From positions 62,001-126,000 of the forward strand of contig MPMR01000006.1 in assembly GCA_002238605.1 (NCBI GenBank): a stretch of DNA of 64,000 nucleotides, in the 5' to 3' direction. A program made the translations under genes and the position numbers. Positions 1 through 64,000 of this stretch are shown in pieces (positions within the stretch are counted from its first letter, which is position 1; each line of letters begins with the position of its first letter). Under the pieces are notes generated by a model. The model did no database searches and had not been told where the DNA came from. It saw nothing but the letters and a program-made list of their open reading frames with translations. Origin of the DNA: BD2-11 clade cluster bacterium bin43 (GTDB lineage: Bacteria; Gemmatimonadota; Gemmatimonadetes; Longimicrobiales; Gaopeijiaceae).

Positions 1-463
1 AGTCTGCATACAGTTGCGCCATCGCCTCCATGTAGCCCACCCGGCGATCGACGTGCTCCCCGTCGCCCCAGAGGATCTCGACCGCGTTGAGAAAGCCCTT
101 TTCGCGGTCGGTGGGCGCCTTGGCCAGCCGCTCCGCCCGCGTCGGGGCGAGGCGCTGCAGGGCCTCGCGCGGCTCAGTCGGGTCCATCCGCGAAGTCAGC
201 GGATGGTTGTAGGCCAGGGACTCTCCCCAGTACGCCATGGCGAAGTCGGGATCCAGCTCCTGGGCGGCGTGGAACTGCTCCCTGGCCTGGATCCAGCCGA
301 AGCTGTGCAGGATGGCCACGCCGCGAAGGAAGTGGGCCTGCGCCTCGCCGGTCGCCGACGTGGGGAAGTCGATGACCCCCACGTTCTCGAACTGCGCGCG
401 CGCATGACCTGCCGCCACGGCGAGCATACAGACGGTCAACACTACGTTCCGTACCAGCTTCAT
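1..463 (-). CDS. TPR-like secreted protein, 3' part outside window
   Basis: The reading frame is open from an ATG at 463 to the window edge, about 154 codons. An AGGAGG ribosome binding site lies 7 bases before the ATG. The first 20 or so residues form a signal peptide ending at about AHARAQ. The mature part has the helical, alanine-rich pattern of TPR-type repeats, with segments such as HFLRGVAILHSFG and REQFHAAQELDPDFAMAYWG. It probably sits in the periplasm and binds protein partners; no catalytic motif is visible. It diverges from the SDR gene to its right. Family function is not known to me. Confidence 0.75.
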   Translation of the reverse strand, partial: MKLVRNVVLTVCMLAVAAGHARAQFENVGVIDFPTSATGEAQAHFLRGVAILHSFGWIQAREQFHAAQELDPDFAMAYWGESLAYNHPLTSRMDPTEPREALQRLAPTRAERLAKAPTDREKGFLNAVEILWGDGEHVDRRVGYMEAMAQLYAD

Positions 464-577
464 CGGGTGCCTCCTGCTGTAGTGACTTCCCCGGCCCATG
501 AACCGCCCTGCTACCCGGGGGCGTGATTCAGTATAATGCGTTGGACTCGTATTCACACGCAAAAGAGGAGGCTGCAG

Positions 578-1330
578 GTGTCCGCATCTCTCGCCGGAAG
601 CGTCGCCATCGTTACCGGAGCATCGAGCGGGATCGGCCGGGCCACGGCCATCGCGCTGGCCGAGGCGGGAGCCGCGGTCGCGGTGGCGGCGCGCCGCGGC
701 GGCCGCCTTGACGAGCTGGTGGCGCGGATTGGGCGGGACGGGGGTCGCGCGCTGGCCGTGGCCACCGACGTGGCGGACCGCGACGCCGTGTTCGCGCTGG
801 TGGAGCGCGCGGCCGCGGAGTTCGGTCCGGCCGACATCCTGGTGAACAACGCCGGCATCATGCCCACCTCACCCGTCAGGGAAATCCATCTGGACGACTG
901 GCTGCGCATGGTGGACGTGAACGTGAAGGGCGTGCTCCACTGCATCGCCGCCGCGCTTCCGGCCATGCTGGAGCGCCGCCGGGGTCACATCGTGAACGTG
1001 GGCTCGCTGGCGGGGCGGCGCCCCTTCCCGGGGGGCACCGTGTACGCGGCCACCAAGTTCGCGGTGCGCTGTCTCTCGGCCGGGATGCAGCTGGAGCTGT
1101 CGGCGGCGCACGGCATCCGCATCACCGACATCCAGCCCGGCGTGGTCGCCACCGAGCTCATGGACCACATCCCGGACGCCGAGACCCGCCAGGGGTTCAT
1201 CGACCGCTGGAAGGAAAAGAAGCCGATGGCCTCCGAGGACGTGGCCGCGGCCATCCTCTATGCGGTTACGGCTCCGGCGCACGTGAACATCAACGAGATC
1301 CTGATGCGGCCGCGCGACCAGCCGACATGA
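578..1330 (+). CDS. Short-chain dehydrogenase/reductase (SDR)
   Basis: This is a classical SDR of about 250 residues that would oxidise or reduce an alcohol/ketone with NAD(P). The Rossmann motif TGASSGIG is at residues 13-20, NNAG near residue 90, and the catalytic pair YAATK at 156-160 follows a serine in VNVGSLAG. I chose the GTG at 578 because AGGAGG sits 9 bases upstream and the SDR fold begins right after it. An in-frame ATG at 536 would add 14 residues with no family counterpart. The substrate cannot be read from the sequence. It stands alone between a divergent TPR gene and a convergent barrel-like gene. Confidence 0.9.
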   Translation: MSASLAGSVAIVTGASSGIGRATAIALAEAGAAVAVAARRGGRLDELVARIGRDGGRALAVATDVADRDAVFALVERAAAEFGPADILVNNAGIMPTSPVREIHLDDWLRMVDVNVKGVLHCIAAALPAMLERRRGHIVNVGSLAGRRPFPGGTVYAATKFAVRCLSAGMQLELSAAHGIRITDIQPGVVATELMDHIPDAETRQGFIDRWKEKKPMASEDVAAAILYAVTAPAHVNINEILMRPRDQPT

Positions 1331-1453
1331 GCAGGCGCGGCGTGCCAGCTATCCCTCTGGCGGCCCCTCGGTGGAACGCGGCCAACCCGTGGCGAGGCCG
1401 CTCGGCGCCGACGGAAGGGACACGTCCGGCGAGGCGAGCCGGCCGCGATTCCT

Positions 1454-1975
1454 CTACAGGAGCAGAATCGCGAACGACAGCACGTACTGGTCCTGGACAT
1501 CCTTGACGAACTCGTAACGGAACTCCACGGTGGTGTTGTCGGAGCCGATGCCGCCGACGGCGTTGAATCCACGAGCGGTCATCGTACTCGCCGCCGTACC
1601 CGCCCTGACGCTCTGCATGTGCCACCCGCCGCCGACGTAGCGGAGGAATGGAATGGGCATGATCGGAAGGGAGATGAGCAGGTTGACGTTGCCCTCCCAA
1701 TACCGGCACCCGCGACAGTTGGTGGGCAAAAAGTAGTCTGCCGAAGCCGCCAGCCGCACGGGGATGGCCGGCACGCCGAACTCCAACCGGGGACCGACCC
1801 CGACCGTGCCTCCGAACACCTCCGAGGCGAAGGACAGCTGCGGCCCGGCCCGGAGCTGGCCCGATACCGTTGAAGGAGTCGAACCCGCTGCCACGACCCC
1901 GGCGAGGGCCAGGGCCGCGGCGATAACGGTCCGGCGCGCCCGGCCGGCCACGCCCTGATCCGCGGGCACCGTCAT
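1454..1975 (-). CDS. Small secreted, outer-membrane-barrel-like protein
   Basis: A 173-residue protein starts at an ATG that overlaps the stop of the M14 peptidase gene (ATGA at 1972-1975), so it is probably translationally coupled to it. It has an N-terminal signal peptide (hydrophobic stretch VIAAALALAGVVAAG). The rest has alternating hydrophobic and glycine residues, such as VGPRLEFGV, PFLRYVGGGWHM and VEFRYEFVK, ending in aliphatic residues, as in small beta-barrels. A CRGC pair is present in the middle. I do not recognise a named family; outer-membrane location is inferred. Confidence 0.65.
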   Translation of the reverse strand: MTVPADQGVAGRARRTVIAAALALAGVVAAGSTPSTVSGQLRAGPQLSFASEVFGGTVGVGPRLEFGVPAIPVRLAASADYFLPTNCRGCRYWEGNVNLLISLPIMPIPFLRYVGGGWHMQSVRAGTAASTMTARGFNAVGGIGSDNTTVEFRYEFVKDVQDQYVLSFAILLL

Positions 1976-4755
1976 CCTCCTCCACCCGCCATCATGCCGC
2001 CCGGCAGGGTGACCTCGCGGGCCGCCCCGTAGTGGATGCCGTTGAACAGGAACGGAAACGTCCCGTGCGACTGGGCACGGAAGGTGATCTTGGGGCCGAA
2101 GAGGAACAGGCGTCCCTCGCCGAGCTGGGCATCGGCGATCGAGACCCCGTCCTGCAGGTGGTGCTGGCCCCAGGCCCATCCGCTGCGCAGCGGCGCATCC
2201 GAGTCGAACCACCCGACCGGGGTAACTCCGGCCGCCGAGCCCTGGAGGCTGAACACCGGGCTCCGGCTGAAGAGCACGTTGGCCCGCTCGCCGACGCCGG
2301 CGGCCAGCGGATGGGCGCCTTCGACGCGCAGGTCCAGCACCGAGCCGGGGACGTAGTACTCCTCCGAAGCCAGCGGCTGGCCGTCGGGTCCGAGGAGGTG
2401 GTTGCTCAAGGGCAGGCCGGCATGGTAGGCCAGATTGGTCGAACTGCCGATGGCCACCACCGTCCCCCCGGCGCGGATGAACTCGAGCACGGCCGGCACC
2501 GTGGTCGCCGAGGAGAAGGCTCCGATGCGGCCGCGGAATTCCTCCGGCACCGTGGCCGCGAACTCGGGCAGCAGGGTCCTGCCGGCATCGCGTCCGGGCA
2601 GCGGGACCGCGCCGTCCTCGAGCACCAGCACGTCGAACCTGTCGATCAGGTCGCCCTGGTCGAGGTCGGGCGGGAAGACCACATCGAAGTCGAACTCGAA
2701 GTCCTCGAGGATCATGCGCGTCCAACCCGACGGCATCGATCCGCCGTACACGTCGCCGAGCGCGACCCGCGGCGCCGTGAGTTCGAAGGCTCGTCCCGCG
2801 GGCGCCGACTCCAGGCCGACAAAGTCGATGCCCAGCTCGGCCGCCATGGCGGTCACCGACGCTCCTTCCGCCCCGGCGCCCGAGACGAAGAACGTCCCCG
2901 CGGGGTGTTCGGATCCTCCGGCCTGGAAGTCATCCCGCATCCAGTGCGCGCTCCCGCCCGCCGCCAGCACGCGGTTGACCGCGACGAAGGCGTCGTTGGC
3001 GTCGTGGCTTACCAGGTAGCCGGCGGCATCGGCCGCTCCCGCGACGGTGCCCGCGGGCGCCTCGGCCAGCCACTCGATCGGCTCGAAGGGGCCGTCGAAG
3101 CCGTCCAGGATGCGGTCGAACTCGACGCCCATCTGATAGGCGAGGGTCCACCCGGCGTTGTCGTAGGGCGCGGTCGGGGGCGCGCCGGGGTAAGGGAAGT
3201 CGTTGGGGTGGTTCTGCGGCTCGAACATGTCGAGGACGTGCGGGCGGAACGCCTGGGCGGCCGGCACCACGTAGGAGTCCGCGGGATAGCTCGTACCGGC
3301 CACCTCAAAGTCGGCGGTCGCGCGATGCACCTGCACGCCGCCCTTCAGCAGCGCGTTCACGAACCTGGTCGCCGTCGGGAAGTCCGGCTGGTCGGAAGGC
3401 AGGATGAAGCCGCGCGGATCGCGGTCCGCGGGGTCCCTCAGAAGCCGCTCGTAGTCGTCGCGCGAGCCTATGCGCGCGATCGTTTCGCTGGCCTCGTCGA
3501 TCTCGAAGGGCAGCACCGTCCAGTGGTCGCGGCTGCCGCGCTCGATGGAGTTGGTCCCCATCCGCCAGATGTTGAAGAGCAGGTGGTCCTTGTTGCGCGA
3601 GGCGAAGTCGAGCACGGCCCGGTTTGCGGTCAGCGAATAGTCGACCGACTGGCGGAAGTGCCAGACGCCGGGCTCAACGGGCAGCGGCAGGTCCCCGTGG
3701 GGCAGCTGACGGCCGGGAAGGAAGGGAATCGCAATGGGCGTCGGGTTGCCGATGGTCTCGGTCAGCAGCCCGATCTGGTTCTTGAAGTACGGGGTGGTGC
3801 GCAGGCCGCCGTTCCACCAGGTCGAATAGCTCGCCCCGCTGCGCATGGTGGTGCCCCCCTTCCCTTCCAGCACGAAGCGCTGGTGCATCGCCGAGCCGAC
3901 CTGGTCGAGGCCGGTGAGGATGAGCGGATCCAGGTAGTGGTTGGGCGGATCGCGGAAGGGCGGCGCGAACATGACCGTGCCCAGGGGGCCGGTCTGGTGG
4001 TGGTTGTAGACGATCTGCGGGAACCACTCGCGCGCGAGGATGCGGTTGATGTTGGTGCTCTCGGCGAGCGCCGACATGTAGAAGTCGCGGTTGTTGTCGT
4101 GGCCCGCGTACTTCTGGTAGAGCACCGGCGCGCCGCCCGTGCTGCGCTCCTCGGGCGTGTCGATGCGCATGTACCAGTTGGCGAGCAGGTCGTGGCCGTC
4201 CGGGTTGGCGTGCGCGACGAGCACGACCACGTCGTCCAGGATGCGCATCGTCTCGTCGTCGGTGCGGCTCACCAACTGGTAGACCAGCTCCATCAGCTGC
4301 TGCGCCCCGAGCACCTCCGAGGCGTGCAGGCCGCCGTCGATCCAGACGACCGCTCTACCCTCGGCCGCCATGGCCCGGGCTTCGGCCTCGGAGACCCCTT
4401 CCGCGTGCGCCATCCGCTCCGCGATCTCCTTGACGCGGGCAAGATTCCGGTGGTTGGCGGGCGACGTGATGGTCGCCATCAGCTGCTCGCGGCCCTCCTC
4501 GGTCTGGCCGATGGATTCGAGGATCATGCGGTCCGACTCCGACGCCAGCAGCTCCCAGTACTCGGTCAGCGCCACGTAGTTGGGGAGGACGTAGTCGGCC
4601 CCGATCTCGTGCCCGAACTGTTCGACGGGGGAGGTGACCCGGGTGGCGGTGGCCATCTCCTCGCAGGCCCACAGGACGGGCACGAGGAGCAGGGAGACGG
4701 ACGCCAGGCTTGCCCGGCCTCGGGTAAACAGGGGATTCCGCTCGATCATGCGCAT
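1972..4755 (-). CDS. M14 family zinc carboxypeptidase-like lipoprotein
   Basis: A 927-residue exported metallopeptidase. The N-terminus has a lipoprotein-like signal with VLWAC as candidate lipobox. The zinc ligands HASE are at about residues 144-147, followed by an M14-type NPDGHD segment, the substrate-binding NNRD segment and a later His in VYNHHQTG that could be the third ligand. This matches the M14 carboxypeptidase fold in the N-terminal 400 residues. The C-terminal 500 residues look like a separate alpha/beta domain, as in the large M14 proteins of Gemmatimonadota and Bacteroidota. It would trim peptides at the cell surface. A GAGG ribosome binding site precedes the start. The next gene downstream overlaps by 4 bases. 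Confidence 0.88.
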   Translation of the reverse strand: MRMIERNPLFTRGRASLASVSLLLVPVLWACEEMATATRVTSPVEQFGHEIGADYVLPNYVALTEYWELLASESDRMILESIGQTEEGREQLMATITSPANHRNLARVKEIAERMAHAEGVSEAEARAMAAEGRAVVWIDGGLHASEVLGAQQLMELVYQLVSRTDDETMRILDDVVVLVAHANPDGHDLLANWYMRIDTPEERSTGGAPVLYQKYAGHDNNRDFYMSALAESTNINRILAREWFPQIVYNHHQTGPLGTVMFAPPFRDPPNHYLDPLILTGLDQVGSAMHQRFVLEGKGGTTMRSGASYSTWWNGGLRTTPYFKNQIGLLTETIGNPTPIAIPFLPGRQLPHGDLPLPVEPGVWHFRQSVDYSLTANRAVLDFASRNKDHLLFNIWRMGTNSIERGSRDHWTVLPFEIDEASETIARIGSRDDYERLLRDPADRDPRGFILPSDQPDFPTATRFVNALLKGGVQVHRATADFEVAGTSYPADSYVVPAAQAFRPHVLDMFEPQNHPNDFPYPGAPPTAPYDNAGWTLAYQMGVEFDRILDGFDGPFEPIEWLAEAPAGTVAGAADAAGYLVSHDANDAFVAVNRVLAAGGSAHWMRDDFQAGGSEHPAGTFFVSGAGAEGASVTAMAAELGIDFVGLESAPAGRAFELTAPRVALGDVYGGSMPSGWTRMILEDFEFDFDVVFPPDLDQGDLIDRFDVLVLEDGAVPLPGRDAGRTLLPEFAATVPEEFRGRIGAFSSATTVPAVLEFIRAGGTVVAIGSSTNLAYHAGLPLSNHLLGPDGQPLASEEYYVPGSVLDLRVEGAHPLAAGVGERANVLFSRSPVFSLQGSAAGVTPVGWFDSDAPLRSGWAWGQHHLQDGVSIADAQLGEGRLFLFGPKITFRAQSHGTFPFLFNGIHYGAAREVTLPGGMMAGGGG

Positions 4756-4924
4756 GGAAACATCCTCTTCTATGGAAGCGCCAGGGCCATTCCCGCCCGG
4801 CTCATGTGTGATTCTTTGCCACAGTACCTCGGACGGTCAACAAACGGGCGCCGAACCGACGCGCGGGCGCCCGGCAAACACCGCTCGGCACCGGTGGCCG
4901 GCCCCGACGCGGGAGCAGATGCGA

Positions 4925-6091
4925 TCAGGGCAGCTCCATCTTCCAGAAGGCGATTCCGCCGGCCTGCTGTCCCACCTCGACGTCGCCCACGCGGGAGAAA
5001 TCGGAGAGGTCGAACACGTCCACCTTGCCCGGCTCAGCGCCCACCCCCTCCGAGCTCACGAAGGCGTAGCGGGAGTCGGGAGACACCTCCACCCCATGCG
5101 TGACCGTGGTGGTGGTGGAGACGCGGGCCAGGCTCTCGCCGGTGCGCAGGTCGAAGAACTCGACGCCCGCACCCTGCTTCAGCGTGGCCACCAGCAGCCG
5201 GCCGTCGGGCGTGATCGCCAGGTTGTAGGGACCGGTCCCGGACTGCAACACCCGCGTAAGCTCCCAGCTCTGGCGGTCCAGATGCAGGATCCGGCTCCCT
5301 GCGTTGCAGGCGACGTAGAGGCTGAAGCCGTCGGGCGAGGGCTGCACCCAGGTCGGCGAGCACGGGGATCCGGCCATGGCCCCGGCGCCCATTCCGCTCA
5401 TGCCGCCCGCGGCGCCTTCCGCGTCGAGCGGGCCCTCGCGGCCGGGCGCGACCGAAAACCGGCGTGCGACCTCGAACGTGCGGGTGTCGATCTCGACCAC
5501 CTGCTCGTCCATCATGCAGTTGGAGTAGAGGAAGAGCCCGTCCGGGGCCATGCGCGCGCCGTGCGGCATGGTGCAGGTCTCGATCTGCTCCACTTCGACC
5601 AGGTCGGGGGTGTAGACCACCGAGACGGTGGAGGGTACGTGCTCGCCGTGCAGGTTGAAATTGACGACGAAGGCGTAGAGCCCGTCCGGGGTGAGGTCGA
5701 TGGTGGCCGGAAAGTAGCCCAGCAGGATGGGCTCCGCGACGACGGTGTCCACGCCCGCCTCGAACTTCCACAGCTTCCCGTCCGGAAAGCCGTGTCCGGT
5801 GGTCATGTACAGGTGGCCGCCGTCGGGGGAGATGCGCAGCCCGTGGGGCCCTTCGGTTTCGGTGGGGATCTCGCCCACCATGGTGGTCTGCTCCAGGGTG
5901 AGCGTGCCGTCGAAGCGGATGCGGTGGATCAGGTCGGCCGACTCCGCGCCGACGTAGAGCCAGTACACCGCACCCGGGTCGGCCGCACGGGCCGCCGGGC
6001 CACCCTCCGCGGCCGTGCCGCCTCCGGATCCGGAAACGCACCCGGCGCACAGCAGCAGCGCCGCGGCGCCTGCTCGTTGTATCGACCTCAT
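4925..6091 (-). CDS. YncE-like beta-propeller lipoprotein
   Basis: A 388-residue protein with a lipoprotein signal (LLLCAGC lipobox near residue 18). Repeated blade signatures follow, such as ISPDGGHLYM, LTPDGLYAFV, ITPDGRLLVA and VSPDSRYAFV, the pattern of YncE/PQQ-like seven-bladed propellers. A methionine/glycine-rich loop MSGMGAGAM lies between blades. It probably binds a ligand or protein at the outer surface; the ligand is unknown. Its start overlaps the M3 peptidase stop by 4 bases (ATGA), so it is the last gene of a four-gene minus-strand operon that begins with nicotinate phosphoribosyltransferase. Confidence 0.82.
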   Translation of the reverse strand: MRSIQRAGAAALLLCAGCVSGSGGGTAAEGGPAARAADPGAVYWLYVGAESADLIHRIRFDGTLTLEQTTMVGEIPTETEGPHGLRISPDGGHLYMTTGHGFPDGKLWKFEAGVDTVVAEPILLGYFPATIDLTPDGLYAFVVNFNLHGEHVPSTVSVVYTPDLVEVEQIETCTMPHGARMAPDGLFLYSNCMMDEQVVEIDTRTFEVARRFSVAPGREGPLDAEGAAGGMSGMGAGAMAGSPCSPTWVQPSPDGFSLYVACNAGSRILHLDRQSWELTRVLQSGTGPYNLAITPDGRLLVATLKQGAGVEFFDLRTGESLARVSTTTTVTHGVEVSPDSRYAFVSSEGVGAEPGKVDVFDLSDFSRVGDVEVGQQAGGIAFWKMELP

Positions 6092-8142
6092 CGCTCCCTC
6101 CTTCCTGCGGGCCGGCCCTCCCCCAGATTTCGCCTCAGCAGGGCCTCCGGATCCGGGTCCCTGCCCATGAAGGCGCGGAACATCCGGTCCGGTTCACGGC
6201 TGTCGCCCTGCGCCAGGATCGTGTCCATGAAGGCCGCGCCCGTCTCCCGCGAGAGGACGCCTTCCCTGCGGAACCGCCCGAAGGCGTCCGCCTCCAGCAC
6301 CTCGGACCACATGTAGCTGTAGTAGGCCGAGGCGTACCCGCCCGCAAACAGATGGCTGAAGGTGGTGAGGATGTGGCTCCTGGCGAAACTCTCATCCAGG
6401 ACGAACGGCCTCAGGACTTCTTCGGCGTACGACATCAACTCCTGCCTGCCATCGTACTCGCGATGGAGCCGCAGGTCGAGGGTCGCGAACCCCAGCTGCC
6501 TCATCTGCGCCTGGCCGCCCATGAAGCGGCGCGCCACCAGCATGCGCCGGTACAGGTCGTCGGGCAGAGGTTCCCCGGTCTCGTGATGCCCGGAGAAGAT
6601 GGAGAGCGCCTCGCGCTCCCAGGTCCAGTTTTCCATGATCTGGGAGGGCACCTCCACCCAGTCCCACGGCACCTGCATCCCCGACCGCGAGGGCAGCGGC
6701 ACCCGCGAAGTGCAGTGGTGCAGGAGATGCCCGAACTCGTGAAAGATGGTCTGGACGCTCCGGTGGGTGAGCAGCGCCGGTTTGCCCGGCACGGGCGGGG
6801 CGAAGTTGCCCGCCATCATGCCGGTGTGGGGAACGAAGTCCCCGTCCGGCCGCGGACCCCCGGTGGTCAGGGTCGCCATCCACGCCCCCTGGCGCTTTCC
6901 GCTGCGCGGGAACCAGTCGGTGTGGAAGGAGCCGAGGCGGATGCCGTCCTCCGCGATCAGGCGATAGGAACGCACGTCCTCGTGCCAGACGTCCCTGGCC
7001 GGCACCTCCTCGACCCGGACGCCGAACACCCGCTCGACAATCTCGAACAGCCCGTCCAGCACCCGGTCGAGGGGAAACCAGGGACGCGTCAATTCGTCAT
7101 CGAACTGGAAGCGCTCGCGTCGGAGCGCCTCCGAAACGTACGCCAGGTCCCACGGCTTCAGGGACTCGATCCCCATGCGGGCGGCCTTTTCCCGAATCAT
7201 CGCCAGATCGCGCTCCCAGTACGGAAGGGTGCGCTCCCGCAGGTCGCGGACGAATTCGAACGCGCGGGTCCCGCTGCCCGCCATGGCGTCGTCCAGGCGA
7301 TAGTCCGAGAAATCTCCGTAGCCGAGCAGGCCAGCCAGTTCGCGCCTCAGCGCCAGGATGCGCGTGATGGTCGGGCGGTTGTCCAGCTCGCCGTCCCGGC
7401 AGCGTCCCACGTAGGCCTGGTGGAGCTGCCTGCGCAGCTCGCGGTCGCGGGCATACTTGAGGACCGGCTCGAAGGACGGGAAATCCAGCGTCAGCAGCCA
7501 GCCGTCCAGATCCTTTGCCCGGGCCTTGTGGCGGGCCAGCTCGAGGGCGGTGCCGGGAATCCCGTTGAGCCGGGGACGCTCGTCGTCGGTGACGTGCAGC
7601 CGAAAGGCTTCGGTGGCATCGAGGACGTTCTCCGAGAAGCGCCGCTCCAGCCGGGACAGCTCGACCCGGATCTCCTCGACGCGGCCGCGGCCCTCATCGT
7701 CCAGATCGGCCCCCGCGGACCGGAACTGGTGCATCATCCTGTCGAGGTTGCGGCGGCGCAGCGGGTCGAGCGCCGCCGCCTCCGGGGTGGCGGCGAAGTC
7801 CTGTACGGCCGCCCACAGGCCCCGGTGCAGCGGGAGCCGCGACCAGAACGCCGCGATTTCGGGCAGGACCGCGTTGTAGGCGCGTCTCAGCTCGGGCGTT
7901 TCCGCAACCGAGAGCAGAACCGAGACCGGCGCCAGCGCCTCCTCCACCCGCTGAACGATGTCGTCGAGGCGCTGAATGGCCGCGTGGTAGGTCGCGGGTG
8001 ACCCGCTGCTCCCGGCGAGGTCGTCGATCTCTGCTTGCGCGCGTTCCAGCACGGCGCGCACGGTCGGCGCCAGCCCCGGCGCGGTGATGCCCGCGAAGGT
8101 GGGTGGCGGGCCGGTCGCCGAGGGCGGGGCGGGGTCGGGCAT
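6088..8142 (-). CDS. M3 family oligopeptidase (thimet/Dcp/OpdA type)
   Basis: A 684-residue zinc peptidase, the usual length for this family. The active-site motif HEFGHLLHH begins near residue 468, and the third ligand Glu lies in VPSQIMENW about 30 residues later. These enzymes cut short peptides in the cytoplasm. There is no signal peptide. The start is the ATG at 8142, two bases after the nicotinamidase stop. The same frame is open for a further 150 codons upstream, but that stretch lies antisense-like across the nicotinamidase gene and has no M3 similarity. It overlaps the YncE-like gene downstream by 4 bases. Confidence 0.93.
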   Translation of the reverse strand: MPDPAPPSATGPPPTFAGITAPGLAPTVRAVLERAQAEIDDLAGSSGSPATYHAAIQRLDDIVQRVEEALAPVSVLLSVAETPELRRAYNAVLPEIAAFWSRLPLHRGLWAAVQDFAATPEAAALDPLRRRNLDRMMHQFRSAGADLDDEGRGRVEEIRVELSRLERRFSENVLDATEAFRLHVTDDERPRLNGIPGTALELARHKARAKDLDGWLLTLDFPSFEPVLKYARDRELRRQLHQAYVGRCRDGELDNRPTITRILALRRELAGLLGYGDFSDYRLDDAMAGSGTRAFEFVRDLRERTLPYWERDLAMIREKAARMGIESLKPWDLAYVSEALRRERFQFDDELTRPWFPLDRVLDGLFEIVERVFGVRVEEVPARDVWHEDVRSYRLIAEDGIRLGSFHTDWFPRSGKRQGAWMATLTTGGPRPDGDFVPHTGMMAGNFAPPVPGKPALLTHRSVQTIFHEFGHLLHHCTSRVPLPSRSGMQVPWDWVEVPSQIMENWTWEREALSIFSGHHETGEPLPDDLYRRMLVARRFMGGQAQMRQLGFATLDLRLHREYDGRQELMSYAEEVLRPFVLDESFARSHILTTFSHLFAGGYASAYYSYMWSEVLEADAFGRFRREGVLSRETGAAFMDTILAQGDSREPDRMFRAFMGRDPDPEALLRRNLGEGRPAGRRER

Positions 8143-8144
8143 GT

Positions 8145-8921
8145 CTAGCCGCCGTCCACGGGGGCATGGGCGACCGACGACGGCCGTGCGGACACCTCGC
8201 CTCCGCCCGGGCCACCCGCTTCGGGCTCGCCGCGGGGAAGGTCGGCCACCTCGATGACGCGCCCTTTCCCGCGCCAGCGTGCCAGGGTGTCCTCCTCCGC
8301 CTCGAGCCCGAGACCCCACATGGCGTCCCGGATGGCGGTGACCCGATGGCCGCGGGCCTGGAGGCCGTCGATCGCCTGGGTCACGCACACGTCGCGCGCG
8401 ACTCCGACCACGAAGAACTCCACCGGATCGAGCTCGCGCGTGACCAACTCCACGAAGAGGTCGGCAACCCGATTGCCCTCGAACACGTCGAAGCGGTCCT
8501 TGCGGACGAGCACCGGCCGGGGCCGGCGGCGCCAGCGCGCGAGCAGCGCGTGCACCTCGGTGGGTGTCGCGTGCACCTGCAGCACAAGGCAATCGGAGGC
8601 GGCCAGCGACGGGATGATCTCCGCGCCGAGGCGCTCCGCCGGATCCGTCGACCTGCCCATGCAGTGGGGCGGGTATGTACCCTTGCCCGGATCCGGGTTC
8701 TTCGCATCGATCTCGGCGTCGTCGTAGCCGTGCCAGTCAGCCGTGTACACCACCAGGGCGGCGTGGGCGTGCATCCATTCGACGGCCTCGACCAGCCGGG
8801 GCCCGGCCATCGCCGCTCCGGGATCGCGATCGTCGAACAGGTCGCGCACATAGAGTCGCCCGTCCGGCTCCATGAAATCCCGCTGCGCGTCAACGACCCA
8901 GCCGATCCGTGTCATTCCCAT
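8145..8921 (-). CDS. pncA: Nicotinamidase / isochorismatase-fold hydrolase
   Basis: A 258-residue cysteine hydrolase. The catalytic Asp is in VVDAQRDF (D11), the metal-binding DWH in TADWHGYDD, the nicotinamidase-type PPHCMG segment follows, the Lys is in VRKDRFDVF, and the nucleophile is C179 in VARDVCVTQ. It would convert nicotinamide to nicotinate. The preceding gene encodes nicotinate phosphoribosyltransferase only 3 bases away, which makes NAD salvage the likely role. The C-terminal tail of about 30 residues is proline/glycine rich and probably disordered. Other isochorismatase-fold activities cannot be excluded, but the neighbour strongly supports PncA. Confidence 0.88.
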   Translation of the reverse strand: MGMTRIGWVVDAQRDFMEPDGRLYVRDLFDDRDPGAAMAGPRLVEAVEWMHAHAALVVYTADWHGYDDAEIDAKNPDPGKGTYPPHCMGRSTDPAERLGAEIIPSLAASDCLVLQVHATPTEVHALLARWRRRPRPVLVRKDRFDVFEGNRVADLFVELVTRELDPVEFFVVGVARDVCVTQAIDGLQARGHRVTAIRDAMWGLGLEAEEDTLARWRGKGRVIEVADLPRGEPEAGGPGGGEVSARPSSVAHAPVDGG

Positions 8922-8924
8922 GAG

Positions 8925-10058
8925 TTACGCCACCCGCTCGAGCGACGGGTTGGGCCGGTATCGCCGTCCCGCCTTTGCCACAGGATCGTCGCCCACCTTC
9001 ACGACGTCCGCGGTGAAGTTGACCTGGCCGCGGATGAGGGACGAGCCCACCCCGAAGGCGTCGACCGGAACCTCCGCCTCCCGGAAGCGCCGGATCCTCG
9101 CGCCATCGAACCCTCCCGAGACGACGATGCGCACATGCCCGAACCCATTCCGGTCGAGAGCGTCCCGGACCTTGTACACGAGCCAGCGGTTCACGCCGCG
9201 CAGATGCAGTTCGCTCGCGCCGTCCGGCTCGATGTCCTCCGCGAGTGACCGGTCGACCATGTCCTCGGCCGTGTCCAGGCGGACGGCGTACAGCTTCTCT
9301 CCGAGCGCGCGCGCCACCTTCAGCGCCGTCGCCACGCAGTCGTTGTCGAAGTCCACCAGCGAAACGACGCGCACCGAGTCGGGCACCCGGCGGGCGAGCG
9401 CCCTGGTGGCGGCGACGGTGTCCCCCGAGTACGCCGCGATCAGCGCGTGCGGCAGGGTCCCTTCTCCCCGTCCTCCCCACCACGCCCCCTGCGCGTCGGT
9501 GGAGACGCCGGCCACTCCGGCCACATGCGCCGCCCAGCCATCGGCCATCTGCACCGCCCAGTGGTCGTGGCGCGCAGCGAAGTACAGCACCGGCAGCGGC
9601 CAGGCCGCCTCCACCGCCCAGCGGGTGCCGGTGGCGATCCGGGCACCCCGCGCGAGCGCGCCCAGGTAGAGGGTCTCGAGATGGGCGTAAGCCGGGTAGG
9701 GGCCACGCACATGCATGACCGACTCGAAGGGGGCCGCCCGGTCGCCGTCGCGCAGCGACCACACCTCGAGGTCCTCCCACCGGTACCCGTCCGCCAGGCA
9801 CAGCCTGAGGATCGCCACCGCCTCGTCGGTACCCGCCAGCAACACATCCTGCTTCTGGAAGATCTGCATGGTCACGGAGGGCGCGCGCGCCTCGGCCTCG
9901 AGCACCCGGCGCGTCCAGTTGAAATACTGATCCGTGTAGTGGCCGCTCCGCATCGCGATCACGGGCAGTCCGAAAACCTCGGGAGCCAGCCGCTCCGCCC
10001 TTCGACGCGGCGAAGGGGGGGCTGGGGAATCGGTGGGGACGGGCCGTGTTCGGCTCAT
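8925..10058 (-). CDS. pncB: Nicotinate phosphoribosyltransferase
   Basis: A 377-residue enzyme that makes nicotinate mononucleotide from nicotinate and PRPP, the entry step of NAD salvage. Family features are YTDQYFNWTR near residue 41, the His in LPHALIAAY that corresponds to the phosphorylated histidine, SLVDFDND, VSGGFDG, and FGVGSSL near the C-terminus. It is the first gene of a tight minus-strand run with pncA, the M3 peptidase and the YncE-like protein. The N-terminal 25 residues are proline/arginine rich and the start is uncertain; the ATG at 10058 has only a weak ribosome binding site. It diverges from the CorC gene. Confidence 0.9.
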   Translation of the reverse strand: MSRTRPVPTDSPAPPSPRRRAERLAPEVFGLPVIAMRSGHYTDQYFNWTRRVLEAEARAPSVTMQIFQKQDVLLAGTDEAVAILRLCLADGYRWEDLEVWSLRDGDRAAPFESVMHVRGPYPAYAHLETLYLGALARGARIATGTRWAVEAAWPLPVLYFAARHDHWAVQMADGWAAHVAGVAGVSTDAQGAWWGGRGEGTLPHALIAAYSGDTVAATRALARRVPDSVRVVSLVDFDNDCVATALKVARALGEKLYAVRLDTAEDMVDRSLAEDIEPDGASELHLRGVNRWLVYKVRDALDRNGFGHVRIVVSGGFDGARIRRFREAEVPVDAFGVGSSLIRGQVNFTADVVKVGDDPVAKAGRRYRPNPSLERVA

Positions 10059-10153
10059 TCCTGAATCTCGGGCCGGCGCACGCCAAATGGAAGGTGGCGC
10101 GCGTGGCCCGCGGGGGTTTGCACCCGTACTTCCAAACTGCGATCATCGGTACG

Positions 10154-11398
10154 ATGACGATCCTGATCGCGACTCTGATCGCAACGCTTTCCGTCTCCGG
10201 CCTCTGTTCGATTCTCGAGGCGGTGCTCCTCTCCATCGACACCAGCTACGTCGAGTTGAGGCGCGCCGAGGGTCGACGTTCCGGCCACCTCCTGTCCGAG
10301 CTCAAGAGCCACATCGACAAGCCGATCGCGGCCATCCTCACGCTGAACACCGTGGCCCATACCGCGGGCGCCGCGTTCGCCGGGTCGCTCGCCTTCGAAC
10401 TCTTCGGCAGCGCCTGGGTGGCGGCCTTCTCGGGCGTGTTCACCTTCGCCATCCTGGTCTTTTCAGAGATCATCCCCAAGACGGCCGGGGCCCGCTTCTG
10501 CAATCAGCTCGCCCCGTCGACCGCCTACGTCCTGAAGGGACTGACGGTCGCCATGGCGCCGCTGGTGGTGCCCCTCTCCTGGGTGCAGAAGCTCATCCAG
10601 GGATCCCGCAAGAGCCCCGGGATCAGCCGCGAGGAAATCGAGGTGATGGCGCGGATGGCGTGGACCACCGGAACTCTGGCGGAAGACGAATGGCAGGTCG
10701 TGTCCAACGTCATGCGCCTGGACGAGGTCCCGGTGGGAGAGGTCATGACGCCGCGCACCGACATCGTGGCGATCGATGCCGGCGCCACGGTGGAAGAGGC
10801 GAAGGAGGTCATGCTCGACCACGGCCACCTCCGGCTCCCGGTGCACACCGGAAGCGTCGACCGCATCGTGGGCGTGCTGGTGGCGCGCGACCTGTGGCGG
10901 GCGGACCAGGAAGGGGTGACCGACATCCGCGATCTGCCCCGCGCGCCGATTTTCGCCCCCGTCTCCCGGCCCGTTCAGGGGCTCATTCCGGAACTCCGCG
11001 ACAAGGGCGCCAAGATGGTGATCGTGCTGGACGAGTTCGGCGGCACCGCGGGGCTGGCGACCTTCGAGGACCTCATCGAGGAGATCGTGGGGGAGATCCG
11101 GGACGAGCACGAAGCGCACGAGCCCGCCGAATTCCAGCTCCTGGCCGACGGATGCGTGCGGGTCTGGGGAGGTGTGTCGGTGCGGGAGGCGAACCAGCGG
11201 CTGAAGCTGGATCTGCCCTCCGACCGGTTCGACACCATCGGCGGCTTCGTCTTCGGCAGCCTGCACCGGGTTCCCCGGCCGGGCGACGAAGTTCCGGTGG
11301 ATGGCGGCCGGCTGAGGGTTGCGCGAATGCGCGGCCGGCGCGTGGAGTTTGTCGTGTTTCTGCCGGAGAATGTCGCCGTCCGGAAGGACACGCCGTGA
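10154..11398 (+). CDS. CorC/HlyC family CNNM-type transporter (CBS domain protein)
   Basis: About 414 residues from the ATG at 10154. The N-terminus has a DUF21/CNNM membrane domain, with helices including ILIATLIATLSVSGLCSI, LAFELFGSAW and FAILVFSEIIPKTAG; the S-E-I-I-P-K-T motif is typical. Two CBS domains follow (EVMTPRTDIVAI to VPVHTGSVDRIVGVLV and on to VIVLDEFGGTAGL), then a CorC_HlyC C-terminal domain. Proteins of this type are linked to magnesium or cobalt efflux or to membrane stress; the ion here is inferred. The frame is open upstream to 10046, but family alignment starts near MTILIATL. Confidence 0.88.
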   Translation: MTILIATLIATLSVSGLCSILEAVLLSIDTSYVELRRAEGRRSGHLLSELKSHIDKPIAAILTLNTVAHTAGAAFAGSLAFELFGSAWVAAFSGVFTFAILVFSEIIPKTAGARFCNQLAPSTAYVLKGLTVAMAPLVVPLSWVQKLIQGSRKSPGISREEIEVMARMAWTTGTLAEDEWQVVSNVMRLDEVPVGEVMTPRTDIVAIDAGATVEEAKEVMLDHGHLRLPVHTGSVDRIVGVLVARDLWRADQEGVTDIRDLPRAPIFAPVSRPVQGLIPELRDKGAKMVIVLDEFGGTAGLATFEDLIEEIVGEIRDEHEAHEPAEFQLLADGCVRVWGGVSVREANQRLKLDLPSDRFDTIGGFVFGSLHRVPRPGDEVPVDGGRLRVARMRGRRVEFVVFLPENVAVRKDTP

Positions 11399-11426
11399 CG
11401 ACCGGGATTTGCCCCCGGTTCCGAGG

Positions 11427-11455
11427 TTGACAGGCTCAGGAACCGCTGATAACGT
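11427..11455 (+). promoter_or_regulatory. Candidate sigma-70 promoter of glnA in a 303-base leader
   Basis: TTGACA at 11427-11432 is followed by 17 bases and TAACGT at 11450-11455, a good match to a housekeeping promoter. It lies in the 303-base gene-free stretch between corC and glnA (11399-11701). Transcription from here would give a leader of roughly 240 bases. I see no recognisable riboswitch in the leader, only C-rich and pyrimidine-rich tracts near 11,600-11,640. The promoter is a sequence match only. Confidence 0.5.
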
Positions 11456-11701
11456 CCCTCGTGCTGAACATGGTTGACCCGCTCAGGATCGCCCCATGAG
11501 GGCCGTAGTCGCCGGGCGGAGGTGTCTCCGGCCAGGACCCGGACGAAGTGTCTCCGGGAACCTGGCCGCTTCTCTTTTCAGGGGTCCGCGACACAGGCGG
11601 TTCTTCCCCCTTTCCCCCTTTCCGCAGACCCTATCTGATTTGACTCCCGGGGCGCGCGGTCCGCGCTCCGGACTCTTTTCCCACCTCAGTGGAGCGTGAA
11701 C

Positions 11702-13117
11702 ATGGACCGGAACGAGTACCTGTACGCAGCGGAAGAATGTCGGGACGAGATGGAGGAGTACATCGATGAGATGGACAGCCGTAACGGGCTGTCCCTCTCG
11801 AGTGTCGACGACGTCATGAAGTACGTGAAGGACCACAACGTCAGCTCGATTCGCCTCTGGTTCTCCGACATCCTGGGTTTCCTCAAGTCCTTCTCGATCA
11901 CCCCCAAGGAGCTGGCGGGGGCCTTCGAGGAGGGGATGGGTTTCGACGGCTCCTCCATTCAGGGCTACAAGAGGATCCAGGAGAGCGACATGGTCGCGGT
12001 CCCGGTGCCGGACACGGCCCAGGCGCTGCCCTTCCGTTCGGGCGGCGGACGGTCGATGCGCATGTTCGCCCAGATCCGCAACCCCGATGGATCGGCGTAT
12101 GACGGCGACCCGCGCAACATCCTGGTCCGCACCCTGGGCCGTCTCGAGGACCACGGATGCACGAACATGTACGTCGGGCCGGAGGCGGAGTTCTTCTACT
12201 TCAAGCACGAGAAGGGAATCGAACTCCTCGACGACGCCGGATACTTCGACATCAACCCGGTCGACATCGGAGACGACATCCGCGAAGTGACCGTGTGCGC
12301 GCTCGAGGCGATGGGCATCCCGATCGAGTACCACCACCATGAGGTCGGCCCCTCGCAGCACGAAATCGACATTCGCTACCAGGATGCGCTGCGGATGGCC
12401 GACGGCCTCCAGACCTACAAGTACCTGGTCAAGGAGATCGCGCGCCGCTGCGGGGCGTTTGCGACCTTCATGCCCAAGCCGCTCGCGGGGGAGAACGGGA
12501 GCGGCATGCACACCCACCTGTCGCTCTTCAGCGGAAAGCAGAACGCCTTCTACGACGGCAGCGACGAGCACCATCTGAGCGCGATGGCGAAGCAGTTCAT
12601 CGCCGGCGTGCTCAAGCACTCGCGCGAGATGGCGCTGGTCACCAACCCGACCCACAACTCGTATCGGCGCCTGGTGCCCGGCTACGAAGCGCCGGTCTAC
12701 ATCGCCTGGGCCGAGCGCAACCGGTCGGCGGCCATCCGCATCCCGATGTACAAGCCCGGCAAGGAGGTCGCGACCCGCATCGAGCTGCGCTTCCCGGACC
12801 CGACCTGCAACCCCTACCTGACCTTCGCGGTCATGCTGGCCGCCGGCCTCGAGGGAGTCGAGAACGAGTTGACGTGCCCGGATCCGGTGACCGTGGACAT
12901 CTACCATCTCAGTGCGAAGTGGCGGGAGCAGATGGGAATCGACGCCCTGCCCCACGACCTCTTCGAAGCCGCCCGCGTCGCCCAGTTCAGCGACTTCCTG
13001 AAGAACTCCCTGGGCGAGGACGTGCACCGCAAGCTGATCGAGACGAAGATGGAAGAGGCGGACGTCTTCCGCCTGCACGTCTCGCAGCTCGACCTGCAGA
13101 AGCACCTGGTGCTGTAA
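11702..13117 (+). CDS. glnA: Glutamine synthetase type I (alpha-like)
   Basis: A 471-residue GSI that joins ammonia to glutamate using ATP. Conserved segments are MGFDGSSI, YVGPEAEFF, VGPSQHEID, NGSGMHTH, NPTHNSYRRLVPGYEAP, NRSAAIRIP and LRFPDPTCNPYL. The C-terminal region that carries the adenylylated tyrosine in GSI-beta (NLYDLP) reads DIYHLS instead, so control is probably by feedback, not by adenylylation. The ATG at 11702 has GGAG 7 bases upstream; a GTG at 11696 is too close to it. The N-terminus has an acidic extension of about 30 residues. A long hairpin terminator follows. The ammonium transporter is 2.3 kb downstream. Confidence 0.96.
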   Translation: MDRNEYLYAAEECRDEMEEYIDEMDSRNGLSLSSVDDVMKYVKDHNVSSIRLWFSDILGFLKSFSITPKELAGAFEEGMGFDGSSIQGYKRIQESDMVAVPVPDTAQALPFRSGGGRSMRMFAQIRNPDGSAYDGDPRNILVRTLGRLEDHGCTNMYVGPEAEFFYFKHEKGIELLDDAGYFDINPVDIGDDIREVTVCALEAMGIPIEYHHHEVGPSQHEIDIRYQDALRMADGLQTYKYLVKEIARRCGAFATFMPKPLAGENGSGMHTHLSLFSGKQNAFYDGSDEHHLSAMAKQFIAGVLKHSREMALVTNPTHNSYRRLVPGYEAPVYIAWAERNRSAAIRIPMYKPGKEVATRIELRFPDPTCNPYLTFAVMLAAGLEGVENELTCPDPVTVDIYHLSAKWREQMGIDALPHDLFEAARVAQFSDFLKNSLGEDVHRKLIETKMEEADVFRLHVSQLDLQKHLVL

Positions 13118-13139
13118 GCCGAGCGGACCAAACCCGGGG

Positions 13140-13198
13140 GAAACGGCCCCCGGCGGCCGCAGGGTCCCTTCGGACCCTCAGCCGCCGGGGGTCGTTTC
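13140..13198. terminator. Bidirectional two-part hairpin between glnA and lspA
   Basis: An outer stem of 18 base pairs (13140-13157 with 13181-13198, one G-U pair) encloses an inner perfect 7-base-pair stem (13161-13167 with 13172-13178, loop CTTC). The outer arms start GAAACGG and end CGTTTC. A long U tract is missing, but on the minus side the stem is followed by AAACC-type sequence. It sits just after glnA and covers the last codons and stop of the convergent lspA gene, so it can end both transcripts. Confidence 0.8.
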
Positions 13199-13762
13199 CG
13201 TGGTGCGGGAGGTCTCCTCCGACCGCGGCGGAAGGCCCGGCTCCGCCTCGGCCGAGCCGGGCTCGTCGGCCGCCTCGGCCTCGCGGGCGCGCTGCTCCTC
13301 GCGCCAGAAGGAGATGCCGAGCAGGACGGCGCCGCAGGTGATGGCGGAATCGGCCACGTTGAAGATCGGCCAGTCCATGAAGCCCAGGTCGATGGGGCCG
13401 ATGAAGTCCACCACTCCCCGGTCCCAGCGCACCCGGTCCACCAGGTTGCCGAGCGCGCCGCTGAGGATGAGCGAGATCGACACCACCTTCACCCGGTCCC
13501 CGCTCTCGCTTTGAACGAAGAGGACGGCGAGCAGCGCCATGGCCAGGATGGTCACCGGAATGAAGAACCAGCGCGGATCGTTGCCGATCGAGATGCCGAA
13601 GGCCGCGCCCCGGTTGAAGGCGAGGGTCAGCGGCACGAGGCCGTCGAGGATCTCCATCCGGCGTCCGCCGCCAAGCACGTTCAGTGCCCAGCGCTTGGTG
13701 ATGACGTCGAGCAGGAGCACCGCCGGAAGAATGGCGGCGAGGATGCGGAGTTTGCTGTTCAC
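13178..13762 (-). CDS. lspA: Lipoprotein signal peptidase (signal peptidase II)
   Basis: A 194-residue membrane aspartyl peptidase that cuts signal peptides of prolipoproteins. Conserved blocks are LLLDVITKRWA near the N-terminus, FNRGAAFG, GALGNLVDRVRWDRGVVDFI and WPIFNVADSAIT; the two catalytic aspartates are in VDFI and NVADS. Four membrane segments are visible. The last 40 residues are a Glu/Ala/Pro-rich cytoplasmic tail with no family counterpart, and its final codons fall inside the terminator hairpin. The many lipoproteins in this window are its likely substrates. Confidence 0.95.
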   Translation of the reverse strand: MNSKLRILAAILPAVLLLDVITKRWALNVLGGGRRMEILDGLVPLTLAFNRGAAFGISIGNDPRWFFIPVTILAMALLAVLFVQSESGDRVKVVSISLILSGALGNLVDRVRWDRGVVDFIGPIDLGFMDWPIFNVADSAITCGAVLLGISFWREEQRAREAEAADEPGSAEAEPGLPPRSEETSRTTETTPGG

Positions 13763-13781
13763 GTTCCTGGGAGGGTCGGGA

Positions 13782-14130
13782 TGGAGGCGGCGGGAGTCGA
13801 ACCCGCGTCCGCGAGTGGGTCCGGCGAAGCTTCTACGTGCGTAGTTCGCTGTTGCGCTTCATCGGGTGATCGGTCAGCGACCCGCCGAATCCCCGACTAG
13901 CCGTCGAGAGTCTCGCCCGCGGCGCGACAGCATCGCCCCGGGCCAGCCCAACTTGTCGACGCCTGCAGGGCCTGCCTTGGGCGGGCGGGCCAGGAGACGG
14001 GCTGTGAGAAAGCTCAGGCAGCCATTGCCATGTGATTGTTGGCAATTGTGTTGATTCCGGGTTTTTGCGAGGCCCGGGCCTCGGCACGCTACCTCGCGTT
14101 CACCAAACACGTCGAAGCCTTTACGCCCCC
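13782..14130 (-). ncRNA. ssrA: tmRNA (transfer-messenger RNA)
   Basis: The RNA rescues stalled ribosomes. Its ends form a tRNA-like domain: the 5' end GGGGGCG (from 14130) pairs with CGCCUCC near the 3' end, including a G-U at the third pair as alanyl-tRNA synthetase requires, followed by discriminator A at 13782. The T arm has a perfect GCGGG/CCCGC stem with loop UUCGACU. The CCA is not encoded. The 5' part continues GUAAAGGCUUCGACGUG, typical of tmRNA. The tag frame is at 14014-14043. It is about 349 bases long, normal for tmRNA, and lies between lspA and dusB on the same strand. Confidence 0.95.
14014..14043 (-). other. tmRNA tag reading frame (ANNHMAMAA)
   Basis: Reading down the tmRNA from the likely resume codon GCC gives A-N-N-H-M-A-M-A-A and then UGA. 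The ending MAMAA corresponds to the usual YALAA/ALAA degradation signal, and the AN start is also usual. At nine residues it is shorter than most described tags. The resume position is inferred from the ending and the spacing after the A-rich stretch in the first pseudoknot region. Confidence 0.75.
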
Positions 14131-14214
14131 GTACGGTTCGGTGCAGACGGCTCAGGGTCCGTTGCACGTTCTCCTTGCTTGTGGTGGTCGCCGATTCGCC
14201 CGCGTCCGCCGCGC

Positions 14215-15210
14215 TCAGGCGGCGCTCGCCAGCTCCCGTTCAAGATAGCACTTCAGCACTTCCCGTGTTTCCTCGAGGGTGGTCAGCCCGAAGAGCCGGG
14301 TCCGGAGCCGGCGGCCGTTGGGAAGCCCCTTCGTGTACCAGCCCATGTGCTTGCGGAACTCGATGACCGCCTTCCGGTGATCCCTCTCGAAGTCCACCGC
14401 GTTCTGTGCGTGCTCCAGGCAGATGGCCAGGCGCTCAGCCGGATCCGGAAGCGGGGGCAGGCGCTCGCCGTCGAGCGCGGCCCGGGCCCCCGCGAACACC
14501 CACGGGCTGCCGTGGGAGGCGCGCGCGATCATTACCCCGGCGCACCCGGTCTCCTCGCGCATGCGGAGGGCGTCCTCGCCGGTCTTGATGTCGCCGTTCC
14601 CCACGACGGGGATGTCCAGCGCGTCGACCAGGGCCGCGATCTCGTGCCAGCGCGCGTGCCCGGAGTACATGTCCGCGCGCGTCCGCGGGTGGAGGGTGAC
14701 CACGGCGGCGCCCGCGTCCTGGCAGCGCAGGCCGATGGTGACCGGGTCGCGGGTCTTCTCGTCGAAGCCGCTGCGGATCTTGGCCGTCACCGGCAGCGGC
14801 GTCGCCCGCGCCACCGCGCGCACGATGCGCTCGACCAGCCCCAGATCGCGCAGGCAGCCGGAGCCGCCGTTGCGCTTCACCACCTTCTTGACCGGGCACC
14901 CGAAGTTGATGTCGATGAAGTCGGGGTGGTACACGTCCGTGACCAGCGCCGCCGCCTCCGCCATGCGTTCGGGGCGGGCGCCGAAAATCTGCACGCCGAT
15001 GGGCCGCTCCTCCTCCTCGAAACGGAGGTAGGCGCGCGTCCGCTCATTTCCGTGGCAGATGCCCTCGGCGCTCACGAACTCCGTCACCACCACATCCGCG
15101 CCGAAGCGCCGGCACAGCCGCCGGAAGGGCGACTCGCTCACGCCCGCCTGGGGGGCCAGGAAGAGAGGAACGCAGCCGCTGGAGGCTTCGGGAAGGTAGG
15201 GGAATCTCAT
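14215..15210 (-). CDS. dusB: tRNA-dihydrouridine synthase, DusB type
   Basis: A 331-residue FMN enzyme that reduces uridine in tRNA. Family signatures are LAPQAGVSESPFR at the N-terminus, VQIFGARPE, the catalytic cysteine in NFGCPVKKV, VTAKIRSGFD, TLHPRTRADMYSG, VVGNGDIKT and the C-terminal RKHMGWYTKGL. It reads on the minus strand from 15210, diverging from the ammonium transporter gene. The tmRNA gene lies 84 bases downstream on the same strand. Confidence 0.93.
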   Translation of the reverse strand: MRFPYLPEASSGCVPLFLAPQAGVSESPFRRLCRRFGADVVVTEFVSAEGICHGNERTRAYLRFEEEERPIGVQIFGARPERMAEAAALVTDVYHPDFIDINFGCPVKKVVKRNGGSGCLRDLGLVERIVRAVARATPLPVTAKIRSGFDEKTRDPVTIGLRCQDAGAAVVTLHPRTRADMYSGHARWHEIAALVDALDIPVVGNGDIKTGEDALRMREETGCAGVMIARASHGSPWVFAGARAALDGERLPPLPDPAERLAICLEHAQNAVDFERDHRKAVIEFRKHMGWYTKGLPNGRRLRTRLFGLTTLEETREVLKCYLERELASAA

Positions 15211-15409
15211 GGATGAAAGATATCACACTTCGGCCGGGCGATGCGCAAAGCGAGCCTCACGGCGGCCTGCGGAAAGACGATCCCGCGGGCAGCTTGCGGA
15301 AAGGGAAACCGACACAGATAATGACGCATTCGATCCTCGCGGCGAATGCGACAAAAAGAACGGCGAAAGCGACAGAAACAGGGCAGTCCACCTCACCATC
15401 GGAGACACC

Positions 15410-16822
15410 ATGCACGCTCGTCCACGCAGCACGACCACCCGCGCCCTTCGAACCCGGATCGGTCGCATCGGCGCACTCGCCGGCCTGTGCGCGGCTGTCC
15501 TTCTCCTCTCTCCCGCTCCCGCCCTCGCCCAGGAAGCAGCGGCCGAGGGCACCTTCGTCCTCAACACCTTCTCGTTCCTCATCTGGGGCGCGCTGGTGAT
15601 GTGGATGTGCGCCGGCTTCACGATGCTCGAATCCGGAACGGTGCGATCGAAGAACGCTTCGATGATCTGCCTGAAGAACATCGGCATCTACGCGATCGCC
15701 GGGCTCACCTACTACTTCGTCGGCTACGGCCTCATGTACGTCGACGTGAGCGGCTTCATCGGGTCGATCGACCTGTTCTACGGCCCCTCGGCCGAGGAGG
15801 TCGCGCTGCTGGGAGGGGATGAGGGCGCGCTTGCCGCCGTGGTCGAGAACGGCTACGCGGTCACCTCGGACTGGTTCTTCCAGATGGTCTTCGTGGCGAC
15901 CACGGCCTCGATCGTGTCCGGGGCGCTGGCGGAGCGGGTCAACATGTGGGCCTTCTTCGCGTTCACCGCGATCCTGACGGCCTTCATCTACCCGGTCATC
16001 GGGTCCTGGCACTGGGGTGGCGGCTGGCTCGCCGAGATGGGCTTCCAGGACTTCGCCGGTTCCACCCTCGTGCACTCCACCGGGGGATGGGCGGCGCTGG
16101 CCGGCGCCCTGGTGGTGGGTCCGCGCTGGGGCAGGTTCCGCAAGGACGGCACGGTCAAGGTCATGTCGCCCTCCAACATCCCGGCAGTCACCCTGGGGGT
16201 GTTCATCCTCTGGCTCGGCTGGTTCGGGTTCAACGGCGGCTCCCAGCTCGCGCTCGACGGCGCGGTCAACGCGCTGGCCATGAGCAACATCCTGGTGAAC
16301 ACCAACCTGGCGGCCGCCGCGGGCGTGGTTACGGCCCTTGCGGTCTCGCGGCCCATTCTCGGACGCATCGATCTCTTCGCGGGTCTGAACGGCGCCCTCG
16401 CCGGCCTGGTGGCCATCACCGCCGGTCCCGACATCGTCGACGCCCGCTGGGCGGTGGCGATCGGCGCGGTCGGCGCGATCATCTGCACCATGGGTCTCAG
16501 GTTCCTGGAGGCGCGGCGGATCGACGACGTGGTCGGGGCGGTCCCCGCGCACCTCTTCGCCGGCATCTGGGGCACGCTCGCCACCTCGATCGCGGCGGGC
16601 GCCAACCTCGGCGTTCAGCTGATCGGCGTCCTGAGCGTGGGCGCGTTCGTCTTCGCGGTGTCCTTCGTGGTCTGGACGCTTCTCGAGAAGACCATGGGCG
16701 TCCGGGTGTCCCGCACCGTGGAGGAGCTGGGACAGGATGCCGCCGAGCTGGGGCTGGAAGCCTATCCCGAGTTCGTGCTCATGGTGGATCCCGACGAGGG
16801 TCAGGACTACCGCGATCCATAG
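15410..16822 (+). CDS. amtB: Ammonium transporter (Amt/MEP family)
   Basis: A 470-residue membrane channel for ammonium. It starts with a cleavable signal peptide ending ALAQEAA, usual for bacterial Amt. About eleven membrane helices follow. Family motifs are VMWMCAGFTMLESG, DFAGSTLVHSTGGWAALAG and GAVPAHLFAGIWGTLA, which carry the pore histidines. I chose the ATG at 15410 because GGAGA lies 5 bases upstream and the signal peptide begins there; the frame is open for 67 more codons upstream without membrane character. No glnK gene lies beside it. Glutamine synthetase is close by, so the two genes would serve ammonia uptake and assimilation. Confidence 0.94.
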   Translation: MHARPRSTTTRALRTRIGRIGALAGLCAAVLLLSPAPALAQEAAAEGTFVLNTFSFLIWGALVMWMCAGFTMLESGTVRSKNASMICLKNIGIYAIAGLTYYFVGYGLMYVDVSGFIGSIDLFYGPSAEEVALLGGDEGALAAVVENGYAVTSDWFFQMVFVATTASIVSGALAERVNMWAFFAFTAILTAFIYPVIGSWHWGGGWLAEMGFQDFAGSTLVHSTGGWAALAGALVVGPRWGRFRKDGTVKVMSPSNIPAVTLGVFILWLGWFGFNGGSQLALDGAVNALAMSNILVNTNLAAAAGVVTALAVSRPILGRIDLFAGLNGALAGLVAITAGPDIVDARWAVAIGAVGAIICTMGLRFLEARRIDDVVGAVPAHLFAGIWGTLATSIAAGANLGVQLIGVLSVGAFVFAVSFVVWTLLEKTMGVRVSRTVEELGQDAAELGLEAYPEFVLMVDPDEGQDYRDP

Positions 16823-16857
16823 CAGCCACGGACTGCCAGCCGGAGGGCCAGAAGACC

Positions 16858-18378
16858 TTGACCGCGTCCTCGCACGCATCCTTCGACCGCGCCTACCCCG
16901 ACGAATCCTCACCCGGGGAAGCGGGGTCGGGAGGGTTTGCCCACTACGAACTTGACGCCCGCTTCTACGACGAGACGTTCCGCGGAGACGGAAGCCTCCG
17001 CGGCGTCTCGCGGCGGCTGGGCACGGCGCTTTCAAAGGCCGTGCCGGAGGAGCTGGCGCAGCTTCAGGAGGGGGTCGCCCGCCGATTCATCCACGAGGGG
17101 ATCACCTTTACCGTGATCGGCGCGGACAAGGCGTCGGAGCAGATCATCCCGATCGATTGCGTGCCCCGTCTGCTCACGGCCGGGGAATGGGACCACATCG
17201 ACCGGGGCCTCAGGCAGCGCCTGACCGCGCTCAACCTCTTCCTCGGGGACATCTACGGCGACGGCAAGTCGCTGCGCGACGGCATCGTGCCCCCCGACCT
17301 GGTGCTCGGGTGTCCCCAGTACCGGGTCGAGATGCGGGGCCTGCAGGTTCCCAACGACATCTACGTCGCCGTGTGCGGTACGGACGTGGTGCGAACCCAC
17401 GACGGTTTCGCAGTGCTGGAGGACAATCTGCGGGTTCCCTCCGGCGTGTCGTACATGCTGGCCTGCCGGGCCGCCATGAAGCAGGCGCTCCCCCGGCTGT
17501 ACCGGGCGCACAACGTGCGTGAGATCGCGCGGTATCCGGAGCAGCTGTACGCCACCCTGGCATCGCTGGGATCCTGGGCGGGTGCGCCCCGGGTGGCCGT
17601 GCTCACCCCGGGCCGCTACAACTCCGCCTACTACGAGCACGCCTTCCTGGCCGGCGAGATGGGCGCCGAGCTGGTGGAAGGGCGGGACCTGGTGGTGCAT
17701 GACGGCATCGTATACGCGCGCACCGTCACCGGGCTGAGGCGGATCGACGTCATCTACCGGCGAGTGGACGACGACTTCCTCGACCCGGTCACCTTCCGCT
17801 CCGACTCGCTTCTCGGGGTCCCCGGGCTCTTCCACGCGTACCGGGCGGGCAACGTGGTGATCGCCAACGCCCCCGGCACCGGCGTCGCCGACGACAAGGC
17901 GGTCTACGCCTACGTGCCGGACCTCATCCGCTATTTCCTGGACGAGGAGCCCATCCTGGCCAACGTCGACACGCACCTCTGCCGCACGCGCGAGGGGCTC
18001 GCATACACCCTCGACAACCTCGAGGACCTCGTGGTGAAGGAAGTCGGAGGATCGGGCGGATACGGCATGCTGGTCGGCCCGCACTCCACCGCCGGCGAGC
18101 GCAAGCGGTTCGCGGCGCGCCTGCGCAGCCACCCGGAGAACTTCATTTCCCAGCCTGTGCTCGACCTGTCGCGCGCGACGTGCTTCGTGGAGGGCAACCT
18201 GGAACCGCGCCACGTGGATGTCCGCCCGTTCGTGCTGCGCGGCCGCTCCGACACCTGGATCGCTCCCGGCGGCCTCTGCCGGGTGGCGCTCCGGAGAGGC
18301 GGACTGGTGGTGAACTCCAGCCAGGGCGGGGGCTGCAAGGATCTCTGGGTATTGCGCGACGGAGGGGCACCGGACTGA
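16858..18378 (+). CDS. Circularly permuted ATP-grasp protein (CP_ATPgrasp type)
   Basis: About 506 residues of the circularly permuted ATP-grasp family (COG2308), thought to form amide bonds. Family segments are HYELDARFYDE, RRFIHEGITFTVIG, DCVPRLLTAGEWDHI, LNLFLGDIYGD, VLEDNLRVPSGVSYM, YYEHAFLAGEMG, IDVIYRRVDDDFLDP and VKEVGGSGGYGMLVGP. No ATG or GTG lies near the expected start. TTG at 16858 with GGAGGG about 10 bases upstream fits best. It overlaps the next gene by one base (TGATG) and forms a three-gene cassette with alpha-E and transglutaminase genes, a conserved trio in bacteria. The product is unknown. Confidence 0.88.
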   Translation: MTASSHASFDRAYPDESSPGEAGSGGFAHYELDARFYDETFRGDGSLRGVSRRLGTALSKAVPEELAQLQEGVARRFIHEGITFTVIGADKASEQIIPIDCVPRLLTAGEWDHIDRGLRQRLTALNLFLGDIYGDGKSLRDGIVPPDLVLGCPQYRVEMRGLQVPNDIYVAVCGTDVVRTHDGFAVLEDNLRVPSGVSYMLACRAAMKQALPRLYRAHNVREIARYPEQLYATLASLGSWAGAPRVAVLTPGRYNSAYYEHAFLAGEMGAELVEGRDLVVHDGIVYARTVTGLRRIDVIYRRVDDDFLDPVTFRSDSLLGVPGLFHAYRAGNVVIANAPGTGVADDKAVYAYVPDLIRYFLDEEPILANVDTHLCRTREGLAYTLDNLEDLVVKEVGGSGGYGMLVGPHSTAGERKRFAARLRSHPENFISQPVLDLSRATCFVEGNLEPRHVDVRPFVLRGRSDTWIAPGGLCRVALRRGGLVVNSSQGGGCKDLWVLRDGGAPD

Positions 18379-19355
18379 TGCTCGCACGGGCGGCCGCGGA
18401 CTTCTACTGGATGGGGCGCTACTTCGAACGCACCGAGCACACCGCCCGGCTGCTCCAGTACCAGCTCACGCGCCTCGTGGACACCCCCGCCGACGAACTG
18501 GCGCTGGGCTGGAGGGTGCTCTACCGCGCCCTCGGACAATCGGCGCCCGTCACCCCCACCGTCGCCGACGAAGCCGAGTCCTTCCTGCTCGCCGATGCCT
18601 ATACGCTCGCCGCGAGCCTGGTCGAGGAAACCACCAACCCCGACTCCATGATCCGCTGCTGGACCATGGCGCGGGAGAACGCCAAGCAGCTCAGGCCCTG
18701 GCTTCCGGTCCGGGTCTGGACCTGTCTCAACCAGGGCTTCTTCTGGATCCGGGACTGCGATTTCCCCAGGGCCTGGGCGGAGGGGCCGACGGCGCTGGCG
18801 GGCGAGGCGATCGACCGGCTGCGGATGCTGGCGGGCGTGGTGGACGCCCGCATGCCCCGGGACGACGCCTGGCGCTTCCTGGAGCTCGGCCGTTTCGTCG
18901 AACGTCTGCAGCACCAGGCGGCTCTGCTGGACGCCTGGGACCGGGTCGGCCAGGATCCCGGCGACGCGCGTTCGCTGTCCTGGGCGGGGCTGCTGCGGGT
19001 TTGCGCCGCCTATGAGTTCTACTGCCGCGCGCACTCCATGGTGATCCGCCGGGGCCCCGCGCTGGCGTTCCTGGCCCGCAACCCGGAGCTGCCCTCGTCG
19101 CTGTGCTTCGCGGTGCGTCGCATCGAGGAGCTCCTCGCCGGGATCGATCCGAGGGGCGCGCGCTATCCCCTGGCGGCGCCCCACCGCATGGCGTTGCGCC
19201 TGTGCGCGGCCGTTGAGACGGACCCGATGGACGAGGGGGATCCCGGAGAGGGTCGAAGTCCCCTCGAGGGCCTGCTGAGGGACAGCCGGGCGCTGCACGG
19301 CATCACCGTGGCGACCTACTTCGACTACCCCGTGGAAACCGGGCTGCCATCGTGA
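18378..19355 (+). CDS. Alpha-E domain protein (DUF403)
   Basis: A 325-residue helical protein of the alpha-E family (COG2307). The N-terminus LARAAADFYWMGRYFERTEHTARLLQ is diagnostic. It always travels with circularly permuted ATP-grasp and transglutaminase genes, as here, and is proposed to work with them in peptide or amide synthesis. No catalytic motif is established. The ATG at 18378 overlaps the preceding stop, and the next gene starts 4 bases before this one ends. Confidence 0.9.
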   Translation: MLARAAADFYWMGRYFERTEHTARLLQYQLTRLVDTPADELALGWRVLYRALGQSAPVTPTVADEAESFLLADAYTLAASLVEETTNPDSMIRCWTMARENAKQLRPWLPVRVWTCLNQGFFWIRDCDFPRAWAEGPTALAGEAIDRLRMLAGVVDARMPRDDAWRFLELGRFVERLQHQAALLDAWDRVGQDPGDARSLSWAGLLRVCAAYEFYCRAHSMVIRRGPALAFLARNPELPSSLCFAVRRIEELLAGIDPRGARYPLAAPHRMALRLCAAVETDPMDEGDPGEGRSPLEGLLRDSRALHGITVATYFDYPVETGLPS

Positions 19356-20224
19356 GCGCGCGCTATTCCATCCGGCACGAGCTGGAGTTCCGCTACGACG
19401 CTCCGGTCCGGGGATCGGTCATGACCCTTTTCCTGTCTCCGGTCCGGGATCGACGCCAGCAACTGCACAGTTTCTCGATCGAGACGGATCCCGGGGGAGC
19501 GACGTTTGAGTTCCGGGGACCCTTCGGCAACCGGGGCCATTACTTCGACCGGCCCGGCACCCATCGGGCGCTCCGCATCGTAGCGCGCTCCAGCGTGGAG
19601 GTCTCTCCGCCCGAGGCGATGCCCGACCACCTGGAGCCCGGTGGCTGGAAGAGGCTCGCCTCCGGCATCCGGACGCCGGGACTGTGGCTCATGCTCGAGC
19701 CCAGCCGCTTCGTGAAGCCGTCATCCACCGCCCTGGGACAATTCACCGCCGCGCACGGCATCGAGAGGGAAGACGATGTCCTTGAGAGCATTCGCGGGCT
19801 GCTCTCGTGCCTCTACGAGGCGTTCGAGTTTGCGCCCGGCACCACGGCGGCCGACTCCCCCATCGAGCACATCCTGGAGACCGGGCTGGGCGTGTGTCAG
19901 GACTATGCGCACGTCATGATCTCGGTCCTGCGGGGCTGGGGAGTCCCCGCCCGCTACGTCTCGGGATACCTGGCGCCGGACCCCGGCATGGCCTCGACCC
20001 ATGAGAGCCATGCCTGGGTGGAATGCTGGTTGCCCGGGTTGGGGTGGTGTGGTTTCGATCCCGCCAACAACTGCGACTGCGACGAGCGCCACGTGCGCGC
20101 CGCGGTCGGCAGGGACTACGCGGACGTTCCGCCGGTGCGTGGCGTGTTTCGCGGAGCCGCCAACTCCGCCCTCACCACGCGCGTGGAGGTGGTCCGGGAG
20201 GAACACGGCGGGATCGAGCCGTGA
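19352..20224 (+). CDS. Transglutaminase-like protease/ligase of the alpha-E cassette
   Basis: A 290-residue protein with an N-terminal beta domain typical of bacterial transglutaminase-like proteins (YSIRHELEFRYDAPV) and a papain-like core. The catalytic triad is Cys in GLGVCQDYAH, His in ESHAWVE and Asp in GFDPANN. It could cleave or form isopeptide bonds on the product of the neighbouring ATP-grasp protein. It starts with GTG overlapping the alpha-E stop. A further GVFRGAANSALTTRVEV segment closes the family's usual C-terminus. Confidence 0.92.
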   Translation: MSARYSIRHELEFRYDAPVRGSVMTLFLSPVRDRRQQLHSFSIETDPGGATFEFRGPFGNRGHYFDRPGTHRALRIVARSSVEVSPPEAMPDHLEPGGWKRLASGIRTPGLWLMLEPSRFVKPSSTALGQFTAAHGIEREDDVLESIRGLLSCLYEAFEFAPGTTAADSPIEHILETGLGVCQDYAHVMISVLRGWGVPARYVSGYLAPDPGMASTHESHAWVECWLPGLGWCGFDPANNCDCDERHVRAAVGRDYADVPPVRGVFRGAANSALTTRVEVVREEHGGIEP

Positions 20225-20263
20225 GGAATCAACCAGTCGCCTCAACCGCATGGAGGGAACAAG

Positions 20264-21028
20264 ATGTTTCCGACCCGTAAAGCACGCGTCCTGCTGTCCA
20301 CGCTCACCCTCGCTCTGCTGCTCTCGCTCGCGGGCCCGGTTCAGGGCCAGTCCGCCTCCATCGGCGCCGATGTCTTCAGCCGCTACGTCTGGCGCGGTAC
20401 CGACTTCGGGGAGTCGATGGCCGTGCAGCCCGCGCTGACGCTCGGTTTCGGAGCGCTGGAGGTGGGCGCCTGGGGCTCCTACTCCGTCTCCGCCTCCGGC
20501 GCCGGCGCCAACGAGAACGACATCTGGGCCACCTATACCGTCACGGCCTCGAACGGCGCCTCGTTCTCGTTCGGGTTTACCGACTACTATTTCCCGGGCC
20601 CGGGAGCCGAAGGCTTCTTCGTGACCGACGCCCACACGCTCGAGTTGTCCGCTTCCTTCACCGGGCCGGAGAGCTTCCCCATATCGCTCTACGCCGGGAG
20701 GATGTCGCGCAACGACCCCGACAATTCGCTGTATCTGGAGGCCAGCGTTCCCGTGTCGGCCTTCGAGGAGGTCGACCTGAGCCTGACGGCCGGGATGGTT
20801 GCCGGCGAGAGCGACTTCTACGGCACCGAAGGGACGGCGTTCGTGAACCTGGGCATAACCGCCAGCAAGGACCTGGTCATCACCGACGATTTTGCGGTGC
20901 CGATGAGCGTCTCGTATATCGTCAACGCGAACCGCCTCGAAGACGACGGCCACATGGATCACGAGCACGACCACGGGCCGGATCCCGACCGCGCCTTCCT
21001 CGTCTTCGGATTCAGTTTGTCGCCGTAG
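20264..21028 (+). CDS. TorF-like outer-membrane porin
   Basis: A 254-residue protein with a signal peptide ending at about VQGQSA. It begins the barrel with SIGADVFSRYVWRGTDFG, the signature of TorF/Gcw_chp putative porins. Alternating beta strands follow, and the end FLVFGFSLSP is a typical outer-membrane C-terminus. A short His/Asp cluster HMDHEHDHG lies in the last loop and may bind metal. AGGGAAC precedes the ATG. It lies 40 bases after the transglutaminase gene and may be its own unit; transported substrate unknown. Confidence 0.8.
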   Translation: MFPTRKARVLLSTLTLALLLSLAGPVQGQSASIGADVFSRYVWRGTDFGESMAVQPALTLGFGALEVGAWGSYSVSASGAGANENDIWATYTVTASNGASFSFGFTDYYFPGPGAEGFFVTDAHTLELSASFTGPESFPISLYAGRMSRNDPDNSLYLEASVPVSAFEEVDLSLTAGMVAGESDFYGTEGTAFVNLGITASKDLVITDDFAVPMSVSYIVNANRLEDDGHMDHEHDHGPDPDRAFLVFGFSLSP

Positions 21029-21085
21029 GCAGGCGGGACCCCGTCCCTCCAGCAGAGAACAAGGAGCCGGACACACCGGAATCAG

Positions 21086-21814
21086 GTGGCCAAGCGACAT
21101 AGTGTAGCGGGCATCGTGCTCGCGGCCGGTTCCTCGACCCGGATGGGTCGGAACAAGCTTCTGCTGAAGGTGGCCGGCGAGACCCTGGTCCGGCGTGCGG
21201 TGCGGGTCTCGATGGAGGCCGGCCTGGATCCGGTGGTGGTGGTCACGGGGCACGCGCGCGAACGGATCGAGCGGGAGATCGCGGACATGGGCTGCACGCC
21301 CGTGTTCAACGCCGACCACGGCGCGGGCATCCAGACCTCGGCGGCCTCGGGTGTAGCCGGTGTCGCCGGCGCGTGCGACGCCGCCGTGGTGATGCTCGCG
21401 GACATGCCGTTCGTGACCGCGCGCATGCTGCGCACCCTGGTGGAACGCTATGCCGGGGATGCGCCGCCGCTGGTGGTGTCCCGGTACGGGGGCGAGGTAA
21501 ACGCGCCGCCGATGCTTTACGACCAGGCGCTCTTCGGCGAGGTGACCCGCATGCGCGCGGGGTGCGGGCGGGAAGTGGTGCGCCGCCACTACGACCGGGC
21601 CGTTCAGGTCGACTGGCCGGCGGCCTGGTTGCGCGACCTCGACCGCCCGGAGGACTACGAGGCGGTGGTCGAGGAGTTCGCCGGCCCCGGCTCGGACGCG
21701 GCCGAGGAGCGCGAGCGGTCCGGAGCGGGCGCGGCGGAGGGGGCGGAGGAGCTCGCCCAGCCCGGAGCGGACGCGGCGGAGGGGGCGGACGGCGCCTCCG
21801 GTGAGCGGAATTGA
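21086..21814 (+). CDS. MocA-like nucleotidyltransferase (molybdenum cofactor cytidylyltransferase type)
   Basis: A 242-residue protein with the MobA-like NTP-transferase fold: LAAGSSTRMGRNKLLL at residues 11-26, then VVMLADMPFV and NAPPMLY. Enzymes of this group load CMP onto molybdopterin for CO dehydrogenase and xanthine dehydrogenase, which fits the cox genes that follow. It starts with GTG at 21086. The last 45 residues are a low-complexity Ala/Glu/Gly tail made of short repeats (GAGAAEGAEE, GADAAEGADG) with no family counterpart. The stop overlaps the TTG start of the next gene. Confidence 0.85.
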   Translation: MAKRHSVAGIVLAAGSSTRMGRNKLLLKVAGETLVRRAVRVSMEAGLDPVVVVTGHARERIEREIADMGCTPVFNADHGAGIQTSAASGVAGVAGACDAAVVMLADMPFVTARMLRTLVERYAGDAPPLVVSRYGGEVNAPPMLYDQALFGEVTRMRAGCGREVVRRHYDRAVQVDWPAAWLRDLDRPEDYEAVVEEFAGPGSDAAEERERSGAGAAEGAEELAQPGADAAEGADGASGERN

Positions 21815-23043
21815 CCGGCGACCTGCTCCGCCTGGCGGCGCGGATGGAGCGCGAGCGGCGGCCGTTCGCGCTGGCCACAGTCGTGCGGAGCGAGCGCCCC
21901 ACCTCCGGCAAGCCGGGCAATTCGGCGCTGATCGATCCCGACGGAACCATGCACGGATGGATCGGCGGGAGCTGCACCCGGTCCGAGGTGATCCGCCATG
22001 CCCTGGAGGCGCTCCGCCTGGGAGAACCCCGGCTGCTGGCTTTCGGGGCGGACGAGGAGCGCCCCGCCGACCTGGTCAAGGTATCCATGTCCTGCGCGAG
22101 CGGAGGAAAGGTGGAAGTGCACATCAACCCCGTTTTGCCGGCGCCCGTCCTGGTGGTGGTGGGCGACTCTCCCGTGGCACTCGCCCTGCTCGGACTGGGG
22201 CGCGCGATGGGGTACCGCACGGTAGCGGCCGCGTCCTCCGGCGAGGAGGTGGCCGGCCTCGCCGACGAGTGCGCGGAGGACCTCGCCGCCCGGGTGGGGT
22301 TGCTCGCGTCCCGCCCTCCCGGAACCCGGCTGTTCGCGGTCGTGGCCACCATGGGGCGGGAGGATGAGCGGACGCTCGCCCTGCTGGCGGGGACCGGGCC
22401 CGATTACCTGGGGGTGGTGGCGTCCCCGAGGCGGATGCGGAGCGTGCGCGCGGTGCTCTCGGGTCTCGGGATCGCCGACGACGCGATCGGTCGCATCCGC
22501 GGGCCCGCCGGTCTCGACCTCGGCGCCGAGCAACCGGAGGAGATCGCCGTGAGCATCCTGGCCGAGATCGTCGGCGAGACCCGGCGGGCGGGCGGGGGTG
22601 GCGCGGCCGCCGTGGAGGCCGGGGGCGGCGAGCGGTCGGGAGGCGGGCGCGAGGCGGACGCGCCGGGTCGCGCACCGGAAAACGTTGCGCGCGGGGGCGC
22701 GGTGAGCGGCGACGTGGGCACGGCCGGGACGGGTGCTTCCGGCTGCGCACCAAGAAACGTTGCGCGCACCGACGCGAGCGGTCGTGGGGGCGAGGCGGAC
22801 GCAGGCCCGGCGGGCCGGGCCGACCCGGGCAACCCGGTTGGTGGCGCGCCCGGCGGCGCCGACGCTACCTCCGCGGCCGCCTGGGCTACCGACCCCGTGT
22901 GCGGGATGACGGTGCCGGTGGCGGGGTCCCCTTCGGCGGTCCACGCCGGGCGGACCGTGCACTTCTGCTGCGAGGGCTGCCGCGGCCTCTTCGAGTCGAC
23001 CCCGGAGGTCTTCGCCTCCAACCCCGCGACGGGTCCGGCGTGA
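21811..23043 (+). CDS. XdhC/CoxI family protein fused to a YHS domain
   Basis: A 410-residue fusion. Residues 1-260 are XdhC/CoxI: ALATVVRSERPTSGKPGNSALI, GWIGGSCTRSEV, then a Rossmann-like domain with VVVGDSPVALALLGLG and LGVVASPRRM. XdhC proteins help insert sulfurated molybdenum cofactor. Residues 260-350 are a Gly/Ala-rich linker with repeated APENVARGG/APRNVARTD units. Residues 358-400 form a YHS metal-binding domain: TDPVCGMTV, then HFCCEGCRGLFE. The TTG start at 21811 overlaps the previous stop. The fusion is unusual; a YHS domain could deliver copper, as form I CO dehydrogenase has a Mo-Cu centre. Confidence 0.88.
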   Translation: MTGDLLRLAARMERERRPFALATVVRSERPTSGKPGNSALIDPDGTMHGWIGGSCTRSEVIRHALEALRLGEPRLLAFGADEERPADLVKVSMSCASGGKVEVHINPVLPAPVLVVVGDSPVALALLGLGRAMGYRTVAAASSGEEVAGLADECAEDLAARVGLLASRPPGTRLFAVVATMGREDERTLALLAGTGPDYLGVVASPRRMRSVRAVLSGLGIADDAIGRIRGPAGLDLGAEQPEEIAVSILAEIVGETRRAGGGGAAAVEAGGGERSGGGREADAPGRAPENVARGGAVSGDVGTAGTGASGCAPRNVARTDASGRGGEADAGPAGRADPGNPVGGAPGGADATSAAAWATDPVCGMTVPVAGSPSAVHAGRTVHFCCEGCRGLFESTPEVFASNPATGPA

Positions 23044-24053
23044 GACCCGAGATCCGGGCGCTGCAGGAGGCGATGCGCCGGGCGGACTACATCGCCGAAC
23101 CGTCCATCGTCACCGCCGTCCACCTGGCGCGCGCGATGGAAAAGCCGCTCCTGGTCGAAGGGGACGCGGGGGTCGGCAAGACCGAGATCGCCAAGGTGAT
23201 GGCCGCGCTCATGCAGACGGAGCTCATCCGGCTCCAGTGCTACGAGGGCCTCGACGTCAACACCGCCCTCTATGAGTGGAACTACCAGAAGCAGCTGCTC
23301 CGCCTGCGCATCGGGACCGATGAGGCCGCCGGCGACCGCGCCGGCAGTGGGCCGGACCGCGGCGGGGGCGCGGGAGCACGCGATGGCGGCCGCGACCCGG
23401 GCGCAGCAGGCGTCCCCGCACGCGATGGCGCCGGCGACCCGGGCGCGACGAACCCCGACGCCCGCGCCGACCACCTCGAAGGCGTCATCTTCGGGCGCCG
23501 CTACCTGCTCGAGCGGCCGCTGCTGCGCGCCATCACCCGCGAGAAGCCTCCCGTGCTGCTCATCGACGAGATCGACCGGGCCGACGAGGGATTCGAGGCG
23601 TTCCTGCTCGAGGTGCTCTCCGACTTCCAGGTGACCATCCCCGAGCTGGGCACCATCCGCGCGACCCACCGGCCGCTCGTCGTCCTCACATCCAACCGGA
23701 GCCGCGAGATCGGCGACGCCCTCCGGCGGCGCTGCCTCTACCTCTACATCGAGCACCCGACCTTCGCCAAGGAGGTGGAGATCATTCGCGCCAAGGTGGC
23801 CGGGATATCGGACGCGCTCGCCGCCCAGATCACGCATGTCGTGCAGGGCCTGCGCGCGCGCCGTCTCATGAAGCCGCCCGGCGTGGCCGAGACGCTCGAC
23901 TGGGCCCGGGCCCTGGTCACGCTGCACCAGGACCACCTCGACGCGGACATCGTCGCCGAGACCCTGGGCTGTCTCGTCAAGGATCAGCATGACATCAGCC
24001 TCGTGCACGCGGACGACATCGAAACGCTGCTCGCGGGCGCGGGAGCCGGTTGA
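23040..24053 (+). CDS. coxD: CoxD-type MoxR AAA+ ATPase
   Basis: A 337-residue AAA+ ATPase. Walker A is GDAGVGKTE, Walker B LLIDEIDRAD, then sensor residues LTSNRSREIGDALRRRC. CoxD proteins work with the VWA protein CoxE to mature the Mo-Cu site of CO dehydrogenase. The GTG at 23040 overlaps the preceding stop. Between the second strand and FGRRYLL lies an insert of about 50 residues, rich in Gly/Ala/Asp, built on two imperfect 33-base repeats (RDGGRDPGA and RDGAGDPGA). Other CoxD proteins have a much shorter linker here. Confidence 0.9.
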   Translation: MRPEIRALQEAMRRADYIAEPSIVTAVHLARAMEKPLLVEGDAGVGKTEIAKVMAALMQTELIRLQCYEGLDVNTALYEWNYQKQLLRLRIGTDEAAGDRAGSGPDRGGGAGARDGGRDPGAAGVPARDGAGDPGATNPDARADHLEGVIFGRRYLLERPLLRAITREKPPVLLIDEIDRADEGFEAFLLEVLSDFQVTIPELGTIRATHRPLVVLTSNRSREIGDALRRRCLYLYIEHPTFAKEVEIIRAKVAGISDALAAQITHVVQGLRARRLMKPPGVAETLDWARALVTLHQDHLDADIVAETLGCLVKDQHDISLVHADDIETLLAGAGAG

Positions 24054-25305
24054 TGCCGGGCAAGGAGCTCATCGCACACCTGGTCCGCTTCTCCGGCGAC
24101 CTCCGCCACGTCGGCGTGCCTGTCGGCCTGCGCGACGAGATCGACGGCGCGGCCGCCCTCAGCTTCATCGACATCGGCGACCCGGAGGAGGTGCGGCTGG
24201 CGCTCCGCAGCGCGCTCAAGATCCCGCGCCGCTGGTGGGCCGAGTTCGACCGCCTCTTCGAGGAGAGCTGGCGCCGGGCCGCCCTCCCCCGCCCCGCCCG
24301 CGACCGCAACGCCCCGCGCACGCCGCGCCGCTGGCGTGGCGACGAGAACGCCGAGGTGCCGCTCGCGCGCATCCGCCGCGAACTGGACGAACGGACCGGC
24401 AGCGGCGAGGCCGATGCGCCCGACGCCGACGGCGACCTCCCGGGCTACAGCCCGCGCGCGCTCCTGCGCCGGAAGGTCTTCGACGAGTGCACCCCGGACG
24501 ACCTCCGCGACATGGAGCGCCTGCTGGAGCGGCTCGCACGCCGCATCGCGACCCGGCCCAGCCGCCGCCTGGTGCCGTCGGAGCGCGGGCCGCTGGTGGA
24601 CGTGCGCCGGAGCTTCCGCCGCTCCCTGGCCCACGGCGGCGAACTGGGCGAGCTGGCGCGGCGCGCGCAGGGCGGCCGGGGGGGCGCGGGCCGCTGGTGG
24701 ACGTGCGCCGGAGCTTCCGCCGCTCCCTGGCCCACGGCGGCGAACTGGTCGAGCTGGCGCGGCGCGCGCGGGCCGTCGAGCTCCCCAGCCTGGTCGTCCT
24801 CTGCGACACCAGCGGGTCCATGGACGCCTGCTCGCGCTTCCTGCTCGCCTTCGTCTTCGCGCTGCGCAAGGTCACCCGCCGCACCGAGATCTTCGCCTTC
24901 AACACTTCGCTGACGCGACTCACCCCGTGGCTCAGAACCGGCGACGTGCCCGGCACGCTGGAGCGGCTCGCGCGCAACGTGGAGGACTGGTCCGGCGGGA
25001 CCCGCATCGGCGAGTGCCTGCTCGCGTTCGTCGACCACCACTTGCGCCACACCGTGCGAGGCGATACCACGGTGTTGATCCTGAGCGACGGGCTCGACCG
25101 CGGCGACACCGGGTCGCTGGAGACGGCGCTGCTGGCCATCCGCAGGCGCGCCCGCCGGATCATCTGGCTGAACCCGCTCATGGGCGACCCGCGCTATCGT
25201 CCGGAGGCCAGGGGCATGCAGGCGGCGCTGCCGCACGTGGACCGGCTGGTGCCCGCCCACAACCTCGAGGCGCTGGAGGCGCTGCTGCCGATGATCGAGC
25301 GTTAG
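24053..25305 (+). pseudogene. coxE: coxE VWA-domain gene, frameshifted by a 101-bp duplication
   Basis: The first frame, from ATG at 24053, encodes the CoxE N-terminus (ELIAHLVRFSGDLRHVGVPV) and runs through GPLVDVRRSFRRS. It then leaves the gene at the duplication and stops at 24913. A second frame, entered at the second repeat copy, encodes the rest: the MIDAS motif DTSGSMD, FAFNTSLTRLT, GGTRIGECL, LILSDGLDRGD and IIWLNPL to the stop at 25305. Removing 101 bases joins the two into one intact 383-residue CoxE. CoxE binds CoxD in CO dehydrogenase maturation. The break may be real or an assembly error. Confidence 0.88.
24583..24769 (+). repeat. 86-bp direct repeat, 101-bp period, inside coxE
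   Basis: Copy one is 24583-24668 and copy two 24684-24769. They differ at one base (CTGGGCG versus CTGGTCG). The period of 101 is not a multiple of three, so the repeat shifts the coxE reading frame. A 15-base GC-rich spacer lies between the copies. Confidence 0.95.
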
Positions 25306-25445
25306 ACGATGCGCGACGATCCCGGAATCGCCAGACTACGAAACACGCGACGGGGCCGGACCGACGCCCGGTTCCCTTCCCCCTCATCCTCATCTGAAAT
25401 AACCGGCAACGCTCGTGATCTCCGCTCACCCGCGCGGGGGCTGAC

Positions 25446-25463
25446 ACGTTTCAGCTGAAACGT
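25446..25463. promoter_or_regulatory. 18-bp perfect palindrome upstream of coxG
   Basis: ACGTTTCAG is followed directly by its reverse complement CTGAAACGT. It lies 28 bases before the coxG start in the 186-base gap after coxE. A perfect palindrome of this length and position is a likely operator for a dimeric repressor or activator of coxGMSL. The protein that binds it is unknown. Confidence 0.6.
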
Positions 25464-25491
25464 TGCACAGGAAAACCGGAGAAACATCCGC

Positions 25492-34938: not shown

Positions 34939-35130
34939 GTGACCCATGCGCTCACAGACCGTGAAATCCTCGAAATCTTCTATCGCGCCGTGGCTCAATG
35001 ACAACAACCTGTCCGGGTCGATTCCGCCGGAACTCGGGAGCCTGTCCAGCCTCCACGTCCTGGATCTCGATGAGAACAGACTCACGGGGTCAATCCCGCC
35101 GGCGCTGGGCGATCTTGGCTTTCCGGCTGT
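34939..35130 (+). pseudogene. Leucine-rich-repeat protein remnant
   Basis: One frame reads [17 protein letters not shown], the usual start of bacterial plant-type LRR proteins. After a deletion and frame change the sequence reads [20 protein letters not shown] and [17 protein letters not shown], two typical 24-residue LRR units. The rest of the gene is missing. It is a scar of a secreted or surface LRR gene. Confidence 0.6.
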
Positions 35131-35246
35131 TTGCCAATCCGCGTTCCTCAAGCAATGACGACGCCAGACGATTGAGGCTACCTCGAGCTCGGCCAGATTG
35201 AGCAGCGTCGCCAGACCGCCACGATCCAGGATGAAGGAGGCAGGCC

Positions 35247-35975
35247 GTGAACGGACGCACACTCGCTCTCGCGCTGGCACTCGTCGCGCCCACACCCGGC
35301 TTCGGGCCTGTGATGGCCACAGCCCAGAACGTGGGTGATCGAGTACGCATCACTATCGGCGAAGACAGGGTTGTCGGCAGGGTTGTCACGCTTGGACAGG
35401 ACAGCATCGGCCTGTTATCCAGCCCGACTCGGTTCAGAGCCGTCGCGTGGGAGAGTGTCGATCTGCTGGAGCGCAGGACCGGTTCGCGTTGGTTGTTGGG
35501 AGCAGCCATTGGTGGTGGTGTCTTGGTGGGGGCAGGGGCGATCGCAGTGGCGACGAAGGAACCATGCACCGGCTTCTGCATCGAAGTTGTTCCCCCCGCA
35601 GCAGCGTTTGCCACCCTAGATATAGTCGGAGGTCTCTCGGGTGCGGTTATCGGTCGACTGTTCTCGCGTTGGGAAACCGTTGCGACCGACCGTGCGGGCG
35701 CCATGATCCTTTCGCCGACCGTGGATCTACGACTCGGTCGACAAACCATCCCTGGGCTGTCCATCGGTGGACATCTCCGTCTGAGTGGCTCGGCTGCGGC
35801 GCGCCCAGGCCGGATCGCGCAGATCGATTCCGTCTTTCCCGCTATCGCGACAGGATGGAATCAGCATGTACGGGTTCCGGCACGGCTCGCGCCACGAGCG
35901 CCACGCCCGGGACCTGCGCGCCTTCCTCGACAATCCGTACGTGTCACTCGTGTCGGTCGGAGCGACCACTGCTGA
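35247..35975 (+). CDS. Secreted or membrane-anchored protein of unknown function, C-terminus replaced
   Basis: A 242-residue frame starting at GTG 35247 with AAGGAGG 7 bases upstream. It has a signal peptide ending ATAQN, a small beta domain (VRITIGEDRVVGRVVTLGQDSIGL) and a Gly/Ala-rich membrane segment (WLLGAAIGGGVLVGAGAIAVA), then another Gly-rich stretch and a barrel-like end. From about residue 205 the frame runs out of frame through a vapC remnant, giving an Arg/Pro-rich tail. The true C-terminus was probably lost when the vapC piece arrived. The body is likely a real gene; no function known. Confidence 0.55.
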   Translation: MNGRTLALALALVAPTPGFGPVMATAQNVGDRVRITIGEDRVVGRVVTLGQDSIGLLSSPTRFRAVAWESVDLLERRTGSRWLLGAAIGGGVLVGAGAIAVATKEPCTGFCIEVVPPAAAFATLDIVGGLSGAVIGRLFSRWETVATDRAGAMILSPTVDLRLGRQTIPGLSIGGHLRLSGSAAARPGRIAQIDSVFPAIATGWNQHVRVPARLAPRAPRPGPARLPRQSVRVTRVGRSDHC

Positions 35976-36168
35976 CCGCTATTCGAGGATCGCGGCGGCG
36001 CTCGGCGCGAAAGGCCGTCGCATCCCCACAAACGATCGCTGGATCGCTGCCCATGCCATGGAGACCGGGGCCGATCTGGTGTCGGCCGTCCGCCACTTCG
36101 AGCATGTGGACGGGATCGCGTGGATTCGGCTAAGGGGCGGGCGCGGACCGACTTTGCCAACGGTGTGA
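35866..36168 (+). pseudogene. VapC (PIN toxin) C-terminal two thirds
   Basis: The frame begins MYGFRHGSRHERHARDLRAF and ends VDGIAWIRL plus a short tail. It matches the middle and C-terminus of a PIN-domain toxin, with IPTNDRWIAAHA and GADLVSAVRHFEHV carrying the later acidic sites. The N-terminal strand with the first Asp is missing and no antitoxin is adjacent. The N-terminal part of a close relative is found at 52.2-52.5 kb. Confidence 0.75.
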
Positions 36169-36218
36169 AGGCAAGCTGTCTCACTTGCATTCCGAGCGAG
36201 ACAGGCTCGACTGACCTA

Positions 36219-36285
36219 ACACGCAGCCTACCCCAACGCGACCTCTACAGGGTCACGTAGACCTCCACGCTCAGGCGCCTCTGGT
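36219..36285 (-). pseudogene. hicB/hicA junction remnant
   Basis: About 65 bases match the end of hicB and start of hicA at 55.25-55.32 kb (shared GCAGCCTACC, GGTCACGTAGAC). On the minus strand the piece reads RLSVEVYVT, comparable with RWRTEVYVT of the intact HicB, but it has a stop. The rest of 36,169-36,365 is without features. Confidence 0.55.
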
Positions 36286-36365
36286 ACGCCGGTCAGATCC
36301 TCAAAGTCGGTCGCAAGGCACCAGTAGATCCTCCCCTGCTGGACTCCGGGATGCCCGTTGACAAC

Positions 36366-36385
36366 ATGTAACCCCAAGGTTACAT
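36366..36385. promoter_or_regulatory. Inverted-repeat operator of the first ArsR-SRPBCC cassette
   Basis: ATGTAACC at 36366-36373 and GGTTACAT at 36378-36385 are perfect inverted repeats with a CCAA spacer. They end 8 bases before the arsR start at 36394. ArsR regulators commonly repress themselves from such sites. The GTAACC/GGTTAC half-sites recur at the second cassette (49054-49071). Confidence 0.75.
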
Positions 36386-36393
36386 ATCAGCTC

Positions 36394-36744
36394 ATGGATA
36401 CCTTGCAGCTCGATCTCGTGCTCGCCGCGATGGCCCACCCCAGCCGCCGGCGGATGCTCGACCTGGTGAGTTCAATGCCCGGGATGAGCGTCACGGCAGT
36501 GGCGTCGCATTTCGACGTCAGCCGCATCGCTGTGATGAAGCACCTCAGAATCCTGGAAACAGCTGGGCTGATAACGTCCAGGAAGAAGGGGCGCGTCCGA
36601 CACCTCTTCTTCAACCCCATCCCCATCCAACTGGTCTACGACCGGTGGACCACGCAATACGCGGGCTTCTGGGCAGGCCGCATGGCCGATCTCAAGACCC
36701 GAATCGAAGGCCGCGCAGGAACGGAGGAACTCAAGAGTGCCTGA
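36394..36744 (+). CDS. ArsR-family (SdpR-like) regulator
   Basis: A 116-residue winged-helix regulator: LVLAAMAHPSRRRMLDLVSS, then MSVTAVASHFDVSRIAVMKHLRILETAGLI and KKGRVRHLFFNPIPIQ. No metal-binding cysteine motif is visible. I chose the ATG at 36394; the frame is open from a TTG at 36358, but that would place the operator inside the gene. It overlaps the SRPBCC gene by 8 bases, the usual pairing in which an ArsR protein controls an AHSA1-type partner. Confidence 0.85.
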   Translation: MDTLQLDLVLAAMAHPSRRRMLDLVSSMPGMSVTAVASHFDVSRIAVMKHLRILETAGLITSRKKGRVRHLFFNPIPIQLVYDRWTTQYAGFWAGRMADLKTRIEGRAGTEELKSA

Positions 36745-37282
36745 AACCACCCAGGTTTTCCGCATCGTCATCCACGGATCCGTTGAAGACGTCTGGCGGG
36801 AGATCACAAAGACGGATGAACCCATCGCGTGCTTCTTCAACTCCCGCATGGAGGTCTCCGCTTTGCGCCCGGGATCGAGGCTCGCCATGCGGACGCCCAA
36901 CAGCGCGTACACGGGCGTCGTCGGAGAGATACTCGAGGTCCGGCCGTACCGGAGATTCAGTCACACTTTTCGCTTCACTCACTTGAACGAACCGGCCTGC
37001 AAAGTCATCTACGACCTCGAGCCGGTCGAGGGTGGGGTGGAGTTCACGTTGACGATCGAGGCCCTGCCGGTAGGCACCAAGTCTGCCAAGCAGATGGTTC
37101 AGGGCGGCCCGATGATCGTGAAAACGCTCAAGGCAGTCATCGAAACCGGTCGGCCCAGCTTGGGGACGAGGGCCCTATTCGCTCTTTTTCGGGCGATGCA
37201 GCCGTTCACACCGAAAAAGTGTCGGACCGAACACTGGCCGGTCGCCGAACTCCCGGCATCGAAGGAGCCCATCCATGAATAA
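36737..37282 (+). CDS. SRPBCC (AHSA1-like) domain protein
   Basis: A 181-residue START/Bet v1-like protein (VFRIVIHGSVEDVWREITKTDEP, then FRFTHLNEPACKVIYDLEPVEGGVEFTLTIE). Such domains bind hydrophobic ligands in a helix-grip cavity. It starts with GTG inside the end of the arsR gene and overlaps the next gene by 8 bases, so the three form one operon under the ATGTAACC operator. The ligand is unknown. Confidence 0.82.
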   Translation: MPETTQVFRIVIHGSVEDVWREITKTDEPIACFFNSRMEVSALRPGSRLAMRTPNSAYTGVVGEILEVRPYRRFSHTFRFTHLNEPACKVIYDLEPVEGGVEFTLTIEALPVGTKSAKQMVQGGPMIVKTLKAVIETGRPSLGTRALFALFRAMQPFTPKKCRTEHWPVAELPASKEPIHE

Positions 37283-37948
37283 GAAGCGAGGAAGTGCCGA
37301 ACGATCCTGTGTCTTGATCGCTGGAATGTGACGGTCGCGCTGGCCGCGACGCCAACGGTTTCGCTTGCGCAGTCAGGACGCAACATGGAGCCCCCTCCGC
37401 ACTGGCAGGTCCTGCACCCGGACCGGAACGAAGCGGTGGAGCGCCGCTTTGTGGTCATGCGGCCCGGTTGGCACATTTTCGCCGGGCCGGGCGCCCTGCT
37501 GTCGGATCCCGGGAGTTTCGCGTCGGGCAACTTCAGCGTCTCCAGCAAGATGTTCCTGTTCCCCACGCCCGAGCTCGGAAGACCCTATGGCGTGTTTCTT
37601 GGGGGCAGCCAGTTCGAAGGAGAGTCGTCCAACTACGTTTCGTTTCAAATCCGGAACGACCGGCGGTTTCGCGTTGCCCACCATACCGGGGACCAAGTCC
37701 ACGAGCTGGTTCCCTGGACCGAGCACGCCGACATCGTGTCGTTGGAGCCGACCGGGGGCCCGGTCGAGAACCGGCTAGCCGTCGATGTCCAGGATGGAGT
37801 TGTGTCGTTCTTCATCAACGATGCCGTTGTTGCCGAGCTCTCGGGCGCGGGACTAACGACAGACGGAGGGATTGGCATCGCCGCAGGTGGCGACCTGAGC
37901 CTTCACGTGACCGAGCTCCGGATCGGACCGAACCACCCCGCCGGCTAA
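37275..37948 (+). pseudogene. Secreted jelly-roll-like protein with probable frameshift in signal peptide
   Basis: A start at 37275 gives MNKKRGSAERSCVLIAGM and then stops at 37331. The next frame, from GTG 37328, continues VTVALAATPTVSLAQSG and then a 200-residue protein. Joined, they make one clean signal peptide, so one base is probably missing near 37,328. The body (HIFAGPGALLSDPG, SNYVSFQIRND, VDVQDGVVSFFIND, GGIGIAAGGDLSLHVTELRI) resembles LamG/DUF1080-type beta jelly rolls. It is the third gene of the ArsR-SRPBCC operon. If the GTG is used alone, export would be doubtful. Confidence 0.6.
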
Positions 37949-38038
37949 ACAATGGTGGCGCGAACGTGCTCCTCAAACCCGACGGACTCTCACCGTGCCG
38001 CTAATCGCCGGACACTGCGGTACATCAGAAAGGTCTTC

Positions 38039-38699
38039 ATGTTGTTCGCGGTCGGGGGCTGGGCCTGTAGCGAGTCGGCCGACAGGCCAGCGGCCACGGG
38101 CGAGCCGATTCCGGTTTGGTCGCCGGACGGCGGACGCCTCGCGTTCATGTTCACTCGAGGATTCGAACTGGGCGTCCTCGGCCCGTTCCCGGGGCACATC
38201 TACGTTATTGACTTGGCGCAACGGACGGTCGATCAGCTGACAGTCGCGCCGTTGACGTCGTCTTTGGGCCCGACCGACTGGTCAGCCGACGGAGAGTCGA
38301 TCCTGTTCGCCCGGGTAGTGGGAGAAGCGACCCGATGTCTTTGTGATCGACCTTGCGACCGGCCTCGAATCGCAACTCACGCAATCCATGCGAGGCAACT
38401 ATTCGGCAACGTTCTCGCACTCGGGTGACCGAATTGCGTTTCATTCCGAATCGGACGACGGCGCACAAATCGTCGTGAGCGACCTGGGCGGGGACAACCA
38501 GCGCCGAGTCACCAGCGGACCGGGCTTCCGGTACGGCCCCCGATGGTCTCCCGATGATCGGTGATTGATGTTCTCGGCGAGTGACGACGGAAATCAATAC
38601 GACATCCGTGCGATCCGCATCGAGGACGGGGTCGTTGTTGATTTGGTGTCGACCCCGGAAGACGAGCGGGAAGGTCGGTGGATTCCTCCGCTTCGGTGA
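38039..38699 (+). pseudogene. TolB/PD40-like propeller lipoprotein, frameshifted
   Basis: Three frames in a row encode one protein. The first has a lipobox VGGWAC and VWSPDGGRLAFMF, then DWSADGESILFARV. The second, from about 38,325, reads PDVFVIDLATGLESQLTQS, SHSGDRIAFHS and GPRWSPDDR. The third, from 38,568, reads MFSASDDGNQYDIRAIRIEDG and stops at 38,699. These are PD40/WD40-like blades. At least two frameshifts, near 38,325 and 38,562, break it. Confidence 0.75.
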
Positions 38700-38732
38700 C
38701 TCGCGTCCAGAGTGGTACGTCGGCTCTGGCGC

Positions 38733-38820
38733 CCCATCCAGCCATTCGTCCGCCCGCGGGATTCGGCGAGAGCCGACCGAGTTCGTCTGGACGCGTTCAT
38801 GGTCGAGCGATGGACACCAT
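38733..38820 (+). pseudogene. Small Rpn-family remnant
   Basis: About 30 bases around CCATTCGTCCGCCCGCGG match 45,350-45,385. Then CTGGACGCGTTCATGGT and GATGGACACCAT match the DLDAFMVGRMDT coding part of the 45.7-kb Rpn fragment. It is the same element with the middle deleted. Confidence 0.5.
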
Positions 38821-39294
38821 CGCGCGGGTGCGGACGGCGTGAATCTGCCGTCCACCTCGGCGAACAACTCCTTAGCCTTCACAACTGTGTATCCGAAGAC
38901 ACTTACGAAGCCGGAGGAGTGGAACGCAAACGACATCCTTACCACTTGGCTTCTGAACTGCCCATTCCGGCGATGCCGACCACCGATTCCGGCAAGCCGA
39001 TCGCAGATTCCATTCCATGCCGATCACCTTGGAGGAGCGGAGGTCCATAGGGGCGCTGGGTGTGGGGGTTGAGGGTTGAAGTTGGGGTGTGGAGTCGGTC
39101 TTCGTCGAGCGGACCCTGACGCGCTACCGCGACACCGGCTACGCCTGAAAACCCCCGGACACGCCCACTGTCAGTCGCTCGCACGCATGTGTTGTGTGGG
39201 CGTGGCTGCCCGATCCGCCAGCAGGGAGTCCAAGATGAGCAACGAAGCGACCACCGAGGGGATTAAGACCTTGCTTGGCGGGCGAACCCGCAAG
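38821..39294. other. Gene-poor stretch with small gene ends
   Basis: No intact gene. Near 39,090-39,150 a frame ending ESVFVERTLTRYRDTGYA looks like the end of a lost gene. At 39,235 an ATG with GGGAG upstream opens SNEATTEGIKTLLGG, similar to the N-terminus of MATE-type efflux proteins, and is cut after about 24 codons at the border of the next gene. Both are short and uncertain. Confidence 0.35.
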
Positions 39295-39909
39295 CTATCT
39301 CCGTGCCTGATGTTGAGCGAAGTCGTAAAGCGCCTGGAGGTTGTCCTTCGCCCGTTGCATTGAGTGAGGATGGTTCTCGTCGAACGGATTCCCGAACCAG
39401 AGATGAGGAGTCACTTCCATGATCCTGGGTTCTCCCGAACGCGTCAACGTGACCCTCATGCGGCAGCGTCCCCGATACCCGCGCTTGGGATCTAGGCAGT
39501 TCCTCGCCCGGAGCAGCGCCTGCCTCCATTCCTCTGCACCAAGTTGATCCAGAGTAATAGAGGCAATACGACCTTCCTTGATCGGGGGACGGTGCTGGAT
39601 TTGCCAAGCGTCCCGTCTCCAATTCATGGTAACCGTCTCGGGTCTCGGAACCTTGTCGCGACACCTCAGGAGGAGTGGACGGGAGAGTTCCCGCTCGATT
39701 AGTCGCGCTACGGGCCAGCCGTCGTACTTCATACCCTCCAAGTTGACTCCCAACCAAGCAGTAGTACCATCGTGACTGGCGTTCCACTGCACGCCCTCGA
39801 CCCCATCCGAGAGGCCATACACGGGATTGCCAAACTCCCGCCCATCGCATTCAAACATCTCCCTGAAGAGATCCATCACGACTGCGACTTGCTGGTTCAA
39901 CACCCTCAT
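39295..39909 (-). CDS. Unknown protein, has truncated relative at 44.3 kb
   Basis: A 204-residue protein without a domain I recognise. The N-terminal 60 residues (MDLFREMFECDG, EGVQWNASHDGT, AWLGVNLEGMKYDGW) match the shorter frame at 44,247-44,558 (IGLFRDLFDCDG, DDVQWNAGYFRSG, ATLGVNLDE). So this is a real protein family present twice. The remainder is basic and Trp-rich (MNWRRDAWQIQHRPP), with no enzyme motif. It is a single minus-strand gene beside an IS3 remnant. Confidence 0.6.
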   Translation of the reverse strand: MRVLNQQVAVVMDLFREMFECDGREFGNPVYGLSDGVEGVQWNASHDGTTAWLGVNLEGMKYDGWPVARLIERELSRPLLLRCRDKVPRPETVTMNWRRDAWQIQHRPPIKEGRIASITLDQLGAEEWRQALLRARNCLDPKRGYRGRCRMRVTLTRSGEPRIMEVTPHLWFGNPFDENHPHSMQRAKDNLQALYDFAQHQARR

Positions 39910-39997
39910 ATCACCCCCTGCTCATCTAGTGCCGTGTAGGTTGGTCAACCTGCACGGCCGCTGTTCTTCCGCCATCATGATGCGGTCTAGAGTAAGG

Positions 39998-40445
39998 TGG
40001 TCCCGGTTTCTTGGACAGGTCGTTACGGTGGATTCCGGTAACGGATCGGGAGGCACCGAGATGGCCAAGAAGAGACGAAGGTTCACACCGGAGTTCAAGG
40101 CGCGGGTGGCGCTGGAGGCGCTACGGGAGCGCGACAGCGTGCAGGCGATCGCCAGGCGGCACAAGCTTCATCCGAACCAGGTGAGCACGTGGAAGCGGCA
40201 GTTGCTCGATGCCGTGCCGGAGGTGTTCGCCCAGGACGGAAGGCCCAAGCTCGCCAGGGAGCATGAGGTGAAGGTCCACGACCTGCACGCGAAGATCGGA
40301 GAGCTCACCGTCGAGCGGGATTTTTTTCGGCGCGGTTCGGGCACTGAGCCAGGCGGAGCGGATGCGGATGATCGAGCCGGATGGACCGCTGAGCCTGTCG
40401 AGTCAGTGCGTGCTGCTGGGCGTGAGACGGGATCTTCAGGATGAT
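39998..40445 (+). mobile_element. IS3-family remnant with intact OrfA start
   Basis: From ATG 40061 a frame reads MAKKRRRFTPEFKARVALEA, then DSVQAIARRHKLHPNQVSTWKRQLL and KIGELTVERDFF, an IS3 OrfA helix-turn-helix and zipper. The OrfB frame begins at AERMRMIEPDGPLSLSSQC and is cut near 40,445. A likely left terminal repeat, TGGTCCCGGTTTCTTGGACA, is at 39998. The element is truncated on the right and inactive. Confidence 0.8.
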
Positions 40446-40512
40446 GACCGTGCCGCTCAGCGAGCAATGGACACGATAGGCTTGCGCAGCATCTCGGCGA
40501 GGTTCCCGAAGG

Positions 40513-41313
40513 CTACTTCTTCAGAGCTGTCATGGTCACTGCCAAAACGCATGTGATGAGAACGGTTGCACATCCTGTGCGACCACCAAACTCCTCATCC
40601 AATTGCTGGCGCGTCTTCAAGCGGTCGATAGCCTCGCTGGCTTGCTGTTTGGTTCGGATTCTCCGGGGTTTGCCGCCCAGGCTCGAGATGTAGTCCAGTT
40701 GCCGCTGTGTGGGCGGATCGAGCGCTTTGGGGTTGGCAGTCCAGTGGTCGCCTGGAGCGCTTGCTACCTGCTCACGCGACAAGCGATTCAACATGCCTGC
40801 GAGCGTGACCGTGGCCAGCGCGTCGTTCAGTGGATCATGTACTGCGCCGACAAAGGACTTGAGCGACATGCGGGTAAGAGCGTTGGGAAGCGACGGCGGG
40901 TATCCCCATATCCCTCGAAGCGCGTTGTGCACGCAGTAGCTCCGTTTGCGATGAAATGTCTTGAATCCGTGGCGTCTTAGCTCCGCGTTCAAGACGAGCT
41001 TGTCGAAACGGACGTTGAAGCCGATCAGCGGGCGATCGCCGACGAAATCGGTGAGCTCTTGGGCGATCTCTCCGAAATCGCCAAGACCCTCCACATCCTC
41101 GTCGCTGATCCCATGCACCCGAGATGCAGCTACCGGAATCGGCACGCCGGGATTCAGCGTGGCTTCGAAGGTTTGCGTCTCCTGTTCCGCGTCGACGGTG
41201 AGGTCGGCGAGCACTATCGCCATCTTCACAATCCGATCTTGCGCTGGATCGAGCCCCGTGGTCTCGCAGTCGATCGCCGCAACTTCGCTCAGGTCGTCAA
41301 ATGGGGCAGCCAT
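40513..41313 (-). CDS. DnaQ-like DEDDh 3'-5' exonuclease with C-terminal membrane helix
   Basis: A 266-residue protein. The exonuclease core has the first Asp/Glu in AAIDCETTGLDP (D15, E17), the second Asp in IGFNVRFDKLVL, and His/Asp in HDPLNDALATV, the DEDDh set. After the core, PTQRQLDYISSLGGKP looks like a small nucleic-acid-binding helical module. The last 20 residues form a hydrophobic helix (ATVLITCVLAVTMTAL), unusual for this family and suggesting membrane attachment. It is transcribed toward an IS3 remnant and could form a unit with the two membrane genes upstream on the same strand, 380 bases away. Confidence 0.8.
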   Translation of the reverse strand: MAAPFDDLSEVAAIDCETTGLDPAQDRIVKMAIVLADLTVDAEQETQTFEATLNPGVPIPVAASRVHGISDEDVEGLGDFGEIAQELTDFVGDRPLIGFNVRFDKLVLNAELRRHGFKTFHRKRSYCVHNALRGIWGYPPSLPNALTRMSLKSFVGAVHDPLNDALATVTLAGMLNRLSREQVASAPGDHWTANPKALDPPTQRQLDYISSLGGKPRRIRTKQQASEAIDRLKTRQQLDEEFGGRTGCATVLITCVLAVTMTALKK

Positions 41314-41529
41314 GGGTCTTAGCGGTCCTCTCTTTTGGGCTTGGCTTCTCGCGCGGGCTGCTCTTGCTTGCGCCGAAACCGGTCTTCCAAACTGGAAGAG
41401 GTTCTGGCATGGGCTCTAGGTCGGGAATCAGGATACCAATCGCTCCAGTCCTGCGCGAATGCGTCTAAGCAGTCGAGGCGCCGCGGACTGCCTGGCTTCA
41501 ATGGCGCGAAGGGGGGACCAGGGCGCTCG

Positions 41530-41713
41530 CGCTGGCGACGACATGGCGCGCCAGCTGTCCGCGCTTTTCGATGACGTGTCTGGCCCTGAGGACATCGCCC
41601 TCCCCACCTGCTCGATGAACTCCGCGCCCTTTCCGAATTCGATGAACATCCGCCCCCAGAGCGTCGAAAACCATCATTTGGCCGAACTTCTAACCGACAA
41701 TCAGCCGCTCGGC
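41530..41713 (+). pseudogene. Rpn-family C-terminal remnant
   Basis: The plus strand encodes GDDMARQLSALFDDVSGPEDI, comparable with the Rpn C-terminal motif, followed by rearranged MNSAPFPNSMN (from the CGTGEEFIERV region) and the HHLAELLTDNQPL sequence shared with the 33.8-kb remnant. It overlaps the 3' end of the minus-strand gene at 41,690. Confidence 0.5.
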
Positions 41714-43144
41714 GAGCAGAGCCTTCCATCCATCCTCCAGGCGCTGATGAAGCAGTCCGTCGCGTTCGGCGGCGAGCTTCATGAGTGATAGCATCCGCTT
41801 CGCAAGTGTCACGAATTGGGCCAGGTTGATCGCCATCGGATTCCAGCCGTACAGTGCGGTCTTCAGGATGTTAGCGGATGCCAGGGCTCCATGAGTCAGG
41901 GCCTGCATCTGTTCCCGCTTCAGTCTCTCCGAGGTTTCCACCTCGCTGGATTCCGAATCGGTCGCGCAGGCCCGAATCCCGTGGTACGCCCACAGGATGA
42001 GCTCGGCGATCGCGGGCGAGATCTTCATGGTCATGAAGTGCCGAAGGTCGTAGCCGTTGCCGTACATGTACCGTGCAACATCCTTGACCGGTACTGGATC
42101 GCCCCCCTCCCTCAGGGTGAACCCGGACTTCGAACTGACGAGCTGGAAAGGTGCCAGAAAGGGTGGTGGAAGGCCCTGCGGTGTGAAGACATCCGAGAAT
42201 CCGTGGATGACCACCTTGACCATGGCCTCAAGGACGTTGGATGTGCCTCCATGACCGGGCACTTTGATGACCCGCCACGCACCGGACTTGTCAATAAACC
42301 TGCAGGTTCCTGAGAGGATGTCACCTACCCCGAACACGAGACCGAAGAGAGGATCGTGGCCAAGAGCGGCAAGGCGGTGGACGTTGGGCGTCAGCCCGAC
42401 CTTCGGGATAATGACATCATAAGGCACCTTGGCCCATTTCTCTGCGGCAGTGGTCAGCTCGGCGATCCACTGTTGAAACGCGTTGCGCTCAAGGTCGTCA
42501 GAGCCCTTCATCGGAGCGAGCTTCTTCGATTGCTCCTTCATCCAAGCCGTCAGTGGGCTTCCGCGCTGAGGCTGTCCCTTGAAGCTCCCACCGGGCGTCG
42601 CGACCAGCAGATAGTCCGTCATCGCCCCGACGAGCACCGCCAGCGCGACCATACGGAGGTCCCAGCGGTCCCACGGGGCAGGGCGGAACTCCGCGGCGAA
42701 TCGGCGTCGGATCTCGGCCGCCAGGTGCGGCGGCACCAACTGTGAGAGGGGATCGCCGGTCACCTCGATCCCGTGATCGGCAATATACCGTTCCACGTTG
42801 CGGAGATACGATTCCCAGTTCCCGCCTACATCCGGTAGCACAAGGTCGCCTGACGGATCGGTCGGCTGACGATCAACCCTCGTTTCCTGGACCGAGGGCG
42901 GATCATGGGCCGCAACATCAGCGGAGGTACGCCCCTCGGCCCGTGGGCGCTCCGAGTCGGCATCGGCGTGGATCTGCTCGATCATCGCCTCCAGGCGTGA
43001 CAGCTGGTCGCACTGCCGGGCAGACTCCGATTCGAGGACGTCTACCTGGCTCTCGAGCGTTCGCAGGGCGCCGCTCAGGGCATCGAGCTGGAGCCGCTGA
43101 GCGACAGCCGCCCACTCAGCTTCCGTCTTCGTGCTCTTGTTCAT
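41690..43144 (-). CDS. Unknown protein, second gene of TerB-like membrane operon
   Basis: A 484-residue protein starting at 43144, overlapping the upstream gene by 4 bases (ATGA). The first 60 residues form a coiled coil (LSGALRTLESQVDVLESES). A linker and a folded region follow, with hydrophobic segments LRMVALAVLVGAMTDYLLVA, DPLFGLVFGVGDILSG and ISPAIAELILWAYHGI. A short conserved-looking piece LAALGHDPLFGLVFG stands out. I do not recognise a family. The C-terminus ends within sequence shared with an Rpn remnant, so the last few residues may not be original. Coupling to the TerB-like gene implies joint action at a membrane. Confidence 0.65.
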   Translation of the reverse strand: MNKSTKTEAEWAAVAQRLQLDALSGALRTLESQVDVLESESARQCDQLSRLEAMIEQIHADADSERPRAEGRTSADVAAHDPPSVQETRVDRQPTDPSGDLVLPDVGGNWESYLRNVERYIADHGIEVTGDPLSQLVPPHLAAEIRRRFAAEFRPAPWDRWDLRMVALAVLVGAMTDYLLVATPGGSFKGQPQRGSPLTAWMKEQSKKLAPMKGSDDLERNAFQQWIAELTTAAEKWAKVPYDVIIPKVGLTPNVHRLAALGHDPLFGLVFGVGDILSGTCRFIDKSGAWRVIKVPGHGGTSNVLEAMVKVVIHGFSDVFTPQGLPPPFLAPFQLVSSKSGFTLREGGDPVPVKDVARYMYGNGYDLRHFMTMKISPAIAELILWAYHGIRACATDSESSEVETSERLKREQMQALTHGALASANILKTALYGWNPMAINLAQFVTLAKRMLSLMKLAAERDGLLHQRLEDGWKALLAERLIVG

Positions 43145-44256
43145 CGGGACGATTGACCGGCTGCCTCCGCCTCCAGATCCCGCTCGAAGCCGCCAGCTCT
43201 CTCCCCCAGCCTCGCGAGCGCGCCGGCCGACCGGGACAACAACGTCACCTCGCGGAACAGCCTGTCGATGGCGGCACGGTTCCTGTCCGTCTCTTTGGAT
43301 AAGTCCGCGACGCGTGCGCCGAAGAACGATATGTCTTCGCCAAGGTTGATGATCGCCCGCTGGTGGATGCGCAGCACCTCCTGCAGCATCAGCTCCCGCA
43401 GAGACGCCCGGTGGCGCTCGGACCGACTCAGAACCCACCGCACGCCCTTATGCGCGGCTCCACCGGCAACTATGACCACGCCGATGCCGGTGAGCATGGA
43501 GGACAGACCGAGCATGCCACCCAGTCCGAGGGCCGCGAGTCCGGAAGTGATACCGGCAGCGCTGAGACCGGTCACGCTGCCGCCAACGTAGATGGCCGCA
43601 ATCGGAACTCCGACCCCTGTTGCTTTTGCCGCCATCGATTTCGCCGCCTCTCTGATCTGGGAGTCCGAGAGTTTGCCGGCGAAGATCTCTTCCTCCTTTT
43701 CGCAGGCTTCCTCCAGGAACATGACCATATCGTCCTCCAGCTGCAGCAGTTCGGCCAGCCGGCGGATTCCGCGTTGCCCGCGAACGAAGTCGCTGGAGGT
43801 CGCACGGCGAACCCGTATCGCATCCTTCATCAGCGAACACTTCAGGTCCAGCTTCTTGTCGGATATTCGCGAGGGAACACATTCGAGCATCTGTCCAACT
43901 TGAGCCTTGCCCTCCAGGCTCTGCGGATCCTCAAGGTACGACCGAACCGCCCGTCGCACGTCGGCGCTGCACTTCATCCGTGTCATCTGCAGCTGGATCT
44001 CGCACAGCTCCCGTTCGTCGATCCGGTTGTCGTCGAAGTGCACGAGCCAGACGAGGACGCTCAGGTAGCACTTCTTGAGGGCGTCCGGCGGATCCTCGAC
44101 GAGGGTGTATTCGGGCGGCGCCGTCTTCGTCTCGTTTGCGTCCCGGCCCAGTACCCTGTCGGCACCCGGGAGCTTTTCGGCAGTCACTTTGACTGCGCGC
44201 CACCCGGCTTGAACAAAGCCTATGCCCTGTTCCTTGATCTCATCCATTGGAACCAT
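43141..44256 (-). CDS. TerB-like protein with glycine-zipper membrane hairpin
   Basis: A 371-residue protein. Residues 55-190 look like a TerB-type helical domain: LKKCYLSVLVWLVHFDDNRI, then DERELCEIQLQM with the acidic D-x-x-I-D-E-R-E pattern. Residues about 215-285 are very Gly/Ala-rich (VPIAAIYVGGSVTGLSAAGI, TSGLAALGLGGMLGLSSML, GIGVVIVAGGAA), a probable membrane hairpin or pore-type zipper. A helical, coiled-coil C-terminus follows. TerB-like domains occur in stress and phage-response systems. Gene function is unknown; the overlap with the downstream gene shows a two-gene unit. Confidence 0.65.
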   Translation of the reverse strand: MVPMDEIKEQGIGFVQAGWRAVKVTAEKLPGADRVLGRDANETKTAPPEYTLVEDPPDALKKCYLSVLVWLVHFDDNRIDERELCEIQLQMTRMKCSADVRRAVRSYLEDPQSLEGKAQVGQMLECVPSRISDKKLDLKCSLMKDAIRVRRATSSDFVRGQRGIRRLAELLQLEDDMVMFLEEACEKEEEIFAGKLSDSQIREAAKSMAAKATGVGVPIAAIYVGGSVTGLSAAGITSGLAALGLGGMLGLSSMLTGIGVVIVAGGAAHKGVRWVLSRSERHRASLRELMLQEVLRIHQRAIINLGEDISFFGARVADLSKETDRNRAAIDRLFREVTLLSRSAGALARLGERAGGFERDLEAEAAGQSSR

Positions 44257-44558
44257 TGGTCTCCCGGATTCGCGTGAAGGGAACCAAGCTACGGGGCGAA
44301 GCAGGGGAGGTCCAGCGATCCGCCTTGGCGTCCGCGGAGGAACTGATTCGAGCCTTGCGACGGGTCATGATCGGTCTCTTTCGTGATCTGTTTGACTGCG
44401 ACGGACGGAGATTCGGCGGTCCTTCGCTTGGCCGAATCGGAACCTCGGATGGGATGGACGACGTGCAGTGGAACGCGGGTTACTTCCGGTCAGGGCAGAC
44501 CGCGACGTTGGGGGTCAACCTTGACGAAACCATCCCTGAGGGCCCGGAGATGGCTTAA
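44247..44558 (+). pseudogene. Truncated relative of the 39.3-kb unknown protein
   Basis: The frame encodes IGLFRDLFDCDGRRFGG, DDVQWNAGYFRSG and ATLGVNLDETIPEG, matching the first 60 residues of the 39295-39909 protein, then stops at 44558 against the 3' end of the P-loop kinase gene. About two thirds of the protein is missing. It is divergent from the TerB-like gene and overlaps its start by a few bases, so the start is uncertain. Confidence 0.6.
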
Positions 44559-44561
44559 CAG

Positions 44562-45170
44562 TCAATCCTTGGCCCGGCCGCCGTCCCCCACCAACCCCGC
44601 AAATCCCTCCACCTCCCGCGACGACCTCAGCCGCATGAACCGAACGTGTTCCCACCGCGGATCCGACATATACGCGATCATGTCTCTTCGTTTCCGGGCG
44701 TGCTGGGTGATGATCCATCCGAGCAGTGAATCATGCGGTCGCCAGATCATGAGGTGGGGCCAGAAGCGCTCGTAGTTCGTTCCCCAGATCAGCTCCCTGG
44801 ATCGCCAGCGCCTCCAGGTGCGGCGCAGGAAGCGCCAGACAAGGACCGGCAGCGGCAGATCGAGCCAGACGACGGTATCGAGCCGCGGCCAGAAAGTCCG
44901 CTGGGAGAACTTCGTGTAGGAACCCGCGACGACCCAGCGCTCGCCCCGGGTCGCCTCGCGAATTCGGCGCTCCAACTCGTCGGGATCCGTCGCGTTGAGG
45001 CCGACCCATCCGGATTGCCAGTTGATCGCGTCCAACTCCACGAACGTCGCATCCAGCGCCTCCGCCAGCCTCGCCCCGAGTGTGCTCTTGCCCGATGTGC
45101 TGTTGCCGATGACGTGGATGCGCGTGCCGATGGCCGAGTGCTCATCGATCTGCGTGTCCGGAACTGCCAT
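44562..45170 (-). CDS. P-loop adenylate-kinase-like protein
   Basis: A 202-residue P-loop protein: IHVIGNSTSGKSTLGARLAE (Walker A near residue 25), ATFVELDAINWQ, VVAGSYTKFSQRTFW, DTVVWLDLPLPVLVWRFLRR, then a lid-like basic region and HVRFMRLRSSREVEGF. It belongs with the FlaR/topology-modulation-like small kinases often annotated as adenylate kinase-like. The ATG at 45170 has GGAGAG 6 bases upstream. Pieces of closely related sequence occur at 52.5-52.8 kb and 54.9 kb. Phosphate acceptor unknown. Confidence 0.85.
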   Translation of the reverse strand: MAVPDTQIDEHSAIGTRIHVIGNSTSGKSTLGARLAEALDATFVELDAINWQSGWVGLNATDPDELERRIREATRGERWVVAGSYTKFSQRTFWPRLDTVVWLDLPLPVLVWRFLRRTWRRWRSRELIWGTNYERFWPHLMIWRPHDSLLGWIITQHARKRRDMIAYMSDPRWEHVRFMRLRSSREVEGFAGLVGDGGRAKD

Positions 45171-45348
45171 CGGGTCTCTCCGCTCGCATCGTTGACCGGC
45201 TATCCCCTCTTCGCGAACAGGAGCAAACGACTCGGAGCCAGTCGGAAGCCGAGCCCTTCCGAGTTCGCGGCAGACATGTATCGGCCGAGGCTCGCGATCC
45301 GCAAGCGACAGATCGCCCTCGGACGCGCGACGACACTCCGAACAACAC

Positions 45349-45770
45349 CCCATCCTGCCATTCGTCCGCCCGCGGATTCCAGCGAGATTGGTGCCCCGCC
45401 AATCCCGGAGCCGCCATGCACGATCGACTGCGGAGAGGTTCGCGGCCGCAGACGCGCTCCCGGAGTTCGTCTATCTGGTCCTCTACCACGGCGACGGTCC
45501 TTGGAACGCCACGACCCGCGTGGCGGACCTGTTCCGGCGCTCCGACCCGGGGCGGTACCGCCTCGTCTCGTGGGGAGAAACTTCGGAGGGTGCCCGGTCA
45601 CCATACGACCTCACGGCTCTAGTGCTCGGCTTGGCGCGCACCCTCTCGGTCGGGGACATGGCCGCGCAGCTGGCGGCCCTGCGACGGGCGGTGGAGCACC
45701 ACGGGGATGCGGACCTGGACGCGTTCATGGTGGGGCGGATGGACACCATGTTAAGTTGAGGGAATACCCG
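45349..45770 (+). pseudogene. Rpn-family nuclease, N-terminally truncated and frameshifted
   Basis: The frame ending at 45759 reads FVYLVLYHGDGPWNATTRVA, YRLVSWGETSEGARSPYDLT and HHGDADLDAFMVGRMDTML, the second half of an Rpn/PDDEXK transposase-like catalytic domain. The N-terminal catalytic strands are absent. At 45,755 the frame stops (TTAAGT). The next frame carries on with KLREYPEELKVRGARTMAEMVDRF, so one small indel separates the two halves. Compare the intact sequence MDTMLELRDQPEELK at 51.0 kb. Confidence 0.75.
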
Positions 45771-45800
45771 GAAGAACTGAAGGTGAGAGGAGCGAGGACG

Positions 45801-46031
45801 ATGGCCGAGATGGTGGACAGGTTCCAGCGCAGCCTGGACGAGTTGGTTGAAAAAGGGATGCGGCAGGTTCTGCGTCGTCAGGCCGCCCGCAGATTCGGCG
45901 AGGAGACGGCCGGACGTTTGTCCATGCTCCTTGAGGAACTGTCCGACCCCGAAGGCATCGACAAGGTGAGCGACGCGCTGATCGAATGCGGCACCGCCGA
46001 AGAGTTCATCGAGCGAGTGCGGATGGCCTGA
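45801..46031 (+). CDS. Free-standing Rpn C-terminal domain (RpnS-like)
   Basis: A 76-residue frame from ATG 45801, which has AGAGGAG about 10 bases upstream. The product reads MAEMVDRFQRSLDELVEKGM, then VLRRQAARRFGEETAGRLSM and DALIECGTAEEFIERVRM. It is the C-terminal oligomerisation-type domain of Rpn/DUF4351 proteins. In E. coli, Rpn genes also make such a C-terminal product from an inner start, which inhibits the nuclease. Here the upstream nuclease part is broken, leaving only this domain expressible. Role as an inhibitor is inferred. Confidence 0.6.
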   Translation: MAEMVDRFQRSLDELVEKGMRQVLRRQAARRFGEETAGRLSMLLEELSDPEGIDKVSDALIECGTAEEFIERVRMA

Positions 46032-46365
46032 AGGGGGCCCTTGGCCGCGCCGCCCAGCAAGCTTTGGACGGGGTAGTCGGGAACCGGTTGCGATCCGGCA
46101 ACTGGCTGGCCAGCGTGGCCGTCGGCGCGGTCGCTAGGCAGTCGAGATGCCGCCGATGGGTTCGGCTGAAACGCAAGCACCCGGCCATCCTCCCTACGTG
46201 TTGGCTCCTACATAATATCCACGGGACTGAAGATGGTAGGGCGTTCCAAGCCGATTACTTCAGGAAACGCTGTACTTGGCCTGCTGGCGGTGATGCCGGT
46301 GCTCGCTTACGAATCGATGGGGTCCGGCCTCGGCGTTGTCAGTCCCCGGCATCGTGCGTTTCCCG
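46032..46365. other. Gene-free stretch
   Basis: No gene, repeat or clear hairpin seen in these 334 bases. It separates the Rpn remnant from the convergent propeller lipoprotein gene. Confidence 0.5.
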
Positions 46366-47586
46366 TCAGGTGTCGACGCGGTCGAGCGTCCAGAGTTGCA
46401 CGTACTCGAGCCCGAACTCGTCGGCGGTGGAGCCAAGGATGTAGTCCGCGCCGATCTCGAAGATTCGCAAGTCGGGCGGTGTGGTCACGAGGCCGCGCAC
46501 GCGGCCATCGACGTCGAAGACGGTCCACAACGGGACCGCATCATCCTTCCCACCGGGCATTGGGTACTCCTCGACCCACAGGAAACCCAAGCGGTCACCC
46601 ACTATCCTGCGGAAGGCCGGGAACGCCTCCACACGCGGCATGTCGCGCAGGTCGGCCAGCGCCGCCGCGCGCTCCTCCTGAGAGGCGTCCGCGTACTCGC
46701 GGGCAAGATGGTCTTCGACGTCGGCTGCGGTTGGACTTCGGACATCTTGATCACGGCGCACGATTCTCATCAGCGTGCCGTCGGCTCCATAGGCCCGGAT
46801 CTCGTACCGGTTGTTGGGGCTGACAACGACCAAGTCTGCCCAGAGGGCAGTGAGCGTCGAGCGGGCGAACGGTAGCGCGTACACGGCCATCCGCTGGTCT
46901 TCCGACACCACATACCACTCGGAACCCGCATGCGTCCCGAGCGTCGCGTGCAAGCCACCGTCAGACCAGGCAATGCCGTACGCAATGTCTCGGCGCACTA
47001 CCCCGGTGCCCACGACGCCCGCCGCCAATGCGGTGCCGTTCCCCAAGAACAGCTTGCCGTCCGGCAGCACTCCACGGAGGCGGTAGTACGGTGCCTCCAG
47101 CACAAACGTGCGGCCGTGTGCTCCAGTGGCATCGAAGACGGAAACCCGCCTTGCAATCGCATCCGACGTCGCGATCGAGTCACCGGGCCAGGGCTCGACC
47201 GCCGAGGGCCCGGCTGTGCTGAACTCGCCGGGCCCCCTGCCTTGGCCACCCCACGATCCCTGGTGGACGCCCGACGCGTCGAACGCGCGCAGTTCACTGG
47301 ACCCGGTGTTGGCGACGACGATCTTCCCATCGGGGAGTCGTGTGGCATCGGTCACTCCGAACAGTTCGTATACCGGGTCGCCCACCGCTGTCCCGATAGT
47401 GATCGCGGGCGCTGTGCCAACCCGCCATCCGAGCCGGGTATCGGGCCCGGGCCGTTCGTTCTCGACGATCGTCACACCAGCGCTGTCGCGCACGACGGAG
47501 GCGGGTACCGAGGTGCCTTCATCATCATCCGTGCAGGCGATCGCGGTACCGACAATGTAGAGAGCGGCGCGAGCCAGAGTCCTCAC
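46366..47586 (-). CDS. 6-bladed beta-propeller (NHL-like) lipoprotein
   Basis: A 406-residue protein with a lipoprotein signal (VGTAIAC, Cys near residue 18). Blades include VTDATRLPDGKIVVANTGSS, LRAFDASGVHQGSWGGQGRGPGEF, AIARRVSVFDATGAHGRTF and LWTVFDVDGRVRGL. The GGQGRGPGEF motif is typical of secreted 6-bladed propellers in Gemmatimonadota and Bacteroidota. It probably binds ligands at the cell surface. Its start touches the stop of the SRPBCC gene upstream by 4 bases, making it the last gene of the second ArsR operon. Confidence 0.82.
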   Translation of the reverse strand: MRTLARAALYIVGTAIACTDDDEGTSVPASVVRDSAGVTIVENERPGPDTRLGWRVGTAPAITIGTAVGDPVYELFGVTDATRLPDGKIVVANTGSSELRAFDASGVHQGSWGGQGRGPGEFSTAGPSAVEPWPGDSIATSDAIARRVSVFDATGAHGRTFVLEAPYYRLRGVLPDGKLFLGNGTALAAGVVGTGVVRRDIAYGIAWSDGGLHATLGTHAGSEWYVVSEDQRMAVYALPFARSTLTALWADLVVVSPNNRYEIRAYGADGTLMRIVRRDQDVRSPTAADVEDHLAREYADASQEERAAALADLRDMPRVEAFPAFRRIVGDRLGFLWVEEYPMPGGKDDAVPLWTVFDVDGRVRGLVTTPPDLRIFEIGADYILGSTADEFGLEYVQLWTLDRVDT

Positions 47587-48182
47587 AATATGTCCTCCGT
47601 GGATTCACGCGATCCGGACGCCGACTCACCAGCAGGCTCGGGCGGACTTCGGTGCACCGCCCCCTCTGGCCCGAATCGGCGCGCATAGCGGGCGAACCGA
47701 TCGTTGTGCCGGTCCCACCTGAAAGGCTCGACCGGGCTTCCACCCAGATGTGCCTCCAGCGATGCGAAGCAGTGGTCCCATCCCGCCGCGTAGAGCGCCC
47801 CCCGCCCCTGGTCGTCGAAGGTGTGGGTGAAGGTGAGCAGCGTGCCCCCGGGGCGCTCTTCGAGCTCCCAACGGAGCACATCGTCGTCCAACCGATATTC
47901 GAGCACGCCGGGCGGATCGCAGACCAGGATCTCACCTGTCATGACCAGCCCCTCCGCGTCCGAGTCGGCAGGTGTCCGACCGGGCTCCGCGAACACGAAC
48001 CGGAGCGCCGCGCCCACCTCGCGCTCGCCCACCATGCGGGCCGGGAACCACGCGGAGAGGTCGTCCTCCGACGTGATCGCCCGCCAAACGCGTTCGCGAG
48101 AATGCCCGAGGAACCGTTCGAATCGCAACACGTATCTGCCGCCCCGCTCTTCCAGGGTCCCGCTTCCTTCGCTCTCGTTCAT
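47583..48182 (-). CDS. SRPBCC domain protein
   Basis: A 199-residue AHSA1-type protein: VLRFERFLGHSRERVWRAIT, LSAWFPARMVGEREVG, VLRWELEERPGGTLLTFTH, YAAGWDHCFASLEAHLGG. The ATG at 48182 has GGAG 9 bases upstream. The C-terminal 30 residues are Pro/Ser/Glu rich. It is the second SRPBCC gene of the 49062-46366 operon. Ligand unknown. Confidence 0.85.
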   Translation of the reverse strand: MNESEGSGTLEERGGRYVLRFERFLGHSRERVWRAITSEDDLSAWFPARMVGEREVGAALRFVFAEPGRTPADSDAEGLVMTGEILVCDPPGVLEYRLDDDVLRWELEERPGGTLLTFTHTFDDQGRGALYAAGWDHCFASLEAHLGGSPVEPFRWDRHNDRFARYARRFGPEGAVHRSPPEPAGESASGSRESTEDIL

Positions 48183-48266
48183 GGGTCGTCTCCAGACTGT
48201 TCGAGGTGTGACACGCGGCAGGGGCGGCCACGACCCACGCAATAGAGCGGGCGCCGGGTAGGGACA

Positions 48267-48707
48267 TCACGCGAACAGAAGCTCCAGATTCTCCAGGCAT
48301 CCGGCCCAGCCGCTGCGCGGTCCTTCGGTGTCCTCCGCCGTAGGGAACCCTTCGTGGGTGATGACGACTCGCGTCGCCTCACCCTCGGGTAGAAACTCTA
48401 CCGTCACCAGGGTTTCCCCGACCCAGTCCTCCGCCTCTTCCAGATCCCACGTGTAGACGAGCCGCCGGGGGAAATCGACCTCCCGGTACGTTCCGAATAC
48501 ATGGTAGACCTTCCCGCCGGCCACCTCCATGCGAAGCTTGAACGCCCCGCCCTCTACAAGATCACGCTGGAACCCAAGGATCCTTCCTCCTCGCGAGCCG
48601 TGCCAACGCAGGACCAGCTTCGGGTCGGTCCATGTCCGGAACACTTTCTCAGGGGTGGCCGGGATCACTCTCGAGACCCGGACCGTCCGTGCGGGATCGA
48701 TCATCAT
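48267..48707 (-). CDS. SRPBCC (AHSA1-like) domain protein
   Basis: A 146-residue protein: VRVSRVIPATPEKVFRTWTD, LVLRWHGSRGGRILGF, GGKVYHVFGTYREVDFPRRL and a helical end SGWAGCLENLELLF. Double ATG at 48707/48704 with GAAGGA upstream. Its first 20 codons overlap the end of the arsR gene in another frame, the same arrangement as in the cassette at 36.4 kb. Confidence 0.85.
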   Translation of the reverse strand: MMIDPARTVRVSRVIPATPEKVFRTWTDPKLVLRWHGSRGGRILGFQRDLVEGGAFKLRMEVAGGKVYHVFGTYREVDFPRRLVYTWDLEEAEDWVGETLVTVEFLPEGEATRVVITHEGFPTAEDTEGPRSGWAGCLENLELLFA

Positions 48708-49062
48708 GCGGTTTTCCTTCAGGGTTAGGTGACGTGGACTCTCCTGACTCGAAATAGCAGGCCAGGGCAGCGAGCTGGGCTTCCCAGAACTCCCGATATG
48801 TCGCGACCCAAGCTGCGGCTTCCCGCATCGGTCGGGCGTCGAGCGCACAGCGGCTCGTGCGTCCCTCTCGTGTCCGGTCCACGAGCCCCGCCCCCTCCAG
48901 GACGCGCAGGTGCTTCGAAATCGCCGGTCGCGAAATGTCGAACGGCGCCGCCAGTTCGCTGACCGTGGCGTCTCCTTCAAAGAGGCGCGCCAGGATCGCC
49001 CGGCGTGTCGGATCGGACAACGCTTGGAACGTGGTATCGAGCTGTCGAGAAAAGGTAACCAT
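48649..49062 (-). CDS. ArsR-family regulator
   Basis: A 137-residue winged-helix protein: FQALSDPTRRAILARLFEGD, VSELAAPFDISRPAISKHLR and LVDRTREGRTSRCALD. The ATG at 49062 lies inside an 18-bp perfect palindrome, so binding there would block both transcription and translation. The last 25 residues overlap the SRPBCC gene in another frame. It heads an operon of two SRPBCC genes and a propeller lipoprotein. Confidence 0.88.
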   Translation of the reverse strand: MVTFSRQLDTTFQALSDPTRRAILARLFEGDATVSELAAPFDISRPAISKHLRVLEGAGLVDRTREGRTSRCALDARPMREAAAWVATYREFWEAQLAALACYFESGESTSPNPEGKPHDDRSRTDGPGLESDPGHP

Positions 49063-49071
49063 ATGGTTACC
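49054..49071. promoter_or_regulatory. 18-bp palindrome over the second arsR start
   Basis: GGTAACCAT is followed by its reverse complement ATGGTTACC, and the ATG of the arsR gene is inside it. The GGTAACC/GGTTACC halves match those of the operator at 36366-36385. It is the likely autoregulatory site. Confidence 0.8.
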
Positions 49072-49118
49072 AGTAGCGTCATGGCCTCGCCTCGTCAAGA
49101 CCCTTCTGGGACGCCTAA

Positions 49119-49340
49119 GACCCCCGGCAAGTTTATCCCCCTGACCCGGCGGCTGACGCACAGTCTGACCCCCTGTTTGGGCTGCTCCAGGACGGTTTTG
49201 AGGGGCGCTACAGGGACAGCACCCGTGCGGATCATCTGCTCCGTCATGCGGGTCTTCACCAGGCGAGCCTGAGTCCAGCGGACAAAAAAGTGCTCTCGCG
49301 GCTTGTTGCCGCGATCAAAAAGGAGGAGCGAAGCCGATGA
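49119..49340 (+). pseudogene. Gene fragment upstream of HigA-like antitoxin
   Basis: An open frame of 73 codons without a start codon reads from just after a TAA at 49116 to a TGA that overlaps the antitoxin ATG (ATGA). The end reads LSPADKKVLSRLVAAIKKEE, similar in style to the C-terminal helix of RelE/HigB toxins, which precede HigA genes in this manner. The N-terminal toxin part is missing. Confidence 0.45.
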
Positions 49341-49642
49341 CGAGCCGACGCACCAATCGGGGACTCGAGCTGGAGAGGGCCCTCGGCGAAGTGCTCGCCC
49401 ATGTGCGCGGCACCACGCCCCTTCCCTGCCGAATCGTCGACGACCCGGCCCCCGAGCACATCCTGGCGTTACGCAAGCGAATGAAGCTGAGCCGACAGAA
49501 GTTCGCCGACAGTTTCGGGCTCGATGTCCGAGCGGTGCAGGAGTGGGAACAGGGCCGGCGGGTGCCCGACCGCGCAGCCCGCGTCTTGCTCACCGTCATC
49601 GACCGAGAGCCCGAAGCAGTTGTACGGGCTCTCAGCGGGTGA
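49337..49642 (+). CDS. HigA/NadS-like HTH antitoxin, orphan
   Basis: A 101-residue protein with an XRE-type helix-turn-helix: ILALRKRMKLSRQKFADSFG and LDVRAVQEWEQGRRVPDRAA, the classic NadS/HigA family sequence. GGAGGAG lies upstream. It overlaps the stop of a broken upstream frame by 4 bases, so it was the second gene of a toxin-antitoxin pair and now appears to lack its toxin. Confidence 0.85.
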   Translation: MTSRRTNRGLELERALGEVLAHVRGTTPLPCRIVDDPAPEHILALRKRMKLSRQKFADSFGLDVRAVQEWEQGRRVPDRAARVLLTVIDREPEAVVRALSG

Positions 49643-49798
49643 ACGATCCGCCGAGAGGTTCAGTGTCGCATCGTCTTGGCTGAGAGGCTTGGCCAAGAGT
49701 GCGAATCACCCGCCCGAGCGCACGCCTCGGCAATCTCTCGGAGCCATCCATCCGTCGTCCAGCCGACGACGAAGCAACCGATCGTGTTCGGTCGGCCG

Positions 49799-50077
49799 CT
49801 ACGCACGCACGCGGGCAAACAACTCCGCTCCGCTGTCACAGTCGATGATCGCATCGACGACCTCGTCGAGCCGATCTGCATCCGCCCTGTCTTCCAGGAT
49901 CCGTGTCAGCCGCTCGGCCGTCTCCGCCCCGAATTTCCTGGTCGCAAAACGCCGCACCAGGAGCGCCCGCTCCCTGATGCGGCCCTGCTCCAAGCCCTGC
50001 TCCAAGCCCTGCTCCAAGCCCTGCCGGACACCGTCGCGGTGGACCTGGTCCCTCAACTCCTTCGCTCTCTCGTACAT
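49799..50077 (-). other. Candidate inner translation start giving RpnS-like product
   Basis: Inside the Rpn gene an in-frame ATG at 50077 (M241) has GGAGG at 50090-50086, 8 bases upstream, a near-ideal ribosome binding site. It would yield a 92-residue product holding the QGLEQG linker and the C-terminal domain. This is the layout of the intragenic small proteins of E. coli Rpn genes. Use of the site is a prediction. Confidence 0.55.
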
Positions 50078-50797
50078 CTCTTCGTCCTCCGTGAACGACA
50101 TCATCCGTGCCAGGTCCGCTTCGGGAATCTGCCACGCCTCTGCAGCCCCCGCTACCCACGAATGCAGTGCCTGGTGCAACTCGGCGAACTCCGGCCCTTG
50201 GAACCGACGGATCAAGCCCCGCATGACCCGCCGGAGGTTCTCCGGCGTGGGTTCGCGCTCCATTATCCCGAGCGAGGTCACCAGGTCCCCGGACTTGGGG
50301 TCCTGCTCGCCGATCCGCTGCAAGTCCAGCAGGAGATACCTGAAGCTCGGCAGGTACTGCGCCAGCGGTTCCGTAACGGAGGCGATAAGCTCGGCGACGT
50401 CCGTGGCAGCCCGCCAGCGCGGCCGACCGTTGTAGACCGCGACCGGCAGCAGGGGCGGCAGCTTATTACCCGGCTTGAGCTCTCCCCGGCGGATCAGCTC
50501 CTCGTAGGTGAGGCAGGTGTACGTGAGGATGCGGAGCGCCATGAACGGGTCGTTCTCCGACTGAAACTCCAAGAGGATCAGCAAGTACAGCCAGCCGTCC
50601 CGGAAGCGCACCTTGCAGAGCAAGTCCATTTGGCGTTGGATCAGGCCGGCGCTGATCCGATTGGGCGGGAGGGGCTCCAGTGTGTCGAAGTCGAGTTCGT
50701 CGGCCAGCCCCTTGCCCACGAAATCGCGGATGAGTTCCTCGACCGCCGCTCGCTGGGAGAAGATGAGTTTGTAGGTCTCGTCGTGCTTTCGAGCCAA
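49799..50797 (-). CDS. Rpn-family PD-(D/E)XK nuclease, full length
   Basis: A 332-residue protein of the Rpn/YhgA-like family, once called putative transposase. The N-terminus HDETYKLIFSQRAAVEELIR and catalytic strand YLLILLEFQSENDP are typical; LPPLLPVAVYNGRPRWRAAT and DLVTSLGIMERE follow. After residue 240 comes a coiled linker with QGLEQG repeats and a C-terminal domain (LLVRRFATRKFGAETAERLT, DAIIDCDSGAELFARVR). E. coli homologues are DNA endonucleases with antiphage activity, held in check by a C-terminal product made from an inner start. This is the only complete copy in the window. Confidence 0.88.
   Translation of the reverse strand: MARKHDETYKLIFSQRAAVEELIRDFVGKGLADELDFDTLEPLPPNRISAGLIQRQMDLLCKVRFRDGWLYLLILLEFQSENDPFMALRILTYTCLTYEELIRRGELKPGNKLPPLLPVAVYNGRPRWRAATDVAELIASVTEPLAQYLPSFRYLLLDLQRIGEQDPKSGDLVTSLGIMEREPTPENLRRVMRGLIRRFQGPEFAELHQALHSWVAGAAEAWQIPEADLARMMSFTEDEEMYERAKELRDQVHRDGVRQGLEQGLEQGLEQGRIRERALLVRRFATRKFGAETAERLTRILEDRADADRLDEVVDAIIDCDSGAELFARVRA
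49983..50024. repeat. 12-bp tandem repeat in the Rpn linker
   Basis: The unit CCCTGCTCCAAG occurs three and a half times in a row. On the coding strand it encodes QGLE repeated. The period is a multiple of three, so copy number changes would lengthen or shorten the linker without breaking the frame. Confidence 0.9.
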
Positions 50798-51046
50798 TCC
50801 GGACTCCCGCGGGGCGGGTTCACGTGGCGGCCAGAGGGGCGTCCTGCGAGGCTGTGAGCCCGGTGCCGCCGGTAAGTATCGGATCGTCGGCTGGGCGAAT
50901 ACATGGCAGAATGAGACGGATTACTCCGGGCCGTCGAAGCCGGGGTGTTGGGTACACGGCGATGCTCTACCGCGGTCGAGGGAATGGACACCATGTTAGA
51001 ATTGAGGGACCAGCCGGAGGAGCTGAAGCGGGGAGGAGCGAAGACG

Positions 51047-51778
51047 ATGACCGAGATGGTGGACAGGTTCCACCGAAGCCTGGACGAGTTGGTCCAGGAA
51101 GCGGGGCGCCGGGGAATTCGGCAGGGAGCTCGATACGGGCGGCAGGCGGGTCAGGTGCTGCTCCTGCGACGACAGATTGCCCGGAAGTTCGGCGACGACA
51201 CGGCGGGCCAGCTGTACGGGCTGCTCAATGACCTGACCAGCCTGGACAACATCGACAGGGTCACCGACGCGCTGCTGGAATGCGGAACCGGCAAGGAGTT
51301 CATCGAGCGGGTGCAATTCTCGGCCGCGAGCCACGCATCCGACCGGCAATCAGCCGCTTCTCTGGCCGACACATCGCCGCTTGATGTCCCTGATGTCGGA
51401 AGGGTCCGGGATGTGGACGGCCGCACCCTCGCGCCCGGCCCCAGCGCGGTTCTCGGAACGATCCGCAGAGAATTGGGAATGGGCAAAGGCAGCACGATCT
51501 GGGCGGACTTATGGAGCAGGCAAAAGCCCAAGACGATGGAGGAGCTGGTGGACAAATTTCAGCGCGGTCTGGATGAGTTGTTCGAGCAGGGTGCGCGGGA
51601 GGGAGCCCGGCAGATCCTGCGCCGGCAGATCACCCGAAGATTCAGCGAGGATACGGCTGTACAGTTGTCCGGACTGCTCGCTACACTCACCGAACCCGAC
51701 AGGATCGACGAGGTGACCGACGCCTTGATCGAATGCGGCACGGGCGAGGAGTTCATCGAACGGGTGCGGATGGTCTGA
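51047..51778 (+). CDS. Tandem Rpn C-terminal domains in one frame (RpnS-like dimer)
   Basis: From ATG 51047 (GGGAGGAG 9 bases upstream) a 243-residue frame holds two C-terminal domains in tandem. The first reads MTEMVDRFHRSLDELVQEAG, LLLRRQIARKFGDDTAGQLY and DALLECGTGKEFIERVQ. The second, from about residue 164, reads MEELVDKFQRGLDELFEQGA, ILRRQITRRFSEDTAVQLSG and DALIECGTGEEFIERVRM. The linker is rearranged sequence. No catalytic part precedes it apart from a few codons (MDTMLELRDQPEELK), so it cannot be a nuclease. It diverges from the full-length Rpn gene. Confidence 0.65.
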   Translation: MTEMVDRFHRSLDELVQEAGRRGIRQGARYGRQAGQVLLLRRQIARKFGDDTAGQLYGLLNDLTSLDNIDRVTDALLECGTGKEFIERVQFSAASHASDRQSAASLADTSPLDVPDVGRVRDVDGRTLAPGPSAVLGTIRRELGMGKGSTIWADLWSRQKPKTMEELVDKFQRGLDELFEQGAREGARQILRRQITRRFSEDTAVQLSGLLATLTEPDRIDEVTDALIECGTGEEFIERVRMV

Positions 51779-51931
51779 ATCTCCAGCGTCCGCCGGATCC
51801 CGCAGACCTCTGGGTATTGCGTACCGCGTGAGGGGCGATCTCCATCTCGGGGCCGGTCTCCGAAGCAGGCCGCAAGTCGCTCACGAGCCGTTCGAGGGTC
51901 GCCCCGTACTCGCCAACGCCATGAACCGTCA

Positions 51932-51946
51932 AGTCATATTATGACT
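51932..51946. promoter_or_regulatory. Operator upstream of vapB-like antitoxin
   Basis: AGTCATA-T-TATGACT is a perfect 15-base inverted repeat. A related half-site ATGAGTCA follows at 51963-51970. It precedes the antitoxin start by about 40 bases and fits an autoregulated ribbon-helix-helix operator. Confidence 0.65.
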
Positions 51947-51986
51947 CAATACGAATCGAGTTATGAGTCACCCAAGGAAGACAACC

Positions 51987-52247
51987 GTGAAGCAACTCAC
52001 CGTCCGTGGCCTGGGAGACGAGCTGGCGCGGGCGATCCGGCGGCTTGCGAGCCGTGACGGCACATCGCTCAACCGGGCCGCAGTCAAGCTGATGCGTCGG
52101 GGCGCGGGGCTGGCAGAAGGACGGGACATGGATGTCGTCGGCTCGTCGCTCGACCACCTCATCGGGACCTGGAGTTCCGCAAAAGCGGAGGAGATCAACG
52201 AGGCGCTGCGACACTTCGAGGCCATCGACGAGAGCACGTGGGAATGA
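51987..52247 (+). CDS. VapB/FitA-like antitoxin
   Basis: An 86-residue protein starting with KQLTVRGLGDELARAIRRLA and GTSLNRAAVKLMRRGAG, a ribbon-helix-helix fold. I prefer the GTG at 51987 because AAGGAAG lies 6 bases upstream; an in-frame ATG at 51963 overlaps the operator region and has no site. The C-terminus (INEALRHFEAIDESTWE) would wrap the toxin. Its stop overlaps the start of a truncated vapC by 4 bases. Confidence 0.85.
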   Translation: MKQLTVRGLGDELARAIRRLASRDGTSLNRAAVKLMRRGAGLAEGRDMDVVGSSLDHLIGTWSSAKAEEINEALRHFEAIDESTWE

Positions 52248-52525
52248 GGGTGCTGCTCGACTCGGGCGCGTATTCGCAGCTCATGCAAGGGCGCGAGGAG
52301 GTGAGTCGGATCGTGCGCGACGCCGAGGAAGTTTTGCTCCCGGCGGTTGTGCTCGGCGAGCTTCTGTATGGTTTCCGCCACGGCTCACGCTACGAGCGCA
52401 ACGCTCGACAGATGCGCGCTTTCCTCGACAATCCGTACGTGTCATTCGTGCCGGTGGGAGCGAGGGCCCCCGAAAAGTGTGCGTTTTTCAATGGCCAGAA
52501 GTGTGCACTTTTCGGTGGCCATTGA
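52244..52525 (+). pseudogene. VapC (PIN toxin), C-terminally truncated
   Basis: The frame begins MRVLLDSGAYSQLMQGREEV with the first catalytic Asp (D6), keeps AEEVLLPAVVLGELLYGFRH with the conserved Glu, and is cut after FLDNPYVSFVPVGA. The last 20 codons run into IS21-like end sequence. The later acidic residues are lost, so the toxin should be inactive. The missing part is present in a relative at 35.9-36.2 kb. Confidence 0.85.
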
Positions 52526-52527
52526 CA
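52475..52527. mobile_element. IS21-like terminal repeats (solo end)
   Basis: Two 24-base direct units (52475-52498 and 52499-52522, about 20 of 24 identical) built on AAGTGTGC-TTTT-TGGCCA, followed by TTGACA. IS21-family ends commonly carry such multiple subterminal repeats and a TGTCA terminus. No istA or istB remains. The end lies exactly between the cut vapC and a cut P-loop kinase, so a deletion from an IS probably made this junction. Confidence 0.5.
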
Positions 52528-52535
52528 CGAGATCG

Positions 52536-52799
52536 AGCCAGACGACGGTATCGAGCCGTGCCCAGAGAGTCCGCTGAGAGAACTTCGTGTAGGAACCCGC
52601 GACGACCCAGCGCTCGCCCCGGGTCGCCTCGCGAATTCGGCGCTCCAACTCGTCGGGATCCGTCGCGTTGAGGCCGACCCATCCGGGTTGCCAGTTGATC
52701 GCGTCCAGCTCCACGAACGTCGCATCCAAGGCCTCCGCCAGCCTCGCCCCGAGTGTGCTCTTGCCCGATGTGCTGTTGCCGATGACGTGGATGCGCGTC
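52536..52799 (-). pseudogene. P-loop kinase fragment (second copy)
   Basis: About 264 bases nearly identical to 44,867-45,128. On the minus strand it encodes IHVIGNSTSGKSTLGARLAE through RLDTVVWLDL, lacking both ends of the protein. Its left edge meets the IS21-like end and its right edge meets the stop codon of the next minus-strand gene. Confidence 0.85.
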
Positions 52800-53523
52800 A
52801 ACGGACCTCCATCACCGCGCCCGCCTCGGGATCTCCCAATTGCTGACGCAGATGCCGCAGCGTCTCGGCGTAAAACCGCCTGAGCTCGTCTTCCCGTGCC
52901 CGAACGTCGCTCACCATTACACCAAGGTAGATGATCGGGCCAGGCTGGTCCGTGGCCGCGAAGAACTGCGGTTGGATGATCCCGGCGGAAACGATCCGAT
53001 CGTACTCGTGGAGCGATTCCTGAAGGGCGTACGTGAGGGAGAGCGTGGAGAGAATCGGCAAATCGAAGTGCCGCACGGCTTCGGTCACGCTGGCCAGCTC
53101 CCACGCCGTGCTCCTCAACGGCGTGAGCCCAAGTCCTTCGGGCAGTGCTCCGCTGACCGAGATTCTCTGGCGTTCGCCTCCTTCGGCAGCCCGCTGATTC
53201 TCGACGAGCCCCGGCAGGATCCGGTCGTGATAGGCCATGCGACGGTCGAGGGTTACCGTGTTCTCGGCGATTTCCGCGGCCAGGGCGTAGAGCGTCTCGT
53301 TGACGAGTTGGCGGTTGTCGATGTTCGTCATCCACTGATCGAAGCCGAGGGCGACGAGAACGCCAACCACGATAACCACGAACTCAAGCGCAAGACGGCC
53401 GAAGGGGATGCGACGGGTCGCGCGACCTCCGCCCAGGGCGCGGCCGGAGGAATCGGGAAGCTCGCTTTCCTCGATGGTCCCGCCGCGCGGTGTCTGCGTT
53501 TCCTGCGAACCGTCTTCCGGCAC
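52798..53523 (-). CDS. Single-span membrane protein of unknown function
   Basis: About 241 residues from a GTG at 53523. A short acidic, Pro-rich N-terminus leads to RRIPFGRLALEFVVIVVGVLVALGFDQWM, one membrane helix with the L-E-x-x-x-V-x-x-G-V-L-x-A-L pattern of DUF6090-like proteins. A helical periplasmic or cytoplasmic part follows (LVNETLYALAAEIAENTVTL, LREQLGDP-like end). The frame is open further upstream through an Rpn fragment, so the exact start is uncertain. It is divergent from the propeller gene. No function known. Confidence 0.65.
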   Translation of the reverse strand: MPEDGSQETQTPRGGTIEESELPDSSGRALGGGRATRRIPFGRLALEFVVIVVGVLVALGFDQWMTNIDNRQLVNETLYALAAEIAENTVTLDRRMAYHDRILPGLVENQRAAEGGERQRISVSGALPEGLGLTPLRSTAWELASVTEAVRHFDLPILSTLSLTYALQESLHEYDRIVSAGIIQPQFFAATDQPGPIIYLGVMVSDVRAREDELRRFYAETLRHLRQQLGDPEAGAVMEVR

Positions 53524-53549
53524 TAACTGCAAGCCTCTCGCCGTGTTGG

Positions 53550-53640
53550 GTGAGTCGGGAATTTGCCACGCCTCCGCGGCCCCCGCTACCCATGAATACA
53601 GCGCCTGGTTCAGCTCGGCGAACTCCGGCTCTCGAAACAT
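53550..53640 (-). pseudogene. Rpn-family internal fragment
   Basis: About 90 bases encode FREPEFAELNQALYSWVAGA and AEAWQIP, nearly the same as FQGPEFAELHQALHSWVAGA in the full-length Rpn protein. Both ends are cut. It lies between two unrelated divergent genes. Confidence 0.8.
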
Positions 53641-53668
53641 CGACGGCACAACCCGCAGGAGACGAACG

Positions 53669-54904
53669 ATGGTTTGGAAGACGACGCATGAGCGGACGAT
53701 GTATGCCACGGCCGTCGCGGCGGTGACGCTGTCCATCGCAGTACTCGCAGCGCCGGCTCGCCCGCTCGCCGCCCAGGAGGTAATCGAACTGCCGGCGGAA
53801 GACCTCCCGCTCGACGCCGACTTCGAGGAAATCTACCGGGTGGGGTCGCTGGACGGGGATGGCTGGGACACCTTCGGCCGCGTCGGCACGGTCGGCTTCG
53901 ACGGTTCCGGCAACCTCTACATCCTCGACACGGAAGCGGTGCGGATCAATGTCGTCGACCTGCAGGCCAGCCTGGTGCGGCAGTTCATGCGAGAGGGGCA
54001 AGGCCCCGGGGAGTTCGGAAGCAACACCGCGTCGGCGCTGGAGTTCGCCGTCATGGGGGACGGGCGGGTGACTGTCTACGACCCGGGACAAACGGGATTC
54101 ACCCTCTTCGGTGCCGACGGCCAATTCGAACGCATGGTCCGATTTTCAGGTGCGCAGTCGAGCGCGGCGATGATTGGCGGCATTCAGGCCTTCCCGGGAA
54201 TGGATCGAGTTCTCGCGACATCCGAGGTCACCTACCTGAGAATGACCGCGCCCGGTCCGGAGGACGAGCCGACGGACCCCTCGTTCCGGCCCGTCCTGAG
54301 CTATGATGTGGGAGGCGACGAGGTCCGCATCGATTCGGTTGCCGCGGGGTGGTGGCCTCCCGGTGATGCGGAGGGATTCAGGCCGCCGCTCCGGGCGGGC
54401 GCGCTGCCTGGCGGAACGGTCGTTTACACCGACTCTACCTCGTATGCGATCAAGTATGCCGGGCCGGAAGGCCGCGTGACCCGGGTCCTGACCCGTCCGT
54501 TCCAACCCCGCCCCGTGACGGGCCGCATCAGGGCCGCCGAGATCGAGCGGCGCCTGGAGCTGCTTGGCGACGTTCGCGGCGGCGACCCGATGCTACAGAG
54601 AATGAGCGAATTCCGTCGCCGCCGGATCGAGGCGATGGAGTTCTTCGACGAGATCCCCGTCGTGGTCGACCTGAGAACGAGCTGGGAAGGCACGATCTGG
54701 ATCCTTCACCGGGGTGACGGGGGCGCGGAGGGCAACCGCATCGACCTCATTTCGTCGGACGGACGCTACCTGGGCACCTTCCCCCCCGGCTCCACCGCGA
54801 TGCCTTCCGCCTTCGGCCCGAACGGCCTCGTGGCGTTCGTGGAGACGGATGACCTGGACGTGCCCTATGTGGCGGTAAAGCGCCTGCCGGAGGGGATACG
54901 CTGA
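53669..54904 (+). CDS. Secreted 6-bladed beta-propeller protein
   Basis: A 411-residue protein with a signal peptide ending RPLAAQEV. Blades include RVGTVGFDGSGNLYILDTEA, QFMREGQGPGEFGS, VTVYDPGQTGFTLFGADG and GTIWILHRGDG. The GEGQGPGEF-type motif links it with the lipoprotein at 46.4 kb. AGGAGA lies 9 bases before the ATG. It probably sits in the periplasm or outside the cell; ligand unknown. A small kinase remnant directly follows its stop. Confidence 0.82.
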   Translation: MVWKTTHERTMYATAVAAVTLSIAVLAAPARPLAAQEVIELPAEDLPLDADFEEIYRVGSLDGDGWDTFGRVGTVGFDGSGNLYILDTEAVRINVVDLQASLVRQFMREGQGPGEFGSNTASALEFAVMGDGRVTVYDPGQTGFTLFGADGQFERMVRFSGAQSSAAMIGGIQAFPGMDRVLATSEVTYLRMTAPGPEDEPTDPSFRPVLSYDVGGDEVRIDSVAAGWWPPGDAEGFRPPLRAGALPGGTVVYTDSTSYAIKYAGPEGRVTRVLTRPFQPRPVTGRIRAAEIERRLELLGDVRGGDPMLQRMSEFRRRRIEAMEFFDEIPVVVDLRTSWEGTIWILHRGDGGAEGNRIDLISSDGRYLGTFPPGSTAMPSAFGPNGLVAFVETDDLDVPYVAVKRLPEGIR

Positions 54905-54906
54905 TT

Positions 54907-54985
54907 CAGCCGCCAGCCTCGCCCCAAGCGTGCTCTTGCCCGATGCGCTGTTGCCGATGACGTGGATGCGGGCGCCGATCGTCGC
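54907..54985 (-). pseudogene. P-loop kinase remnant (third copy)
   Basis: About 75 bases encode RIHVIGNSASGKSTLGARLA on the minus strand, matching the Walker A region of the 44.6-45.2 kb kinase with a few changes. It begins 3 bases after the stop of the propeller gene. Confidence 0.8.
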
Positions 54986-55043
54986 GGTGGCGCTGCCCGG
55001 GGAAACGTGACCGTGAAGAAAGTTGCGCGCCGGCAACGAGAAT

Positions 55044-55262
55044 TCACTCGAATTCCGCACGGGGCAGCCCGGACTGCCGGATGATCGACCTCAGCGTCCC
55101 GATGCGTACCTCCCGGTGGTCTGGGACCGGAACAGTCACGGTGCTTGTCCCTTCCAGTTTCTGCATGACCACATGGCTGCCTCGCCTACGCACCTCGGCA
55201 AAGCCGTGGGAGGCGAGAATTCGGCAGACATCGCGTCCAGAAAGAACCCGCAGCCTACCCAA
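55044..55262 (-). CDS. hicA: HicA-type mRNA interferase toxin
   Basis: A 72-residue dsRBD-like toxin. LSGRDVCRILASHGFAEVRR and GSHVVMQ carry the catalytic His; VTVPVPDHREVRIGTLRSII is the usual end. HicA cleaves mRNA when free of HicB. It overlaps hicB by 8 bases and is translated after it. A 65-base remnant of the same pair is at 36.2 kb. Confidence 0.9.
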   Translation of the reverse strand: MGRLRVLSGRDVCRILASHGFAEVRRRGSHVVMQKLEGTSTVTVPVPDHREVRIGTLRSIIRQSGLPRAEFE

Positions 55263-55476
55263 CCGCGACTTCGATATGGGTCACGTAGACTTCGGTGCGC
55301 CAGCGGTTTGCAATTTCCTCAGCGGACGCCGTTTCGAAGAAGAGTGCGAGCGCTTCCTGGAGATTGGTCCGCGCCTCAGCTACGGTGTCTCCCTGACTGG
55401 CAACATCCACTTCCGGGCAAAGAGCAACATACCCGTTGCCCTCGCGTTCGACGATCGCGGTCAATTGCCTTCTCAT
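55255..55476 (-). CDS. hicB: HicB-type antitoxin
   Basis: A 73-residue antitoxin: LTAIVEREGNGYVALCPEVD and GDTVAEARTNLQEALALFFE, the HicB RNase-H-like half-fold. No C-terminal DNA-binding domain is present, so control of the operon may depend on another mechanism. GAGGAG lies 6 bases before the ATG. Order antitoxin-toxin is reversed compared with the classical hicAB. Confidence 0.9.
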   Translation of the reverse strand: MRRQLTAIVEREGNGYVALCPEVDVASQGDTVAEARTNLQEALALFFETASAEEIANRWRTEVYVTHIEVAVG

Positions 55477-55739
55477 CCTAACTCCTCTTCACGCTGTCTT
55501 GGCCAACAGCCGGTCTTGTAACCCATCGAAGGTGAGTAGGTCCGTCGATTCCAGCAACTAGGCAGATCGGCCGCGTATCGCTCGATTCCGGGAGCCAGCA
55601 GATGACGGGCTTCCCTGCGGTGATCCTCGGCCACGAACGTTCAGGTTCCCCATGCGAGCCTCATTGGGCAGTGTCGGAGTGATCTCAGGATGCTAGCGTA
55701 ATGCTTGCGCCAGGCCAATCCAGATTGCCCGGCGAACGA

Positions 55740-56531
55740 TCACCCGCCCGGAGTACGCTCGAGCGTCTCCAGCCAGCGGTAGCCGTATGCCGGAATGTGG
55801 GACGCCCCGGTCACGCCCTCGGGGAACATGTCGAACCGCTCGACGCGCAGGCGGTAGTTATACTCGTGCCCGGGCTGGAACCCGACGATCTCGCCGCGGT
55901 AGGGGGCGCCGTTGACGACCTTGCAGTACCCGGGACGGCCATCGTCGCACTCGACCCGGTGGCGGTCGACGGTGATCTCCACTTCCGTGCCCGCTGCCCG
56001 GGTTCTCGAGGTGACCTCGCTCAGCACGTACCGGCCGTCGCGATACAGGTCGGCATCGAGGACGTAGTGATCGCCGGCCTCGTACTCGAAGCTGGTGATC
56101 ATGTCGTCGTACAACTCGCCGTCCACGACCAGGCAGAAGTCATCGCCCTGGACGCAGGTTGCCCGCGTCGGAGCCAGCGACAGGGTTGCGGGGGTGGACG
56201 GTGCGGGGGTCTTCTCCAGTTGCTCCAGCAGACGGTAGGCGTACTGGCCGGCGTCCTGCGGCGGTTCACCCCCGTCCCAGGGATCGTACTTGCCGATTCG
56301 GAGACGATAGTCGTAGCCGGGCTCGTAATCGAATCCTTCGATTGGGTCGTAGAAGAGCCCGCCGTCGACCACCATGCACGACTGCGGGCCCACGCCGTAG
56401 CACCTGGCCAGGGTGGGGCCAACGGTCACCTCCCGTTCCTCCAGGTACTCGGGCCCGAGAAGGTCACAACCGACCAGGACCAGGGTGGCCAGACAGAAGG
56501 GAGCCAGGCTTCGGGTGCGCGTTCCAGTCAT
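55740..56531 (-). CDS. Lipoprotein with three DUF4377-like repeats
   Basis: A 263-residue lipoprotein (ATLVLVGC lipobox). Three units of about 75 residues share a Cys pair, V-V-D-G or V-V-N-G, I-x-G/S-F, E-P/A-G-x-x-Y and a hydrophobic strand: CYGVGPQSCMVVDGGLFYDP, CVQGDDFCLVVDGELYDDM and CDDGRPGYCKVVNGAPYRGE. This is the DUF4377 pattern, usually found as one copy in lipoproteins. The Cys pairs likely form disulfides. Role unknown. The 263 bases to its left (55,477-55,739) hold nothing recognisable. Confidence 0.78.
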   Translation of the reverse strand: MTGTRTRSLAPFCLATLVLVGCDLLGPEYLEEREVTVGPTLARCYGVGPQSCMVVDGGLFYDPIEGFDYEPGYDYRLRIGKYDPWDGGEPPQDAGQYAYRLLEQLEKTPAPSTPATLSLAPTRATCVQGDDFCLVVDGELYDDMITSFEYEAGDHYVLDADLYRDGRYVLSEVTSRTRAAGTEVEITVDRHRVECDDGRPGYCKVVNGAPYRGEIVGFQPGHEYNYRLRVERFDMFPEGVTGASHIPAYGYRWLETLERTPGG

Positions 56532-56773
56532 CCTTCGCTACGCTCGCTGGATCTCCTCGGTGGACGCCGTCTACTGCAGGTGTTGTTAACCCGTCGAAGA
56601 AGGGTGAGTTCGAAGATCCAGCCACCGGAATGGCATGCCTGCGAGCGCTCGTTCGGAGATAATGCTTCTGGAGTGCGGCCTCATCCTCTACTTTGCCGGG
56701 GCGAAGCAATCAAGGACGCGGATTGCGCGCATCGAGAGGTACATGCGCAAGATTCTCGATGGGAAGGGATTCC

Positions 56774-57913
56774 ATGACCGATAGGCCGGAGACAGGCATA
56801 CAGCGTCAACGCGGCCAGGCGCCGACAAGGGTGATTCCGGTGTTCGCTGTGGTACTTCTCACCGCGACCCTTATGGCCGCCGGATGCGAGGACCAGCCGC
56901 AGGCGATCACCGTCGTGTCATGGGGCGGTTCCTATGGCCGGGCCGTCGACGAGGGCGCCATCATCCCCTTCACCGAGGCGACCGGCATCCCGGTCAACGT
57001 CGAGGACTACAACGGGGGCCTCGCCGAGATCCGCGCCCAGGTGGACATCGGCAACATCCACTGGGATGTGGTCAGCCTGGAGATATCCGACGCGGTGCGC
57101 GCGTGTGACGAAGGGCTGCTGGAACCGATCGACATCAACGCATTGCCCCCCGGTCACGACGGCACGCCCGCCGCCGAGGACTTCGTCCCCGAGGCCCGGA
57201 CCACCTGCGGCGCCGGCTTCCTGTACGCGTCCACCGTGTACGCCTATAACGAGGCCTACATCCCCGGCGAAAAGCCTGCGACGATGGCCGACTTCTTCGA
57301 TCTGGAGAGGTTTCCGGGCCGGCGCGGGTTGCGGCGCGTTCCACAGGGCAATCTGGAGTTCGCGCTGCTCGCAGACGGAGTGCCGCGGGACCAGGTCTAC
57401 CCGGCTCTGGGCACGCCCGAAGGGCTCGAGCGCGCCTTCCGCAAGCTCGACACGATCAAGGACGAGGTGATCTGGTGGGAGGCCGGTGCCCAGCCGCAGC
57501 AGATGCTGGCCGACGGCGAAGTGGTGATGAGCACCGCATACAACGGGCGCGTCTTCAACGCACGGGTGCTGGAGGGCCAGCCGTTCGTGATCGTCTGGGA
57601 TGGCCAGCTGCTCGCCGTCGGCCAGATCGGGATCCTCCGGGGCACGCCGAGGCTGGAAGAGGCGCTGAGCTACGTGGGCTTCGCCACCGGCGCCGAGTCG
57701 CTGGCGCGGATCGCCAGTCGAATCACGTACTCGCCGACGCGCAGGTCCGGCATGCCGCTGGTGACGACCCACATACCGAGCGGTGTCGAGATCGGGCCGC
57801 ACATGCCGGCGACCCCCGCGAATGCCGCGCGCGCGCTGCTCTACGACTGGTCTTTCTGGGTCGACCACCAGGACGAGCTGAACGAACGGTTCAGCACCTG
57901 GCTGGCGCGTTAG
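56774..57913 (+). CDS. ABC transporter substrate-binding lipoprotein (PotD-like)
   Basis: A 379-residue periplasmic binding protein with a lipoprotein signal (LMAAGC). The fold type is that of spermidine/putrescine binding proteins: ITVVSWGGSYGRAVDEGAII, FTEATGIPVNVEDYNGGLAE, HWDVVSLEISDAV, TMADFFDLERFPG, VVMSTAYNGRVF. The start is the ATG at 56774 with GGAAGGG upstream. No permease or ATPase gene is adjacent in this window, so it is an orphan here. Its last 4 bases overlap the convergent gene. Confidence 0.88.
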   Translation: MTDRPETGIQRQRGQAPTRVIPVFAVVLLTATLMAAGCEDQPQAITVVSWGGSYGRAVDEGAIIPFTEATGIPVNVEDYNGGLAEIRAQVDIGNIHWDVVSLEISDAVRACDEGLLEPIDINALPPGHDGTPAAEDFVPEARTTCGAGFLYASTVYAYNEAYIPGEKPATMADFFDLERFPGRRGLRRVPQGNLEFALLADGVPRDQVYPALGTPEGLERAFRKLDTIKDEVIWWEAGAQPQQMLADGEVVMSTAYNGRVFNARVLEGQPFVIVWDGQLLAVGQIGILRGTPRLEEALSYVGFATGAESLARIASRITYSPTRRSGMPLVTTHIPSGVEIGPHMPATPANAARALLYDWSFWVDHQDELNERFSTWLAR

Positions 57914-59058
57914 GGAGAACGCAGCACCTCCCACTCCACGCCCTCGAACTGGCGCACGAAGTCGGGGCCGTACGCCGAGGACGGCGTCTGATATCCGGTC
58001 TTGCAGTCGCCCTTCAGCGTTCGCACGCCGATGGCCACCAGGGCCTTCGCGGTGAACCCGTAGGGATCGGGAACGCGCATGCGGGCGGCGGCGCGCCGGC
58101 CCCGGGCATCCTCGATTTCAGCCACCAGAATCCCGTCGCTCGTCCTGCGATGCGCGTCACTCGGTCCCGGTGGTCCGCGGTCGATCCATCTGCACAGAAG
58201 GGCCTGCGCTGTCCGCCCGGCGAGAAGCCAGCCGAACCACCGGCTCAGCCGCATCAGCCGCGGAAGTTTTCTTCCCGCGCGATAATAGGTCTCGATATTC
58301 TCGATACCGGTCGACCACCAGGCCGTCGATACATCCGCCAGTGGGGTCACGAGAGCTGCGGCCGGCCCGCGCCCGAAGTCGAACTCGTGACGAATGCTGC
58401 CCGCGGGGACCCGGGTGACGCGACCATCCTGCCGAATGCGCATCGCGTTTATGCCCTCCAGCGCCGTCTTCATCGTGCCGCGCGAGGCGCCGGAGCGGAC
58501 CAGCAGACCCAGCCGCAGAACGCGTCCCCCGGGATGGCGCGCGGCCAGATCGGCGATCAGGCAGTCGCTCGGCACCACATCGAAGCCGGCGGCGGGCAGC
58601 GCCATGATTCCCGCCTCCCTCGCATCCGCGTCCCGGGCGGCCAGCGCTTCGCAGACGGCAATCTCGCCGGTGATGTCCACGTAGTGCGTGCCGGTCCTGA
58701 GACAGGCCTCGAACATCGGTGCCGCGGTCCGCGAGAAGGGCCCGGCGCAGTGCAGCACTACATCGATATCCCGCAGGGCCGCCGCGACCCCCGCCGGTTC
58801 GTCCAGGCTGAACGCCCGCGTCTCGAGCGGCGCGCTCCGGGCTTCCCGGTCCGCCGCCGGTTCCGAGCGGTCGGGTAGGGCGCCGCGGGTTCCGCCGGCA
58901 GCCGCGCTGAAGGAATCGGCGACGGCGCCGAGTTTCGCGGCATCGCGGCCGGCGAGCACGGGCCGCACGCCGGCTTCGACCGCTTCCGCCACCACCAGCC
59001 GGCCGGTGTATCCGGTCGCGCCGTAGATCATCAGCTTGCGTTCGCGCATGTATGACAC
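57910..59058 (-). CDS. Saccharopine dehydrogenase-like / trans-acting enoyl reductase family protein
   Basis: A 382-residue NAD(P)-binding protein: MIYGATGYTGRLVVAEAVEA (Rossmann motif), VLHCAGPFSRTAAPMFEACL, THYVDITGEI, GIMALPAAGFDVVPSDC. This matches the saccharopine-dehydrogenase-like group that contains mycobacterial trans-acting enoyl reductases. A loop of about 25 residues rich in Ala/Arg is inserted after residue 50. The substrate is unknown. It meets the ABC protein gene tail to tail. Confidence 0.85.
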   Translation of the reverse strand: MSYMRERKLMIYGATGYTGRLVVAEAVEAGVRPVLAGRDAAKLGAVADSFSAAAGGTRGALPDRSEPAADREARSAPLETRAFSLDEPAGVAAALRDIDVVLHCAGPFSRTAAPMFEACLRTGTHYVDITGEIAVCEALAARDADAREAGIMALPAAGFDVVPSDCLIADLAARHPGGRVLRLGLLVRSGASRGTMKTALEGINAMRIRQDGRVTRVPAGSIRHEFDFGRGPAAALVTPLADVSTAWWSTGIENIETYYRAGRKLPRLMRLSRWFGWLLAGRTAQALLCRWIDRGPPGPSDAHRRTSDGILVAEIEDARGRRAAARMRVPDPYGFTAKALVAIGVRTLKGDCKTGYQTPSSAYGPDFVRQFEGVEWEVLRSP

Positions 59059-59159
59059 GAGACGACTCCTCCGGCCCGGCTACTACTGGGGATGATGGTT
59101 TTCGGGAAACGCGTGCCATCCGCGCAGGTAACGAACGGTAACAACACTCCGGCGGCCGG

Positions 59160-59555
59160 TCAGACGCCCGGAATCACTCGGATGTCAGGGCACCGCAGGA
59201 GCGATGCGTCCGCCGTAACCAGGGTGAGCTCGTGCACCGCGGCCGTAGCCGCGATGAAGCGATCGGCGGGATCGTCATGACCGACCCGGATGGTGCGGCT
59301 GGCCAGCGCAATGTCGAACGTCACGGGGAGCTCGCGCACTGGCCCGACGGTCAGGGCGGTCCGGATCCAGCTCCAGGGATCGGGGCGGAGCAGCACGCGA
59401 TCCTTCTCGGCCAGCACCAGCGTTTCCCAGACGCTGACGGGCGAAAGCGCCAGGGTGTTTGCCGGGTCGGTCAGTTCGTTGCGCGCCCGGCCGCAGAGCC
59501 GTTGGGGATCCAGCAGGCTCCAGAGCCAGATGTGGGTGTCGAGAAGCAGATTCAC
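59160..59555 (-). CDS. PIN-domain toxin (VapC/FitB type)
   Basis: A 131-residue PIN nuclease: VNLLLDTHIWLWSLLDPQRL with the first Asp, LSPVSVWETLVLAEKDRVLL with Glu, HDDPADRFIAATAAVHELTL with two Asp, and VTADASLLRC. This is the complete set of acidic residues. The GTG start at 59555 overlaps the antitoxin stop by 4 bases. It would cleave a tRNA or rRNA when free of antitoxin. Confidence 0.9.
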   Translation of the reverse strand: MNLLLDTHIWLWSLLDPQRLCGRARNELTDPANTLALSPVSVWETLVLAEKDRVLLRPDPWSWIRTALTVGPVRELPVTFDIALASRTIRVGHDDPADRFIAATAAVHELTLVTADASLLRCPDIRVIPGV

Positions 59556-59983
59556 CGGTTGTCGATGTCGTTCGGCCCGCGGATGGCCGAGTGGTCCGGC
59601 CCGCGGATGTCCGAGCCGAGCGCTTCCCAGGCGGAGGGCTCGACGGCCGGGGACACGATGTCGCCGACGATCTCGCCGACGTCGCTCATGGCCCCGATCC
59701 ACGCTCCGCTTCCGTCGACGAGGGGGGCGCCGACCGCTGGCCCGGCCGCGTCGGCCTCGGTGGCCCGGACGTCGGCCTCGGTGGCCGCAATGGTCGAATC
59801 GGCCCGGTACCGGGTGGCCATCCGCGCCCGCTCGCGCACGATGCCGAGCGAGGGTCTCGGGGCCGCGGACCGCGCGAGCAGATAGCGCAGTTCGCCCTCA
59901 AGCGAACGATGGTTGGCTCTGGCTCGTGCCTTGAGCGCGGCGATCACGTCGTCGTCCACGTTGCGAATGGTGACTACGCCCAT
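59552..59983 (-). CDS. FitA/VapB-like antitoxin with long repeat-rich tail
   Basis: A 143-residue protein. Residues 1-45 are ribbon-helix-helix (GVVTIRNVDDDVIAALKARA, ANHRSLEGELRYLL), the FitA/Phd-like pattern. Residues 45-143 are long for this family and contain repeats: ATEADVRATEADAA and SDIRGPDHSAIRGPND. The ATG at 59983 is preceded by GGAGGGACGC. It is coupled to the PIN toxin gene. Confidence 0.85.
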   Translation of the reverse strand: MGVVTIRNVDDDVIAALKARARANHRSLEGELRYLLARSAAPRPSLGIVRERARMATRYRADSTIAATEADVRATEADAAGPAVGAPLVDGSGAWIGAMSDVGEIVGDIVSPAVEPSAWEALGSDIRGPDHSAIRGPNDIDNR

Positions 59984-60000
59984 GCGTCCCTCCGCGTGCG

Positions 60001-60050
60001 TCAGCGTACCCGGCGCCGGCTTCGTCAGCGTACCCGGCGCCGGCTTCGTC
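60001..60050. repeat. 24-bp tandem repeat upstream of antitoxin
   Basis: The unit TCAGCGTACCCGGCGCCGGC plus TTCG occurs twice in full, with a short third start. Each holds a GGCGCC palindrome inside CCGGCGCCGG. It covers the region just upstream of the minus-strand antitoxin gene, so it may act as an operator array, or be a simple expansion. Confidence 0.8.
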
Positions 60051-60204
60051 AGCCTGCGTGTGACATCGAAACGTAGTGGCTTTGCCTGCATAATGCCATC
60101 ATCGAGCCCTTTGCCCTTGCACGCCGCGCCGCAAGAGTAGTACGGTTCGCCATCGCCGGAACCCAGAGAGACACCCGGACAAGCGAAGGGAGACGCGCCC
60201 GGAA

Positions 60205-61842
60205 ATGATGAAAATGCCAGCTTGCACTGCCGCGATCGCCCTTTCGGGAGCGCTGCTCTGCGTCATGCCGCTCACGGCACAGCACCGAAGCGTCCCGCCC
60301 CCCGCAGCCTACGCGATCGAGGGCGTGACGGTCGTCGGACCCGGCCTTCAGGAAGAGCCGGGCGTCACGGTCGTCGTTCGAGGAGGACTGATCGAGGCGA
60401 TGGAGGCCGGGCTCGCGGTTCCCGCGGACGCGGAGCGGCTGGAGGGGGACTCCCTCTATCTCTACCCGGGACTCGTCGACGCCGACGGCGTGAGCGAGTT
60501 CGAGTTCCCCGAGGCTCCGGAGGATGGACCGCCGTCCTGGGCGCCCACCCGAATCGCTCAGCGCGTCACCCCGTATCGGCGCGTCGCCGACTACGTCACG
60601 GCGACCGGAGGGGCGCAGGGCGAGCAGCGAAGGCGCGGGATCGTCGCCGCCGCGGTACACGCGGGGGACGGAATCGCCCCGGGCCGCAGCGCGGTCCTGC
60701 TGAATCGCGTCGACGCCGAAACCTCGCGCGAGCTGATCGCCCGCCCCGATGCCGGACTCTCGATGAGCCTCCAGACGGCACAGGGCGTGTATCCCTCGAC
60801 GCTCCTCGGCGTGATGGCCACCATCCGGCAGGCGTTCCTGGACGCCGAGCGCCAGGCCGCCCTCGAGAGCGCCTTCGCGAATGGCCGTGCCGGGATGACG
60901 ATGCCGGACTGGGATCCGGACTTCGAGGTGCTCCGCTCGGTCGCGGCAGGGGAGACACCCGTGTTCTTCCGGGCCGCGGACTCGGAGGAGATCCGTCGGG
61001 TGCTCGGGCTCGCCGACGAGATCGGCTTCCGCCCGATCATCGTCGGAGGCGACGAGGCGTGGCAGCTCGCGGAGGATCTCGCCGACCGGGGTGTTCCGGT
61101 CCTCATCGACACGGACTTCCCCGAGCCGGATGAGTGGGATCCCGAGAGCGAGGAGGAGCTCGAACCCGCGGCCTTCCGGGAGAAGCGCGACCTCGAGGCG
61201 GTGTACGGCAACGCCGCCGCGCTCGAGGCAGCCGGCGTGCAGTTTGCGCTGACCAGCGGGGAGGGCGACGCGGACCTGGTCGCGGGGGCCCGAACGGCCG
61301 TCGAGTACGGGCTGTCCCGGAACGCGGCGGTTGCGGCGATAACCACAGCTCCCGCCGAAATCCTGGGCGTAGCATCGCTGATCGAGGTCGACGAGGGCAG
61401 GCCGGCGACCTTCATCCTGACGACCGGCCCCCTGCTCGACGAGGGGAGCGAGATCGCATACACCTTCGTCGAGGGCAGGTACGAGGTCGGGTCCGGATCC
61501 GGCGCCGGGGGCAGCGAGGCTCCAACCGTGAACGTGACCGGCGCTTGGGAAGTAGAGGTGACCGCGCAGGGAATGATGGTCCCCATGGAGATGGAGCTCC
61601 AGCAGGAAGGAAGCGAGTTCTCGGGCACCGCGGCCGCGGACATGTTCGGAGATGCCGAGGTGCGCGGCGGACGGGTTTCGGGCAGCGAAGTCTCGTTCCG
61701 CCTGGTCGTCTCGGCGGGCGGCGAGTCGATGGAGGTGTCGTTCGAGGCCGACGTGGAGGGCGATCGCATGAACGGTTCGGGATCGAGCCCGATGGGGGAT
61801 TTCCAGATGACGGCCCGACGGGCTCCGGGAGGTGCGCGATGA
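60205..61842 (+). CDS. Exported amidohydrolase-fold protein lacking the HxH motif
   Basis: A 545-residue protein with a signal peptide (AIALSGALLCVMPLTAQ). The frame around residues 30-440 follows the imidazolonepropionase-like amidohydrolase fold: VVVRGGLIEAMEAG, then YLYPGLVDADGVSEF, VEYGLSRNAAVAAITTAPAE and VDEGRPATFILTTGPL. The metal-binding H-x-H that should follow PGLVD is replaced by ADG, so it is probably not a normal metal hydrolase. The last 115 residues form a separate beta domain (VTGAWEVEVTAQGMMVPMEM). It overlaps the next gene by 4 bases. Confidence 0.85.
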   Translation: MMKMPACTAAIALSGALLCVMPLTAQHRSVPPPAAYAIEGVTVVGPGLQEEPGVTVVVRGGLIEAMEAGLAVPADAERLEGDSLYLYPGLVDADGVSEFEFPEAPEDGPPSWAPTRIAQRVTPYRRVADYVTATGGAQGEQRRRGIVAAAVHAGDGIAPGRSAVLLNRVDAETSRELIARPDAGLSMSLQTAQGVYPSTLLGVMATIRQAFLDAERQAALESAFANGRAGMTMPDWDPDFEVLRSVAAGETPVFFRAADSEEIRRVLGLADEIGFRPIIVGGDEAWQLAEDLADRGVPVLIDTDFPEPDEWDPESEEELEPAAFREKRDLEAVYGNAAALEAAGVQFALTSGEGDADLVAGARTAVEYGLSRNAAVAAITTAPAEILGVASLIEVDEGRPATFILTTGPLLDEGSEIAYTFVEGRYEVGSGSGAGGSEAPTVNVTGAWEVEVTAQGMMVPMEMELQQEGSEFSGTAAADMFGDAEVRGGRVSGSEVSFRLVVSAGGESMEVSFEADVEGDRMNGSGSSPMGDFQMTARRAPGGAR

Positions 61843-64000
61843 ATACTCGGCAAATGACATGCGCTGGCCTGGCGGTCGCGGCGATCGGCCTCTTCCCGGG
61901 AACCCCTGCCGCCGCGCAGGAGTGGGACGTGCAGCTCCCCGCCGATCGGGGAAGCTACCCGACGGGCGACCTGTTCATCCGGAATATCGAGGCCTTGCAC
62001 ACGGCGGCCGGCCCGGTGCTGGAGGGAGTCTCGATCCTGATCCGGGATGGGATCATCGAGGCGATCGGAGCTGGCCTCACGGCGCCCGAAGGCGTGCGCG
62101 TGATCGACGGGACGGGCCTCACCGCGATGCCGGGCATCGTCGACGAGCACTCGCACACGGCGCTTCTCGCCGGCAACGAAGGGACCGCTCCCGTCGTGCC
62201 CGAGGTGCGGGTCCTGGACGCGCTCACGACCGAGGACTTCGGGATCTACCGGGCCCTGTCGGGCGGGGTGACGACCGCCCGCATCATGCACGGCAGCTCG
62301 AACCCGATCGGCGGCCAGAGCGCCGTGGTCAAGATGCGCTGGGGAATGGACGCCACCGAGCAGCTGCTCATCCCCGGGGCGCCGAAGTTCGTGAAGTTCG
62401 CCCTCGGAGAGAACGTGACCCGGAAGGGGTCCCCGCCAAACGCCAATTCCCGGTTCCCGATGAGTCGCGCGGGCGTCGAGGCGATCTACGTCGAGGCATT
62501 CACCGCCGCGCAGGCCTACCGGGCGGAGTGGAACCGCTTCCGCGAGAACCCGGGCGCCTTCCCCGTCCCCCCGCGCCGCGACCTCCGGCTCGAGGCGCTG
62601 GTCGACATCATGGAGGGGCGCATCCGCATCCACGCACACTCGTACCGCGCGGACGAGATCCTCATGCTCATCCGCGTCGCGGAACGGTTCGGGTTCCGGA
62701 TCGACGTGTTCACGCACGTCATGGAGGGATATCGGGTCGCGACCGAGATGGCGGAGCACGGGGCCGCCGGCTCGACCTTCTCCGACTGGTGGCAGTACAA
62801 GCTCGAGGCGTACGAGTCGATCCCGCACAACGCCGCGATCATGCACCAGCACGGTGTGCTCACCGCGATCAACTCCGACATCCCCTCGCTCCAGCCCTTC
62901 ATGCACCGCGAGATCGTGAAGCCGGTGAAGTACGGGGGCGTGAGCGAGCTGGAAGCGCTGCAGATGCTGACGCTGAATCCGGCGCGGATGATGTACCTGG
63001 ACGACCGGGTCGGCAGCCTCGAGGAGGGCAAGGAAGGAGATGTCGTGCTGCTCGACGGATCGCCCTTCGATTCGTTCAGCCGCATCGAGAAGACGATCGT
63101 GGACGGAATCCTCTACTACGACGTGGACGATGAGGAGGGAACGCGGGGCGAGCCCGTGCGAGCGGTCACGGATGTCGTCGCGGCGCCGGCCACGCCACGG
63201 ACTTCAACCCCCGGCGACGGCCCGGACGCCGGGAACGCCCCTGGCGCAAACGGAGAAGCGCCGCCGCGACCCGCGACCGCCCAGGAAGCCGCGACCGCTC
63301 TCGTGGGCGGGACGGTGCACACGGTGTCGGGCGGGACGATTCCGGACGGGGTGGTGCTCGTCCGGGGCGGGACCATCGAGGCGGTGGGAACCCGGTCCGA
63401 CGTGCAGATCCCCGCCGACGCCGCGCGCGTGGAGGTGGCCGGGCGGCACGTCTATCCGGGCATGGTCGACCCGTTCACGACGCTCGGGCTGCTCGAGTTC
63501 GGCGCGGTCGGCCAGGCGACCGACATCGCCGAGATCGGGGACTACAACCCGCACATCCGCGCGCTCCCGGCCGTAAACCCCTACTACCCCAGCCTGAACG
63601 TGGCGCGGGCCAACGGCATCACCACGGTTCAGACTGCGCAGGGCGGCGGTGTGGTTCGAGGCACGGGCTCGGTCATCCAGCTCAACGACGGCGACACCTT
63701 CGAGAAGGTGGCCGTGGCTCCGCAGGCATCCCTGATCGTCGATCTGCCAGCCGGCCCCGAGGGGGACGACGATGAGGAACCGGAGCTCGACAGCAGCGCC
63801 ATGGAGGACCTCGTCGACCTGTTCGAGCGCGCCGTAGCCTACGGAGCGAACCCGTCGACCTCCGACGACCCGACCGCGCCCTTCGAGGCGAACACCTGGG
63901 GCGGCGAGGCCGTCCTGCTCGACGCGCTTCAGCCGGCGCTCCGCGGAGAGATCCCGGTCTTCTTCTCGGTGGACACGGCCTGGGAGATCCGCACCCTGTT
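61839..64000 (+). CDS. Exported double amidohydrolase, cut by window end
   Basis: From ATG 61839 the frame stays open to the window edge, 720 codons. A signal peptide ends at TPAAAQE. The first domain has the metal motif MPGIVDEHSHTALL, KFVKFALGEN, IRIHAHSYRADEI, FTHVMEG and INSDIPSLQPFM, a complete amidohydrolase. A Pro/Gly/Ala linker follows at about residues 445-480. A second amidohydrolase-like domain begins GGTVHTVSGGTIPDGVVLVR, but after VYPGMVD it reads PFTTLG, so H-x-H is missing, as in the previous gene. The two genes probably act together on peptides or amides outside the cytoplasm. Confidence 0.88.
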   Translation, partial: MNTRQMTCAGLAVAAIGLFPGTPAAAQEWDVQLPADRGSYPTGDLFIRNIEALHTAAGPVLEGVSILIRDGIIEAIGAGLTAPEGVRVIDGTGLTAMPGIVDEHSHTALLAGNEGTAPVVPEVRVLDALTTEDFGIYRALSGGVTTARIMHGSSNPIGGQSAVVKMRWGMDATEQLLIPGAPKFVKFALGENVTRKGSPPNANSRFPMSRAGVEAIYVEAFTAAQAYRAEWNRFRENPGAFPVPPRRDLRLEALVDIMEGRIRIHAHSYRADEILMLIRVAERFGFRIDVFTHVMEGYRVATEMAEHGAAGSTFSDWWQYKLEAYESIPHNAAIMHQHGVLTAINSDIPSLQPFMHREIVKPVKYGGVSELEALQMLTLNPARMMYLDDRVGSLEEGKEGDVVLLDGSPFDSFSRIEKTIVDGILYYDVDDEEGTRGEPVRAVTDVVAAPATPRTSTPGDGPDAGNAPGANGEAPPRPATAQEAATALVGGTVHTVSGGTIPDGVVLVRGGTIEAVGTRSDVQIPADAARVEVAGRHVYPGMVDPFTTLGLLEFGAVGQATDIAEIGDYNPHIRALPAVNPYYPSLNVARANGITTVQTAQGGGVVRGTGSVIQLNDGDTFEKVAVAPQASLIVDLPAGPEGDDDEEPELDSSAMEDLVDLFERAVAYGANPSTSDDPTAPFEANTWGGEAVLLDALQPALRGEIPVFFSVDTAWEIRTL

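What the first reader, a model, noticed from the sequence alone, without database searches (positions are those of the whole stretch)
41690..44256. Undescribed two-gene operon: TerB-like glycine-zipper membrane protein plus large unknown partner
The genes overlap by ATGA. The first has a TerB-like helical domain and a long Gly/Ala-rich membrane hairpin of pore type. The second has an N-terminal coiled coil, several hydrophobic segments and a distinctive HDPLFGLVFG element, and matches no family I know. They lie among toxin-antitoxin genes, IS scars and a DnaQ-like exonuclease with its own membrane helix on the same strand. TerB domains are known in stress and phage-response contexts. A membrane-acting defence or abortive-infection unit is a reasonable guess.
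Basis: partly seen in the sequence, partly recalled or inferred. Interest (0 to 1): 0.7.

Follow-up and report, generated by a model that had tools for sequence, protein, structure and literature searches.

The report
Compact Bunzi-type anti-phage gene pair
This two-gene unit is a slimmed-down version of Bunzi, a published bacterial anti-phage system whose mechanism is unknown; comparing relatives suggests that a conserved membrane-hairpin protein and its conserved partner form the core, while the attached sensor domain can be swapped.

Summary
In detail: two co-oriented genes on the minus strand overlap by ATGA. The first product has a TerB fold and a 57-residue uncharged Gly/Ala-rich stretch; the second has an N-terminal helix and an HDPLFGLVFG element. 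But the pair is not undescribed. PADLOC identifies BnzA (E 1e-75) and BnzB (E 5e-66, full length), the two genes of the Bunzi anti-phage system (Millman 2022).

What differs is the architecture. This BnzA lacks about 150 N-terminal and 95 C-terminal residues of the canonical profile, and its BnzB relatives from Gemmatimonadota, Acidobacteriota and one gammaproteobacterial genome form a fully supported clade. Some of their neighbourhoods carry SspABCD, SoFic or other defence genes.

Across 28 BnzB proteins, 25 positions are at least 93% conserved, including D162, D177, D243, H256, H263, D264, H314 and D318. The gene before BnzB nearly always carries the same hairpin (GLSAAGITSGLA), alone or behind TerB, ADP-ribosylglycohydrolase or Sel1 domains. 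I infer an abortive-infection device in which a sensor domain releases a membrane hairpin under BnzB control. No defence activity was tested here, BnzB matched no solved fold, and the mechanism remains inference.

The parts
43141..44256 (-). bnzA, compact form: N-terminal segment 1-50, TerB domain about 50-200, uncharged Gly/Ala-rich stretch 212-268, C-terminal helices 286-368
   Evidence: PADLOC BnzA E 1.2e-75 over profile 155-449 of 544; TerB fold Z 11.9; hairpin and C-terminal helix homologous to short partners, HHalign 97%
41690..43144 (-). bnzB: N-terminal helix 3-61, low-confidence linker 65-104, conserved core about 156-471
   Evidence: PADLOC BnzB E 5.1e-66, profile 2-502 of 504; 25 positions conserved in at least 93% of 28 relatives; AlphaFold core mostly pLDDT 85-95
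43141..43144 (-). ATGA overlap of the bnzA stop and the bnzB start
   Evidence: read directly; bnzA matches run into the bnzB start in L005, L008 and L009 as well
43534..43569 (-). GLSAAGITSGLA motif of the hairpin, shared with nearly all partners of BnzB; single occurrence in the window
   Evidence: motif scan; partner survey
42329..42358 (-). HDPLFGLVFG element of BnzB (H263 D264 P265 G268)
   Evidence: alignment of 28 BnzB

Best explanation
The unit is a compact Bunzi anti-phage system. BnzA carries a TerB sensor or regulatory domain followed by a Gly/Ala-rich membrane hairpin and helices; BnzB is the conserved partner. Most likely BnzA is held inactive at the inner membrane together with BnzB; a phage-induced signal acting on the TerB domain (in other relatives on a different N-terminal domain) releases or oligomerises the hairpin, which permeabilises or remodels the membrane and stops the infection. 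Shown by computation: membership, pairing, TerB fold, hairpin homology, invariant BnzB polar residues. Inferred: membrane insertion, trigger, abortive outcome, the role of BnzB. Membership alone I hold at about 0.95; the mechanism at about 0.5.
For: PADLOC BnzA and BnzB hits. bnzA directly precedes bnzB in all intact close relatives and a hairpin gene precedes nearly all distant bnzB. DNA similarity around the pair stops near the end of bnzB and at or shortly beyond the start of bnzA. TerB fold. Hairpin plus C-terminal helix shared with 165-195 aa partners of distant BnzB proteins, HHalign 97.3%, E 2e-11. The partner N-terminus varies while hairpin and BnzB stay: none, TerB, ADP-ribosylglycohydrolase E 1.5e-34 in L055, Sel1 E 1.5e-18 in L062. 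Neighbours SspABCD, SoFic, PDC-M48B. Published reviews list TerB for Bunzi and give its mechanism as unknown (PMC10952713; PMC12926258).
Against: No activity was measured. The hairpin region has AlphaFold pLDDT below 40 and only one strong hydropathy window. No fold match or known enzyme for BnzB, so its role is a guess. In a sample of 298 genomes of the phylum only 8 carry either family.
Confidence: 0.6

Rival explanations
1. BnzB is the effector: a membrane-associated enzyme, perhaps a metal-dependent hydrolase, using the conserved Asp/His set D162, D177, D243, H256, H263, D264, H314, D318; BnzA is sensor and membrane anchor.
For: The Asp/His residues are conserved in 27 or 28 of 28 BnzB proteins that are down to about 20% identical. 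BnzB is the most constant component while the partner varies.
Against: No profile or fold match to any enzyme. A comparison with the YdjM family (PF04307), suggested by similar H-D motifs, gave HHalign probability 0.2%.
Confidence: 0.28
2. BnzA works like a GTPase-free relative of bacterial dynamin paddles (LeoBC): the hairpin remodels or seals membranes against phage rather than killing the cell.
For: Weak PADLOC match of BnzA and of short partners to LeoBC across hairpin and helices, E 0.009 to 0.001; a Gly-rich paddle is described in LeoA (PMC4159319).
Against: Scores are at the level that composition alone can give; neither gene encodes a GTPase.
Confidence: 0.1
3. The pair is not for defence but is a selfish or stabilising element of mobile DNA.
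For: Short-partner forms are common on conjugative plasmids (474 records) and occur in phage and viral-contig records; the window copy lies among IS remnants.
Against: Bunzi was identified as anti-phage by Millman et al. 2022 (cited in PMC10952713); chromosomal neighbours include Ssp and SoFic.
Confidence: 0.07

Closest known systems
Bunzi (BnzA, BnzB; Millman et al. 2022)
   Same: Both proteins, gene order, TerB domain, hairpin, near full-length BnzB match
   Different: BnzA here lacks about 150 N-terminal and 95 C-terminal residues of the canonical profile, which Lactococcus and Vibrio BnzA match almost end to end
Short-partner BnzB systems on IncHI2-type plasmids and on viral contigs
   Same: Same BnzB core and hairpin plus C-terminal helix
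   Different: Their partner has no TerB domain; many have an additional small ORF between the two genes
PDC-M09A candidate family (PADLOC)
   Same: Partner of BnzB in Priestia and in L058, with a similar Gly-rich stretch
   Different: Different N-terminus and weak sequence similarity
LeoBC dynamin-like proteins
   Same: Weak match over hairpin and helices
   Different: No GTPase domain in BnzA
TerB proteins (2ou3, 2h5n); Shango also has TerB (PMC10952713)
   Same: Fold of BnzA residues 48-204
   Different: TerB domain below Pfam detection; fused to a membrane stretch

Membership tests
Bunzi | BnzB protein | tested here: met
   PADLOC BnzB E 5.1e-66, profile 2-502 of 504
Bunzi | BnzA protein | tested here: met
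   PADLOC BnzA E 1.2e-75, but only profile 155-449 of 544
Bunzi | adjacent genes in one operon | tested here: met
   ATGA overlap; bnzA directly precedes bnzB in all intact close relatives
Bunzi | TerB domain in BnzA | tested here: met
   VIA Z 11.9 to 2ou3, Foldseek probability 0.99
Bunzi | full canonical BnzA length (an architectural feature of the profile, not known to be required) | tested here: not met
   Profile positions 1-154 and 450-544 unmatched; the open frame holds only 407 codons, so no start that adds 150 residues exists
Bunzi | anti-phage activity | not testable with these tools
   Needs an experiment
YdjM (PF04307) membrane hydrolases | homologous profile | tested here: not met
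   HHalign probability 0.2% against 34 YdjM-family sequences
LeoBC dynamin-like | GTPase domain | tested here: not met
   No GTPase family in Pfam or NCBIfam scans of either protein

The most novel reading that the evidence does not exclude
BnzB and a Gly-rich hairpin protein form a minimal, widely distributed effector core. Evolution has put different sensors before the hairpin (none, TerB, an extra N-terminal domain plus TerB, ADP-ribosylglycohydrolase, Sel1), so Bunzi is one branch of a larger modular family, with BnzB a possibly enzymatic membrane protein of unknown fold.
Probability: 0.45. Interest if true: 0.55.

Novelty: new variant of a known kind. Interest (0 to 1): 0.33.

Why it matters
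No mechanism for Bunzi was found in the literature available here. The compact form and the short-partner relatives point to what is likely essential (hairpin, C-terminal helix, BnzB with its Asp/His set) and what is exchangeable (the sensor), which turns an open question into a short list of mutants. It also documents Bunzi in Gemmatimonadota and Acidobacteriota.

Tried and rejected
YdjM/PF04307 membership of BnzB, prompted by similar motifs: HHalign negative. Fold of BnzB: Foldseek and VIA gave no match that stands out in the PDB, none in BFVD, and a profile search of PDB sequences was empty; this does not show a new fold. Pfam DUF726, DUF533 and Phage_holin_3_6 hits to BnzA are below their cut-offs. 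DnaQ-like gene as a third component: no DNA similarity to it in the relatives' loci. A viral-contig scan with BnzA found no relative. A resemblance of the hairpin to eukaryotic IFI6-type proteins came to mind but was not tested. Literature searches found no mechanistic paper on Bunzi; the original paper is not held.

Full report
Observation. The two genes are as described. bnzA is 43141-44256(-), 371 aa; bnzB is 41690-43144(-), 484 aa; they overlap by ATGA. Codon scoring supports both. The genome holds one copy of the second gene.

Identity. Pfam, NCBIfam and PHROGs give nothing significant. PADLOC names gene 2 BnzB (E 5.1e-66, profile 2-502 of 504) and gene 1 BnzA (E 1.2e-75, profile 155-449 of 544). 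These are the two genes of Bunzi, attributed to Millman et al. 2022, with TerB listed as its domain (PMC10952713) and an unknown mechanism (PMC12926258). The finding is therefore a known kind of system.

Pairing. In nine loci found among 84,980 species genomes and in genomes of the same phylum bnzA lies directly upstream of bnzB wherever both are intact. DNA similarity around the pair ends within about 20 bases of the bnzB stop and, upstream, between late bnzA and about 105 bases before its start; separate shared segments elsewhere are chromosomal stretches or repeats, and L003 also shares part of a flanking 204-aa gene. Fragments exist: L017 has bnzA fused in frame to a bnzB tail after an internal deletion, L010 has an internal deletion in bnzB, and L018, L021 and L002:5204-5287 hold bnzB tails only. 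These look like decayed copies.

Architecture of BnzA. The AlphaFold model (6 sequences, mean pLDDT 52) is most confident at about 60-195. Its best PDB matches are TerB structures 2ou3 (Foldseek probability 0.99; VIA Z 11.9, rmsd 4.9, 144 aligned) and 2h5n (Z 9.8, rmsd 3.1, 120 aligned); the next unrelated chain has Z 5.2. Residues 212-268 carry no charge and are rich in Gly and Ala; confidence there is low, so the hairpin is inferred. Lactococcus and Vibrio BnzA match the PADLOC profile almost end to end; the window protein lacks the first 150 residues or so and the C-terminal 95. No start that long is possible (open frame 407 codons), and the close relatives aligned share the short form.

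Modular partners. BnzB relatives on plasmids, phage records and viral contigs are preceded by proteins with the same motif, GLSAAGITSGLA, or a close variant. Most partners have only 165-195 aa: the hairpin and a C-terminal helix. Profile comparison of these with the window family gives HHalign probability 97.3%, E 2.3e-11 over BnzA about 218-345. In L055 the hairpin follows an ADP-ribosylglycohydrolase domain (PF03747, E 1.5e-34), in L062 Sel1 repeats (E 1.5e-18), and in Priestia and L058 the partner is PDC-M09A-like. Exceptions: no hairpin gene was recognised before the L061 bnzB, the Streptococcus suis phage record has a degenerate one, and a Salmonella plasmid copy has an IS3 element in its place. 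The short partner occurs in 474 plasmid records, mostly near-identical copies. Salmonella Bunzi has been reported as frequent on IncHI1 plasmids (PMC11305592), so some of these may already be counted as Bunzi.

BnzB. Over 28 proteins, D177, D243, H256, H263, P265, G268, H314, D318, G324, P326, P328, G364 and N440 are among the invariant residues, and D162, D264 and S317 are nearly so. The AlphaFold core is confident (pLDDT mostly 85-95, pTM 0.60), but no PDB or viral structure matches convincingly. A suspected link to YdjM hydrolases failed at profile level. Conserved Asp and His suggest a metal or catalytic site; this is inference.

Phylogeny. In a tree of 28 BnzB the seven proteins with TerB-type partners form one clade (100/100), and partner types are clustered (7 changes, the minimum; shuffled mean 13.8). 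The nearest relative of the window BnzB is from a gammaproteobacterial genome (84%), which suggests transfer between phyla, if that assembly is clean. Its BnzA is only 69% identical, whereas L002 has 80% for both.

Neighbourhood. Relatives' flanks include SspABCD (in L003), SoFic, PDC-M48B and Mad3-type matches; the SspA and DndA hits are probably the same cysteine desulfurases. In the window itself an IS transposase, a MqsA-like antitoxin, a YhgA-like gene and a DnaQ-like exonuclease lie around.

Conclusion. A compact Bunzi system, membership about 95% sure. Abortive infection by a releasable membrane hairpin is the best reading, at about 0.5; an enzymatic BnzB is the main rival.

Noticed in passing
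window 39295-39909 and 44364-44525; L003 6055-6696: A 204-aa family without any Pfam or PADLOC match (DLFRxxFxCxGRxFGxPxxG...VQWNA) lies on both sides of the Bunzi pair (one intact, one remnant) and again close before it in L003.
   Followed up: partly
window 40513-41313: DEDDh (DnaQ-like) exonuclease with a C-terminal hydrophobic helix; also matches PADLOC candidate PDC-S48, E 5e-27.
   Followed up: partly
window 29992-33322: A 708-aa SEC-C protein and a divergent 261-aa gene with no family, next to IS remnants; codon score is low for the length, so possibly foreign.
   Followed up: no
L055 2265-3644: ADP-ribosylglycohydrolase fused to the Bunzi-type hairpin, next to bnzB, on a viral contig.
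   Followed up: partly
L017 593-1735: In-frame fusion of bnzA with a bnzB tail after deletion of most of bnzB.
   Followed up: partly
L003 6886-9434 against window 41690-44256: bnzB 84% but bnzA 69% identical to the window, while L002 has 80% for both: the two genes may have recombined separately.
   Followed up: no
L045 655-996, L048 3018-3416, L049 3442-3840, L051 1531-1917: Small ORF (113-132 aa) between the hairpin gene and bnzB in many short-partner systems, without family match; possible third component there.
   Followed up: no

Follow-up and report, generated by a model that had tools for sequence, protein, structure and literature searches.

The 64-kb stretch of DNA analysed here (the window), from a 97%-complete draft genome (G000), holds one intact gene of the Rpn family of nucleases, a gene with two Rpn C-terminal domains in tandem, and remnants of further Rpn genes (Table 1). 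We distinguish two Rpn subfamilies, labelled RpnA and RpnB in this study and not to be equated with RpnA and RpnB of E. coli, and use NTD and CTD for the N- and C-terminal domains, with the suffixes _L and _S for the long form and the product of an internal start. Relatives of the source genome, sister species included, are numbered G002 to G010.

Table 1. Rpn genes, domains and fragments in the window
Feature	Position	Strand	Remark
RpnB-type fragment, mostly CTD	33620..33778	+	sequence match
RpnB remnant, upstream region and at most first codons	45348-45423	+	same decayed gene as 45801
RpnB remnant, late NTD	45445-45756	+	same decayed gene as 45801
CTD of decayed RpnB, startable at 45801	45801..46031	+	Shine-Dalgarno-like GGAG, then ATG
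RpnA, intact full-length Rpn nuclease gene	49799..50797	-	TTG start; PF04754 match
Predicted RpnA_S, internal-start product (92 aa)	49799..50077	-	ATG with GGAGG 8 nt upstream
Region between RpnA and tandem gene (186 bp)	50798..50983	.	recurs partly in other genomes
Tandem CTD gene	50984..51778	+	likely start 51047, the RpnB-type internal-start site
CTD A of tandem gene	51047-51325	+	DUF4351, E 3.8e-6
Linker of tandem gene	51326-51532	+	between CTD A and CTD B
CTD B of tandem gene	51533-51778	+	second RpnB-type domain
RpnA-type NTD fragment	53551..53676	-	sequence match

The gene that an initial annotation of this DNA had named as the only complete Rpn gene is indeed the sole intact one in the window (PF04754, E 8e-24 in a profile search). 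RpnA has a PD-(D/E)XK-type NTD followed by a helical CTD with three LEQG repeats; residues D58, E77 and Q79, the presumed catalytic residues of this nuclease superfamily, are unchanged across 22 homologues. Full-length orthologues that are 85-89% identical occur in G002, G003, G004, G008 and G010, and the number of LEQG repeats differs between orthologues. The match to TIGR01784 of NCBIfam (E 5e-11) lies under the family cut-off, as does the CTD for DUF4351 (PF14261). An AF2 model (mean pLDDT 80) shows the CTD as one long and three short helices. In Foldseek the model has a weak likeness to restriction endonucleases and others, with no match at E <=0.001 among the 50 of 339 matches listed. A sequence-profile search for a solved structure found none; PDB 7TH0 (the RpnS fold) was absent from its matches and from those listed by Foldseek (12 of 12 for the tandem model, 50 of 339 for RpnA). 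By its sequence the gene is that of an Rpn-family nuclease, with its activity predicted from the family.

The inner ATG at 50077, also reported initially, was confirmed together with its GGAGG, and a start of this kind, with a Shine-Dalgarno-like motif ahead of the CTD, is present in 24 of 25 full-length Rpn genes surveyed, RpnA included. GGAGG precedes the internal start in 23 of the 25, compared with 3 of 252 other in-frame ATG or GTG codons of the same genes and with the 10.5 that synonymous codon choice would be expected to give; when any of six Shine-Dalgarno-like motifs is accepted, the counts are 24 of 25 and 20 of 252, all of these figures coming from internal starts chosen partly by the motif itself and from a gene set that contains close relatives. 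Read from these sequences, GGAGG at internal starts exceeds chance.

Two places, 45801-46031 and 51047-51778, had been proposed to encode only the CTD. Neither ORF contains a nuclease domain, and both frames, the two domains in the second, and an ATG with a Shine-Dalgarno-like sequence at each were found as described, but 45801-46031 is, to judge from its surroundings, the tail of a broken RpnB gene and not a clean separate gene. The 314 bp holding the catalytic core are absent between the two remnants that precede it, and near 45753 the frame is broken by one base, which sets the remnants apart from the CTD.

The tandem ORF could start from 50945 onwards and is RpnB-like from 50984, about 20 residues ahead of 51047; this site, like that at 45801, corresponds to the internal start of intact RpnB. 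The conditions that the initial annotation set for refutation give a split outcome: the lesion at 45801 has no counterpart among the matches listed for ten relatives from the genus, and the tandem gene, largely near-neutral in its evolution, is shared by relatives. It stands next to RpnA at the same position and in the same divergent orientation in G005 and G002, two other species of the genus (the G005 copy ends at a contig end, just ahead of the stop), and its frame is unbroken in all three species. The intergenic region, 90-92% identical among the three, carries three 1-bp indels against none breaking the tandem frame (Fisher P 0.023). Its RpnA-proximal 110-175 bp recur in other genomes next to RpnA, to copies of the CTD or to what is left of Rpn genes, and a promoter and terminator scan of the region was negative, with no sigma-70-like site found. 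In G005 the RpnA beside the tandem gene has lost its own CTD, and a separate RpnA-type CTD ORF lies on contig G005:C257. Further multi-CTD ORFs, with three to four CTDs in one ORF, occur in a related genome. The AF2 model of the tandem protein (mean pLDDT 62, linker below 50, four-sequence alignment) is too weak to judge pairing of CTD A with CTD B, and none of its Foldseek matches (12 of 12 listed) reached E 0.001; an alignment that combined single CTDs with those of tandem genes was left out, as the single domains were split between A and B.

The free-standing CTDs at both places are 59-66% identical to the CTDs of intact RpnB in G005 and G009, against 35-38% to the CTD of RpnA, and we assign both on this basis to the RpnB subfamily, other than that of RpnA. 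On this ground we reject a duplication of RpnA as their source. Intact RpnB was not found in G000 and is present in the sister genomes G005 and G009. The tandem protein exceeds the DUF4351 cut-off of 25 (27.3 bits), as do the tandem protein of G008 and RpnB of G005; RpnB of G009 (24.7 bits), the 45801 product and CTD B alone fall under it. The repeat make-up of the free-standing CTDs differs from that of the RpnA CTD. Helix 1 has a length of 7, 11, 15, 19 or 23 in 19 of 19 RpnB-like domains scorable by an anchor pattern, other listed CTDs lying outside that pattern; the free-standing CTDs of the window have lengths of 7, 11 and 23, and clear RpnB alleles 15 and 19.

Purifying selection on the free-standing copies, which the initial annotation had proposed to test, is seen in one part of the tandem gene. 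The body of CTD B has a dN/dS of about 0.07 (10 synonymous and 2 nonsynonymous changes, P 4e-5), whereas in CTD A, in the linker and in helix 1 of CTD B, which make up most of the ORF, it is 0.59-0.97 and indistinguishable from neutral; over the entire ORF nonsynonymous changes are slightly below neutral (P 0.012). That helix 1 evolves faster than the body in both tandem CTDs is suggestive only (Fisher P 0.09). Copies related to CTD B in G003, G007, G008 and G006 give a dN/dS of 0.48-1.0 among themselves, and several therefore look like relics. In an orthologous broken pair (G004:C275/G009:C46) the values are 0 and 0.16 for the NTD remnants and 0.27 for the CTD, which speaks against a simple rule of relaxed nuclease and retained CTD.

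A census of 14 genomes, mostly draft MAGs, gave 50 genes in which a single ORF encodes both the triad and an intact CTD. At 21 loci an intact CTD accompanies an NTD remnant that lacks the full triad, and there are 39 CTD-only domains in 30 ORFs. The triad without an intact CTD was found at 8 loci, or at 5 if three G006:C166 copies are not counted as nuclease-only; two of these bear another kind of C-terminus and the tail of the third looks frame-shifted. Intact CTDs without the triad are thus at 51 loci and the reverse at 5-8. Against a simple, crude single-break null (2.4:1), with loci that are non-independent (related species, arrays), P is 2e-4 at 51 to 5 and 4e-3 at 51 to 8; within the three genomes assembled into no more than two contigs, the ratio is 12 to 2, not significant (P 0.18).

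Rpn proteins (YhgA-like, COG5464, PF04754) are described in a preprint as toxin-antitoxin nucleases with an intragenic RpnS (Zhong et al. 2023, PMC10327210). The proteins treated there share with ours the PD-(D/E)XK-type NTD, helical CTD, internal start, four-residue repeat variation, arrays, and copy number varying between related genomes; the present ones differ in lineage, in that several CTDs fall under the DUF4351 cut-off, and in that any inhibition is here a prediction. Free-standing rpnS genes, annotated as DUF4351, are also published there (rpnES, which is ypaA, and a second rpnCS); like those here they are CTD-only genes with their own start near an rpn gene, but they lie downstream of their cognate rpn and cluster with it, whereas here the arrangement is divergent, the subfamily is another and one ORF holds two CTDs, and no such cognate lineage links the 45801 and 51047 CTDs to the neighbouring Rpn. 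What appears to be new are ORFs with two to four tandem CTDs: we found no description of multi-CTD proteins in the literature on DUF4351 and Rpn that was covered, namely most of the text of PMC10327210 and the opening of the abstract of PMC5350276. Orphan antitoxins of type II systems, for which PMC7354431 sets out an anti-addiction model, are likewise antitoxins left without a toxin, but here the toxin gene has one of its own domains as the orphan, which brings its own start.

From these observations, we hypothesize, with a probability of roughly 0.6, that Rpn nuclease cores are lost while their self-starting antitoxin domains persist as orphans, the 45801 and 51047 CTDs being leftovers of RpnB. 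RpnA would, by analogy with the family, be a gene-within-gene toxin-antitoxin nuclease, its long form a PD-(D/E)XK nuclease and its 50077 start yielding its own small inhibitor. Decay would be lopsided, with the catalytic part deleted or frame-broken and the CTD, with its own Shine-Dalgarno sequence and start, staying behind as an orphan that can be translated; this probably happens because a nuclease lacking its inhibitor would be toxic and lost, and an inhibitor lacking its nuclease harmless. The tandem gene may have arisen by fusion of two RpnB-type CTDs, divergent from RpnA, once their nuclease parts had gone. The earlier idea of decayed Rpn copies turned into CTD-only genes survives as regards the internal start, leftovers, a tandem at the same place in two other species and one partly constrained domain, with RpnB as the source.

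This account concerns origin and is compatible with differing views of present function. Both free-standing CTDs could be non-functional remnants that are open by chance, as the core deletion and frame break at 45801, the other Rpn fragments around it, and a dN/dS close to 1 over most of the tandem and in several relatives would suggest; we hold this view tentatively at best, given the tandem frame intact in three species beside an indel-bearing intergenic region, the constrained body of CTD B and the slight shortage of nonsynonymous changes overall. That they are kept to counteract RpnB nucleases that come in by gene transfer, a role proposed for chromosomal orphan antitoxins, would fit the constraint on CTD B, the frame kept in three species, helix-1 lengths differing by multiples of four, and intact RpnB in sister genomes yet not found in G000. 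We nevertheless consider it unlikely: CTD A is near-neutral, helix-1 lengths of 7, 11 and 23 fit neither clear RpnB allele, and a length match matters for E. coli RpnC, since one added four-residue repeat abolishes inhibition by RpnC_S (PMC10327210). A scan for close relatives found no RpnB in IMG/VR viral contigs, and plasmids gave no close match, with two distant partial ones (28-35% identity).

The initial annotation had the free-standing CTDs inhibit the resident Rpn nuclease, and in favour of this the tandem gene adjoins RpnA, the divergent arrangement is common to G005 and G002, and the RpnA of G005, lacking its own CTD, would need restraint by some other protein, for which the RpnA-type CTD on G005:C257 is a closer candidate. 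We set the proposal aside as very improbable, because of the low identity to the RpnA CTD, the differing repeat make-up and length, and the cognate specificity reported in PMC10327210, where E. coli RpnA_S and RpnB_S each block only their own partner; the tandem protein probably does not inhibit RpnA. Speculative, and unlikely, is a picture of multi-CTD proteins as antitoxin 'key rings', built from decayed Rpn arrays, in which several RpnS domains of differing helix-1 repeat length would each neutralise another Rpn nuclease and be retained for protection from Rpn elements that enter the cell.

If loss of the core with persistence of the CTD is the true course of events, every break in the toxin part of a gene that carries its antitoxin inside, with its own start, would leave the antitoxin behind as an orphan gene, which would help to account for the existence of DUF4351-only genes. 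Broken Rpn copies would then supply ready-made immunity genes, and proteins with tandem CTDs would lend themselves to testing how Rpn specificity works through four-residue repeats.

The two loci of the window that carry free-standing Rpn C-terminal domains (CTDs), here called 45801 and the tandem gene (51047), belong, judged by their sequences, to a second subfamily, RpnB, other than that of the intact nuclease RpnA (a label of this analysis, distinct from E. coli RpnA). Their CTDs are 35.9% (tandem A), 34.8% (tandem B) and 37.7% (45801) identical to that of RpnA and 59-66% identical to those of RpnB in the genus relatives G005 and G009. Inhibition of the resident RpnA, which the initial annotation had proposed, is therefore unlikely. 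Intact RpnB genes are present in G005 (contig C230) and G009 (C62); we looked for one in the source genome, G000, whose contig C46 contains the window at 62001-126000, and found none in this 97%-complete draft (4.47 Mb, 65 contigs).

Rpn loci of the window and neighbouring gene fragments and toxin-antitoxin genes (NTD, N-terminal nuclease domain)
Feature	Position	Strand	Remarks
RpnA, complete Rpn gene	49799-50797	-	PF04754 E 8e-24; TIGR01784 E 5e-11, under the TIGR01784 cut-off
Tandem gene, two RpnB-type CTDs	51047-51778	+	69-residue linker between CTDs A and B
CTD end of broken RpnB	45801-46031		CTD frame differs from that of the preceding remnant
RpnB remnant	45348-45423		matches region upstream of G009 RpnB
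RpnB remnant	45445-45756		matches late NTD of G009 RpnB
AAA/shikimate-kinase-like fragment	44857-45125		repeated; the three copies flank the Rpn region
AAA/shikimate-kinase-like fragment	52530-52798		DNA 97% identical to 44857-45125
AAA/shikimate-kinase-like fragment	54910-54979
Ribbon-helix-helix antitoxin-like gene, then probably shortened PIN-domain gene	51963-52525		FitA-like, below cut-off
Second PIN fragment	35857-35979
MqsA-like helix-turn-helix antitoxin gene	49337-49642		PF15731 E 5e-7

That RpnA is a complete Rpn gene is borne out by its PF04754 match and by the putative catalytic triad D58/E77/Q79, which is invariant among the 22 homologues compared. Its AF2 model (mean pLDDT 80) has an alpha/beta domain at the N-terminus and four further helices, of which one is very long and the others short; the number of LEQG repeats varies among orthologues. 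The inner ATG at 50077 does have GGAGG 8 nt upstream. We compared 25 full-length Rpn genes from G000 and related genomes (RpnA counted; several form close pairs). In 24 of them an in-frame ATG, GTG or TTG close to the NTD/CTD junction follows a Shine-Dalgarno-like motif at a distance of 4-11 nt. GGAGG itself precedes 23 of the 25 internal starts; synonymous codon choice alone would give 10.5, and of the other in-frame ATG/GTG codons (residues 20-210) 3 of 252 have it. For any of six such motifs the figures are 24 of 25, 15.8 and 20 of 252. The P-value is optimistic because the motif helped to pick the starts and the genes are related; the contrast with background is large. Zhong et al. (PMC10327210) reported internal starts in Rpn genes of E. 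coli and C. difficile.

Locus 45801, annotated initially as a CTD-only gene, does encode a CTD with a Shine-Dalgarno sequence and ATG, but these are the internal start site of RpnB, and the domain is the end of a broken, frame-shifted gene. Between its two remnants 314 bp, which would hold the presumed catalytic residues, have been lost. This lesion was not seen in any listed match among the genus genomes, the best being 74-78% identical (shorter pieces higher). Pairwise dN/dS of the CTD against three relatives is 0.22-0.29, yet this may mostly reflect the time before the break.

The description of 51047-51778 as two CTDs in tandem holds, and eight named loci encode relatives of its protein. 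Absence of the free-standing copies from close relatives had been named as a sign of plain decay; we find the tandem gene in G005 (89%; end lost at a contig end) and G002 (84-85% in two halves), in both, as in G000, divergent from RpnA over a conserved 186-bp region. The two-CTD ORF of G008 is less similar (61%), and G003, G006 and G007 have related remnants. The three-species alignment (720 bp, 71 substitutions) contains zero frameshifts, its sole indel being the in-frame loss of 72 bp from the linker, against three 1-bp indels and 26 substitutions in the 186-bp region (Fisher P 0.023).

Purifying selection could be confirmed for the CTD B body, where 10 synonymous changes stand against 2 nonsynonymous ones (dN/dS 0.07, P 4e-5), but the remaining segments (helix 1 of A, 0.8; body of A, 0.81; linker, 0.97; helix 1 of B, 0.59) are not distinguishable from neutral; the whole ORF differs from neutral at P 0.012 (all on a star tree). 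The tandem gene is thus constrained in part, and much of it is not. Pairwise values for the three species pairs are 0.18 throughout for CTD B, 0.36, 0.63 and 0.53 for the whole ORF, and 0.18-0.30 for the RpnA NTD. Those of CTD A (0.51, 1.03, 0.81) are unreliable, because this domain shows less synonymous divergence (0.06-0.11) than the RpnA NTD (0.23-0.29), which suggests recombination. For copies akin to the second CTD the values are 0.48-1.0 among G003, G007 and G008, and 0.99 for G006 versus G008; several look like relics.

Broken copies outside the window give a mixed picture, with few changes behind every value. Between G002:C25 and G009:C41 (genome:contig) dN/dS is 0.24 for the CTD and 0.99 for the NTD remnant, which fits CTD-only retention, whereas G004:C275 versus G009:C46 (CTD 0.27; NTD remnants 0 and 0.16) is contrary to it; G005:C47 against three relatives gives 0.21-0.28 for the CTD and 0.30-0.85 for the preceding stretch. 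Two RpnA copies, G005:C230:784-1791 and G005:C257:10292-11453, have the CTD lost or the frame split near the internal start. The Rpn orthologues G002:C31:6714-7673 and G009:C3:31100-32059 have identical CTD DNA (0 differences, 92 codons) and 33 NTD differences, suggesting domain exchange or gene conversion.

For a census, NTD (A1) and CTD (A2) profiles were searched against 11 genus and four family genomes; with G010 left out, since its matches repeat those of G003, this covers 14 of the 18 matching genomes, G018, G062 and G103 (matched earlier) lying outside the profile searches. The triad was scored on model positions 58, 77 and 79, which differ by about two from the residue numbering, and on inspection no locus switches class. 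Triad and intact CTD share one ORF in 50 genes (in a few the N-terminus is short) and lie in split frames at 4 loci; the triad occurs with a damaged CTD at 1 locus and with none at 7, three being copies on G006:C166, of which two end in a C-terminus of another type and the third has a seemingly frame-shifted tail. There (L177) the nuclease domains are joined to a different tail, with many RKEGRAEGR-like repeats, at the C-terminus. An NTD remnant without the full triad, whose absence is one of the features that define the class, precedes an intact CTD at 21 loci, 6 of which keep the NTD start and later NTD with the core between missing. Intact CTD-only domains number 39, in 30 ORFs (seven added by hand); at 2 further loci NTD and CTD are both damaged, and the rest are fragments, 4 of the NTD and 9 of the CTD.

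CTDs without the triad (51 loci) thus stand against 5 triads without an intact CTD, or 8 with G006:C166, where the ratio expected under our single-break null is 2.4 to 1 (P = 2.3e-4 or 4.0e-3). Dropping the one of the 51 that touches a contig end gives P = 3.0e-4; in G031, G034 and G035, with one or two contigs each, the ratio is 12 to 2 (P 0.18). Both the loss of toxic orphan nucleases and the retention of antitoxins may lie behind this asymmetry. A CTD-only ORF at G034:C1:3010003-3011440 lies directly 3' of a full-length Rpn gene on the same strand, like E. coli rpnES.

Six ORFs hold at least two intact CTDs and no NTD: two CTDs each in G000, G002, G005 and G008, and three and four in the two ORFs of G004:C84, a contig that also carries four full-length Rpn genes. 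The G004:C84 ORFs match no Pfam family and are called solely by the CTD profile, at E values per domain of 6e-10 to 2e-18. G003:C23 has one ORF with one intact and two partial CTDs; the four family genomes showed no multi-CTD ORF. In 19 scorable RpnB-like domains helix 1 is 7, 11, 15, 19 or 23 long: 23 in tandem A and 11 in tandem B of all four two-CTD genes, 7 in 45801, and 15 and 19 in RpnB of G005 and G009. Since one extra repeat in E. coli RpnC abolishes inhibition (PMC10327210) and the window lengths are unmatched, we found no exact cognate for its three free-standing CTDs among the scored lengths.

Protection against RpnB by the orphan RpnB-type domains is possible. Rpn with RpnS (the free CTD product), free-standing RpnS included, is of a known kind; what is new is the arrangement, with orphan RpnS-type domains from a subfamily not found intact in G000 and one domain doubled. 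The internal-start result carries the E. coli and C. difficile finding of Zhong et al. (PMC10327210) over to the present genomes.
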